This document shows, in pieces, positions 1 to 64,000 of a stretch of 64,000 nucleotides of DNA; within the stretch, counting starts at the first letter, position 1; every line of letters begins with the position of its first letter. Below the pieces are notes generated by a model that ran no database searches, was not told the DNA's origin, and was given only the letters and a program-made list of their open reading frames with translations. Made by a program: the position numbers and the translations under genes. The DNA comes from Hydractinia symbiolongicarpus (taxonomy: Eukaryota; Cnidaria; Hydrozoa; Anthoathecata; Hydractiniidae): NCBI RefSeq assembly GCF_029227915.1, contig NC_079884.1, positions 8,432,001 to 8,496,000 on the forward strand, written 5' to 3'.

Positions 1-536
1 AGAAATGAGAAATTTAAGAAGGATATGGAGGCAGATTTGGATATACTAAAAGTAAGTCTTGTTGTTATTTTTGCTGATGGTGAACACATCTTATTAGAAT
101 GTCCATATTTTTGACCACTGGGCAACTTAGTTCAAAATTTGAGAGGGTTAAACGTTTTCTTGGAACTAGAAATGCTCAACTCACCAAAAATATGTAATTT
201 TTTCTTTGAATATTGATGTATACACGTTTTCATTTGTCTTTGTAGCGACAGATTTATAGCTGCGAAAGTTGCACAGCTGCCCTAGTGAAGGGTCTGTATA
301 AAAACGATCAGACCAACGATGAAGCTTCACCGCAAAAGAACTCACTCTCCTCCTTATTGATTAAAGATGATACCGAAGAACAATTAAGAAACTTAGAAGC
401 TGAACTTATACAAACCAAAGTTGCTCTTGCGGAGGAGAAAAACAGAGGTGATGAAATCGAAATGAGGTTACATCAATACGCGGCTGCTGCTGAGAAACCA
501 TGGTACAAAAAAGTAGCGATCAACAGTAAGCGCTGA
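1..536 (+). CDS. C-terminal exons of a coiled-coil protein, RABGAP1/EVI5-like (partial)
   Basis: Two exons are visible: 1-51 (donor GTAAGT at 52) and 246-536 (acceptor TTTGTAG, stop TGA at 534-536). They join in frame and give the last 113 residues of a protein that starts upstream of the window. The tail has a charged heptad-like stretch beginning EEQLRNLEAELIQTKVALAE and ends in an aromatic-basic patch (KPWYKKV). This resembles the coiled-coil C-terminus of RabGAP proteins of the RABGAP1/RABGAP1L/EVI5 group, where a 'LE.EL.QTK..L.E' stretch precedes a Trp-containing tail. Those proteins stimulate GTP hydrolysis by Rab GTPases through a TBC domain, which would lie outside this window. The coiled coil is seen directly; the family name is an inference from a short, compositionally biased segment. 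Another long coiled-coil protein is possible. Confidence 0.55.
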
Positions 537-3500
537 TTTTAACAGTGGCTAATTGGTAATATAATTTCGTGTATTGCTTACACGTTTACAAGTGTACTTC
601 CAAAGCATCATGGGTTACTCCAATGATGTCAAATCGGTCAGGATATTAGTTAATTTTTTTCCTTTACAAATATCGATAAATTCTTCAATTACTGATCCCA
701 AATAATTGTTGAATTAATATTGTATTAAGGAGAGAGACTAGTAGAAATATTTTTTGACCACATAGAAAGCCGATAAATATCAATTCGCTTCAAGTAAGAT
801 CTACGAAATTCAGAAGAAATTATTATTTTTCGTGTTCGTCATGTTTTTTTTCGCAGATTACATTTTATTGTTTATTTTTCCGAATTGTTTATTTATGTTA
901 AAGGAGAAATTTCTCTAGTGTAAAGAAAACAGAAAAGACATATCGTCTAATATAACCTACTTTGGACATGATAATAAATTCTCGTGGGACGGTATGCTAC
1001 GTAATTTATTTTGGTTTGATCTGAAGTAAGCTGGTGCGTTGATGCAAGATATTTCGAATGTCTCTCCATCGAAGCACTGTTTTTATTCAATCACACCCCA
1101 TACATGTGTTGAATTACATTCCAACTAAATTTAAAGAAACATATCAGCATTTCCTTTCCTACAACGGATGTCATGTTCCAAATAGGACATTTTTTCTATT
1201 GTATATAATACTTCAAAATACTACAATTATATGTTTTATTTTGTTTTAACAAATGTTTAGATGTTAACATATTTAAAAATCGAATTTTCGATAAAATCTA
1301 TTAACGTCACTCCGCAGAAAAGCATAAGCATGAACATTTCTAAGTTATTACGGCAAAACATCAAGGTTGAAATTATGTAAGTACTTTCTGAGACTAAACG
1401 CCGGCTGTTGAGTCCCAGATGAAAAATCTCTTCTTCGCACTTCTCTTCCAACTCCTAAAGAAAGAGAGTTTAAAACCTATATACAGGATTCTTTGATTGC
1501 GGTTATGTGCAAAATAGATAAACGGTGAAATATTCGATTTTTTTAGTTTTCTATTTGCTATTGTATTTTTTATTTTGATAAAGTTGTATAAGTAAATTAT
1601 ATAAAGATAATATTCAAAACTTTATTATTATTTTTTCCTTTACTCAGTCCTTTGCAACAAGTTGAAACGTGAATTAAAGAACGTTGTAATATTGACCCCT
1701 CCCGAGTTTGCGCAGCCATTTTTGGAAAGCACACAACACTAGTAGGGGTCTAGTTAATGAAGGGGTAGGGTAGGAAGAGGGGCTTTTATTGATGCAATTT
1801 CATACTGTGGTCAATCTTGAGGGTTAAATAACAAAACGTGCGAGCCTCCTTGGTCACTAACTACAAAAAAGATCCAAATCTGCAATCTCGGCCCTTCGAC
1901 ACCAAACCTTCACTCCAACTAACATTTATTATCAGATACATTTAGTAAGATTAAAACGCAAGAAATAGCGCCATTAAGAGGTATTCAACTACAAATCTAA
2001 AACACACATTTTATTTTGTCTCTTAAGTCACAGTCACAAAGTTGAGCACTGAAAGTTGCTTGTGATTATTTGCTGCTCGGTACTGGTTAACTTTTGAGTT
2101 GGTTGGAAAAATAATTGTGGTGTTGTTATTTATTACTACAGATTCAATGGAAAATGAAAAGAAAAAGAACTAAAATACAAAGTTATGCCACGGACAAAAA
2201 TAGTTTAGCACATTTTTCTCTTCGATAATTATTGTAAACAGCTAAAGTTTAGAATCATTAAATATAAGTATACTGGATACGAAGTTTACGACATAACGAC
2301 ATGTTCTTTTTTTGAGAAATTTCTCTTTTAAGAATTCTGTGAGAGTAGCCAATAATAATTCTATTAAATATTCATTCTGTATGAATTCAAGCCAGAGCAT
2401 AGATATTCATCAACTCAATGGATTTATAAAAACATGAATCGACGTGTAAATTTTCAATGCATTGATGAATTTATCATCTCACTAATAAGAATAATTTATG
2501 ATACCGCAAAAAAAATATTTAACATTAAATTTTTTTAATGCTTTTGTATTTATTTAAGCGAACGATCGAAAAAAAAAATTATAATTTTATTTTCAACAGA
2601 AATGGAAAAGTGAATTTATAATTTTTAAATGACGGTAAGAATAGTTTATTTCTGATGTGATATCATCTTTGTTGTAATATCTCAGGAACAAAAAAATCTT
2701 GTGTTGGATGATATTTTAGGAAAAATGCTTAAAACTTGATGAAGTAGAGAAGTGCCCCCTAAGTCTCTCAATTTGGCTTACATTACTTCAAAAACCTGTT
2801 TTGGGGTGTAAGGGTCTATACCCGTAAAGTGTGTCAAGAGTCTGGATTTTGAAAGAAAGATAAAGAAGCCTAAACAATATATTGTAAATATGCGATCTCT
2901 TATTTAAAAAAGTAGAATTAGCACAAAATGTTTGATACTTGATGTTCTCTAAGTAAAATACAGACAAGTTTCTCAGAAAAAAATAGTTTTGCTTGACCCA
3001 TTGTTAGGAGTGTTCACTGCAAAGAGGTCAGTTTTACATGACAATGTAAATTGGTTGATATCTGTTATAAAGACCCGCTGCAAGTTTTTGTTCGTGATTT
3101 CATCTGTTCCTGATTCCCGTACAGATAGAAAGGCAGTCTACCTCGTTTCCAAGGCATTTTGCCTTGTTGATGAGGTTGATAGTGGCGAAAAGGCTATTTT
3201 TGGCCACTTCAACTTGTAACATTCATACATAAACACATTTTTGTACAAGTATGTTTTTATTTTCTTGAAGCTTGGTTAAAAGATTCACCTGGTTAATTAA
3301 CCCCTTGGACAAATTTGCGCAAATAAATTTTGGTGCTAGTTTTAGACATGATAAATTTTAAAAACGAAACTTGGGTTTATGTACTAAGTTAACAAATACT
3401 GGAATCTCTCTAAACCAGACAATACCGGTGCAAAAAATGCCCGCTTTATGGAGAAGCCCGCTTTATAGCGATTTTGTCAAGAATATAGTTTTAAGCAGAA

Positions 3501-4119
3501 TTTTAACTGAAAAAAAATTTTCAAGCTTAACTTTACGACGATTGTAAATTAGGAGATTATGTATTCAGGCATAAAGCATTCTTCATTACAAAAATAGGCC
3601 ATGAAAAATATTCGCAAAGTACTTTGTATTGACGCCGGCTGTTTTCCATTCTTTAGTTGAAGATTTAAAAAAGCATTCGATGATGTCTGAAATTGAAAAA
3701 TGTAATTGGTGATTGCAATTGGTCATTTTTGCAACATTTTGAAAGCTAATATGAATGTGTACTTATACTAATATAAGAAAATGTAAAAATTGATAATTTT
3801 GTCATTCTATTTTTATAATGTTCGCTTTATAGGGAGCGGGTATAGTGAGAAATTTAATTTGGTGCGAAAAATTGTCCGTCTTATTGAGGGTCCATTTTTA
3901 TGACTGATCGCGTTTTAGAAACTATTTTATAAGAGTTAAGCCTAAGATCTGTCTTTTTCCAAGTAACACTGTCCGTCTTCTAGAGTTAGAGCAGGATTTC
4001 ACTGTAAAACGAAAAAAAATAGCGGCAATAAAACCATAAAAGAAAACATACGTAACTGTTATTCATCTATTTTTCTTCTTAGCTATCAAAAAGTACGACC
4101 AACTGCACAACAGCACAAC
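537..4119. other. Intergenic region: 3' flank of gene 1, repeats, upstream part of the CaV2 gene
   Basis: AT-rich sequence without a convincing exon. A 76-codon ORF at 2989-3219 has no recognisable motif and no clear splice context. The last part holds a MITE-like repeat (about 3398-4008). At 4081-4082 a pyrimidine-rich AG is a plausible acceptor just before the CaV2 start exon, so a 5' leader or an additional N-terminal exon probably lies here. I cannot place it. Confidence 0.4.
3398..4008. repeat. Possible pogo/Tigger-like MITE
   Basis: The left end (about 3398) reads like TACTGGAATCTCTCTAAACC. The reverse complement of the right end (about 4008) reads TTTTACAGTGAAATCCTGC and then CTCTAACTCTAGAAGACGG. 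Both resemble the CAGT.(A)AACCTCTCTA termini of pogo/Tigger-type non-autonomous elements. Internal blocks such as 'CGCTTTATAG' recur in inverted context. The termini are imperfect, so boundaries are approximate. Confidence 0.35.
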
Positions 4120-7100
4120 ATGACATCAAGAAAACAATCAGTAGCTCAATCGGGATCTGGCACTAGTCAAACACCAATGATGGACACTCCAGTTGTGCAC
4201 GAAATGTACCCAACCAATCACCTTTTTGTACTCTCACCAACCAATCCATTTCGAAAACTGTGTGTTCGAATTAGCACTTCAAAGGTATCCTTTTTAATAA
4301 GAAGTCGACTCTCTAATTAGCGGACACTTTTTTGGTACATTCACTTTTTGTTTGTAATTACAGGTTTACGTTGTTTGAAGAGTCTCATTTTCCCGCTATA
4401 ATTGAAGTATTTTTTGTAAGGATTTGACAGTGGTATTGCTGATGCAATCACTTTTTATTTGTTAACTAGAGGTGTCCGCTTTTTAAAGTGTCGAAAGTCG
4501 ACTGTGACATTTATACTATAATTAGATCTTCTGCGCTTTTTTATAACTTTCCTCAAGTCATAAAGTATACGAAGAGTTGACTGCTGTAAGACAGTCCTAA
4601 ATTAATTCGCAGCAGTTGATATATGTGAAACGAAGCATTCCAATCAAGTCGTAAATAAACAGATATTTTTTAACTTTCTAATCAGGCATTTGATATGTTC
4701 ATTTTATTGGCTATTGTCGTGAACTGCATCATGATGGCAATTGATGCTCCATTGCCAGGAGATGATAAATCGCAAATGAATGACAACATTGTAAGTAATT
4801 TTGTTTAACCTTCTTTTGCGTCGCCATATTTACGGAATCGCCCTCTCGAGAGTGTTTTCGATCTTTTAGACTTTAGTATTATGTTAAAAGTCTAAAAATT
4901 TCTGCTGCAAGGTACATTTGCTAGTCGATAGATATATCATAAGTGCACAGCACATAATGCAGCTAGTTTTGCATCGAGGTTACCAACAAATCAGAACATT
5001 TTTTTTTTACTTTTTAGGCAAGTTTGGAGATATATTTATTGGGTATATTTATTGCTGAGTCATTCTTCAAAATAGTTTCGCAAGGATTTTTGTTACATCC
5101 CGACTCGTATTTAAGAAGTGGATGGAACATATTGGATTTTACAGTAGTCGTAACAGGGTAAGTCAGGGGGCGGTATGACGCTTCGTTGGGTAAAGAAGTG
5201 ATATTCTTAATCCACATAAATCTCCTTTAATCCTTATTTCTAACAGTGTTGGTTGGACGTTTTTAAAAAAATGTTCTTTGTATAAAACGTTTAAGCTTGT
5301 GGCTTTAAAGTTTAGACTTTTCCAGCGCCTGTTGGATCTTTTTATATATTTCTCGCTACAAAATCTGATCAAAACTTGATGAACTTTGAAATCTTTCTAA
5401 GATTTGCATTAATTTTATTCACCTAAGTATCAATTGTTGTGGCTGAAAGTTTTTGCTTTTCAGCTTTTCTCGCAAAATTTAATGTTGCGGTACAAAGATT
5501 TTGCAAATTGCAAAAAATGCAAATAGCGATATTTTCCACCTTTTTATCAAGCAAAAACTATGTACAAATTTATCTAATTTTAAAAGGTTAAGTTATCATG
5601 AACTGTGTTGTGCTGATGAACAGCAAAAGTTTTGTTCTGAGATTTTGAAAATCTAGGGGATAAGGTTTTGCAACGGGGCCGCGTGTGAGAAAAGACTTCA
5701 GAGAATTTAAGACTGGTCACACTAGCTATGCTTAGAAATAGACAATAAGGTTGAATTTTTTGTCATACGAGAGAGACCATATAACTACAAATCAAAACTG
5801 AAAGCGGCGAAAAGGCCTTTACTGCAAAATGCTGTCCAATCTATCTTTCACCTTGATTTGTGAAATATATGACAGAGTGATGAGTAGTTCAAAAAAGGTA
5901 TGTTACCTGTTTACCATTAGCTATACTACAAATAAGGTACTATTGTCAGTGCACAATGCCCAAACCGAATCAGTTATCTGGGGAGATTTTCTGATTTTAT
6001 ATCATTATTTATTCAGGATTACATTTTCCATATTTGAGCTACATTTTTGTTGCAAGATTACAAGAGTATACATTCTGTTTTTATCCTTTTGTGAATAATT
6101 TATTGCCAAGTACATGGAATCACAGTCCTGATATTTACTTGTCCAAGTGATTACGTAATGGCGTGCAGAAATGGAGGTAAAAATGTAAACAAACCAAGCG
6201 GACATGTTACTTCCATTTCTGTGCACGCAGGGAAAACACGGCACAACGATTGAGTGTATAGTGATAGATGACGTGCATATGTTGGAGGATATACCCGGTC
6301 AGGAGGAGCCATAGCTTCAATGGGGAGTCCTAGAGTATTTAATGCTCATTTTAACCTATGAGACCCAATTAGGGTCCTTGCTCTGCCAAAGAACTACCTG
6401 TACAACAAAAGACACACAGTGTGCCATCTCCCTCATTTCCCACATAGTATGATAACATTCACTTGTCCATATTACCACCAACTTCTGTAGGACAAGGGAA
6501 AATATCTGTATATATGTGCAAATATCTAAATATTTGATTTTGATGATGTCAGCAATGAGTAGTCAATGCACCATTTTTTTGTTTGAAAACTTTGTTTAGT
6601 ATTTGTGTGTATATATATATAGCTTAAAATGCAGATTAAGAAACAACCGAAGGTCAAAGAGATATTGCGGTTTAACATTTTCTAAAGGCGTGGAACCTGT
6701 TGGTTTCGAATTGATTAAATGGGCCAGGCTTTGACTTGACTAAGTTTGATCTCGAGTGGTCCCAAATGAACTGCATGATGTGAAAAACTGACATCACCAC
6801 CTTCTTTCTAAGTTATCAACCCTGAAAGTGCATTGTAATGACTTCACTTTCATATTACTATTATTATCGTTGTTTATCGTTGAAATGATGTAATGTTTAA
6901 ATAGTCAATAAAGAATTAAGACTTTTTTTTAATTTGCACATTCTTAGAGTAAAAAATGTCTCCTTAAGAAAGCTGGTTCAGTATTCTCAGTCACAGACAA
7001 ACTAAGCCTAATAATATAGGAGACGAAAAAAGACCAGAGTCAGCTATTTTGAAATAATATAGTCGAATTTGCTTTTTCAAATTACGGTAGTGTTTTACTT

Positions 7101-10100
7101 CTTTAAGGATAAAATAATATTCCTCATGCGAGATGTTAGAGTTTTCTACTGCTTTTGAAATGAGGCTCGAGATGGAGTCTATGCTCAGGTCAAATCTTCA
7201 GCTGAGGTGCTACCAGAACCAAAAAAGATTTAACGAATAGTAAAAAAGTAAAATAATGGTCTTGTCCTTCCAGTCTCAATGCACTACGGCGTCCAAAGTC
7301 ATTTTCCTTTATGACACATTGTGGCAAAAATAAAATGGAGAAAAGACATAGTTATTGACATTAGCATAAGATTTATTTGAAGGTAAAAGGTTTGCATTTT
7401 ACAGAGTGTGTGCACAATAAAGTATTATTTATTTATTTATTGTTTTGTTTTGTTTTAATAGAATTCTTGGAATGCCAGAAGTTGGCCTAGCAGAACAAGC
7501 TGGACCAATGAAAGTTATAAAAGCTGCAAGAGTACTTCGTCCATTAAAGCTAGTGTCTGGAATTCCAAGTTAGTGTCAATACTCATTTTCATACTTTAGG
7601 CAACATTCTAGTAAATGGAATTGTTAATACCGGTTAATACCACACACATATATATAGAGAGAGGAACTAGCATCCTAACAAAATAGATAAAGCAACCTTG
7701 ACAACTTACTCCATTTTAATGATCATGTGGTTTCATTTTAAGTTTTTTCAAGACAAAGTGAGGCCTTATACCAAAGCTGTACAAAAATATCTCATTACTT
7801 TTATTGACAGACAAGCTGTACCCATTTTTCCACTTTGGATATTTCAGCCCTAGGACTTAAGTAGAAAACACCTTATCACCATGGGTCCCACTTTGTGTGG
7901 AACACTATATTGCCTGCTTTCTCCAAATTTTGATGTTGCAGTATATACATTGTAGTTTGTAATGATTTAAAAGCTTAAATATTTTTTTTTCTATTACTGT
8001 ATGAATTTATTTTGTTTCTGTGTAGGTTTACAAGTCGTTATGAGTGCCATTTTAAAGTCAATGGCCTCCTTGTTGCAGATTTGTTTACTAATTGGATTTG
8101 TTATTGTTATCTATGGCATTGTGTTTTTATCACTTCTTGTTGGAAAATTTCATTACACATGTTTTTACCAAAATACTACAAGTACGTTTTCATATATATT
8201 TAATTAAACCACAATTATGTATATTTTAAATCTTACCTATTTTTAAGAAAATGACAATTTCTCACCAGTAATTCAAACTCAGAGACCATACTTTAGAACA
8301 TGTTTGTTTTTTGAAGAAATTGACTTACTTAAGGCAGTTTGCTAAAAAAAATCAAGGAATTTGCACTAATTAGACTTTTGTTAGGTTATGCTAATTGGGG
8401 TGAGGCGTTTGTTTGAAGGGGCCATGTATATAAAATAGATCTAACAATTGCAGTATATTTTTCAATATTTACCTTATTAGGAAGCAATGAGTTATTCTTT
8501 TTTTTGGTTTGTACAAAGAAGATTTTATAAACTTATGTGCTTTCAATGTGTTTTTCTTTAGTTATATATGAGGAGGGTTACCTATGTGGTTCACGTCCAT
8601 GTCCAGCGGGGAAAAATCTTGAGTGTAAAGAATTTTGGGATGGACCAAACTTTGGCATAACAAGCTTTGACAATATATTAATAGCATGCTTAACTGTTTT
8701 TGTATGCATCACTTGTGAAGGTTGGACTGATACAATGTATTGGGTGAGTACAAATACAGATATTTACACTTTTGTTAAAAATTAGTGTATTAAAAAGTAA
8801 AAATATATAGTGACCAATTTTTACTTTAACCATGTGCATATTTGGTTGATTTTTTCAGTTTTCAAACTAAATTGGTCATATTTAATGAAATGTTTTAGGT
8901 TTTGTCATGTTTGATCTAAGCACACATGCTCATCAACACTTGCAAAAAGCACATTATAAAACTATGAAAAAAATGCACAATTTATTGAACTTAGATCTCC
9001 TTTCTTTTCCTCAGAAGGACCTTTGCAGAAAAAAGTTCAAAAGTCACTTCCATTTTCTTGTATTCCCTGGGTACAATGCCATGTTCCTCCCACATGAAAA
9101 CACACCATAGGGTTCCAATCCTTGCAACTCTTTTTTTTACATTTATCTTGTTTTGCTTGTGCACAGTTATTGTATATTTATTGTTTAGAGTTTTGATGTA
9201 TCTGATGCAGATGGTTTGTATATGTGGCTGTTTTATTACACTTTAAATGTTATTGGATCACAATTTATGTTGAATTTAGTGTGTGGTGTCCTTAGTGGGT
9301 ACGTAGTAAATTTTGTTAATACATTGTTTCCAGAAAAAAAAATTGTTCGCTATTGCTGTGAAGATTTTTGCTCATCTTAATTCTTTTACAAAAACTCTTG
9401 TTCTTGTTGTTGTTGTTTTTGTTGTTATCTGCTTGCTCCACCTGTAATTTGTTTTTATGTTTCTAAATTTAGAGAGTTTAGTAAAGAAAAAGAAAGAGTG
9501 GAAAATAGAACTGCATTTTTAAAAGAACGTGCTGAAGAAGCGGCTGCAGAAAACTATGAAGATTGGGTTACAGCTGGACAACTAGAAAAAGCAAAAGAAG
9601 ATGAAGAAAGATGTAATTTATAAGCTTTAGTATATCTTGTAGACCTTTATAAACAAGAAATTATTTTCCTCAAGAAAAAAATCTATAGCTTGTCCTAGAT
9701 GTAAATAAAAAAACCTATCCTTAAATAAACAGTTATTCAAAAAACACCCTTCAAATCAACATTTATGCAAAAAAAAACTGGAAGTAATTTTCGTTAACAC
9801 TGTTAGTCACTGCCATGGTATAAAGAGTTTGAATATGAATTTAGTTGAGAATTGGGACTTATTTTAAGTTAGCAAAGATCAAAAACGAAAATTATTCAAA
9901 GGCTTATTAATGGCAAGAATGTAGAAAGTAAAGTTTGAGCAGCCTAGAGAAGCTAATGTGATTGCTCTTGATGTTAAACCATACTAATTTCTGCAGAGGT
10001 GTCTAACTGTTATTCTTATAGAAAGCCACAGAGTGACATGTAAGTTATAAGTAACTAAGAACATGTTTTGTTTAGTGAGAATAGCTGCTGAAGCAGCTGC

Positions 10101-13100
10101 AGCTGAAGAAGAAGGAGAAGATGAAGGAGTTGAAGCTCCAACGCAGTGAGTTTTAATTGCATACATTGTGTATTATTGTTAACCTTCAAAATTTTGCAAG
10201 CGTGCTATACACGTTGCATATTAAACTGTATGCAATCTTCTGTAAGTGTCAGACATTGAAATGTTTTGTTTACTAGGATTTATTCTACAGGAACTTTGGA
10301 ATTCTGCATAGAATGTTTCTATTTTTAGACAGACTTTATTTCAAGTTTTTACCTCAAGTGTTTATCTAATTTAGACTGTTGCAAATACAATAATAACCGA
10401 TTACCCTGTGCTGGAAAAAAATATTGCCCTCAGTCATTGCACCGACAACGCAAGCTTAGTCGGCACTTAGACTTTGGGCCATATTTTGCGGTACATCTCA
10501 GGGTAATAGGTTACTATTGTATTGAAAATTATAGAATTGTACTTAATTTAATATCACGCTACACTTTTGACATATTTTTAGAATTGGGTGCTTTCAAAAA
10601 ATAAAGATGAGAAACAGCATAATTCGTGCAAAACTTAAAGTTGTGATGTTATCAGCGTTTATGTATTGGTTTGTCATTTTTCTTGTGTTTTGTAATTCTG
10701 TCTCTGGAGCAATACAACATTATCGGCAGCCCCAATGGATCTCAGATATCATATGTAAGATATTTTTCACCTTCCTTTAATATGGTCTACAAAATCTACA
10801 AAAAAATATTTTGAATGACTTTTGATGTTCTGTATATAATTTGCTACCTATTTTTAGCTATATCTGACAATTTGTTCCTGGCATTCTTCTTTTCTGAAAT
10901 GTGTCTCAAACTGTATTCCCTTGGGCCAAGTTTATACTTTGCATCAAAGTTTAATAAATTTGATTTTGTGGTAAGCGATTATTTTTTGATACTACAAAAA
11001 ATTATCAACCGATAAGCAATTTATGTTGTAGCTAAAAACTTTATGCATCCTGTTAATTTCAGGTTGTAATTTCTGGTTTGGTTAACATGGCTTTGTCAAA
11101 AACTAAAGGCATTAACTTAGGTATACCAGTACTTCGACAGCTGAGATTAATGAGACTCTTCAAGTATACATCGTAAGTGCTAATTTTCAATATATTTGAA
11201 TGTAACTGAAATGTAACTAAACAACAGCAACCACAATGTTGAAACACACTAATTCACAATTTGCAATTGTTTGTCTTATAGATATTGGGGTGCAATGAAA
11301 AACTTGGTAAAATCAATTCTAGACAGTATGGCATCAATTTTAAGTTTATTGGTTTTGCTGTTTTTGTTTTTGATGATATTTGCACTGCTTGGGATGCAAG
11401 TGTTCGGAGGAACGTAAGTTACACAATACTTGTTATAAGCCTTGTTATAAACTTAGATCCTTGCTGATCCATTTGTCTATTGTGCGAAAATAAACATTAA
11501 CACAGAATGGTGTTTGTTTTTGCTTGCCTCTCGAGACAGTATCTAAACTGCAGATGTTACTAATTTTAACTTTGTGTAATATTTGTAACTGTTTTTTCTC
11601 TAGCTTCAGAGCAAATGGTTATCCTCAATCTAGAACAAATTTTGATGACTTCTTTAATGCTATGTTAGCAGTCTTTCAGGTAAGAAACGTTTGATCGTGG
11701 TTGTTTAGCAATTCCAGTACCTTTCCTCTTTCTAAAGCATTTCCTAATTTCTTTCTTTTCTGCAGATTATAACAGGTGAAGATTGGAATTTTGTGATGTA
11801 TGAAGGTGTTGTTGCACTTGGTGGACCAAGAAGCCCAAAGGGACTTGCTGCGTCATTATATTTTGTTGGTGTTACAGTGCTTGGAAATTGTATCCATTTC
11901 TTTTTTACATTGCAATTCTGCAATTAGTCTCGATATGTTTATTTCTTGTTTTGCTAATCATTTTCATTATTTTTCTTAACATCACAGATGTCTTACTTAA
12001 TGTGTTTTTGGCTATTGCTGTGGATAATTTAACAATGTCTGATGAAGAGGAAGGAGCAGTTGCGGAGGAGGAGGCTGCAAGAGAGGAGCACATGCAAGAA
12101 GTCAGAGAAAAATACGCTCCACCTGGTTCCAAGTATTGCAACACTTAATACTCTTTACTGTGATATAGTTTCAAAATACTGTTGAGGTTATAGATCACAT
12201 CAAATTATATAATTTATCTTTTCTTTTATTAGGGTTGGAGATGTGACAGCACGTAGCGCAGTATGTCTTTTTTTTGTATATTCAAGTACCTTTTTTTGGT
12301 TGGACTACACAATTGACAACAAATTTTAACAACCAAATTGTAAACTCCAATGTAAACATGGATAAGAATTAGGATCCGTTTACCATTCCATTTTTTAGAA
12401 AGAGGTGTAGAAAATTTACATTTGCGTTTGCTAATAAGTTTCATGAATTTAATGTTATGTTTAAATCAATCATGCTGCATCAGCAATAAAAAGAAATTCA
12501 CGACTAAGCTGAATTGTGTTTTAGGAAAGTATTGAACCTGCTACAGATGACGAAGAAGGAGGAGTGATTATGGGAGAATTTGATACTGTTCCAACTGAAG
12601 GTTTTAACGATTTTACATATATGTCTTGCGATGGCTGATTATTCAACCAATTTAAGCAAGTTATGTAAACTTTCTTTTCTTATTACTAGGTGGCACAATG
12701 CAGGCAGGAGAAGGTTTCCTGGAGAATTTAAAAAATCCAGGAAGAATGACTGGTAATATACATCAATCTGAAGGATCAGAGATGCTGCAAGTTAATACAC
12801 TTTTTATATGCTTTCCAAGTAACCCGTAAGTAACTTATCAATAAGTCATTTGTAATAACTATTTCGTTGTAACCTCAATGTCATTTAAAAATTCAAAAAC
12901 ACAAATCTCCTTGTTTGTACACTACTAGCATAGTTACTAAACCATAAAAGTGATAGCGCTTACAGAAATGGTAAGAAACAACACATTAGTTTAACAGTTG
13001 GCTACAACCAAGCATTTTACCATAAAAGTTTCTTGACCAATCAAATTGGATTTTAAAATTTAAGGCTAACCTATTTCTATCTATATATTTTTTACTGGGT

Positions 13101-16100
13101 GAAGTTAGCTAAAAAAGAACTACGTGTGTTTTTTTAAAAAAAAAATATTTTTTCTGTATATTCCATTGAACTTGTTTAATACTATACCACTGGCACTTAA
13201 TTACTTTAAGTTAAAATATTATATTTAGTAAAATCTCTGAACACTTTGAACATTCCTACATGAGTTTATTATACCACTGGATTATAAAAAGTGTTTTAAT
13301 TCTCCTTTTTGGTAGTTGGTTTGTACTGTTTAAATTGTAGTTGTCGTTATCATTTTGCTCTTCTGTATTTGTCGCAGGTAATACTGCGTTATTTTATTAT
13401 ATTGCCGATAAGAAAACTGGTTTCCTCTAAAATAACCATGATCATGTTATTCTGGCCTGTATGATTTGATGAGAAGTGTTTCTGATTATTTTGTCACTTT
13501 AAAGAGAAGTTCAATGCTACATTTTTATCTAATTTGACATGCGAGTTTTGTATAAAGAAAATGTTCCGTAAATAATAGAATATTTGTTGTTTTCTGTAAA
13601 AGCATGAATGATTCACTACTATTTGCCTGGTTAAGGTGGAACATCCATTTTAAAAAGAAACTTATTGTTTTTAGAATCCGTAAAGTTATTCATCTGATAG
13701 TTTCTTCTGCGTATTTTGACAACACTATTCTGGCGTTAATTTTGATCAGTAGTGGTCTGCTTGCCCTTGAAGATGCAACAGATCCCAACGCAAGCGTAAA
13801 TAATGTGAGTGTGTCGACTGCTACTGTAAAAATTGTTCTGTATCGTTTGTATGTATTAAACTGGTGATTATAGCAGAGGATTTAATATCATTATCAATCT
13901 CTGCACACAAAAAGCACAATGTATATTCAGAATGCTTCAACTTTTTTTTCCTAAAATTAATGATCGAGGAAATTCATTAAAGAAATGATTTTTGTTTTGT
14001 AGATATTAAAATACTGTGATTATGTGTTTACCTCAATCTTTGCATTGGAAGTTGTTTTAAAGGTATTGCTGTTTATATCATTTTTTTTATCAATTTCAAG
14101 TATGCTTTAATTTTATGTTAACTCAAATATATATAGCAAGAAATTTATGTTCGTAAAAATATGAAACTTTTCATTCAATGCTGTCAGCTGTATACCAATT
14201 ATACTAGTTGGAATTGTTCTACTGGTAGGGTATTTGTCTCAGAACCACAAGGACCCAAATCTATGCTCTTGCAAACTCATCCTATAAATAACACAGCTTG
14301 TGTGCTGTAACATGTTGATAAGATAAAGAGAGCTTGTTATTATTTTCCTGCTCCACTTCAATGACACAATCAACCATTTGAAGCACAACGTAAAAACGTT
14401 GATATTTAGCTGATATAGGCAACAAATATCCGCACATTGTTTTTATGCCATATTAGTTTGAATAAACTTCTTGCGTGACTGTTTGAAAATTATTTGTTTA
14501 GATTATCAATTATGGATTTGTTTTACATCCTGGTTCATACTGTCGTGATACTTGGAATTGTGCAGATATGTTTGTTGTTTTGTGTGCTATCACGTCTTTA
14601 ATATTGAGGTATATAATTATTGTTAATTATCTAAAATCGTTTACCTACCGTTTTTTCCACTTGTTCCTATAGTGCTCCGCCTAAAAGTTTACACCAAATA
14701 TTTAAAGACATAGTTCGCAACACTGTAGTAAAAATATATTAAATCATATTTTTCAGCTTATTGCATATGCTCTCCCTTTAAAAGTTAGTGACACAATTTG
14801 CCATTGGTAAAATAAATTCGCAAAAATCAATCCTTTGGGTATTTTGCATATAGTACTTCCTCAATGAATTGTGTTGTGTGTTTTAACATATTGCTAATTA
14901 TTTATGTTACTGCAAACAATGCGTAGCATTGACATGACATTACAATGACATTTTTTTTGCTTACCATAAATGTAGTTGGTTTATTTATTTTATGAAAAAA
15001 ATCTTCTTTATTTCACAGATTAAAAAATACTATTTTATATTTTCTACAAACTCTGTTTTTAGTATGAATCCAAATGCTTCGGCAACAGTAAAACAGATTG
15101 TTAAAATCTTGCGTATTCTTCGGGTGTTGAGACCTTTAAAGTCAATCAACAAACTTCCCAAGCTAAAGGTGGGCAACTTAAAATATACTTACAATAGCTA
15201 GCTATTACATAGCAATAGTACACTAGCAGTATTGTATCAAAATTCAGATAGCATCATTACAGAGTAATATTTTCTCTTTTTTTAGGCTGTGTTTCAATGC
15301 ATGATCTTTTCGTTAAAAAACGTCTTCAATATTCTCATCATCACATTGCAATTCTTGTTCATCTTCTCAGTGATGGGAGTGCAACTTTTTTCAGTAAGAA
15401 GAATAATCTATCCAGCTTCGTGTAAATTGTGTTGCTTGTAGTCTGAAAATATTGTCTTTTTTTATCTAGGGCAAACTATTTTATTGCAATGATGAATCAA
15501 AAGAGTTTGAGGATGAATGCCAGTTAGTCATTTTACTTTTATTTTACAGTTATTTTTATTTTTCTACCAAACTATTTAGTATATAATCTCTTCTTATTCT
15601 GTATTATTTATTATAGAGGTTATTATATAACATTTGATGAATATAACTATAACAGACCAAAGGTAAATTATTTGGTGAATGTGAAACTGCGGACACTTCT
15701 TTGTCTTAGTGTGACTGTGTAATTTGAGATGTTCTATCAGTACAGTAAATGACTTTGAGAGGTTTCTAATTGGTATAATGGTTATGTCAGTATTGAATAA
15801 TGTTTGATTACATAAAACTTTAAAATTTAAAGCTAAACTTGACACCTTTCATATTTCTATTCCAGGAAGTTGCTAGAGAATGGACTGTGATGGATTTTAA
15901 CTTTGATAATGTGTTCAATGCAATGATTTCTCTCTTCACATCATCGACTGGTGAAGGTTGGCCCGCGTAAGTATCTCAACGTATTCAACATTGTTTAATT
16001 GTTCCCTTGCTGCCTTTTAAGGGTGATTTGTTGTTGACTGATTACGATAAACAAAAAAAATATATCTAATTTACAACATGGTTTGAAAAATATGTCTGAA

Positions 16101-19100
16101 GTTGTTACATCAAAGCATCACTTGGTCCCAGTTTCCTTATTTTTTTCCACTTTCCATAGGAATCATTCTCTGGATTTGCCTCTCTCTCTTTCTCTTAATT
16201 TATTGTGAGTAAAATACATGAGAAGAGAGCGACACTAGTTGTTGTCACTTGTTTATAAAAAGTATATGTAAAAGCAGCTTCTATTTGTAAACAATCTGGA
16301 CTTCCCAATGATTCAAAATGTTTTTATTTTGTTGCCGTTTTGGAGTTTTTTGTCTTAAAATATCTGTACATTTACATTCTATGATCTGTATTTATAGGAA
16401 TTTGGAAATGATTTATTTAAATTGTGATTTTTATTATCTTTAGAGTCATGCAAAGTGGTATAGACAGCCAGAATGAAGATCAAGGCCCAATCCTCAACAG
16501 CAAGATTTGGATTTCGATCTACTTCATTGTTTTCGTCATCATCTTCTCTTTCTTCTTCATCAATGTGTTTGTTGGTATGATCATCTTAACATTTCAAGAA
16601 CAAGGAGCTGCAGAAGCAGGAGGAGAACTTGACAGAAATGCAGTAAGTATGTTTTGGTCGCCATGACAGTTCAAACCTATTTTATATTCTTATCTTAAAC
16701 TAATGTTACACCTAAGTAGATACTGGATGTTTCATATTTATTATGTCACAAATTGTTAGATAGGCTGTATTCTTTCGTCTTCTGATGTAAACAGTTTTTC
16801 TAATGCAGCTCAACATTGAACAGGTAAATGTTAAATTGATGTTTTGAAAAGAAGTGGAGATATGACGCTAAAATTGTTGCCAACATATGTCGGTTTTAAG
16901 TAAAAATTTAGGTTGAATCAATCTAAATTCTCCAATTTTTCCAAAATTTAAAAAAAATTTTTTCAAATTGTTCAGTACAGCCTTGTTTGTACCATTTACT
17001 GACTTGTTTCCCATCATTTGTTTAGAAAAACAGTTTGCAGTTCGCTATGACATCAAAGCCAATTGAACGCTTCATGCCTGAAGATGTAAAAAGCTGGCAG
17101 TACAAAGCATGGGCACTAATTGAATCAACGCCCTGGGAGTTGCTTATCATGTCTCTTATATCTTTAAACACTGTAGTTTTAATGTGCGAGGTAATATTTT
17201 GACGTGGAGTAGCTGATATGTATAGTATGTTCGTAATAACTTAGTAACGTTAAGAAAAGCCACCGTTACGCTGTTGATTGTGTTGTTTTTGCGAGTTTTT
17301 TTTTAAGTTAGCACTATTCAGACAAGACGTGACAGAGGACAATGATAGTTCAGTGAGTTTTAAAAGTGTAATCGAATTTACAGGAAAGATTTGGTTTGAA
17401 TAATCGAGACTAATTTTAATCAGCTCATTTTAATAACCGCTTTGTTTATTTTTATAAAAGTTTGATTACGTGCTTTTTATGATCAAGCGCTTTTTATGAT
17501 CACGCGCTTTTTATGATCACGTGTTTTTTATGATCACGTGCTTTTATGATCACGTAACTATAAAAGCATGTGTCATACATGCTTTTATAGTTACGTGTTT
17601 GTTTATTTACTTTTAGTTCCACGATCAACCGAAAGCTTATGAAGATATTTTGGGTCAAATTAATGACGTGTTCACATTTGTTTTCTTGGGTGAATTTTCC
17701 GTCAAGATGTTTGCTCTTGGTTGTGTATGTTGAGACATTATTTATATTTCTTGTTATACTTTCGTGTTACATTTTTCATGACACAAACCACACCAACCTG
17801 TTCACCACACACGTTTACTCGATACATTAGTTTTTAATTTTTGCACCTACCTGGTACAGGTGAGGTCTTTTCTAAAAATTGGATCATTAATTTGATATTT
17901 TACACAAAGATAGAGCCCCTTGGATGTGATGCAGTCAGTTTTTTTAGAAATAATCTAAACGGCTCAAAAATGGCGGATTTATGCGTAAAATAAGCTAAAA
18001 TGGTCCTTATCATACGGTTTTTACAACGTTTTTCAGGATTGAATTATTAAATTTTTTTAAATATTTTAAAACCAGCTAGGTCCATTGAAGTTTTGCTTGT
18101 TTCTTTGTAGAACTACTTTAAAGACGGCTGGAATAATTTCGATATGTTGATTGTGGCCGGTAGTTTAATGGATTTTGCTATAAAGAAGTTACTGGTGAGT
18201 CATTTTTTGTGATAAAAGGATTTTTAACATTAAATATTACAAGTTCCTGATGTGGAGTGTATTTAATGGCACCAACACTGAATATAGTTAAGATTAACGT
18301 TGTGTGAATCGGCCGTTGTAATTACAAAGTTTGGATGGATCAAATGAGAGCTTTCAATGCCCTAGAACATCATCAGAAAACTGATGTATCCTTTTTATTA
18401 ATAAACTGGAGATTTGAATTTGACGTTTGATGTTTTATTGTAAAATAATAAAACAAAACCTTGTCTTTCCAATATCCCTTAGTTGCTAAAAGAATATTGT
18501 TGTCCAGTAACTTTTTTGCACTGCTTTTATTGTAGCCACCAGGAACGATCGACTTTGATCCTAGCATATTTCGATTATTTCGTGCTGCACGTCTCGTGAA
18601 ATTACTGCGTCGTAGCAGATCTTTAAGAATTCTCTTATGGACATTTTTACAGTCCTTCAAAGTAAGTAGATTAACAACATTTAAGAATTTTATATTTAAA
18701 ATTATATTTGTGTATGTTTCCAATCTGACTCAATAGATGTTTACAGCAGGTATATTTTCTTAGTGCAGAGTGTTACTGACGCAGATAACTCCGAAATCCG
18801 GCACATCTCTGTCAGACGTGAATGCAAATGGTAAACAAAAAAGCGAAGCAAACATAGGCATGTGTTATAAGAGACAAATCATATCAAAGCGCATTTACAA
18901 ATTGTGTCTTAAATAATGTACAAACATTGCGTTTTTAGTATACATTTCATAGACATCACGGAGCATATTCATGTTAAAGCATCTTCAATATTTGATTTGA
19001 TAATTTAAAGCTACAATAACTTGTTTGTTATAGGCGTTACCCTATGTTGGTATGTTAATCTTCTTGTTATTCTTTGTCTATGGAATTGTTGGTGTGCAGG

Positions 19101-22100
19101 TTAGCCTATGCTTTTTTGTAACTTACATATGATCGCCTTTAACCGTTTACTATTACGCAGAGCCATCTAATGACCGCTAATGGACTTGTGTGGCAGGCAA
19201 GCAAGTTAGAGCAATGGTATACATATCTGTAGCGGTAATGTAACATAGTTACAGTCGAAGGGGAGGAAGAGCCAGCCGTTAGGATGGAATCCCCAAGGAC
19301 GTTAAATCTTCCCGTTACTTACTATTATTTCTATGACCTCTAGTAATAATTTTGTACGCAGAATCTTACTTTTCACTTTTAAATTTCTTAAAAGGGAAAA
19401 ATAATTTTTATTATGCTGATATCACTTAAGAAAAAAGAGGACATTAATTTGAGATTTTGCACGAAGCATAGGAAAAAAAAAATACAAAATCAATTGAAAA
19501 TGTCATCCTTTTCTTTTGGTTTAGATATTTTCTCTAATTTCAATTGATAATGGGGACAACGAGCCGTGGAATCAAATTAATAGGAACAATCATTTTCGGT
19601 CATATTTTTCTTCCACGCAAGTTCTTTTCCGGTAAGTATTTTCCAATTACTGTTATTGTTGTTGCTGTTGTCGTCGTCGTCGTCGGCCGTCGTCGTTATG
19701 ATCGTTATCTTGGTGCTCGCCGTCATCGTCGTTGTTTTTGATATAGCAACAATGATATTTCCAATTTTAGAGTTGCCACTGGCGAGAATTGGCCAAATAT
19801 TATGTTAGCGTGTACATCGCCTGCTCTATGTGACACATCATTACCAGCTGTAGAAGACACGATGAAAACTTGTGGAACGAATGTCGCCTACTTGTATTTT
19901 ATCTCCTTTGTTTTTTTCTGTTCCTTTCTTGTAAGTTTCATAACTTTTAATGCTCTCTTTTCTTTGTTTTTTTCTATTTGAATGTGTATTTTTTTCTTTA
20001 ACATTTTAAGTTATTTAGCACAAAATATTTTTTTTACTTTTTAGATGTTAAATTTATTTATTGCTGTCATTATGGATAACTTTGCTTTCTTGACGGAAGA
20101 TTCAAGCATTTTAGGACCACATCATCTTGATGAATTTGTTACTGTGTGGTCTGATTTTGATCCAAGAGCTTCGTAAGTGAACATGTCCGTGCCCACACGC
20201 GTCTATTTAATATTTAAAAAAACTTATTATCTTGCGTCCAAACTTATGAGCTTTTTTGTTGGTGTAGAATAGTATTTAAAACCCTAGTGAAAACCATGTT
20301 AGGTGGAACGTATCAATAAATATCATATACAAACCCTTCATCATGCTACACAACACGAAGAGACGTAATTTAGGTTGTCTGAATTTTCAGGGGTCGAATA
20401 AAACACACAGAAGTTTGTGAGTTGTTGCGGCAGATGTTACCGCCAGTTGGGCTTGGTTTAAAATGTCCCAGAATTGTGGCGTATAAGGTAAGATTTATGT
20501 TTCGTGCGCTATCGATATTTTTTTGAGTGTTATCGATTTAGCCAAACGTAGAGAGTCACTTAATTAAAAAGAAGATGCTTTTTAACTTCACAACTTCATA
20601 AACACTTCTTCTACACTGATTATGATTTTAGCGGTTGGTACAGATGAATATGACGTTATTTAAAGATGGTAGCGTTGATTACACAGCCACTTTTTTTGCT
20701 TTGGTTAGAACTGGTTTAAAAATTTACACTGACAACGGTATTTTCTTATTTCTTTTTATCAACTTTAAATCCAGGCACCTTGGTTTTTCTGTTGAGCATG
20801 ACAGCTTATTGCGTTTTTTTGTTTTATTTTTTTAGCAAATATAAAAAGCAACGATCAAGCATTACGAAAGATGTTGAAAGAAACTTGGCCGAATATTTCA
20901 AAACGTACTTTGGACTTGGTTATTCCAAGAACACCAAGAAGTAGGTTGAGTTTTGTGCGCATGCGTCGTATCACTTTGTAATATAGGTGATGAAAATATT
21001 AAAATATGAAAACCATCCTTTGCGCACATGTTGTTTTCGAGAGTGAACGAAGTAAAACATTTGAAAGATCAATTTGAAATATTTTTTTGCTGTCAATAAC
21101 ATACTGCTTCGATTATATAATTCCTGCAAGGCAACCGTCAAACAAATGCCTATTTTGAAATTTTAATTTGAAGACAAATGGCCTCTCCCAAACACGTTAG
21201 ATTAGTGTAGAAACATAATACCGTAGTACTTATGAAAGGGTCACAACAGGGATCTTTCCATTATACTCACTCTAACGTTATGAATTATTTAACTTTTTAA
21301 AGCAGTTTGCGATAAAAAAGCGCGAAACCGCAAAACTTTCTTCTCGCATGAATTCTAACATAGGTCTTTTAAAATCTTGTTTAAACTGGTTTCTTCTTGT
21401 TTTAACTTCTTTTTTCTTGTTGCTTTCTGTTTTTAGATGCGGAACACATGACGGTTGGGAAAATATACTCAGCCAAATTAATATGGGAGAATTACAAAAA
21501 TATGAAAAAAATGGGACAAAGAAGAAAATCTATTTATCCGGTAAGCAGTATTTTTCTGCTTGTTTGCTGACATATATTCTGAGAGGAACAAATGGTTTAT
21601 TGATGTGTCCATCGGAGAAAAGAGTCGGCAAATGATGCTTAGTGCGTAAGAAAAACAAAGGGTTATAAAAAATTAGGACTACAAGTCATGGTATAGTCTC
21701 TTTTATTTTAGGATATTGGAACACTGAATTCGTCCAGAGAAAATACTACAGAGGTATAGCTGATCTATTGCGGTTAGTTGGTCCATATGTCGTGCACTCA
21801 CTTGATGTCGTGAGCACATATGACATTCATGCACGTGTTAAAGCCTAGTTCTCACAACAAAAAATTTTTTCGCTTGACTTTTTCGTTTGATGCTGACCAG
21901 TAATTTTTATTTCCTCAGAGTATTAGCATATGGACTCAATTTTGAAATTGCAAGAGACCAAAAAATTGGTTCAAGATATGGTAATTTGAGATAAAGAGAC
22001 AAAATACTGATAGAAACTGCGAAAAGGGAAAACTTTGAGACAGAGTTTACCGTACTTCGAGATAGAGACCACGGTTCTTAGAAAATCTGAATACAAATCT

Positions 22101-23079
22101 TATTTTGTATTTAGCATGAACTTCCCCGTAAATCTAATGCAGAGCACTTAAAAAATGACGAGGTTAAAATTTTCTTGTACTGACATTCACGTGAGAACTA
22201 GGTTTAAAACCACATGCACTACATCACGCACGATATAAGAATGATAAATCAGTTGAAGTGGTCTATAATATTGTTCCTCGATACAAACGTTTCAAATCAC
22301 ACCATTGATTAGCATTTTAAGTTCAGAAATTATTTATTCAAGTTTCTATAGAGCAGGTTTTAAAGCGTTACTTTTTCACAAACAATTCTGTATGTCTTTA
22401 AATGTTTACATTAACACAGCACACCAAAGTGATTACTTTTCACAAGTCTTGCATCAAACGCGTGTGTCATTCCTTCTGTTTTTTTTTTTTATCTCCAGGT
22501 GCTATATGTTTTTTAAGACCAAAGTCATTTGTCCAAAATTTAGAATGAGTTCAGAATACTAGTTTACAAACCTAAGTAAGAAACAACTAAGAAATACTTA
22601 TATTTTGTTATTTATTTTATTTCTAAAAACATTTTTAGGTTGTTAAATGCAAACACTCAAACTTATGTATTATATAAAAAAAACATGTAACGCGAGTATT
22701 TAATTTGCGTTTTTACTTTATATAAAGTTTTTTTCAGTAACTTTATATTTTTAACTCAAATTCTTTTCATGTTTAGAAGCGGTCTTCGTTATTTCCTTCG
22801 TCTGCTAACGCGCCACCGAAACGCCAGTCAATACCTGCCTCCATCCCTGCTTCTATCCCGCCTTCTATACCAGCATCCATTCCTGCTTCAGATTCAGGTC
22901 CGCCTCCTACACCATCCACGAAGTTATTATCTCCAAGAAAAGAAAACACTACAACTTCCGAACCAAATAGCACTGCTCGTGGAAATATACAAGTCGCACT
23001 TGCTATAAGATCCGGTAAAGATCCCTATCAGTTATATGGTCTTGAAGCTTCAACTGAAGACAAAGATGAATGGTGTTAG
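4120..23079 (+). CDS. Voltage-gated calcium channel alpha1 subunit, CaV2 type (42 exons, 1632 aa)
   Basis: Pore-forming subunit of a high-voltage-activated calcium channel in the plasma membrane, probably presynaptic. Exons: 4120-4284, 4686-4790, 5018-5157, 7462-7568, 8026-8181, 8562-8743, 9189-9298, 9473-9612, 10076-10145, 10582-10754, 10858-10970, 11063-11172, 11282-11413, 11604-11679, 11766-11889, 11988-12132, 12233-12260, 12525-12600, 12690-12825, 13675-13804, 14003-14062, 14502-14608, 15063-15168, 15286-15393, 15470-15522, 15617-15662, 15866-15966, 16444-16642, 17026-17190, 17617-17724, 18111-18194, 18536-18661, 19034-19099, 19525-19631, 19771-19930, 20045-20172, 20391-20487, 20632-20737, 20836-20940, 21437-21540, 21712-21753, 22777-23079; all phases agree. 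Four six-TM domains carry S4 Arg/Lys ladders and pore glutamates E277 (TCEGW), E598 (TGEDW), E996 (TGEGW) and E1290 (TGENW). CaV2 rather than CaV1: [13 protein letters not shown] after IVS6, TGEGWP in domain III, an IQ-like segment [11 protein letters not shown] (about 1489-1499) and a DEWC C-terminus. The II-III loop is short (about 100 aa), with no vertebrate-type synprint region. The N-terminus is also short and could extend upstream. Confidence 0.93.
4300..4512. repeat. Short pogo-like MITE in CaV2 intron 1
   Basis: About 15 bp after the donor of the first coding exon, the sequence reads GAAGTCGACTCTCTAATTAG then CGGACAC. It closes near 4510 with an imperfect inverted copy (GGTGTCCGC, then AAAGTCGACTGTG). 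GTCGACT plus CGGACAC at both ends is typical of small Tc1/pogo-type non-autonomous elements. No ORF lies inside. Confidence 0.5.
5158..7461. other. CaV2 intron 3, 2.3 kb, with repeat fragments
   Basis: The longest intron of the channel gene. It contains a SINE-body fragment (6296-6465) and an imperfect hairpin whose arms lie near 6152-6171 and 6208-6229 (GCGTGCAGAAATGG and its near-complement). I see no exon-like ORF with splice signals that would extend the channel. Confidence 0.5.
6296..6465 (-). repeat. Partial SINE body (same family as 51045-51226)
   Basis: Shares ordered blocks with the SINE at 51 kb: GGAGGAGCCAT, then GGGAGTCC, GAGTATTTAATGCTC, CAATTAGGGTC, CTCTGCCA and GTGTGCCATCTCCC. 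It lies in the same orientation as that copy, whose tRNA-like head is on the minus strand. No tRNA-like head is present here, so this is a truncated and diverged copy inside a CaV2 intron. Confidence 0.6.
16809..16823 (+). other. Candidate 15-nt in-frame microexon of the CaV2 gene
   Basis: Between exons 28 and 29 there is a pyrimidine-rich acceptor (TTTTTCTAATGCAG), then 15 nt encoding Leu-Asn-Ile-Glu-Gln, then a good donor (GTAAAT). Flanking exons end and begin in phase 0, so inclusion adds five residues to the domain III-IV linker without a frameshift. Without it the linker already aligns well with other CaV channels, so it would be an optional cassette. It may also be a chance match. Confidence 0.4.
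17469..17552 (+). repeat. 17-bp tandem repeat (about 5 copies)
   Basis: Unit roughly CGYGCTTTTTATGATCA, repeated about five times in CaV2 intron 29. Copies differ at the YG positions, creating CACGTG and CACGCG variants. It runs directly into the hairpin at 17551-17597. Confidence 0.75.
17551..17597. repeat. Perfect 21-bp inverted repeat (hairpin) 20 nt before CaV2 exon 30
   Basis: The left arm 17551-17571 begins CACGTAACTATAAAAG. The right arm 17577-17597 is its exact reverse complement, and the loop is 5 nt. The polypyrimidine/AG acceptor of exon 30 follows at 17611-17616, so an RNA hairpin here would sit over or near the branch-point region. Confidence 0.8.
19205..19325 (-). repeat. Weak SINE-like fragment
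   Basis: GAGGAAGAGCCAG, then GGATGGAATCCCCAAGGACG and TTAAAT resemble the end block of the SINE copies at 6.3 and 51 kb (GGAGGAGCCAT...GGGAGTCC...TTTAATG). The match is diverged and short. Confidence 0.25.
19654..19738 (+). repeat. GTT/GTC trinucleotide-rich tract
   Basis: Runs of GTTGTTGCT and GTCGTCGTC with a small GGCCGTCGTCGT interruption, in the CaV2 intron following exon 34 (19525-19631). It is a simple-sequence tract, and the open frame across it is incidental. Confidence 0.6.
21842..22203. repeat. TTAA-flanked MITE in the last CaV2 intron
   Basis: The left terminus CCTAGTTCTCAC (21844-21855) is matched by GTGAGAACTAGG (22191-22202) at the right. TTAA occurs at 21838-21841 and again just outside the right end. 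A TTAA target site is typical of piggyBac-like elements. There is no coding capacity, so this would be a non-autonomous copy of about 0.36 kb. Confidence 0.55.
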
Positions 23080-23087
23080 TAATTCAG

Positions 23088-23093
23088 AATAAA
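23088..23093 (+). terminator. AATAAA polyadenylation signal after CaV2
   Basis: AATAAA occurs 8 nt after the CaV2 stop codon. If used, the 3' UTR would be extremely short; other signals further downstream are possible. Confidence 0.45.
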
Positions 23094-24706
23094 ACAGACA
23101 TTTGTTTTTACTGTTTTTTATAGGCTTTTTGTATTTTTGTTTTGTTTGTTTTTAAAGAAAGATTTTAATATTTATTATAATTATTTATTTTTACTATACT
23201 CCATGTACCACTGATGCGAATCTAGTCCAACATTAAACGGCTGCTCAACTATGAAAGCCTTTAGACGTGATGCTTGTCTGAAGGCGGTCAATGCAACCTC
23301 GAGGTTGCAGTTGGAGCCCTACTATTGACACAGAAATCTTGGACTTTTTAGAGAACGTCATAAGATGGAATAGTTTCAAATATTGACATATCTTTTGGAA
23401 TTTTAGGCATAGTTGGACCTTGTTTTTCGTAAGAGCGTTTGAATTTTTGAAGCTAAAAATGTGTTACTATTACGTTCCTTTGTGAACATTAAAAAAACCA
23501 GGCCTGGTGTAGCAAAACTTTGATTCACAAACATTTATGTATATATTGCTAAGAAGAACACGATTTTTTCCCCAATCCATAATTTTTAAAAGTTCTATCA
23601 AACTAAGTTGTATTAAAAAAAATTTAATCATAACAAAAACGTATGTCATGGAAGTGGGCAAAGAAAAGCATTTCAAAAAACAAAAAAAAAACTGCGTAAA
23701 TATGATTATCAAAATATTTCGATGATAAAATTTCGTGAGTTCTTTATTTTCTTCTTTTTTCGGGACTATCTCGGTTTAGGATTTAACTTGTATTTCACGC
23801 TCCGTGCGAAATACAAGTTCCTGGGGTGTGGAGATGAGAGCTCAACTCCCTCCTCCACCCCACAAAAATGGCTTAAACTTGCGATGTTATTTCTATTAGT
23901 CATCGCCCACATGAACACACAAGTTTTGCGCTGTTTTTCCTTTTTTAAAAATTTTCACTTCATTTTTGATTTTCTTATTTAACTGCAATGATAAGTAGTT
24001 TAACTTTCATGGCATATTCTTATTTTGGGAGACCACAGTTTTCAAAGAAATCCGTCCAAAAAGAAACATATCAGTACAACTTTTCTGGAAACAGTTTTCT
24101 AATATGGTTAGCTTTTTATTTTATAGCTAGCTGAGCGTCAACCTAGCCTTTGCAGCTAGTGACTCTACCTTAATCGGGGAAAAATCACCTGATGAGTGAT
24201 TCTTTAATGTTCTACAGTATCAAAAAACAACAGACAAGACTTTATTTTATAAGCATAAACAAACCAATAGTCTTTAGTAGATACTTAGTTCTGCCGTGAA
24301 ATATAGCTAGCTAGGTTAGCTAACTACTATATATAGCTAATGAATATATGCAGTCAGGTGTAATATATAATAAATGCACATTTTTTTCTTTATAGCTAGC
24401 TAGCTACATATTAGCGCTTTCTACTAAACTAACTCGAATCACATGTCTAGAACACTCAAAAGGGGAGTTTCAGTGACTGAAAATATGAGACTAGCTATAT
24501 AAATATATATATGTAAACGAAAATATGGGCCATATCATCAATCCAAGTCAAATACTCATTAATAGCATCAGAACCGCACTGTGAATTTTTTTAATCAGTG
24601 AATTGTGCATGATTTATGATTTCGTGTAAACAGAAATTATATTTCCGTGGCTTGCCCTTTTTAAAAGCAATTTTAAGCAAGAAAATTACATATTTGATTC
24701 ATGTAA
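23094..24706. other. Intergenic, no gene seen
   Basis: AT-rich spacer between the CaV2 stop and the LINE. It includes a short inverted pair around CTTGTATTTCACGC / GCGAAATACAAG (about 23787-23818) and low-complexity AGCTAGCT-rich stretches near 24.1-24.4 kb. Several short ORFs lack recognisable motifs. Confidence 0.5.
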
Positions 24707-25975
24707 GTCTCGCCCGATTTAACGTATGGTTTTCTCGAAGCAAACAACGCCCTCTACAAGCATCAATTTGGCTTTAGGAAAAATTACTCGACTTCTCAAA
24801 CACTTCTGAACATCTCTCAAAAAATTATGGATGCTCTTGATAAAGGAAATTATGCATGTGGAGTGTTCATTGATCTTCAAAAGGCTTTTGATACGGTTGA
24901 TCATGAAATTTTGCTTAAAAAGCTTTTTCACTATGGAATTCGTGGTACCCCACTCTCACTATTTAAGTCTTACTTAACAGGACGTCAACAGTTTGTATCC
25001 ATCAATGGAAATATATCAACTAGTAATCTTATCAGGCATGGTGTCCCTCAGGGCTCTGTTTTAGGACCTCTTTTATTTTTAATTTATATTAACGACCTGC
25101 ATTGTTCAATTAATTTTTCTTTGGTGCATCACTTTGCTGATGACACCAATCTCTTAAACTTCAGTAAATCTTTGAAACAACTGGCCAAACAAATGAATTT
25201 TGACCTCAAGCTTCTTTGCCATTGGCTCAATGCCAATAAAATTTCTCTTAATGCTAGTAAGACTGAGTACATTGTTTTTAAACATACACGGAAACCTCTT
25301 AATTACGATTTTAGGCTTTTTATCAATGGTAAAAGGCTTATACCTAGTAATTGTATTAAATATCTTGGTGTTCTATTAGATTCTGATTTAAGCTGGAAGT
25401 CTCAGATCAATGATACTGTTGCCAAGCTCAAGAGGGCCAATGGAGCTTTAGCTAAACTTCGTCACTTTGTGCCTTTAAATGTTCTTATTCTAGTTTACTA
25501 TGCCATTTTTCATTCACACTTGCAATATTGTAATCAAATTTGGGGTCAGCCAAACAGTCTTGATGTCAATCGTATTACTGTTTTGCAAAATTTTGCTATT
25601 AGACTCATGTCTTTTGAATCTCGAAGAGCATCATCCAGTCACCTGTATGGTAATCTTGAGCTCCTCAAATTCTCTGATATTGTCAAATGTCACAATATTC
25701 TATTTTTACATAAACTATTTCATGAAAAATTGCCTGCTTCTATCCTTAATACATTTGCGGTTGACTTCACCCATGCTCAAGGCACTCGGGCAGAGAAAAT
25801 TGGTTTGATCAATCTCCCTACCTTTAATACTATTTCTTTTGGTAAAAACTCAATTAGATTTAATGCCATTAATTCCTGGAATAAATTGCAGTCTTTAATG
25901 ACTAGAAAATTTGTCTCCCTTGATTATTTTAATCTTAGAAGTGATCTGAAAAAGTACTTTGTTTCCTCTTACTAA
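24707..25975 (+). CDS. LINE reverse transcriptase (partial ORF2)
   Basis: Open from 24707, with the first ATG at 24827, so there is no natural start; this is the C-terminal part of a retrotransposon ORF2. Visible RT landmarks in order: HQFGFRKNYST, VFIDLQKAFDTVDH (first catalytic Asp), HGVPQGSVLGPLLFLIYIND, HHFADDTNLL (catalytic Asp-Asp), WLNANKISLNASKTEY, and KYLGVLLDSDLSWKSQI in the thumb-like region. The frame is uninterrupted to the stop, so the copy may be fairly young. It lies in the same orientation as CaV2 and the MORN gene but is independent of them. Confidence 0.92.
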   Translation, partial: VSPDLTYGFLEANNALYKHQFGFRKNYSTSQTLLNISQKIMDALDKGNYACGVFIDLQKAFDTVDHEILLKKLFHYGIRGTPLSLFKSYLTGRQQFVSINGNISTSNLIRHGVPQGSVLGPLLFLIYINDLHCSINFSLVHHFADDTNLLNFSKSLKQLAKQMNFDLKLLCHWLNANKISLNASKTEYIVFKHTRKPLNYDFRLFINGKRLIPSNCIKYLGVLLDSDLSWKSQINDTVAKLKRANGALAKLRHFVPLNVLILVYYAIFHSHLQYCNQIWGQPNSLDVNRITVLQNFAIRLMSFESRRASSSHLYGNLELLKFSDIVKCHNILFLHKLFHEKLPASILNTFAVDFTHAQGTRAEKIGLINLPTFNTISFGKNSIRFNAINSWNKLQSLMTRKFVSLDYFNLRSDLKKYFVSSY

Positions 25976-26283
25976 TCCTTCCTGAATTGTCAGACTTGGC
26001 CATTTATTTCCCGCTTGGTTGTTTATCATTTGACCCACTTTTATGTGTGTGTTGTTTTGTGCGTCTCGTATCGTTTACTGTAATTGTCCAAGGGTGGCCA
26101 TACCCTTTGCCTTAGCTTTATGCTATTAGGTATGGTCTCCCTTCAATAGCATTATATATTTTAATTTTGTTACCCTGACTAATTATGATATTTATTTTCT
26201 TTTTCTTTATATTTATTTTCTTTTAATTTTAATTGTATATATATAACTGCTATTGATAAATAAAATATCTATCTATCTATCTA
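24707..26283 (+). mobile_element. 5'-truncated non-LTR retrotransposon (LINE, Jockey/CR1-like superfamily)
   Basis: The reverse transcriptase C-terminal half is followed by a 3' UTR (25976-26283) ending in AATAAA and a short (ATCT)n tail at about 26268-26283. A microsatellite tail and 5' truncation are normal for LINEs copied by target-primed reverse transcription. No endonuclease domain is present. The clade assignment rests on motif style only. Confidence 0.88.
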
Positions 26284-27198
26284 ACCCCCTTACTGCTCAA
26301 ACGTTGATTTACCATGATCAGGGTAGATTCACCTGATTAGGAAAAGATCCAGCACTGAACGCTCTTTAATATTTCAGTAAAACATATCTAAAAACGCTAT
26401 TCGCTAACACTATGGTGTGTTTGTTATTACTAAATGATTGGTAAACTCGTTCTGTGTAACATTACTCTCACTTGGATTAAGTCACCTTATCCACCCTCCA
26501 TCTATATTATATAGAACAACTTCACAAACCCTTTATTAGTACTTTGAAATACACTAGGAAAGTCATCATCAATGTTACCCTCCCTATCAAATTTACCCAA
26601 CTTGACAGTACAGGCACTCTCCACTTATCTGAAGACCCATAAGTTTGCCAGGTTACATGTAAGTTTGTCATATTGTTTTTTGAATGCTTCTCGTTGTGTT
26701 CATATTGATTAAATTTGATTAAATATTAATGGAAATCATTATAATAAAAGGAACTGTAAATTTATTTTTAAACCAGTAAACAACCCAAAACAGGAAAAAA
26801 ATAAGGGCTAACTAGATTAAAATCTGATCCTGACGAACTTATGTAACTGCTGTGCAATGTTTGGTGGCTGTTAAACCTGTGTATCTCGCTTTACTATGTG
26901 TTATGTTGGAGTATATATAATGTAGTAAATGCTATGTGGAACATCTATGTTATTGTTTTTCACATTAAATTTAGCGTTGGACTCGTTACCTGCCTGACAA
27001 ACTTATATGACCTGACACTAGCTAGTTATAGCTAAATTTCAGGTGATAGATTTGGAAAATCAGTAGAATTTGTTGCTATAGTGGTGGTTGACATTTGGCT
27101 TAACCGACAAATCACATTTGCTATAAAATTCTGCTGGATGAAAACAATGCTAGTTCATCAGGATAGAATGCTAAAAATGTGGAAGAAGAGATCATCAG
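26284..27198. other. Intergenic, no gene seen
   Basis: AT-rich spacer between the LINE tail and the hAT-like element. A short ORF beginning at 27081 runs into the element and has no motif. Confidence 0.5.
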
Positions 27199-28847
27199 CA
27201 GGGGCGGATTTAGACTTCGGCCACTTTGGCACTCGCCTAAGGAGAAATTTTTCCATTGAGAAAATCATGTGTCTCTAAAAGTAGAAATTGAGTTAAAGCA
27301 ACGCTTAATTTTTATTATAAGCGTTTAACAAGGTTCCTTCGCGCTCAGGTTCCGAGTTAATAATTTTATCCCCACCCAGGAGTGTTTGCCGAGGCTCGAC
27401 TCTCTTTCGATGTGCTTTGCCGAGGTACTATGGTTTTCACGGTAGTCGAACTACATTTTGCCACATTTCATTGGTTTTGTTGCTCTTGATTCCTTTGTTT
27501 TCTGCCGTAAAAACAGTCGACTTCGGCGGCTGCCGAAGTGTGGACTTTAGAACCCTCCTAAGCAAAAGAAAAACAAAAGAACTATGACTTCAAGAAGAGT
27601 CTCGCCGAAGTGTGGACTTTTGGACTCTGGTTAAAACAAAAGAATTTGTGACGTAAAAAGAATCTTGCCGAAGTGTGGACTTTTGGACTCTGGTTAAAAC
27701 AAAAGAATTTGTGACGTAAAAAGAATCTTGCTAAAGTGTGGACTTTTGGACTCTGGTTAAAACAAAAAAATTTGTGACGTAAAAAGAATTTCTCCGAAGT
27801 CGTCCATATTAGCGGTAAAAGAAAGATTGACATTAGGGCATGGGTGCATAGGAATAATTTTCCTTTTTTTATTGCCTCGCGGTAGCCGGTCGGTTTGATA
27901 GGTTCAGCCAACTTCGGCAAGCACCTGAACTGAAAGAAGGCTAAGGAATCGTTTTGTATTGACTTGCACAAAGTAAATATATGATTGCGGAATGAAGTTG
28001 AACAATGCTACTAAGAAGAAACATTACTGGAAAACATTTATTCTCTGTGTCAGCTGTGATTGCAGAAGAAAAGTAGCTTGGCAGAAAAGCAGGCTTTGAC
28101 TTAACAAAAATCATAGCATCAATTTGTATGTTAATTTGTATGTTAACTTTTGTAGATTCAAATCTTCTGGCAGTAGACACTTTCCAAACAATTTTTCAAC
28201 ATGTCACAAGGCTAATAAAGAGAACACTAGTTTTTAGAGAAAGACTTTGACAAGACTTGATGATGTTTTGGTTTGAAATCTCTAGCGTCATATCGAAATA
28301 ATCCCTGGAGATGGTGCTAATTATATACAGTTCAAATAAGTTTTATTTAATGGGTGAAATGGCAACGTTTTTTAACATTTGCACTAAAGAAGTTGTCATG
28401 CTGATAGGCATGGAAAATGTTTATGGTTTTACTAACATGGCGATAATGACATCTTAAAAGTGTGAGCCAGAAATGGTTACTGATAAATAAAAACAGTTTT
28501 TTTTGCTTTAAGCTAATAGGGCTAAATATTTTTTGATTGAATGTTCTGCTAAATCAGCGTTCATTCTTTCGTTTTCGTAGGTTGTTGTGTTGTAAGTTTG
28601 TTTTTAATTAGCTATTGCTGCTTAAAAATCCAAATTTTAAGTAGTGCTGGCCTTTACCTGGACAAAATCTTGATATAATCTTGCCATTTTTTATTTTATT
28701 GTATTTATCTGTTGTTGTTTAACAGCACCCCCTCTAGACCCCCAGCTGATTTGACATGCGCAATTTTTGCTACGTGAAAATCATGCGTGGACTTCGTTTC
28801 GCTTCGCAAATCCGCCTAAGGAGAAAAAAATCCTGTATCCGCCCCTG
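27199..28847. mobile_element. Non-autonomous hAT-like DNA element, 1.65 kb
   Basis: Begins CAGGGGCGGAT and ends ATCCGCCCCTG, a terminal inverted repeat typical of hAT transposons. Flanking octamers (ATCATCAG / ATCAGGTA) agree only in the first four bases, so the 8-bp target duplication is decayed or absent. The block CGCCTAAGGAGAAA appears near both ends in direct orientation. There is no transposase; a 129-codon minus-strand ORF is a translation of the internal tandem repeat. Confidence 0.7.
27604..27790 (+). repeat. 63-bp tandem repeat, 3 copies, inside the hAT-like element
   Basis: Units start at 27604, 27667 and 27730 with GCCGAAGTGTGGAC (GCTAAAGTGTGGAC in the third) and contain GTGACGTAAAAAG. 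A diverged fourth copy lies at about 27529-27603. Since 63 is divisible by 3, the array stays open in one minus-strand frame and gives a spurious repetitive ORF. Confidence 0.85.
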
Positions 28848-29313
28848 ATCAGGTAACATAAATGCAAGCTGCTTCACAAAATTAAAAAGCAAAGATTTTT
28901 TTGGTTAGAAAAGTACCTTGCTGTTTAAAAGAATGCGATCCTTTTCTTGCCAAGATCCAAACCTATTACCAGCAAAACATTTTCAATATTTTGTGAACAT
29001 GCTTTGAAAGTAGCTCTAAAATTTATCATGTGTTGATTTGTTGGAACTGTTTTGTTATAAACATAAGAAAACGTTGTGAAATTACTCTATACTTGTAGCA
29101 TACTAAATTCAGTGAGTTGCATACAACACTTTGTCTTCTTATTCGGAGATTCTTTGATTACAGAGGCTGTCTCCATATTTAGTTTTCTGTTTCAACAGTC
29201 AAGGGATCAGCAACAAAATATATAAAGTTTAACAAAGTGCAAGAAATTCATTAATAGTTTTGTGTAAAACCTATATATTCTTTTTAATTTCAACAAGAAT
29301 TGTCAAATGGATA
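28848..29313. other. Upstream flank of the MORN gene
   Basis: No ORF of note. AT-rich, presumably holding the promoter and 5' UTR of the following gene. A pyrimidine-rich stretch ending CAACAAG near 29300 could be an acceptor for a leader exon. Confidence 0.3.
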
Positions 29314-31290
29314 ATGGGTTTGTCAATGTGCTGTCCAGCTGAAGAAGAAGAAGAAGAAGAAAAAGGGTACCTGTTTGCACCAGATGTTGACACCTACGAT
29401 GGAGAGAGAAATAACAAAAAACAAAAACATGGTAAAGGGGTGTATTATTATTCTAATGGAGATATTTATGATGGATGCTGGCACAATGACAAAAAACATG
29501 GCCAGGGTGAATACAGATTTCGTGATGGAAAAGTGTATGTCTAACTTGTTTTGTCTAAATGAAGTGCAGGCCTTTATATTTTTAGTGCTGTGACTACCAA
29601 CAAATTATCAATTTCTGGGAATTAATGATGTTTCTTTTCTACTAAATTCCAAAAAATCCAAGTTTAGCCAATCAAGTATAAAAAGTATATATATGCATGC
29701 TTATGTTTTGTCAACCCAATGTTTATTTTTAGTCTGATTGGCTACTTTAAAAAAGACCAGTTTGTTGGTAATATAAGATGCGAAGAAGAGGATAGTGGGA
29801 AAGGTAAAAAGAAGAAAAAAGAAAAAGCTGCTAAACCACTTTGGATTGATGATGATGGACTGTAAGAAATTATGTTTGTATTTAATTGTCTTTTACTCTT
29901 TTGTGCTTAATTGTAGGGGGGGGGGGGGGGGGGGGTCGAATTGCACTTTTTCAAATTTTTTACCCCCAAAATCATTTTATTAATGACCCCTCCCCCCATT
30001 TTAAGCCGAGTAGTCATCAAGTGTATAGATCTTTCTTTTTTGAGGGAATAACACACATGGCTGAGCAGGGACCTGCCCATTGAACTGTGACACAAACTTC
30101 ACCGTTAAACTGCACTGCCAGGTATTCTCGTTAAATAGCTTTTGAATAAGACAAAAAAAACCACCGCATCATTTTATTTTCACCACCCCCCCCCCACCCT
30201 CATTTTACAGAAAATTTCGTGATACCCCCTTAGGTCATTATATTATGACCCCCACTTTATGAAATTTTCCTCAAAGTACCCACCTCCCTCCTTGACCCCC
30301 CTACAATTAAGCACAAAAGAGTATAAAAAATTAACCTTGGACGTCATTTTTTTTCTTGAAGTCATGCTGGCCAAGCTTAGTTATTCAAGTGTTAAGTACA
30401 TTTTTTTCTTCCTTTCACCTTAAGTGTTAAGGTGTAAATTCTCTACCTATTCCCCCCTCCCCCTTATTATAGGAGATCAAAGTCTATTTTTTAGAAAAAA
30501 CTGTTAGACCTCCAAGAGTATTTTATTATAAATGGTTAACTTGTCAGCATGCTACATTAGTGCAGGAAATTATTTTTACACATTATTTTTTATGTTTCAG
30601 GATAAGAAGTTCAACACCTCCTCCAGCAACGAATTCGCCAGGACAAAAAGAGCAAAGGTACAACATCTAGATTTGTATAAACTCTTATTGTAAGCACTTC
30701 ACTCTTAGTTTGTGCAGTTTATTCATAAAATTTAATATAGATGGAAACTTAAAATGTTATATACATATAAATCATGAAAACATTCGACTAACTTATTTAC
30801 AAAGTGACACTTTTTTACGTTTGGTAGTATCATTTTTGCTGTAGTTTATTTGCATTTTTACTGTAGTTTATTTGCAAAATACATAAAAATGAAATCTTTT
30901 AATAATAATCTTTGTTACAGACCCCTTTATTAAAGCGTTGCTCATAAAAATTGTAATCTTGTATTCGAGAAAATCAAGATATATGCATTTTAGAACTTTT
31001 TTTCGAATGAAAGAAAAACTATCTGTCAAGGCTTTTTAATGAAGTCTATGTGCTCCTTGGTTTTTGTAGTTTCGGAAGTATAGAGAGTTTTATTTGTTTT
31101 CGCGTTAAGGAAATTAATCGATCCACGTTCTCAGTACGATGGTTTGACCGAGGAGCAAAAAGATTTACGGATGAAAGCTGAGCAGCTACGTCGAGAACGA
31201 ACCATGCGGTTGAGAGAAAGACACGAGAAGACAACTGAAAAAATGAGAAAAAAATATAACCTACCGAGTAAGAGGACTTCCAACGCTTAG
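29314..31290 (+). CDS. MORN-repeat protein with a complexin-like C-terminal helix (4 exons, 195 aa)
   Basis: Exons 29314-29534, 29733-29861, 30601-30657 and 31110-31290 join in frame. The start is the first in-frame ATG. It gives MGLSMCCPA, with Gly2 and Cys6/Cys7 as in N-myristoylated and palmitoylated proteins, followed by a Glu run. Residues about 22-80 hold MORN-type motifs (TYDGER, HGKGVYYYSNGDIYDGCW, HGQGEYRFRDGKV, LIGYF), which often mediate membrane or protein contacts. A Lys-rich linker and a Pro-rich stretch (STPPPATNSPG) follow. The last 60 residues are a charged helix: DPRSQYDGLTEEQ, then LRMKAEQLRRERTMRLRERH and MRKKYNLPSK. That end recalls the complexin central helix (R..ER...(I/M)R.KY), but the full match is modest and the remaining complexin tail is missing. 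An overlapping out-of-frame ATG at 29307 could reduce initiation. The structure is well supported; the function is unassigned. Confidence 0.75.
29895..30322. repeat. Poly-G/C MITE, copy A (intron 2 of the MORN gene)
   Basis: Terminal inverted repeat: the left end ACTCTTTTGTGCTTAATTGT then AGGGGGG, with the exact complement at the right. A run of about 20 G follows the left terminus, and several C runs lie inside and at the right. No coding capacity. Related in layout to copies near 37.7 and 39.0 kb. Confidence 0.75.
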
Positions 31291-31479
31291 ATGTAAAGTC
31301 GAATTATTATGCGCGAAAATTTTATTATTTTTCTATATTTTAAAGTGCAGTTCAATCTTGCTATAGAGGACATGGTAAAAAGCGGAAACTTTTTGCAGGG
31401 GACACAAATTCTCGGAACTGTGTGAACATTTCCCTTGAAAGCGGACACATCATTTTTGCGGGGAAATTAAAACACGAAG

Positions 31480-31485
31480 AATAAA
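31480..31485 (+). terminator. AATAAA downstream of the MORN gene
   Basis: First AATAAA after the stop codon, about 190 nt downstream; a plausible polyadenylation signal. Confidence 0.4.
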
Positions 31486-34416
31486 TTACTTCTCTTTACG
31501 TGACACATTTGCCTACTTTGACATCAATCCATCAATCAAGTTTATTAATGTCTTTTTTAAACTCTATTGTCTCCATAAAACAGGTAATTCACAGGTATCT
31601 CAAGGTCAAGACAAGCTCATCTGGTTACTCTCTTGCCTGTGACCGCTATAGCCAGGTGGACTGTATTTATAATTTGTTCGACCATCAGCGTTTTGTTAGG
31701 AGCATCACTTACTTACAGAAAAACTAAATTGAGATTTTTCGTTAGATTTGGTTTTTGTGCAGGCGCTTAATCCAAAGTTGAGATAAAATTTCTAATATTG
31801 ATTTCAACTTGGATTATTTATACATATGAGCGATCAAACAGTCAGATTTTTAACAAGGTAATAGTAGTGCAGGCCATTATGTAACAGAAAAGGTGAGCAC
31901 GAACGTATTAAATTTTATTGTTGAGTCTGATTTTTAGGTAGTACTAGATGTCAAAAAGTCAGGGTGCCAAAAAAGTTTGTGTCTGGAAGCAGAAAGAGGA
32001 CAAAAAACTGAGCAAAAAACATAAGAACTATATCTTGAAAATGTTTCAGGGGAACCGCTAATGCAACTTCTTGGTCACAAAACAGCGATTACTGGGATTA
32101 TACATTACTATCGCAACTATTTTCTCTATCAGTGGTCAGAAATTGTACTTCCAAAAAGAAAACACAAGTATTTTCGTCTTTCTGTTGTAATCAGACTAAT
32201 TCAGTAGATGAGCCAACTAAGGCTTTCACCATATGTAGTGAAATACGATTTAAGTTTCAGGTACTCAGACTTTTTCTGCACTCGCTCAGCTAAATCTGAA
32301 TATTTCACACGGATTTCAAGTTACTTTAACGCGAAATATGCGAATTAAATTTATATTTCGGATTTCTATAAACCTTTGTAAATTAGTACTTAAAATTTCT
32401 TCATAGCAGTATTTTTGTAAGATATATGTATATAAAATTATATTTTTATATGTGCGATTTTTCAGAATTATCTTGCAGCATGGTGAGTAGTAGTCAGTGA
32501 ACAAACTCGTGCAACTTTTTGTTTTACCTGTAGCCTCGTTCTGTTATCTTTGACAACCTCATTTACAAGAAGCGATTTTAAGGAGCTTTGTCAAACGTTA
32601 TTTGATGGAGACGGAGAATTCAGCAGGTTCTCTTTTATTTTTTCCAAAAATGCGTGCAAATTTATAATTTGGTACTTTACTTTTACGGAATTTTTGCGAA
32701 ACTTATTTTTGCGATATTTGACCCTATTTACAAAATTATGTTCAGGGGGATTAAATTTTAAAACCAAATATAACTTCCGAAAAATTAGACAAATGTGAAC
32801 AATCTGAAAATAAGTTCCGCAATTTTTCTAAAAACTACCGAATAGCAAAAAATAATCCTGCAGACGATGATTTTTAAATAATATATTTATGTTGTGCTGT
32901 GATAAACACAGGTGTTTGAAGAACTTTCTCTTGTTATTTTCTTTGAAAAATTTAAAATTATGTTTTTCGTAAGAAAACTTTCAGTGCGCAAACAGTTCTG
33001 CATGAGAGTTTTTAATCGCAAAAATAAGTTCCGGAATTTGTATAAAAACCCTTCGAATGGCAAGAATTTGTCTCAAAACTTTTTCTTCTAGCCTTCTCAA
33101 TCTAGAAAGTAAGTTTCTTAATTTTTTTTTCCTGAGGTATGCGATTTATACGAATTTATATATATAGGTTAGAGTTAATTGGATGTATTTGTAAATATTT
33201 GATATGATCATTTTTTAAAAGCAAAATCTAAGTATTTAAATGATTTCTGAGAACCTATTTTTTCACTCTGCAGTAGACAAAATAAAGAAAGTCGTTCAAA
33301 TGAATCAATATGAATTTGTTATCTGGAGTTTTCGTCACACATCACTAAGTTGATTTAGCTGTATCATATATAAAATGCAAATTTTTAATAAATATTTGAA
33401 ACATAGGAGGTTGCGACAATTTTTTTATTATTATTGTTAAAATTTTATTATTAAAATGAGATTTAAATTCAAAAAACAGATTTGGCTGAAATAAATAAAA
33501 TGGTATTATCCAATTTTTTTTATAACTGATATCTTTCTCTCGCCTTTTCAGCATTTGCGTGCTATCATTAGTTACTTCGAAGTAAAATTCAACTTGTTAT
33601 TTTCGTGTATATGATTATAAGTTAATTTTGCCGCCAAAAATTGATTTGTTATTCAAAAAAAATTATTCTCTTGGAAATTCCTGCAATCGGCGACTCAAGA
33701 CGGCGAGATAAGAACTAAGATTTAGGGGTCATGGCCAAAGCAACTGCATTTTTAACAGCCCCCAGACCTTGAATAACAACAAATTCAAGCCAAATATTTG
33801 GACTTGCTAACTTTCGAAAAATAGTTCTCGCGATAATTAATTAAGGACAAAGGCTATAAAACTTGACACAATTATTAATCAAAATCAAAAACTATTTACC
33901 ATTAAACATCAACGTAATTAATTTTTGACAACGTAATCACATTTTCCACAAAATTCTTTCATTCTTTCGGATGTTATTTTTGTCTAATCATCTACAATAT
34001 GTCAAGTATGATTAGATCAGAAATGATGTTACCCAAATTTTTTTCACACGGCTCCTACTTAGCTGGGTGTAACGGCACAATGAAAAAACAGGCTTGTTTG
34101 ATAAAACAAATGAGGTTGAGTGTTCAACAAAATAAACGGATAGTAATAAAATATATAAATAATTTCTTACAACACAACTTATATATTACACTTATAAGAC
34201 CAAACAACCTAACTTCATAGAGGGTAGTTTTTGTCATCCGATTGTTAGAAGATGCATAGAAAAGTCACTTCAGTGTCCAATATAAGCAGCAAAAGAGGAA
34301 ACGCCATGAGTTAACAAACCCTACTGTCTTCCCAGTCTTCCGGTCTTTCAAGTAGTTTCGTTGACGGTAACACGACATACACTTCTTCCGAGTCATGATA
34401 GGTGGAAGGATTTATG
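31486..34416. other. Convergent intergenic region between the MORN gene and ZZZ3
   Basis: No supported exon. It lies between the 3' ends of two convergent genes. Around 31345-31475 a GAGGACA...GCGGACACA pattern suggests a decayed pogo-like MITE. At about 32673-33060 an imperfect inverted repeat (GCGAAACTTATTTTTGCG / CGCAAAAATAAGTTCC) suggests another non-autonomous element. Confidence 0.4.
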
Positions 34417-37400
34417 TCAGCTATTTTTATTGGTTGGAAGAAAGTTAGGATCCAAGTAATTGTATTTAAATTTATTGGTTTGAGTAAAAGATAAATAATC
34501 GTTGTCTAATAGTGCTTCACTACTTTCGTTTATTGGAGTTAGTTGGTGCTCTTTTAAATGTGTTTCACTTGTCATTGCTCTACGAAGATAAAACAAGAAA
34601 TAAGATAAAGCAAAAGTTACACTTCGGACAGTAGAAAAAAAACAAAAGTTTTGTTCCATCCTTATGAGAGATAACGCTAATTAGAATTTCAAAAGTTTTT
34701 TAGACCTACTAGCAGGAAAAAAAATACTCCTCCTTATATCCGTAAAAAAAATATGAAAAGTTCAATAGATCTGTTTTTTAATAGACGAGTTCTTTGTTAT
34801 TTTACTAGCAAAACATACATATTTCAACTAATTAACACTACGATATATAGTTTCAACTAACTACGATACAGTACGATATATAGTTTCAACTAACTAACAG
34901 TACGATATACAGTTTCAACTAACTAACAGTACGATATATAGTTTCAACTAACTAACAGTACGATATATAGTTTCAACTAACAGTACGATATATAGTTTCA
35001 ACCAACCAACAGTACGATATATAGTTTCAACTAACAGTACGATATATAGTTTCAACTAACTAACAGTACGATATATAGCTACAACTAACAGTACGATATA
35101 TAGTTTCAACTAACTAACAGTACGATATATAGCTACAACTAACTAACAGTACGATATATAGTTTCAACTAACAGTACGATATATAGTTTCAACTAACTAA
35201 CAGTACGATATATAGCTACAACTAACTAACAGTACGATATATAGTTTCAACTAACAGTACGATATATAGTTTCAACTAACAGTACGATATATAGTTTCAA
35301 CTAACTAACAGTACGATATATAGTTTCAACTAACAGTACGATATATAGTTTCAACTAACAGTACGATATATAGTTTCAACTAACAGTACGATATATAGTT
35401 TCAACTAACTAACAGTACGATATATAGCTACAACCAACTAACAGTACGATATATAGCTACAACTAACAGTACGATATATAGTTTCAACTAACTAACAGTA
35501 CGATATATAGCTCACCAACCTTTGCGCACAGTTATTACAAAAATCAACAGATTGTTGTTGTGGACAATCCTTACAATGCCATCTAACCCCTACAATGGGT
35601 TCCATGTTGCATCCGTCGCACTGAAACAGTAGAGAGTAAGTCGATGGAGATTCGGTGAAAAGACGTCAATAAAAACGTAACGTTTTGTTACAAACACATG
35701 CTGCAGAATTGCATCAAACAGAAAATTTTAGAAGTAAATCAATCATTATTCATGTTTTCTTAGATATTGCGACGAAGTAAAACCAGATATCTCACCATAA
35801 AACCTGTGTGACAAACAGGACCTGACGATGTCTAAAAATAAAACAAGCTGTTAGTGCTACGCCCTAATATCGTTTTCTATAATTTTGCCGTCGTCAGCGC
35901 CGAAAAATTGACGTCCGCAAATGTTTTTTGTGATTATTATAGAACTTGTAACTAGGTTATTGAAAATTTTTAGTGTTTATTTATAATTGTACACTGTATT
36001 CGTAAATAAAACAAGGTGAACACAAATAAAATGAAAACAAAAGTAAGGATATTAAGGAGAATTAAAGAGACAAACTGACATTTTTTAAGGATATTTTGCT
36101 GAGAACGAGAATAAAAAAAATAAAAAAATAAGGATAATTAAGGAGAAAGCCAATTTTAGTTCTCTATCTTTATGTTACATCTATACTATGTTCTATGATA
36201 AGAAAATTATACATATTATACAAATACATATAAATTATGCCCTGAAAGATAGAAAATATAGGATTTCAAGTAACAGAGAAATATGTCTTATTTTACTGAT
36301 GATGAACAAAAAAGTTACGATCTGAAAATTTAAGAAATAAGGAGAAATTAAGGAGAATAGCTAAAATTTCAATTTTTTTAAGTATATTTAAGTATTTTTA
36401 AAGAGATTTCTTTTTCTAAGGTTATTTAAGGAGTTTAAGGAGGAGTGGTCACCCTGTAGAAATAGAAAAATTTTGTGGTGAGCCTGCACTTTGTTTTGCA
36501 AACGCAACGGTTTCTCTCCTCGACTGTCTTAAAAGATTGATCCGCTGAGTAGTTAATCAGAAGAAAAAAAAATTAAAAGTGACACAAACGTTGTACAAAA
36601 GGGTATTTCAGACTTATTAACCACAACAATAACAAAGAAAACGACGGCTAACAAGTATGACAGTAAAGTTTTTACGCTTCGTTTTTTCATCAACTGTTTC
36701 TTCATCTTCTTCAATTCCATGAGTTCTGTGTATTCTGGTGAATCTTTTAACTCATCTGCTATCATCTCATCATCCTAAAAAATTAAGCAAAACATTCAAA
36801 AATTACAACAGAAGCGTTGAAGTGTCTCTTCGTGCAAATTAACTAGTAGTAGTGGAGGCTAGATGGAAGTGGAGGTTAGTAGTAGTGGAGGCTAGTAGTA
36901 GTGGAGGCTAGTAGTGGGAGGCTAGTAGTGGGAGGCTAGTAGTGGTGGAGACTAGTAGTGGTGGAGGCTAGTAGTGGGAGGCTAGTAGTGGGAGGCTAGT
37001 AGTGGTAGAGACTAGTAGTGGGAGGCTAGTAGTGGTGGAGACTAGTAGTGGTGGAGGCTAGTAGTGGGAGGCTAGTAGTGGGAGACTAGTAGTGGGAGGC
37101 TAGTAGTGGGAGGCTAGTAGTGGTGGAGACTAGTAGTGGGAGGCTAGTAGTGGTGGAGACTAGTAGTGGTGGAGGCTAGTAGTGGGAGGCTAGTAGTGGG
37201 AGGCTAGTAGTGGTGGAGACTAGTAGTGGGAGGCTAGTAGTGGTGGAGACTAGTAGTGGTGGAGACTAGTAGTAAATCGTTGATGGAGAACAAGGTAGTC
37301 ACTCCGTTAGTTGGTTTATTTTCAGCTGGACGTGGCACTCCTCCGTTGCTGATGGTTTAGCGTACTAAACAACTCTTTGTTTTGCCTCCGTTGTTAAGCT

Positions 37401-40400
37401 ACCATAGTAATGCAGTGATAAATGCATAAAAGAAACGAAAACTAGTTAATCATCACCACACAACACCCTCCACTTAGCTTGAACAACCAGTTATTGAGTT
37501 TTTCTATACTAACCGTTTACCAGATTAAAAAATGAACACAAATGCTATAAAAATAAATCACACAAAAAAATAGAGACATGATAAAATAGTTACGGTATTT
37601 AGACCTACTGAGAAGAGATGGCAAGAAATTCGAAATGATACTGGATTAAAATTCGATTCCACCCTTAATTCCATTATGAACTTACTCTTCCGTAGCTAAT
37701 TGTAGGGTTGAGGGGAGGGAGGCGTTTGAAACTTTTAAAAAAAATCACCACCCATTTCTATTTATTAACACCCCTCCCGTTTAGCAGTTTTTGTCAAAAT
37801 ACCAGCTCCCCCTGTTTATTAGCAATCCCTCCTGTGTAGGGATTTTGAAAGAAAATATCACTTTTTGCAGGTGAAATAAAGTGGAACAATATCTTTTAAT
37901 AAAACTTATAGAAAATGTGATAATCAATGTTTGTTAAAAACTGTTACGTTCTTTTGATTATTATTGCAATAGAAGGGTATCATATTCAAACCATTTCGAA
38001 CACATTTGTCACTTGAGATAATTGTTCGAAATTGGCGTAAGAAAAACAAATCTAACGAAAATACCCCCTTCCTTCCCTCCGGTAAAGACACCCCCCATTT
38101 TATGGATTTCTACAAAAACACATCTCATCCCATTTATTAACCCTCCCCCCCCCCCCCTGCAATTAGTTGCCGAAGAGCAAGACATTATTTTGATAAACAA
38201 TGAAAATAGATTTTAAGGACTTACTGACACTTGAACTTCGCCATTGAACATGGAAATGTATGAGGCGCCGTTTTCGTTGTCGTCGTTACCTTCTTCATTC
38301 ATGAAGACATTTGGGCGCCAAGATGGGAAAAAAGTGGAATTTTTGTAATTTACGAGATTCGTCCTAATCTACAAAATGTTTTAAAAATGAAGGAAATAAA
38401 TAAACTAAAAATTCCTTCCTGTACTCAACAATTAAGGAGGAGCGTAACACGTGTTTTGGGTGACACTTTGAAAACAGATGGTTTAAACAATACACATTTT
38501 AGGGTTATCTCAAAAGTGTATTATTGCAGTTTTTCTGGAGATGTAGAGATTCCTAATATATATTCTACATTTAGAGCTAATTATTGCAAGTATTAATTCT
38601 CACGCTTTTTACTAATTTTAGTTAAATTCACAAATTTTCCGCAAAATATATTTCAAGATTCTACTTACGAAAAATCACATGTCTAGAATATGTTATTTTT
38701 TTTATCTCAGAGTATGAAAGAAGGGCAACTTCATTTAGAAGAGCAAAGAATACTAATTCCGTGAATGTTTTGGAATTTCCTTTTTATTGCAACGTTTTTT
38801 TATAACATTTTCACGTCGTACGCAAAAACAATTAGCCGGGTTTTTTTTGGCAAAGAATCAATCGCTAAATTAAAACCCGCAAAAATTAGTAACAAAAAAA
38901 TGCTTTTATACTTCCGATCGTAAGGTCGCTGTGTAATAAAAATGACCCAAGTGTGATTTGAGCTTAAAATATGATAGCTGGGTAAAAAGAAATTTACAGT
39001 AACCTCTTACTCCAAGGTCTCAAATAACCTCCAACACCCTCTACTTATTTTTCGGATCCCCCCCCCCCCCCCCCCCCCCCTACTCATGTTTATTAATTTT
39101 AAACCTTTTAGTGATAGTACAGATCAAATTTAGCGAGCTAGCAAGCTTTATTTTTTGTATATATTTTTCAATCGAACATGCTTGTATCTATTTTCAAATG
39201 ATTGTTTCGAATGTTTTGTTTAAAGTCTCTGACAATTTAGAATGGTGACAAGTGTTGAAAATAAGGAAAAGGTTTACTTGTGTTGAAAGTTGGCATTTAG
39301 GTACCACTTTTTAAGTTTTCGCACTCCGTCTCCCGCTTTTTCTAACGCCTTTTGTATCATATTTTACAAAAATTTTAGGCCCTCCCTCGATTATTAACCC
39401 CCCCCCCCCCCTGCTATTCGGGACCTTAGAGTAATGGGATAGCGTTTGTTTTGATTCGTAAGCTAATCTCGATTGACATTGCACAAAAAATTGCCGAATA
39501 AAGAAAACAACATTTGCAATTATATACCTTTTTGTTTTGTGTCAATGAAGTTGATGATGGAAGCCGACCAGGAATAGGAAGTTTTGCTTTCGCAAGTTTT
39601 AAAAAATATTTTTGTATTCGACTCGATACCTAAATAAAAAAAAGTAGATAAATAATAAAAGTATATTGTGTAAGGAAATTGAAGCAATACTACTTTGTGC
39701 ATTGTTAACATAATGCATAAAAAGTGGAATTGGATACATGACAAACAGGGGTTTAACCTGCCATAACAAAATACCTGCAACAATATACTAACGGTTTTTA
39801 GATGTAAGGTTTGTCATAAGATACAAAGCAAAGGACTAGAATCTAAGTTTTTTTATGAGTTTAGTACAAAAGTTTCTATGTTGTTTCTAAAAAAACAAGG
39901 AATGATTTTCTAATACTAACAGTTTGACTTATAAGGTCTCTGCTTCAAAGAATGCTTGCTTTAGGGAGGTTCTACTGTAGCACTAAAAACATCGAGGCTA
40001 ACCTACTTGCTGAGGTGTTCTGTTGCCGAGAGCTCTTGCAATTTTCTCCCATCTTCTTTGCTCAACTTCCTCAGGTGGATACAAGACTAGCAACTTCTCG
40101 AGTTTCTCCTATAAAAAGTTATATTTACTTTTGCAACTTCTGTAATTACAACAGCTGTTAACGTAGCATGTTTTAAGAGGATCTTCTTTCCAAACAGAAA
40201 CAATGTCATTCTATAACTGTGAACCAGACAGTTCACTTTAACACTACAAAATACCTGCTCCTCCACAGTCCATTTCTGTTTGAATGTCAGTGATTTACTG
40301 TCTATGTTATTTAAGCTTTTGCTGAACTGCAGATTCTCAGAAGACATATCGTCCCTAAAAATAAAAAAAGGTAGAGAACAAGTTGTATGAAGAACATGCT

Positions 40401-43400
40401 AGAACAGCAGCTTAACATTTTATTAATAAATTAACTCGCTTTAGTCACTATGGAAAAGTTCTATATAAATGTTGTGTTCGGTATCATTTTGGAACATTGA
40501 TGGTTGGTTTACTAAAAAGCTCGAAATGCTATTCTCGCAAGTTGGATTGTGATAACACCCATACATCAGAATATAGAAGTGTTCATACAAAACATTAGAT
40601 TAGAGTGTTTTTAAACAATATATGTAAAACAATACAGATTTTCCAAGGTTAAAACTACATTTAAAACCACAACTTTATTGCTATATAGAAAAACGTATCA
40701 AATAATTTATGTGGATTTTTTTTTGATCAATCAACGTTTTCCAGCAGGTTATATTTTCAGAAGAAATTTCAGTTTAGAATTAATAACAATTGACTAAAAT
40801 TCTTATTGTCAATATTCCAACCACTAGATACAATTTTTAATAACTCCACGAAATTTGTTATAAAAATTCGTACTTATTCCTAATAATAATTCGCTTATAA
40901 AAAATCTATTATTTTGTGATGTTTAAAAATTATTGTAGCAATGTCAAAATTTCCCTAAAATCTTGTGTAGAGGGAAGTGCAAGACTGGTGGTAATGTTTA
41001 GGCCATGGACGAGTTAGAACTACACAAATTAGTGTTACCTTACACATAAAAACAGAAACAGCAGAAAAATGGCTTACACAAAATTCTCATCTAATGGAAC
41101 TGAATCATATGCTATGGCAAGTGGGTCGTCTAAAAAAAATATTTCTGTTAAAAAAATTTAATTTAAACTTACATTCAAGTCCAAAAGATGCACACACCTT
41201 TTTCTTGTATTTTCATAGATTTTCTTGTCGTAATTTGCGGAACAAACTTGTCTCCACTGTAAGCTGCCATGTAATGTACCCAGTTAATATCGGGAAGTTT
41301 AGCAACTGGTTGTTTTGTCGGAAGGTCTCCTATTTTCTGAACGAAAAACAAGTATATAAAGCATAGCAAAATTACAGAGAAATTGACTTTAAAATTTTAA
41401 TTCCATAATTGCAAATTTGGGTGGCTATTTTGAGGTCACATTTTAATAATTGGAATTAAACTTTTGTGTAGACAGGTACACTACGATAGTAGAGATAACT
41501 GATCATAACAAAAATAATACATGGTGAATTTAAACCTCAACAAATCATAGCATCAATGAATGTAAATAAAAAAATTTGATGTCTTTTCTTAAGAGCAATA
41601 TATATCTTACAGGGAGAGGAAAGTACACGTTGTTGTTACAAATAAAAAAAATAAAGAAAAGCATTTTCTCAATAGAACATTGACATGATAGTAAATCTTT
41701 AATAATTTTTTGTTACGGATTTGGTGACAGTATTGTATTCTTTTCTTTGTGTAAATGAAATCTTTTTTTCACTCTGAGGTAATGATTTTTTCAGGACAAA
41801 TGGCATATTTCGCAGTACACACAATTTAGCAAATGTGGCCAAAATTTATGAAAAATACATCACAGTTAAAGCATTATTACATTTTAAAACTACTTTAACT
41901 TATGCTTCAATCTTCTAAAGCTATTAGAATTCTTCAAGGTAATAAAGAAAACTTCACAATTTATTAAAATATTCTCATGGATACGTTATTTAATTAACAT
42001 TCATTCTTTTCAAAAGAAAAATTTCAGCCAGCTTTTCGTTTTTTGTCAGGATTCATGTTTTGTCAAGATTCGTGCTTTGTCAGGATTCGTGTTTTGCCAG
42101 GATTCGTGTTTTGTCAGAATTCGTGTTTTGTCAGGATTCGTGTTTTGTCAGGATTCGTGTTTTGTCAGGATTCGTGTTTTGTCAGGATTCGTGTTTTGTC
42201 AGGATTCATGTTTTGTCAGGATTCGTGTTTTGTCAGGATTCGTGTTTTGTCAGGATTCGTGTTTTGTCAGGATTCGTGTTTTGTCAGGATTCGTGTTTTG
42301 TCAGGATTCATGTTTTGTCAGGATTCGTGTTTTGTCAGAATTCACGTTTTAGCAGGACTTTTTAATTCTCAGTGTCTAGCAATGAACTTCGTATAGTTAA
42401 CGTAACAGTATACTTATAAAAACATCAGTCAAGTCAACTCAATAACATTACCTTTTCTTGCAAGTTTTTCACAAATGTCAAAGGGTCTGCTAACGCTTCC
42501 GTTTTTAAACTGTTGAGTTTTTCTAAATCCTATAACAGGGAGAGTAAAATATCAAAATAATTTTGTTGCAAAAAAGACGAACAAAAAATCTGTTCTAATG
42601 TAATGTAAAAAGCATGAACATGGGTTGTTTCATATGAAACAACAGGGGCACAGAATTAGGGTGTAATCAAGCATCCTTAGTAATTATTAAACAGCTATCT
42701 CCCAATTAGAATTGATCTTGAATTCCAATTCATTACAACAGCTAACCATATATTATTCCCAATATGAGGCTCATGTAATAAGATTCCATTAATACTTCAA
42801 AATCACCTTGATAAAATTCACATTTGGGATTTAATGGCCAATATTTCGAATTTCTGGATTACACCCTGAAATAGATCTGTATCTCCAGAACACTATGAGA
42901 CAGTATAGCTGAGATTTGGTATACATAATTGTATCATAGCTTGTATATCAAATTACATAAAATCTGGAAATGGTGTTGGTCACATCTTCGTATTTTCACA
43001 TAATGGAAAATATGCACAAACGGTTTAAAAAAACACTCGCTTTATTTAGTTTAAACTACCTTAAAAGGGAAGTAATTTTTTACATGAGGAAATTTAATTT
43101 AACTATAATGTATCTAACTTAAATTTTAATCAAAGATTTAATTTTCACAAATGACTGACCTTTCTATATTTTGTACATAAACAAAAAATTATGAAAATTA
43201 AGAGTGTATTTGCAGGAGAGACACTTCTTTTAAAATCAATTTAAATTTATTCAATGCACATGGAATAAATAATGAGTTTTTAAAAAGGTATCTATAAGTT
43301 TAAAAAAGAGCCTATAGCCTTGCAGTGACATCGCAAAAGTAAAATTGAATACTTCATACCTTAACGGCCTGTACCTTCTGTGCTTCAAGAACAGCCAGTG

Positions 43401-45182
43401 TTTGTAGCAATTTATGATAACTAAACAAATTAACATTGACCTGTTGTACCCTTCATGTGTCAGTAGCACAGACAAAATAAGATTATTGTTAAAGAAATAA
43501 ACTTACTCTTTGTTATTTTTAATAGCTAAATGATCAGATTCGAAGTAAAACTGATTTAGTGTGTTATTTACACCAGTGTCAAGTAGTTCATCTTCACTGT
43601 CATTATCACCCATGTTTACATCATTACCATTATTATCTATTTCTGATGTTTGTTTTACTTTGTTTGTCACAAAAACATTTTTCTCGGTTGCTTCTTCTCC
43701 AACATGCGTCTTTACAATATCATTAATAATAATTTCATTCGCTTTTGCATGCTCTGTTGTACTGACTGGTTCAGACTTCTTGATAGGTTTTGAAATATTT
43801 TTGACTGGTTTGGCTTTACGAGGTTTTTTAAGTTTACTTTTTGTCAACAGATCGTTTTCACTGAGGGGAATGAATTCATCTACAACAAATGAAACAAACA
43901 AAATTTAGTTTTTAAAAAAGATATATACCCAAACAGGAGGTACATATATTTAAAATGGCGTCATCGGAAACACACATAATATCTCCTCAAATGATCATTC
44001 AGTTCACAATTCTATACATTATTTGGATGAAGGTTTCAGATTCTATAAAAAAGAAGTTTGCCAGCTGAAAAAATGACAAAAAGAAATATCCACATTGACG
44101 GAACATGTTGAATGTGTTTTTTAATATAAATATTTTTGCAATAATTACTTTAAAATTAATTGAGAAAGAAGAAACTGAACTCACACTATGCATAAAAAAG
44201 AATCAACCCCCAACACTTCACTCTTTAAGTTGATTTTGAACAATAAAAAACCAAATCCTAAGTTATTGTAAACATTTGCTCTAAAAATTCACTCTGCATA
44301 TTTAACAGGGCCCATTTTAGTTATTTAAGAATGGCATTGTAATTTTTTGTCTCTGGTTACGATCTTTAAAATTTCACACTTGTTTTTGTCTGGGGTTAAA
44401 GCTATAGCTAACTACATAGCATTGGCACTGCACAAAACTGTCGTTTTTAAATTTTTAAGTTTTAACTAAGTTTTAGGCATATACTTTCACTTTTAAATTA
44501 CAGGTAGCTAAAAATCATAAATGTGAGGGACAACAAACAATAAAGTGTATTAAGCTACATACATGGGGGATATAAAAGCTCTTTTATACCTTCATGCTAC
44601 ATGTGCGTATTTATCCAGAGAAGGAAAGCACTTATGGATCTCTCATACATCAGGTTTATGGGTAGCTAGCTTAAAACCACAAAATATTAAAAATATTGAT
44701 AAAGGTCCCGCCAACGTTTAGAAATACAAAAAATTAAAAAGAAAGGAAAAATGTAGAACTAACACATAGACAATAAGGAATGGTCATGTGCGTATTTGGA
44801 TGAAAACATGAAGTTTAAAAACAAAAAAGTGCCAAAAGGTATGTCAAGTTTTGGCGAGAAAAGCACACTATCAACATTTGTAGGTCTTAAGTTTTGTGTT
44901 GCACTTCAAGCACTCTCACCTACACAAGGCGAATGGACTACTTGATAAATTTGTAAAATTGATCAAATAGAAATATTTGAAAATTTTGTTTATTAAATTG
45001 TACACCTGTTTTATGTTCAGACAATAAAAAATGTGCAACATATGTAACAAACCTTGTGGAGAAGTACTTTCACTTGGAATGTAAGTTTCAGCAGCCACCA
45101 ATGTCAAGCCAGTGTGTAAATTTATAGCTGTTGCTTCATCAATTGAACAAACATCTATGTCAGAACATTCTGAATCTGACAT
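34417..45182 (-). CDS. ZZZ3: ZZZ3 orthologue, ATAC complex subunit (13 exons, 543 aa)
   Basis: ZZZ3 is a nuclear subunit of the ATAC histone acetyltransferase complex; its ZZ finger reads the histone H3 tail. Exons in transcript order (minus strand): 45182-45053, 43879-43507, 43420-43360, 42529-42452, 41336-41194, 40354-40255, 40108-40007, 39629-39528, 38368-38225, 36774-36676, 35831-35796, 35620-35520, 34579-34417. Residues 1-170 are acidic and Ser-rich. Next come the conserved [13 protein letters not shown] and LPDINWVHY segments, then a Myb/SANT domain ([46 protein letters not shown]). The [16 protein letters not shown] helix follows, then the ZZ finger ([32 protein letters not shown]) and the terminal KEHQLTPI...[12 protein letters not shown] motif. 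It is about 360 residues shorter than my recollection of human ZZZ3, mostly in the N-terminal part. The donor at 41194 lies in a GTGTGTG run and was chosen by phase. A leader exon probably lies upstream (acceptor ACCAG just before the ATG). Confidence 0.92.
34838..35512. repeat. Minisatellite in the last ZZZ3 intron, reaching the splice donor
   Basis: About 30 units of ACGATATATAGTTTCAACTA with variable spacers (ACAGT or ACTAACAGT), giving periods of roughly 20, 24 and 28 bp; some copies read AGCTACAACTA. The final unit runs directly into the ZZZ3 5' splice site at 35518-35519. Confidence 0.95.
36844..37275. repeat. GT/AG-rich minisatellite in a ZZZ3 intron
   Basis: Alternating units GTAGTGGGAGGCTA (14 bp) and GTAGTGGTGGAGACTA (16 bp, with variants) for about 430 bp, arranged in a higher-order pattern. 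It lies about 70 nt upstream of the acceptor of the 36774-36676 exon. Confidence 0.95.
37685..38177. repeat. Poly-G/C MITE, copy B (ZZZ3 intron)
   Basis: The left terminus CTCTTCCGTAGCTAATTGTA then GGG; the reverse complement of the right terminus is CTCTTCGGCAACTAATTGCA then GGG. C runs lie near the right end (about 38143-38158). The termini resemble copy A (CTCTT...TAATTG.AGGG), indicating one family. Confidence 0.65.
39007..39434. repeat. Poly-C MITE, copy C (ZZZ3 intron)
   Basis: The left terminus TTACTCCAAGGTCTCAAATA pairs with the right terminus, whose reverse complement is TTACTCTAAGGTCCCGAATA. Two long C runs (about 39059-39080 and 39400-39411) lie inside. Similar length to copies A and B and the same oriented C-tract design. 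Confidence 0.6.
42036..42355. repeat. 17-bp minisatellite, about 19 copies (ZZZ3 intron)
   Basis: Unit AGGATTCGTGTTTTGTC with a few substitutions. Because 17 is not a multiple of three and the unit lacks stops in the plus-strand frames, all three plus frames stay open and yield three overlapping repetitive ORFs (about 91-117 codons). These are not genes. Confidence 0.95.
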
Positions 45183-46962
45183 ATTGAGACCTGGTAATGT
45201 CAAGTAAGTATACATTCACACAGAAAAATAAATTACACCAAAAACAAAGAGTTCATTCATTGATAACTCATCAACTCGTCCCAAACAGGTGGGTTGTCCC
45301 GTAGGAAATTGATCCCACTTAGGTCCAAGGCAGTCCCTAGTCCACAGTAAAAAAAATAACTGACATCAACACCCTGTTTCCATGTTATTTGGCAAAGTGC
45401 ATTGTAACAGTTTCTTAAATTTAAATTAAGCTATTGACCTTATAATAATTTTATAGATGTTGTGCTGTAACCTAAGTGAATTTTTCCATGGGCTTACCGA
45501 CTGAACAGTGATTAAAACAATGAGCAGTCAAGGCCATCTCTGACATTTGACTGTCAGGTTAAAACAAAATTGACTGTCAACTACACATACAATTGTTGAC
45601 GAACCCTTCACATGGGCCATCTCATCCTCCAGAGTTTGAATTAGTAAAATCATTTAAGAAAGGAAACCACCTAATTTGAACCCTGTCCTCAAGGTAGTTA
45701 TAGACAGGTTTTCGTAAGGACCATATTTCTAATTATTCTTAGGCGACTCCAAATTAATTAGTTGTTTTACAGGCCCAACCAACCCTAATTTTTATGAAAA
45801 CAAAAAAATAATAATATCAAAAAATGTTTTACAGAAAAATATCTTGAAAAAAAAACACATTTTCTCATCCCATCTCGTAAAAATATAATGAGCTTAGAAG
45901 ATAATCAATGATCTACAATTATACTGTCAATCTACAATTATACTAAACAAAATGAATCAATAACGTTAATTTAGGACCACTGTTGTTAAGGCCACTTGTA
46001 GTTGATTCTTTGTTCATGGTATTTTGTTGAGATGAAACTAAAATGCGCAATGCACTAATTTTGTAATCACAAAAATAATTATGCAGTTAAACAAAAGTTT
46101 AAATTTTTGTGTGATTTATAACAAAGATTAGCTACTTTCGCTAAAAATAGTCAAAATACAAGTGAAAAACAAGACAGATTATTATTGTCGTAACACCCTC
46201 CATCATTATGATTATTATATATGTTTGCTAAAATGTAATACTGAAAGACTTTTAGTTGATACCATTTAGGAAAAATAATAAAACCAAGGTGGAATACGCT
46301 TGTCGTAACACTGTGTAAAAAACATTAAAAGAACACTAATTTTTCTTTTTATTAAAATCACTTTTCGTTTTTTTTTTTTATTATTATTTAAGTGGGAGAG
46401 GAATAACTTGACTTCCAAACAGAGCAAATATAACTTCCTGTATAACTTTCAAAACATCACATATATATTCTGTATAATTTTCTAAACAGCACAAGAAATA
46501 TTCTTGCTGCATAACTTTTAAAAGCAAGTTTTTGAGCATGCAAGTATTTTATTCTTTTCACCTTGACAGCTAGTTATTTTAATAATTCAAAACAAGAGAA
46601 CATATTTATTCAAACATTTTTTATAGTGAGACAAATTATTATTATTTTTCCTTCGCAACAAAAAAATATCAACTGCATGCGTGATTATTTTTTTGTTGTT
46701 CAGACTCAATAAAATTATTTTTATTTCGCTGACCGACCGACTGTAAGCTACTGTTGATTCCGCCCGTAGAACAACTAATTAAGTTGGAGTCGCCTTATAA
46801 GGAAAAATAAGTATCTTTACTTCATAAAAATGTTGCAGCACTTAAGAAAAAGTTTGTAAGGGAGGCTGGGACCTAGAGTTTATACCTCTATAACTGTAGG
46901 AAGTTGGGAGCTAAAAATTGGTACACATGAACAGATTTTATAGTATACTCTATAAAATTTAG
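45183..46962. other. Region upstream of ZZZ3, no exon resolved
   Basis: AT-rich; should contain the ZZZ3 promoter and 5' leader. Around 45340-45420 some blocks (AACTGACATCA, GTGCATTGTAA) resemble 6790-6845 in CaV2 intron 3, suggesting an old dispersed repeat. Confidence 0.35.
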
Positions 46963-49200
46963 CTTAAAGGGATCCCAAGGTACTTTTACAAGTTGGACTT
47001 ACCTGAAAGATTTTTATAAGAAATTCCCAATGACATATTCACTTTTTGTTAAAAGTTCATGTAACCCCAGATATCGTTTTTTAAATATTTGTTTTTCTTG
47101 CTGCCTTGATGGCTGCTTCGATCTTCTTGTTCGTTAAAAATTTCAGGCTGGCTCTAGTCCTTTCTAATGGCACGTGACCATATTACATAGTATTTCAGTA
47201 GCGCTCACAAATTAATGGCTTTTACTCGCTATTATTAATGACTTTTATAGCCAAAAACAATTAATAACTGTCACAACAAAGTTAAAAAAATTTAAAGTGC
47301 TTTCCACATTTATCTCTGATAGTTTTTTTTTAAAAAAATAATTCAACATAATATACTAGCCATCTAAGAAATAAAACAAAAAATAAGATATTAGCAGCAG
47401 GTGTGTGCATGATTTCTTTTATTTCAAATTTAAAAGAATTTATTTCAACAAACAGGTTGTAAAAATTACTGATCTATAACCTGTTGACCTAGGTGAGGTA
47501 TGATGCTCAAGTGAGTATATTGCCAACCTTGTTCTCAACAATTCTTGGGGACGGGGTTGCCTAAGTTACTCAGTAGATGGATATATTTTCATTAAAAATT
47601 TTAAAAAATCAATAGAAAAGAATACTACTTTAATTCATCCCACGATACAGAAAGAGCCAGAAATTACTGTCTAATTAAAATTTGTTTTTATGATATTCTT
47701 CCAATATGTAGTGCAAATATCAACATAGTCTAGTAAACTAAACTCATCATTTTTCCCTTTTGCGATAGGACGCTGAAATAAGCAGGGTTACAAAACCAGG
47801 ACAGAAATCGAAGCGTGAGAGCAGAAAAGAGAAACAGGTATCCTGTCTTCCTCAATGCTGCTCTGCACCTCCATGATTAGATAAACCCTCATAATTCGCC
47901 ATTTTTAGCGTGGATATATATAGCTATATTCACATTTATTAGAATACTTGTGGCAGCTTCTAAATTTTTAAACTTAACAAAACACAAAAAATGTTTTAGC
48001 CACCTCCTAAATAAAGAATATTATTTTTGCTGGAAAAAAGCAAAGAAAAATAAGAAATATTATATTTCTTACTTTTCTTTGCTTTTGGTTAATTGCGTAA
48101 ATATTAAAGTTCAACGCAGAAAAAACGGCATTTTATTAAATATATTTTAGCGTCTTCAATGATTTAATCAAACTACATTGGTGACAAACTGTTTTTAATG
48201 ATGTAATTGAAGCACAAAAACGTTTTTTTTGCTAAGTTTGTTGTTTGTGCATTACTGTAGGACGCAACTGAACTATGCTCTGGTAAAACAAATACTGTTT
48301 TCCGCTGTTATATCTTAGGCTATTTTTTACACGTCTAATCGCACAATGCCTAGGGACTTTTATGTGCTACTTTACCAAGTCAAATAATTGCCAACGCGAA
48401 GGTACTTGGTTTGAAAATATGTTGGTAATTACCTCGGCAGATGCTGATTGCCATATCAAATTACAAAGGTTGTTACCGCCCCTAATCCTATTCGTGCTGG
48501 AGGGGGAGGAGTGATGCAGCCCCCTCTCCCTTCCCTCTTCAACTTTTTCCATAACTTTTTATGGGCTTATAGTCACACCTTGATATTTCATTTGCCTTCC
48601 AAAATATATCCTTTTGAAATAAAAGCCATACACAAATGTGTGACATGTTGAATAATCAGTAACTTTTACAACCTGCGTCTCAAATAAAAGTCCTTTGAAA
48701 TAAAAATCATGCACAACTTGCGTCTCAAATAAAAAGTCCTTTGAAATAAAAATCATGCACAACTTGCGTCTCAAATAAAAAGTCCTTTGAAATAAAAACT
48801 ACACATATTTTATTTTTCGTTTGATTGCTCAGCTATGTGAGAACATATGCAGAATTATTTCTATTTTTTAAAAAAAAATCGTTCTTAAAGAACTTTATGC
48901 AGAATTATTTTAATTTTTTTTTAAAAAAAATAATTGTTCGTAGAGAGCTTTCGCTTCACTTTGCCGCACGAAGGTATATGTTCTGGCTATGCAGTCAGTA
49001 ATAATTAAAGCGCTACCGAAATAATACGTAACAGGGCCATGTGCCACTAAAAAAGACTGGAACTAGAATAACCAAAATTGCGTTACATATATATATATGG
49101 AGTTACATGAAGTTTTAACAAAAAGTAAATCATTCAGCATTTCTCATGCAAATCTTTCAGATGAGTCCAACTTGTAAAAGTACCTTGGGATCCCTTTAAG
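46963..49200. mobile_element. TTAA-flanked inverted-repeat DNA element, 2.2 kb
   Basis: Starts CTTAAAGGGATCCCAAGG and continues GTACTTTTACAAGTTGGACT. The right end is the reverse complement (AGTCCAACTTGTAAAAGTAC, CTTGGGATCCCTTTAAG). Similarity continues inward for about 100 bp, including the pair GTTAAAAGTTCATGTAA / TTACATGAAGTTTTAAC. TTAA at each edge fits a piggyBac-like target site. No transposase is seen, so it is probably non-autonomous. Confidence 0.75.
48666..48800. repeat. About 46-bp tandem repeat, 3 copies, inside the TTAA element
   Basis: Units contain TGCGTCTCAAATAAA, then AGTCCTTTGAAATAAA and AATCATGCACAAC, starting near 48670, 48715 and 48762. A related partial copy precedes them. 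Short ORFs across it are repeat translations. Confidence 0.8.
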
Positions 49201-51044
49201 TTGCAAATTTCATTAAATTTGGTCATGGTGGGTGTCAAAACCCCACAGGTTATGCCACAGTGATTTTAATATGGGATGAACTGGATGCTATTAGTCAGAA
49301 AACAGGTAATTTTATATAAAACAATTTTATAAGAACACAAGCCACAGATTTGAAAATAAGAACAATATAAGAAAAGAGCTTCAAGCTAAACTAAGAACAG
49401 CCTGAGCTGGAATTTTGCTATAACATAAAAACAATCCAAGATATATGTATAATTATGTTTTAATACTCTCTCAAGCTAACAATTCCCTAAGGTTGTTTCT
49501 TTTTCTGGTTCGATATATCATAAACACAACTATAAAGGTCCATTAGCAACAGAAACATCTAAAAATTTATTTTTGAATGTATATTTTCGTGGCCACTTTA
49601 CTCTCTTAAATAGCAAGAAAATTAATTATTAAAAAATGAAAATTAACATAAATGTAGGTTTCAAATCAGATAATTATATTGTTCAGCATGAACTGACCGA
49701 AATTCAGGTGTTTGTATCCTACTGTCAAGCATTCACTAAACAAGTATATATAGGGATGATTGAGGAAATAAATATCGAGAGGATATGTTGCTTGATATAT
49801 AGAATGAAGGTCACATATATTACCAAAATAAACATGAAATATCAATTGTTTTCAAAACCTTTCTGTCTTTGTTTTGCACATGTTACAGGATTCGAGTAAA
49901 GGAGAAATTAACCACAGGTAGGCCCAGCTAGATGACGTCAAGACCATTGGTTGTTATGGACATAAAATGGCATGATTTTGTAGTAAGAATTACAAATAGA
50001 AAATATAGTTTTAAATATCACTGATTAACAAAGTACTATAAAATAGCAACATAATATTAAATAAGAGGTTAGTATTATAATTGTAAAAAAATAATACAGC
50101 AAGATTAGTGTTATAATAGCCAAATAGTTTTATAATCATGATAGTTGGTAATGCCGCATATTGTAATTATTTTGAATGTTGTGTGTTGCCTTGGGAATAT
50201 TGTGCAATCGTGTGTCGACTAAATTATTCCCAAAGCAAATCACAATCACTACCAAGCATGAAAATAGTTTGTGCATAACATATTATGAAATAGTTTTAAA
50301 AGGACGTTTTTGTTTCTGAGAGTATAACAGAATTGATAGAATGAATTAAGACTAGTTGAAACCATCAAAACTTGTTTATGAAACTAAAAGTGTTTTTAGT
50401 GAAGATATTTAAAACTTGTGTACGCGGTGTATAGTGGCGTTACAAATCGTTACTAATATGGGTCTAATGTGGCTTATTTTTGAGATTAAACATTGTTGGA
50501 CACCGACAATTGAAAATAAAGTTAAATGATAACCGTCTATGTAACACAGATGGCTTGGAAGAATTGGATCCAGAGTGGTACAATTGGGTTATGTCGATGA
50601 AGTTATGCCTTCTAAATTGGTTTTAAGGTGATTAGTACAGCACAACTAGTTGTACAGATAACTTGAGTTGGATAAAATAAGAGTATATAAATTATTTTTA
50701 CTTAACTGTAAAAAGGTGTATCTCATTACATTTTTAAAATAAGGTCTAGTAAAATTGTACCATGGTCACAAGTTAAATAAGGATCAGTGATCACGAGTCT
50801 GTAAAAGATTTGGTGAAGCTGTTGACGGAAGTTTGATTTGCTTATCCAAACCTTGTGTATGTTTTATTAAAAATGGATTCACGGTAGAGATGTACATTAA
50901 CAAAAGAAGTGAGTTTAAATGCCTCACAGTGGTGTGAATGGAACTTATTTCTTCATTCCGAAATTGTAGATATAGCTATAGAGATGTGCATAATTTACGT
51001 GGCTAGTCTCACAAATATCAAGGGATATACCTTGTCTATTATTT
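49201..51044. other. Intergenic, no gene seen
   Basis: AT-rich, with an 87-codon ORF at 49636-49899 and several shorter ones that show no motif or splice context. Confidence 0.45.
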
Positions 51045-51226
51045 CAGGAGGGGCCATGACTGTAATGGGAGTCCAGGAGTATTTAATGCTCTCCTTGAGC
51101 TATGCAAACTCAATTAGGGTCAGCGCTCTGCCAGACAACTCCTTGCAACATCCAACGGCCCACAAAGTGTGCCATCTCCCCAATTTCTCTCACATGGCTT
51201 GGGGATTAACCTGGGGCTATATGGTA
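51045..51226 (-). repeat. SINE body, distal half, separated from its head by a transposon
   Basis: Read on the minus strand this continues the tRNA-like head at 54673-54769. After removing 51227-54672 and one TA, the sequence reads smoothly from head to body (GGCAATTGAATATTA joined to CCATATAGCCCCAGG). It shares the GAGTATTTAATGCTC and GTGTGCCATCTCCC blocks with 6296-6465. The 126-codon plus-strand ORF crossing it is not a gene. Confidence 0.65.
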
Positions 51227-51457
51227 CAGTGCCGATCGCGAGTAAAGCTACACATTTTCGAGAGTAAGAGTACAAAAATAAAACAGTGAGAGTGCGAGTA
51301 ATTCACTCCCGAGTACAACGCGAGTACAACTAAAATGATATTACTCGCATTTTTGTTAATCATACTCTCAATGATTAATTATATTTTTACTCGCAAGTGT
51401 ACTCACATAAGTACAGTTTTTAAAGTCAAAGTAATACGCGCGTGAACACATTTAATT

Positions 51458-51705
51458 TTTTTGCGAGAGATATTAAATTGTAAACGTTAAAAAAATCAAG
51501 TTAAAAAAATTAAACTTTTTTTGCGAGAGATAATAAATTGTAAACTTTAAAAAAATTAGGTTAAAAAAATTAAACTTTTTTTGCGAGAGATATTAAATTG
51601 TAAACTTTAAAAAAAATTAAGTTAAAAAAATTAAACTTTTCTTGCGAGAGATATTATATTGTAAACTTTAAAAAAATTAAGTTAAAAAAATTAAACTTTA
51701 ATTTT
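51458..51705. repeat. 60-bp tandem array, about 4 copies, truncating the transposase
   Basis: Each unit has TTGCGAGAGATATTAAATTG, then TAAACTTTAAAAAAATTA and GTTAAAAAAATTAAAC, with a period of exactly 60 (61 in one copy). The array starts where the transposase reading frame is lost. Confidence 0.92.
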
Positions 51706-52263
51706 AAATAGTGAAAAAGACTGTGTTGTTTGGTGCTCCCACCAGCGATGAAAAGATACCTTTCCGTTCCAGTCCATTTGAATGCAACTCTCGTCTGTCC
51801 ATAAAACATTGCCGAAATCATCTTCCATTTCTTGTACTTTTTTAGCGAAGATAAGCCTTTTTTGACGATTTACTTCCCTTACAAGTTGACAGTACTTTGT
51901 CCCAGTGGAGTACCAACCGAGACCACGTCTTAATCTTTTGATTTTACTTGTAGAAAAGCTAACATTAAATTGCTGAAGCAAAAGTTGTCCAAGCTTGTTA
52001 GCAGTGAGTTCGTCGTTTTTCTCCATGCAGGTGTCGATAAAATCGAGAATGGGGTTTGTAACATTTATTGGTGACTTCGGTTTCCTTGGAAGATTTGCGA
52101 TAGAATGATGCTTGGCCCACTTTTGAAAAAGACGATATATCGCTGACCTTCCAACATTATATCCTTCACTTTTAAGTCTTTTCTTAATTTCGGTGACACC
52201 AAGGTTTTCATTTTTTAAATTGATAATTCTTTGACGAACATGATCAGGTAATTGTTTCCCCAT
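51691..52263 (-). pseudogene. Tc1/mariner-type transposase, N-terminal two thirds, C-terminus lost
   Basis: 190 codons. Residues about 1-60 are a paired-like helix-turn-helix (DHVRQRIINLKNENLGVTEI, IYRLFQKW); residues 75-125 a second HTH-like segment (ELTANKLGQLL...STSKIKRLRRGLGW). VLWTDESCIQMD (about 153-164) holds the first catalytic Asp of the DD(E/D) triad in its typical context. The frame then ends in FHRWWEHQTTQSFSLFKIKV inside the 60-bp array. The second Asp and the third acidic residue are missing, so catalysis is not expected. It is divergent from the BEN gene, with 175 bp between the two ATGs. Confidence 0.88.
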
Positions 52264-52438
52264 TTCGAGTGCTCCTTCTTTTTGGTTTGTTGATAAGAAA
52301 TAAAAAACCGAAAAACAAATTCCCTATTAATCACTTCTGTTTTTTCACTCCCGAAATGAAAAAAGCCGAAAACTAGCTATAAAAGAGTTTGCTTCTTTAG
52401 GAATTCATTTTAAGTGTCTTCATTTATCTGAGTTCACT
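52264..52438. promoter_or_regulatory. Shared divergent spacer between transposase and BEN gene
   Basis: Only 175 bp separate the two start codons, which point away from each other, so one bidirectional regulatory region is likely. It is AT-rich; I do not identify a specific core promoter motif. Confidence 0.45.
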
Positions 52439-53969
52439 ATGGCATCATCATTTTTCAGTCAAACAAGAGTTAAAACATACAAATATGCATGCGTCTTCTT
52501 CGATGAAGATAAATGTATTGGTTCTGTCAAAACTAAAGATATTGTAAATAGGGAAGAAAAGTTACTGAGCGTTGACGACAATGTATTTGTGCGATGGGGT
52601 AGCGGAAAGAATGTACAAAATCACAAAGCTACAATTTTATTTCTAAACAGTAAGTATAGTTTTGTAAACGACCTAAAGAAAAACAGAGGCTAAGTTAAAT
52701 TTTTACTGTTAGTAATAATGATTTTTTTCTTTCTTTTTAGATGAATGGTCAAATTGCACACAGTTTGAAAGAGATTGGTTGAACAACGAGAAAACATTTA
52801 TCATCGAAGAGGTCGGAGAAAAAAAAAAAGAAGAAAAAATAAAAAACATTAAAAACAATAAAAAACGGACAACAGGCGAAACATTAGTAAAACCTCAGAA
52901 GAAGTTCGTCAAAAAGGATGTTAGTTTATAAAAAATTTGTCGTAAGAATCAGCACAGAAATTTTATTCTTTATCTAATTTATGTATTATAAACTTCTTTT
53001 TAGAGTGCAGCTGTTGATAAAAGACAACCTTCATTAGTAGAAATAAATTACAAAGTCCCACAACTAAATTACCAAGTTGATTTTAGTGATGTTTTACGAG
53101 AACCGCGGAAGGCACAAAATGGTAAAGTAGAAAACACCGCCGAAGAACCGCCAAAGGATAAAGTGGAAAACACCGCCGAAGAAACGCCGAAGACGCAAAA
53201 CGATGAAGTTGAAAACACATTCTCCTTTCTAAAGTTATTGGTTTCACCTGGAAAACCACTGCCATCATTTTCGCCACCTACTTCGACACTATCCACTTCT
53301 ATTCTTCCCGACCTACCTTTTTCTCCGCCTTCACCAGCCAGACCTCTGCAATCAACACCTGCCGTTAGAACAACACTTTTTCCGAATTATCCCGAGCAAA
53401 CAAAGCAGTGCACGTGCGATTGTGCTGCTATGCGACAAATCATTGAAAGACTAGAAAAGCGACTAGCTGCGTTGGAAGGGAATGCAATTGCCTTATCCGC
53501 AAACTTTATCGACGACAGTGACGAAGCATTACCTTCAGTCCAGGGGTTGTCTCCACTAAAGGCGATGCAGAGGACGAATATTGATGATGACGATTTTCAA
53601 ATAAATGAAAGATTAAATAGAAAAAAATACAAGGTGGACACAGCTCCTACTATAGAAATTCCGACCGAATTCTGGCCGATAGCCAATGAAGTGAGACAAG
53701 GGGCGACATCTTTCAAAAACTTTAGCTATCTGTTGCTGGCTAAATTATTTGACCACAAGGAGCTTGTAGGAAGAAATTGTCGAGGAGTTAAAAAACCTGC
53801 GATTGATGGCTACAAACAAGATATTGTTAAAGCTTTTTGTTGGAAGTTTTATCCAACCAACATGGCTGCACCGGGTGCATGGAGGGACTGTCAACGTGCA
53901 ATTGATGAATTTATACGACGTAGCAACAGAACAAAGAAAAATTATAAATCATGCATGTTGCAGTCATAA
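52439..53969 (+). CDS. BEN-domain protein encoded by the Tc1/mariner-like element (3 exons, 451 aa)
   Basis: Exons 52439-52649, 52741-52919 and 53004-53969; the introns (91 and 84 bp) have GT/AG ends and the phases agree. Residues about 10-75 form a small beta-rich module (YACVFFDEDKCIGSVKTKDI, VFVRWGSG, ATILFLN) resembling the chromo/Tudor-like N-terminal modules of some BEN proteins (inference). A Lys-rich linker, a short duplicated KVENTAEE segment, a Pro/Ser-rich region and a CTCDC plus coiled-coil stretch (about 266-290) follow. Residues about 345-441 match the BEN fold: FKNFSYLLLAKLFDHKELVG, KPAIDGYKQDIVKAFCWKFY, GAWRDCQRAIDEFI. BEN domains bind DNA or chromatin factors in animal nuclei and some viruses. 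Its place inside the transposon termini, opposite the transposase, argues for a role in the element's own biology, such as target choice, repression or DNA binding. That role is inferred. The frame is fully open, unlike the transposase. Confidence 0.85.
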
Positions 53970-54672
53970 AACTCTTTCAGTTAATAACTTTTTTGTAAAT
54001 ATTTTTTTAGATGTAAATATTTTTTATTTTTAGATTTTTTTAAAAAAATATATCATTAAACATTAAACTGTTTTTTTTTATAAAAAAAATCCCTCACGTT
54101 ATTTTGTTGCTTCGATCTTTAAACATCCCAACAAAAACAAAAAGATAACAAGCTTAGTGACGTCCTGTTTCTACGGCGATATTTTAAAATTATACAGATT
54201 GTTGTCTGAGTTATAAAGCAATGTTTGTTGAAAAATATTCAGAAAGCAAAGTCTGCATGTGGCAATTGATCACCATAACTATAATTAGATATCATTCTGA
54301 CTCTGTGTTTGCGAAAGAACATGCTGGAAGTGATTTCACATAACGAAAGTAGCGAAAGCATTTAAAGAAGAGACACAAAAGTTGAACTTAAAAATTTATT
54401 TTTTAATTATAAACTAAATTAAAAAAAAATTAAATGGTGAATTAAAATTAATGTCTTATGTTTTTCTTTAATATAACTCGCGAGTAACATGATATATTTT
54501 TTTAAAGATTTACTCGCGGGTAGTTTAATTATTGCGTACTCGCGTTATTAAAAAGATTACTCTCGTTTATTTTACTCGCACTCGCATTGTACTCTCACTC
54601 TGAACTATTTTACTCGCATTTATTTGCACTCGTACTCTCAAAGATGTGTAGCTTTACTCGCGATCGGCACTG

Positions 54673-54769
54673 TAATATTCAATTGCCCATATTGAATCGC
54701 GGCCAAGGGGAATCAAACCCCGGTCTCCTGCACAAAGTACAAGAGTGATAACCACTAAACTAGAGACCA
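54673..54769 (-). repeat. tRNA-derived SINE head
   Basis: On the minus strand: TGGTCTCTAGTTTAGTGGTT (box A, about 54752-54762), then GGAGACCGGGGTTTGATTCC (box B GGTTTGATTCC, 54709-54719). The T-arm GGGG/CCCC pairs, but the acceptor arm does not, so this is a SINE promoter region and not a working tRNA. The SINE body continues beyond the inserted transposon at 51045-51226. Confidence 0.7.
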
Positions 54770-57700
54770 TTGTTTAACAACATTGTGGAAACAACACATT
54801 TTGCCATTATATGGCAAAATAAAGCCACCGTCGAAAATATGTTTGGTTAGCGTCATTTCTAATTACAATTTCTAATTACATAAGTGAGTTGATTGGTCGG
54901 TCGGATAAAAATTTTTCCTGAAAAATTAAAAAAATACTATATTTCACAGCCATATTTTGTTATTCGCTTTAAATGTACGCCAGCTGTATTTTTAACCTTT
55001 GTTTCAATTTCGATTTTTGTCAGTCAACATCGTTCCCATGGTTTTCGCTTGTATTGCCGTATAAATGCAAGGCAGGGAAATATAGCACTGAGTAACGCAG
55101 CACAGTCCCCCTATTGAAATAACATTCTGACATTTTGTTGCGTGTCGAAGATTGTTCGTGGATTGTTTGGTTTATTTTATACAAATTTACCAACTCCCTG
55201 ACTTGACTTTCGCCTTTCAAATTGAGTCAGATTCTATCACCATAAGGCTAACACATACTTTGATTGTATACTTACAACAGTAATAGAAGAACAATGGTTT
55301 AATAACATCATATATATAGCTAGCTAGCTATAAATTATACAAACTTTACTAGAGCAGTGATGTGTTGGATATTTGAAGTAGCAATCATGCTATTGGGTCC
55401 ACTGAGCTATTGGAACGATGCTAAGAGGAATTTTAAACTGCTCTCTTTTGTCTCTACCGTTGGCGAATACAGTTGGTGGTTTCAACCCGCTACGGTGGAC
55501 TTAAAACCTTACCTATATTTATGTTATGTGTGGTGCAGAATAGATAGGTTCGTCCACCATGCCGTTTCTTATTCATGTAAAGCGCACACTAGAACGGGCG
55601 GGCAGTTTTTTATCCATCGCCGCCCTCAGACGATTGGTATCAACCTCGAACCCAGGTTTTATGAAGATGAAACGCGTTTCCGCCTCACGCGTGACCTTAT
55701 ATCAAAAAACGCTACAGGTCCTTGCTTCGGGGTTGGATTGTAATATCCCCAGAGAAGCAAAAAAAAAACTTTGAGCGAGCAGTGCATGTGCAGATCCAGG
55801 GTTAGTCAGATAAGTCGCGTGACTAAGTGTAAATTTGACGAAAAATGTTAGCCAAGCGAAGATGTCGACGATCCAGGCGTTGCAAACGGAGGGCGTTAAA
55901 AATTGTAATTTTTTTACGGCGAAAAGCCATGGTTCACAGCCCTCTTCAATTCGCCTGTAGCGATGTTGACGTCAAAGTTGTGACGTCGCTACCATATAGA
56001 CTGAGAGGGTTGCAAATTATAGCTTACAGATTTTGACTGATTCATTTTGACTAATCAGTCACTCAGTCAGTCAAAAATCAAATAGCTATGGCCCGCAACC
56101 CTCCCCATCTCACCTAAGGGGCCTGTGACGTCAAAATCGTGACGTAATTTTCACACTCTATGCGTAGTCCAACAATATGTGGCCCGCAGCCGGCGAAGGA
56201 AATTTAGGTTCCGTACTGCGTGGTTACTGATAACCTGTTAGGCTATAGTTTTAACTCCCATCCGTCAGGATTAGTCGAAGACTCACGCCTTTTGGCTTGG
56301 ATTCTTTCCGTACTATTATTGATTATGGCTGCAGCAGATATGTTGGCGCGGGTGCTTACTGATTTAAAGTGTGACAGAAATTAAAAAAAAGGTTGCGAAG
56401 CATTGCGCAAGTTGCAAGCAAAATTAAACTATCCAATACTTTGTCCCTAGCGCTTCTTGTTTCCTTGGCGCTAACATCTTCCGAAATACATCAAAATTGA
56501 ATATCATATAGAAGAACCCTGGGGACGAGGTAGGAAATGAACGCTCAGCGGAACAATTCGTTGCTCAAAATAGAATAGACTGCGCGAGTATTTGATGTGC
56601 GTGGGATATTCTTTTCAAAATGTGCGAGAAAATTAGATTACGCGAAACTAACAAAAACGAATAACGCGTGTTAAAATTTTGTACCGCCTTTTCCCACAGA
56701 ATGGTAAAAGTAAAGAGCGCAATACAAAATTACACTTTTAGCAGTATTCCGAAAGATATGTGATACATCGAGTTGTACTACCCGCAGAAGTTGGTCCTAA
56801 CGTTAACGATTTCGTAAATGACCTCACAACAAAACAGTATTTTTTTCACGTAAAAATACCAGCAGTAGAAGCCACAGAATCTGCTGGAACGAATTTCGAA
56901 AACTCACGGGAAACAATTAAAACAAAAACAAACAAATCAAAACAGTTTTTTAACTTTATCAAATAGCTTCAAATTTGGGCAGAAAAACAATAACGGATTC
57001 GCCTTCTTTTCACCACACGCATTAGAAGATTACATCACTCACTCCCATTGTACACAATCTAAAAAAAAAAAAAAAACATTTTCATATAGTGAAGCTTCCA
57101 GTGCCTTTAAGGGATGGCCAAGTCAATGGAATTGAAAGCACTGTTTTTCATCTTATAAATAATTAAGGCTAATTCGGAAAAGTATAAAAGAAAAAAACTA
57201 AACAATTTGGCAACTTTACTAATTTTATACGCAAAGTTCCAACCATACCAACAGTTTCCAAATCTGACAAAATAATTTTAGAAGTGTTTATTTTTTCAGA
57301 ATTTGATTGATGCAAGGCCAAGGGAAATTAAATAAGTTTATTGTCCTAGACCCATTTAAAAACATATGCTTCTCATCATTCGGTTTTTTTTCAACCAACA
57401 TTAATGTAATCACCCAGAGGAAATTATAATGTCTCTAGTGTGTGTTTTAGAAGCTGAGTACACAAATACACAAATATTACAAGTGCTGAACTTTGGCAAT
57501 CATATTTTGCAATCAGACCCTTTTAAAAACTATGCTGAACCATGTCAATTATTAAATTCAGCACTAATAGAAAAGCACCTTGGATAGGATTCTTTGTTGG
57601 GCGAATAAAATGACTGACAAATGGTTTATCGTGAATGAAATAGTAATTTTTACACAAATAATTTAAAAAATAATGAACTTTGTTATGTGGGTTGTTCTCA

Positions 57701-58726
57701 AACACACGTGGGCGGTGGACAAAAAACTGTGATGTAATTTCTCTTGGTCTATTATTCCTGAGAATATTCTAAAATAAGAGGGTGTCAATAAGCTGCAAAC
57801 AGCCACATATATAAGTGCGAGTTCGGGCAACTTTTCCAATTAAATTAGTGATTGTCTTCCAAAACCGCCCGCACTTTCCCGAACTTGCCTGGAGCATTTT
57901 CAAAATTTAATTCCTTTTAACATACCTTGTGGACGATAGTTGGAAAAAGATGCTTTAAGAGAAAGAAGTTAATAAAAATTAAAAGTTATTTATCAAGTAA
58001 ATTTTATCAAAAACCATCAAAAACAGTTCTTTTAAGAACTTTACTACCACATAGTTTACTTTATGGTCTATGCAGGTTTTTTCGGGTGAATACTTCAATT
58101 TTTTTGCAAAACGCTAAACTTGCCCAAAAACGCCTGCACGTTATACGGCGTATGCAGCTTATCAGCACCCTTGTTCTAAAATTACAAGCAGTTTCGAAGA
58201 TGCCCACGCCGTTTAGAGGACGTGGTGCGGCTTGGGCATCCTTGAAGTTCTGTTTAATGACAGTTTTAATGTTTTAATGTCGTTTTAAACCTTGTTCTCA
58301 GGGAGGGTGTACGGAAAACTAATTCCTATTGACAATTACATTGCTGTTGTGATAGCAAAAGTGGATATTTTTTTAATTACTGAAACAGGTTACTTATATA
58401 ATAAATAAAAAATGATAAAAAACGGTTGGTCAGCTCACTCTAGCGCCCAGAGCTATTTGTTTTGTCTGCGCCCTAGCTACAGGTTTTCCTCTATCTGGCT
58501 ATCAGTTAGGTAGTAATACAGCTTCTCCATATGTATTCTACAAATTACTTTCAATTCTTTTATACAAAACTGAGCTCTAGCTAGCTACCTTTCGTGTGAT
58601 TAAGCCTTACCTTGATTTGGATAAAACCAATTAAAATTGATAATATTGTATTCTTACATCCTCTTAGAAACAATAAAATAAAACACAGCTCGGCGGGTTT
58701 TAATTGTACAAATTACTTCAATTTTT
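54770..58726. other. Repeat-rich region without a recognised gene
   Basis: Several ORFs of 60-130 codons (for example 55357-55743, 56760-56966, 57927-58277) carry no motif I recognise and lack clear splice partners. GC rises locally around 55.6-56.6 kb. Contains the GACGTC cluster listed separately. Confidence 0.4.
55962..56145. promoter_or_regulatory. Cluster of CRE-like TGACGTCA/TGACGTC motifs
   Basis: Four TGACG(T)-type sites occur within about 180 bp: TTGACGTCAAAG, GTGACGTCGC, GTGACGTCAAAATC and GTGACGTAAT. Full or half CRE sites bind CREB/ATF factors in animals. No gene start is visible nearby, and the two halves look like diverged copies of one repeat, so regulatory use is uncertain. 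Confidence 0.25.
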
Positions 58727-60285
58727 GCGAAGCAATTGAGCTTTGCGAGCGAAGCGAAATTGTGGAGCACGTTTGCTACACGCGAGGTATACCAAGAGAA
58801 TTATTGAGATTCTCAAAATTTCGATAGAAAAAAAATCATATAAAATCAGCGTAAAGAAATAGGACTGATATTTTTGCACATAAAGCTAGGGTATTTTTTT
58901 TTCTAATAAAACAAATAAGTTTGGACCGAGGGGTTAAAGTATAAGTTTAGTAAAAAATGCAATAAGTACGGCTCGTACCCCCCCACCCCCGGATTTTGAC
59001 CCCCCCCCCGTCTTTTGGTCCGGATTATACGTCCGCCGAACTTGAACACACAAAGAGGAATATGCCGTGAACAAGAAACGGTAGTCGGCATTTTAGACAC
59101 GTATATTTTACAGACCCAAAATATGCCTTATTTCTTTGTATTATAGCTAATTATGGTATAAATAATTAATTAATTACTTTGCAATTTTGCTTCTAATACT
59201 ATTATAGCTTATTTCATAGATCTGTGCTTACTGTTGCAAGCCTTTCTTTTCGACACTTTAGATTAAAATATTGAAGGTTTTCAACATAATCACATAATAA
59301 GATTGTCGTAACTGTCTGGGTTGTGACTGCCAATGTTGTAACTTTCTACTAACTAGATTTTACACCTTGCACGCCGTTGTTTTTCATATTTTGTCTGAAG
59401 TTTTGTTGGGAGGATTTCATGCGATTTGACATTTGATATTTTGTGTTAGATTTTAAGAACTTTTTTGTTAAATTATGACTTATATACTTTCTTTTTATGC
59501 ATTTTCAGATTATTTTTTTTAGTAAAAGGCATATTCAATATACTGAAATATTTGCTGATGTCATCAAAATTCAAATGACAGAACTTTTCAATTGTTTTTC
59601 TGCCTAAGTGGATTTTTCCACGGGCCTAATCGACTATTATAGTTGTATTTTAATGAAACATAATAGTATTAAAACGGTTTTCTTCTGTTGAAAAAATTTA
59701 TTGCTAGTCCTGTTTCTAATCGACTTTACTTGTGTATTTTAAGCTTTTTTGTTGCTGTGCTTTTTCTGGAGATTTTAGTTGGATTGGAAAGCTCCTGTGT
59801 AAGGTACCCATTCCTAAAGAAAAATTATTTATACCATAATTAGCTATAATACAAATAAATAATAAAAGAAATAAGGCATATTTTGGGTCTGTAAAATATA
59901 CGTGTCTAAAATGCCGACTACCGTTTCTTGTTCACGGCATATTCCTCTTTGTGTGTTCAAGTTCGGCGGACGTATAATCCGGACCAAAAGACGGGGGGGG
60001 GGGGCAAAATCCGGGGGTGGGGGGGTACGAGCCGTACTTATTGCATTTTTTACTAAACTTATACTTTAACCCCTCGGTCCAAACTTATTTGTTTTATTAG
60101 AAAAAAAAATACCCTAGCTTTATGTGCAAAAATATCAGTCCTATTTCTTTACGCTGATTTTATATGATTTTTTTTCTATCGAAATTTTGAGAATCTCAAT
60201 AATTCTCTTGGTATACCTCGCGTGTAGCAAACGTGCTCCACAATTTCGCTTCGCTCGCTTCGCTCGCAAAGCTCAATTGCTTCGC
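58727..60285. mobile_element. Fold-back element with arms of about 450 bp
   Basis: The left arm 58727-59167 and right arm 59823-60285 are near-identical reverse complements around a 655-bp spacer. The outer end is GCGAAGCAATTGAGCTTTGC. The arms differ mainly in C/G-run length, a duplicated GCTTCGCTC block at the outer right and a short AAATAAT insertion. Arms include TGGTCCGGATTATACGTCCG and long C/G tracts. No transposase is seen. Flanks (CAATTTTT / AATAATTT) do not give a clear target duplication. Confidence 0.9.
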
Positions 60286-61734
60286 AATAATTTTGAATCT
60301 GTTCGTAAAATGCAAAAAGAACTTTTAGAAAGTGTTTATTCTCGAGCATTTTTGTTGTCTGGGGATATTTATCCCTTGGTTGGTAAAAGTCTTCATCGGA
60401 ATTTAGGTCCAGATATATACCTTCCATCTGAGGCGAGGTGTGAAGATAAAGGAATTATTGCTTTAAGGTGAGAAGTATGTTTTTTACTCTCCAACACACC
60501 TTGCATTTATTTAAAGGTTTTCAGTATATCTGCTACGAAAAGCTAGTTGGGGAGAGGTTTATACAACAGACTATTAAAACCAAATACAAAAAGATTTAAT
60601 TAGCTAATAGCTAGGGCTAATATACCTTTACGATAATTCGGAAAAAATAACACTCCATCGCAGCTTATTTTGCAATCAAAGGAGGTAAACATTACACTTT
60701 TATAAGAGTTTATTAAGGAGAAAACACGTTTTTTCGTGATAACTTTTCTTGCCACGTTTTCTTTTTAATGAAAAGTACACATAAGTTGTATCTTATTATT
60801 ATTAACGTTTCCTGAAAATTTGAAAGAAATTGATATGACAGAAGTTAAAAAACTGGAGAAAACACGCTTTCGTCACTAACAAACTCTCATAAAAACACGA
60901 GTTTTACCTCCTTTTTTCCGATATTGTAAAACGATGGAGGGCCGTAGGAACGCATGTACAATTGAATTATCGTAAAGGTGTATTGTTATTGTAATATGAG
61001 CGTTGAACAGAATTTTCAGCATTGCGGAGGAATTCTTTCTCAATTAATATTTGTGTTGTTATTAGAAGCAAGAACTTGACATCTGGATAAGTAAGGTTGG
61101 TGATGAAAAAAAACAACTCTTCGAATGACTATTAAGAAACAAAGTTTGTTGAGTAAAAGGTCATGGTAAAATATATTATTTTTAGATCCAATCCATCAGG
61201 AGACTGTCTATACAGCTCAGCATCGTTGGTATAGGTATAGGTGATAATTCTCTTGTTGATGTTTTGAGAATCCTGACATCCATAGAACTTTTCTTGCATC
61301 CTTCCTTTTATTCCAATCATCTTTGTTTTCAATTTGCTTTTAAAAACCAAAAGGCAAATATTTTTATATCTGAGAAAAGTTTATTAAGATTTTCCCTTTC
61401 CCATATTGTTTGTGATATGACTCTTTCTCCTGAGGAGGCAGTTAAAGCAGAAGCAATCAACAACTGTACCCCCAAGACATGGTTTCCTTTTCTATCAATA
61501 CTTGCCTTGTCAACAGTAATAAAGAGAAAAATTAACACATTTTACCCACAATTCGGTTTGTTACAGTTTGTTACAACTTTCTTTACACAGTGTATATCGC
61601 CACACCCATCTATTTTACCTGATGAAGATCAGTTAAAAATTTTATTTTGTTATGAAGATATTGTTAAGTCTGGTGTAGACTTCAAGCCAAATCATTACGT
61701 TCCCCTTTTTCCAGGTTGCAACTTTCTTAACTGA
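60286..61734 (+). pseudogene. Vertnin/OTU-like coding remnant, two exons with a frameshift
   Basis: Exon 1 (to 60467) reads ...LHRNLGPDIYLPSEARCEDK and ends at a GTGAGA donor. The second exon starts at 61186 and reads SNPSGDCLYSSASL. A one-base frame change follows at a GTATAG repeat, then GIGIGDNSLVDVLRILTSIE, LFLHPSFY, KTWFPFLSILALSTVIKRKI, NTFYPQFG and NHYVPLF. This order (NP.GDCLY...LR.LT.IEL.LH..FY...W...L.ALS.VI.R.I...YP...NHYVPLF) matches the OTU-superfamily fold of vertnin and related transposon-associated proteins. With the frameshift and the fold-back element abutting its 5' side, it is probably decayed. The position of the true start is unknown. Confidence 0.6.
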
Positions 61735-62724
61735 AAGTTGCATTTTCCTATTTCAGCATGCAAAAAGCAGTAAAAAGCCCTTCTTAATTCTTCTTTTAAA
61801 GTTCAAACGAAACTTGAGTTTAGCCGTATGAATAAACAAATATATCTGAACAAATACGTGGGTTGAGGTGTGTTTGTATCATATCACATGTATGTATATT
61901 TCATTTTTATTGTCCTGATCTTTCCATATTCTTATTGTTTTTGTTATTATTGTGTTTTATTTTGCTGTCCATGGCTGGTGTGATCATTTGATTCACCTAG
62001 TCATGCTGATGAAGCCTGATATTGGCAGAAACAGCAGGAGTTTATAAATAATGAAATATATTCACAATTGTCTCACTTTATTGTAGTTAATCCCTGTTAA
62101 TTTTAGTGGTTTTATCTATCTAAAATAAGACGTGTAAGACGGAGATTTGATTCTTATAAAAGATGTTCTTAGGAGATTTTGTTATAGCTTAGCGTTTCTT
62201 TTGGTCAATTTTATTAATAACTAGATAAATCGGAAGACAATTTTTCGGCGATTTTTGTACCCGCAAAGCTTAAAATTTAGCCCCCAGCTGCTAAATTCAA
62301 GACTCAGTCTTGACTAAGTCTTGAAAAAGTCTGGATTTGCCCCTGCAGTGGTACCTCCAACTTGGCACCAAAGAAACCGTGAGATTTGTCTATAAGGCGC
62401 AGGGCTGGTAAGAATTAAAATGTCTTTCGAACCAGCTTTGATTACCTTCAAACTGTAGTAAGAAAAAAAAGGGAAGATTTAACCATTTTACCATTAACCA
62501 AAAAAGGGAAGATTTGACCATTTTTTTAAAATTTCTTCATCAAAAAGCACGTATAATAATAAAGAATGCTAATACACCACATTCTAAATCGAAATGAATT
62601 GCATTTAATAAAAAAGCTAACATGTTATTTATGAATCTTTTATGAATTATGCTGTACGCGCATTTAAATCACACGCCAACTTATCATAAAATTTTAGCAA
62701 GTCGAGGGCGGGTATTTTTTTAAG
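61735..62724. other. Intergenic, upstream of the TPR gene
   Basis: No supported gene. It contains a duplicated AAAAAAGGGAAGATTT(A/G)ACCATTT near 62.47-62.53 kb. The last part should hold the promoter of the following gene. Confidence 0.4.
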
Positions 62725-63049
62725 ATGGCTGCTGGTTTTCGTAAACTTATAAATGATGTTGGAAAAATGTGTTACGAAAAAACAGATAACGATGCTCGCA
62801 TGTTTCGTTTTAAAAAAGAAGAAGAAGAAGATATCAAACGAAAAATAAAATATTTAAATGTTCATTTAAGAGATTCGCTACAACACCCTAAAACAGAACT
62901 TGACCAGTTGATGGTGTATGGACACCTTGGCAATGCTTTCTACAAACTGAATGATTTTGATGAAGCGAGAAAGTACTACACAATGCAACTAGATATGGCA
63001 GTGGAATACAGAGACGAGGGAGCGCAAAGAATGGCACTTACTAATTTAG
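62725..63049 (+). CDS. First exon of a tetratricopeptide-repeat protein (partial)
   Basis: The start ATG has a good context (AAGATGG). It encodes 108 codons plus one base up to a GTATTT donor. After a charged N-terminal region (RKLINDVGKM, FRFKKEEEED), residues 72-105 form a TPR hairpin: YGHLGNAFYKLNDFDEARKY then YTMQLDMAVEYRDEGAQRMA and TNLG, with the usual Gly, Ala and Tyr positions. TPRs are helical protein-interaction modules. Such long-spaced TPRs (LGNA...A..YY...L) occur in GPSM/TTC-type scaffolds, but only one repeat is visible and the gene continues beyond this exon. The family member cannot be named. Confidence 0.75.
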
Positions 63050-64000
63050 GTATTTCATCATCGACATTTTGTTTACTTTGCGCTTTTGGCTCCTTCAAAA
63101 TTAGATAGGGAAACAAAAAGTTCTTGCAATTTAAGTTGAACTTTATAAATAGCAAAATTATTACAAAAATTAATTCTTGCTTTCCCTCTCAATGCCATGC
63201 TTCTCAGGCACTGAAAATACAACCTTCCCAAAACCATTAACGCTTTTTAGATATGGGAAGGACAACGTAAAGTATAAGACTTCTGTCCCAGCCACTTGCT
63301 ACACCCGGAATCTTGGGGGAAAGGAAAAGCCTTCGGTTTTATGAAATTTCAGTGAATTCGTAATCTAAGTTCAGCCACTAAACCATCGACTTAGTATGTT
63401 TTGAGAATGCACAAAATAAACCCCTTTTAACTTTCTTTAACAACATTTCAACATTTATATACATCTCATTTTTCTATGGCCGACGAAGATGACAATAACA
63501 TTTTCTTGCTCGGGTATCGGACAGAAAAAGGTATTTCTATGTAAGTCCACAAAAGTTATGTCCGATAGGTGACACAGTCATATTTGAAGTGCATATTTGT
63601 ACAATCCACCAGAAATAAATTTTCGCTTCGTCTGAGTTAAATATAGTGATGTTTTAGTGTTTACAAATAGCGTCAATCTCGCCCCCAGGGTTTTTTGCCT
63701 TTTTGACATCAAGGCGGGCAGCGAAATTTAGCCGTCAAGTAAGCGCTAGCGGCCCTTAGGCAACAAACCCTGGGGAAGAGGATGAAAATAGCGTTTGGGT
63801 TGATTTGAAACAAACTACTGACCGCGAACAGGCGTGTACGGCAGGCAAACAATTTAAAGCAATGCTACGCGCATGTCTAGCAAGTATGGTAACACACAGT
63901 TGGATAGAGGGAATAGCCAATCGTTAAAAAACAATAAACTTCATTTGATTTATATTAAAGACTGGAAACGTAAACATATTTTGTAGCTTTACGTATAACA
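63050..64000. other. Probable intron 1 of the TPR gene
   Basis: No second exon is recognised before the window ends. Around 63.68-63.78 kb a GC-richer stretch (CGCCCCCAGGGTTTTTTGCC / CAACAAACCCTGGGG) forms an imperfect inverted repeat. Confidence 0.35.

Follow-up and report, generated by a model that had tools for sequence, protein, structure and literature searches.

In textbooks Tc1/mariner elements stand for the one-gene transposon, and tools such as Sleeping Beauty are built on them. They typically encode a transposase alone (PMC12242761). The element reported here, from the hydroid Hydractinia symbiolongicarpus, has in common with Tc1/mariner DD34E elements its TA sites, CAGT... inverted ends, DDE_3 domain and D-34-E spacing, but differs from them by a second gene, which encodes a BEN protein. 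No BEN-bearing Tc1/mariner element was among the top literature matches listed, Repbase and most subscription papers lying outside the scope of that search.

Tc1/mariner transposases accompanied by further genes are described in ciliates. TBE elements carry three ORFs under purifying selection, one of them reversed, with short tandem repeats between two (PMC4724952), and Tec elements carry additional ORFs besides the transposase (PMC7325037). The likeness to the Hydractinia element lies in this combination of transposase and further genes. The further proteins differ: TBE encodes a zinc-finger/kinase protein and one of 22 kDa in which no domain is known, Tec encodes a recombinase, no BEN protein is named for either, and the setting is the ciliate germline.

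Second proteins paired with repeated motifs are known from other superfamilies. The VANDAL elements of Arabidopsis are Mutator-like. They encode VANC, and their short non-coding motifs are family-specific and differ between related families (PMC10398659). The Hydractinia element is alike in having a second protein and lineage-specific repeated motifs, but binding and methylation loss have been measured for VANC, whereas for the Hydractinia element the parallel lies in motif clustering. In CACTA (En/Spm) elements, which have a 3-bp target duplication, TnpA is thought to bind short subterminal repeats near both ends; these too combine a second protein with repeats near the ends, but belong to another superfamily. 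For BANP and BEND3, binding of the BEN domain to CpG motifs is known, and BANP has to oligomerise in order to prefer unmethylated CGCG (PMC11472053). BANP and BEND3 are host chromatin proteins, whereas the Hydractinia BEN protein is transposon-borne and has a predicted beta-rich N-terminal module; the coiled coil found in BANP is only presumed in it.

The window (the whole 64,000-nucleotide stretch of DNA analysed) contains a TA-flanked Tc1-type element at 51225-54674, or 51227-54672 without the TA. Its inverted arms (51225-51276 and 54623-54674; 52 nt including the TA) are 92% complementary and have TA at both outer edges. The transposon, of Tc1/mariner type (DD34E), is young and has two genes; the window copy derives from it by internal deletion and has the following parts:

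51225-51226, no strand: left TA target duplication
51227-51276, plus strand: left terminal inverted repeat, beginning CAGTGCCGATCGCGAG, from an inverted-repeat search
51227-51454, no strand: left end region, in which the CGAGTA/TACTCG hexamer occurs 6 times, counted on copy L021
51460-51705, no strand: AT-rich 60-bp tandem repeat, about 4 copies, seen in the window and also on L021
51730-52263, minus strand: Tc1-type transposase cut short to residues 1-178 of 339, with its start codon at 52261-52263
52264-52438, no strand: 175-bp gap between the two start codons
52439-52649, plus strand: BEN gene exon 1, predicted beta-rich N-terminal module, followed by a phase-1 intron
52741-52919, plus strand: BEN gene exon 2, lysine-rich linker
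53004-53969, plus strand: BEN gene exon 3, with a proline-rich stretch, a predicted helix (residues 270-295) and the C-terminal BEN domain
54470-54622, no strand: right subterminal region; 6 CGAGTA/TACTCG hexamers counted together with the right inverted repeat
54623-54672, minus strand: right terminal inverted repeat
54673-54674, no strand: right TA target duplication

The minus-strand transposase frame spans 51691-52323, with homology to the complete transposase over 51730-52263; the first catalytic Asp is present, and the second Asp and the Glu are missing. Relative to longer copies, about 753 bp are absent at about 51730 along with the rest of the transposase. The first 507 bp of L021 are the same as in the window copy, which lacks about 611 bp of the intergenic space of L021 at about 52353/52354; that space measures 787 bp in L021 and contains a 148-bp x 4.4 tandem array. 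The transposase of intact copies has D157, D242 and E277, with 34 residues separating the last two (DD34E), and it is this protein, not the window copy, that matches the Pfam DDE_3 domain (E 6e-14). For a paired-type DNA-binding domain, its N-terminal part gave only sub-threshold matches, to HTH_32, PAX and HTH_Tnp_Tc3_2. Relatives reach 73% identity over 82% of the length, and 95% for a 259-aa piece (best 120 of 823), and two scans of viral and prokaryote contigs for close peptide patterns found none. The family combines a TA target duplication, CAGT-type inverted ends and a DDE transposase with Tc1 spacing. A tRNA scan of the whole window and an Rfam scan of 50000-56000 found no match.

The left 126 nt of the element are matched at 100% in 18 of 40 scored places, window included (118 candidates). 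Among 19 delimited copies (L022 and L027, of 20 fetched, were excluded because their right end was not delimited), 17 show TA/CAGTG...CACTG/TA without deviation at their edges, and no two of the 19 have the same left flank. This Tc1-type family is recently active. Its autonomous form is about 4.8 kb long, with the transposase on one strand and the BEN gene on the other, divergent from the 787-bp tandem-repeat region. The first-pass annotation had proposed a Tc1/mariner-type element with a BEN gene inside its termini: TA flanks, inverted ends and transposase homology bear out the former, and the same termini enclose both genes in other copies. It had also looked to full-length copies to join an intact DD(E/D) transposase to a BEN gene in the same divergent layout, and in 2 of the 19 (L021 and L024) the DD34E transposase and the BEN gene are both complete and so arranged. 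Neither of the outcomes it had named as contrary, a BEN gene present only as a single host gene outside such termini or copies that never contain BEN, came true. Its hint that BEN is kept by selection is not supported by these copies: BEN is complete in 7 of the 19, counting copies in which all three exons are exact and, for L021, an open exon 3, and the transposase in 5, no clear difference.

The BEN gene comprises three exons on the plus strand and an open frame of 451 aa, over which the predicted protein is identical to an NCBI record from H. symbiolongicarpus (P0001, LOC130637783). Its BEN domain (residues 372-437) matches the Pfam model below the cut-off (E 0.089; 13.4 bits vs 23.2). A profile of six BEN regions from lineage A, that of the present element, and the related lineage B matches the solved BEND3 BEN domains (E 7.7e-13); four of the six members match Pfam BEN themselves (best 2.1e-9), the window's own member being under the cut-off. 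The R-R-x-x-R of the last helix also aligns with BEND3. By these profile matches the protein belongs among BEN-domain proteins, and it is probably DNA-binding. A single-sequence structure prediction was poor (mean pLDDT 38.6) and, taken as a hint only, gives low confidence to a beta-rich module; the coiled coil is likewise presumed with low confidence. Against the PDB, the N-terminal module had one match, to the Ssl0352 protein, which is not significant (E 0.67). Searches for relatives of the protein, one of which scored the 7,998 candidates with most words in common, returned only two H. symbiolongicarpus records at E up to 1.

Pairing of transposase and BEN extends beyond the near-identical copies. 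Relatives whose transposase is 50-58% identical (L029, L031) retain it. Lineage B has the transposase and then BEN in tandem, and in one lineage-B copy of 6,055 bp, whose two genes are decayed, TA/CAGT ends of its own mark the limits; these inverted ends mismatch at one of 23 nt. A third form, C, has the divergent layout of lineage A. The right end of L034, a relative of the lineage-B element, and the ends of form C were searched for and not found. All three forms are alike in domain order (N-terminal module, lysine-rich linker, presumed coiled coil, BEN), and in all three the first BEN intron is in phase 1 after [L/I]-x-L-[N/S], by splice sites read by eye. The beta-modules of A and B give a modest hhalign match (P 3e-4, probability 40%); between A and C no match was found. 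In a transposase tree that took in lineages A and B and left out form C, the two are not united: their common ancestor spans 124 of 125 tips, with support 0.46.

Of 135 rows listed across the genome, 79 were typed and grouped into 72 BEN loci; the rest had E above about 0.05 or were further pieces of included loci. Thirty-seven of the 72 have a transposase match no more than 6 kb away, vs 0.19 expected, a share biased by the use of element BEN proteins as most of the queries; when the Pfam BEN model was the sole query, 9 of 19 rows fell at transposase-paired loci by hand count. Layouts at the 37 are 23 divergent, 10 transposase-then-BEN tandem, 4 BEN-then-transposase and 0 convergent. The four BEN-then-transposase loci are one rearranged array. 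The remaining 35 loci have no nearby transposase match; some are deleted copies, and others may be host genes. The pairing of transposase and BEN is no single accident, and its recurrence in distant elements suggests that, among animal Tc1 transposons, some supply a helper protein themselves.

The ends of these elements carry clustered CpG hexamers. L021 has CGAGTA 6 times at the left end, 8 times in the intergenic array and 6 times at the right end, with 0 in the other 3,475 bp, the motif having been picked out by inspecting the same element in which it was counted; the window copy has 12 in total. CGAGTA is again clustered at both ends of L029, whose left flank is TG instead of TA and which has six further CGAGTA at 1093-1182, inside the delimited element, near an apparent second, degenerate terminus. 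In the delimited lineage-B element it is CACGAT that clusters, with 7 left, 8 right and 0 between. Each lineage with known ends thus has its own CpG hexamer there, CGAGTA vs CACGAT. From this clustering it appears likely that the BEN protein binds the hexamers of its own element.

Near-identical copies are uninformative about selection on BEN because they are too young: exon 3 is identical at 321 of 321 residues in 8 rows, window included. The earlier reading of the open BEN frame beside a ruined transposase as a sign of selection in the window copy is therefore not supported, the recent copies being too alike. The comparison of BEN dN/dS across copies that had been proposed gave a divided answer. 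Pairwise values among nearer copies are mixed, for BEN (0.98 in L033, 0.65 in L037, 0.39 in L028 over 56 codons, 0.25 in L026, 0.16 in L030 over 74 codons) as for the transposase (0.65 in L037, 0.39 in L033 over 70 codons), and we conclude nothing from them because decay has affected most of these copies. When the main element is compared with L029, synonymous divergence has reached saturation (pS 0.81-0.83) and pN is 0.28 for the transposase (338 codons) and 0.36 for the BEN domain (115 codons); this low pN at saturated pS supports selection on both.

That this is a two-gene transposon is virtually certain. The best explanation as a whole, that BEN is an accessory factor acting on the element's own hexamers, we hold to be reasonably probable. 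The presumed coiled coil would oligomerise the BEN protein, and the oligomer would bind the clustered hexamers. Once bound, it might keep promoter and ends open, or bridge the ends, whereupon the transposase would be expressed and/or the ends joined; it would also act in trans on deleted copies such as that in the window. If the hexamers are bound, a role in activation or anti-silencing has somewhat better odds than one in end-bridging or self-repression. The pair would then form a two-gene transposition or silencing-evasion system, as the first-pass annotation had envisaged, and the shared bidirectional promoter it proposed is plausible. For the accessory proteins of ciliates, work in E. coli gave no sign of specific DNA binding (PMC12242761), which by analogy would count against a hexamer-binding BEN protein.

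Other roles for BEN have to be set beside this one. The transposase itself might bind the hexamer clusters while BEN acts elsewhere, for example on host chromatin for target access or as a general block to silencing. Transposases bind terminal repeats, and GTCACCAAC motifs are likewise repeated near the frame of a Tc1 relative in this genome that has no BEN match nearby; yet Tc1 ends usually have few, long binding sites, unlike a short hexamer present at the ends and between the genes, and CpG-containing motifs match known BEN specificity, which leaves this reading unlikely. Slightly less likely still is a passenger, a host BEN gene captured by an ancestral element and carried along with no role in transposition. 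DNA transposons such as MULEs do capture host gene pieces, BEN matches occur in the genome without an adjoining transposase, and the BEN gene is not complete in 12 of the 19 delimited copies, which still have both ends or nearly so. Speaking against a passenger are the persistence of the pair in both lineages and in form C, the BEN-domain pN at saturated synonymous divergence and the non-random layouts, with 0 of 37 convergent.

BEN could also be a repressor that the element encodes against itself, holding copy number down by occupying the divergent promoter, which we regard as quite improbable. Hexamers are present in the intergenic array, BEN-only copies could act as repressors in trans, and BEND3 represses transcription (PMC11472053), but the clusters are also dense at both ends and the BEN-carrying family underwent a burst of near-identical copies. 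A host BEN gene beside a chance Tc1 insertion, or an assembly artefact, has a negligible probability: 35 of the 72 BEN loci do lack a nearby transposase match, but at many unlinked loci, whose flanks differ, the same termini enclose the two genes or what is left of them, and the copies together with the co-location counts rule out a chance neighbour.

Beyond the accessory-factor reading lies a broader, tentative and rather unlikely proposal, that of an old class of animal Tc1-type transposons that themselves encode a sequence-specific chromatin factor sensitive to methylation. In each lineage BEN would co-evolve with a private CpG hexamer at the ends (CGAGTA, there also at the promoter; CACGAT) as an animal counterpart of plant VANC anti-silencing, and animal BEN proteins might partly descend from such elements. 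Gene-body methylation judged by CpG content is low in both Hydractinia species examined (0.81 for H. symbiolongicarpus; PMC8857923), and this weakens a methylation-based role for BEN. A second, probably DNA-binding gene kept over long divergence, together with lineage-specific end motifs, makes a testable animal case of a helper or anti-silencing protein, and such elements may be a route for the exchange of parts between BEN chromatin proteins and transposons. The young, near-identical copies in a laboratory hydroid make tests feasible. Damaged copies retain their ends, as expected if they are movable in trans.

The Tc1-type transposon under study, which spans window positions 51225-54674 with TA included, carries a BEN gene and a truncated transposase on opposite strands:

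51225-54674, element: inverted arms of 52 nt, 92% complementary, TA at each outer edge and CAGTGCCGATCGCGAG inside
52261-52263 (start) to a deletion junction near 51730, minus strand: Tc1-type transposase, open to the junction
52439-52649, 52741-52919 and 53004-53969, plus strand: three exons of the BEN gene, 451-aa product

The window transposase retains residues 1-178 of the complete family transposase, and the BEN product is identical across all 451 residues to an NCBI protein of Hydractinia symbiolongicarpus (P0001, LOC130637783). Excerpts of three papers give the usual coding content of Tc1/mariner elements as the transposase only, with the ciliate TBE and Tec elements as known exceptions (PMC12242761, PMC4724952, PMC7325037). 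The terms mariner and BEN domain are absent from main-text portions of the Hydractinia genome paper (PMC11067881), and no BEN-bearing Tc1/mariner element appears in the titles and abstract openings of the literature matches listed.

The left 126 nt of the element are matched at 100% at 18 places, window included (40 places scored, 118 candidates). Twenty copies were fetched besides the window; their left end is identical to it in 17 (100%) and nearly so in three (96-99%). Shared stretches are mostly 99-100% identical to the window element in 17 copies and about 89-98% identical in copies L026, L027 and L028. Among 19 delimited copies (the window and 18 of the 20 fetched), all of which differ in their left flanks, 17 have exact TA/CAGTG...CACTG/TA edges, which bears out the TA flanks and CAGTG inverted termini described in the first-pass annotation. 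Internal deletions vary from copy to copy, and the longest copies hold two segments absent from the window element, one of ~753 bp that includes the remainder of the transposase and one of ~611 bp located between the two genes. Five of the 19 have a complete transposase and seven a complete BEN gene. Both are complete in two, so that the pairing sought in full-length copies by the same annotation does exist: L021 (4,794 bp; its BEN gene carries an in-frame deletion of 8 residues) and L024 (4,107 bp). This copy set suggests a burst of recent transposition in which gap repair was interrupted.

The L021 transposase is 339 residues long, with a DDE_3 domain (E 6e-14) and the catalytic triad D157, D242 and E277, the latter pair separated by 34 residues; Pfam matches to its N-terminal part are all sub-threshold. 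A related set of ends in the genome (78% identity over 112 nt, several copies with equal score) is at some places accompanied by a BEN remnant of only the last ~20 residues, and probably represents a non-autonomous family.

Further transposase and BEN pairs in the same genome indicate that the pairing is old. L029 contains an open transposase with 58% identity to the window's family (lineage A) and a divergent BEN frame with 47% identity over 115 residues; its ends resemble those of the family, with TG instead of TA as left flank, and it leaves no space where the initial BEN exons could lie. Between the window family and L029, pS is 0.83 for the transposase and 0.81 for the BEN domain and pN is 0.28 and 0.36, respectively; both are conserved, with synonymous sites saturated. 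The decayed locus L031 (transposase ~50%, BEN 48% identity) still has some of the N-terminal module and of the linker. In lineage B (L034, L035, L036 and L038+L032), a transposase in exon-like frames is followed by a BEN gene in the same orientation. L035, 6,055 bp in total, is bounded by TA|CAGTACCGCTATCAGGAAGCC and, apart from one mismatch, its inverse. The final transposase exon is missing from L034, and the other lineage-B loci are decayed to various degrees. Form C comprises L044, in which the transposase is split and a BEN gene with one stop codon runs divergently from it, and the similar, less complete L045; a search for the ends of these two loci found none. The first BEN intron is in phase 1 directly after [L/I]-x-L-[N/S] in A, B and C (splice sites placed by eye). 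Profile comparison matched the N-terminal modules of A and B (P 3e-4, probability 40%) and gave no match between A and C.

Two side observations concern lineage B. Directly downstream of the BEN gene at L032, on the same strand, lies a P-element/THAP9-like transposase frame (L032:3553-5115, C13:23005052-23006614; PF21787 E 9.8e-25, PF21788 E 2.2e-18). At C2:27300167-27311998, lineage-B transposase and BEN pieces form a tandem array with a period of roughly 2.4 kb.

Genome-wide, a transposase match lies within 6 kb of 37 of 72 clustered BEN loci (0.19 expected), a share that is biased because most BEN queries came from elements. With only the Pfam BEN model as query, transposase-paired loci account for 9 of 19 rows (counted by hand). 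The 37 paired loci comprise 23 divergent, 10 tandem transposase-then-BEN, four BEN-then-transposase (all in one rearranged array) and no convergent layouts. Typing covered 79 of the 135 BEN rows listed (37/72, 32/44 and 10/19 by row set), leaving out rows whose E exceeded about 0.05 and additional fragments of loci that were in the set, and the 133 transposase rows minus further pieces of listed loci, making 99 loci. Three long-frame BEN matches have no transposase match within 6 kb and are candidate host BEN genes: C14:8490351-8490761 (447-aa frame), C11:21665858-21666133 (305 aa) and C9:4685481-4685756 (364 aa). Tc1-like transposase frames that resemble one another also form tandem arrays, with a spacing of about 3,978 or 2,752 bp and no BEN match nearby, at C15:8274104-8298202, C1:26348163-26378095 and C12:2214416-2228403 (L041, L042); in L041, a transposase frame has beside it a frame weakly similar to papillomavirus/parvovirus helicases (E about 1e-6).

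By itself, the BEN domain of the window family is too diverged to reach the Pfam cut-off. Six BEN regions of lineages A and B, four of which match Pfam BEN (best 2.1e-9), were combined into a profile that matches solved BEND3 BEN domains (E 7.7e-13) and aligns with their last-helix arginines. A single-sequence structure model, poor at mean pLDDT 38.6, predicts strands at 16-31 and 64-69, a long helix at 270-295 and more C-terminal helices, in line with a putative beta-module, a putative coiled coil and a BEN domain.

The hexamer CGAGTA occurs in L021 six times within the 230-bp left end, eight times in the 745 bp between the genes, six times within the 344-bp right end and nowhere in the remaining 3,475 bp, against about 0.2 expected per region (first-order Markov simulations, 300 each). 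CGAGTA was spotted by inspection of the sequence, so counts in other elements weigh more. L029 has five copies in its left end, seven in its right end and six at 1093-1182, in an apparent second degenerate terminus; clusters also occur in the decayed relatives L033 and L037, with few copies in L030. CGAGTA is absent from the lineage-B loci L034 and L035. There, CACGAT, chosen on the L034 left end and later noted at the L035 right end and the C13 locus, occurs seven times in the left end of the delimited L035, eight times in the right end and not between, and at the C13 locus seven times at 718-871 and three times elsewhere. The right end of L034 was searched for and not found. Both hexamers contain CpG.

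A mobile two-gene unit is established, together with its ends, recurrence and motif clusters. The BEN protein, as an oligomer, may bind the hexamer clusters of its own element, and the bound protein would open or bridge ends and promoter. Excerpts of published work report that the BEN domains of human BANP and BEND3 bind CpG motifs of the CGCG type and that rejection of methylated DNA by BANP requires oligomerisation (PMC11472053); the BANP optimum is given as AAATCTCG in a passage of PMC10206803. Two points, from parts of the respective papers, count against the proposed role: no specific binding to DNA was seen in E. coli for the accessory proteins of the ciliate TBE element (PMC12242761), and low gene-body methylation has been inferred for Hydractinia (PMC8857923). 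VANC of Arabidopsis VANDAL elements, as described in sections of PMC10398659, is a close parallel in design, not descent.

Three other window features were noted, the first two by eye. A tRNA-like stretch (54690-54770, minus strand), without an ARAGORN or Rfam call, lies directly right of the element, and a 422-aa non-LTR reverse transcriptase-like frame occupies 24707-25975 (plus strand). A 154-aa frame of repeated units (41888-42352, plus strand) is probably no gene but a tandem repeat.
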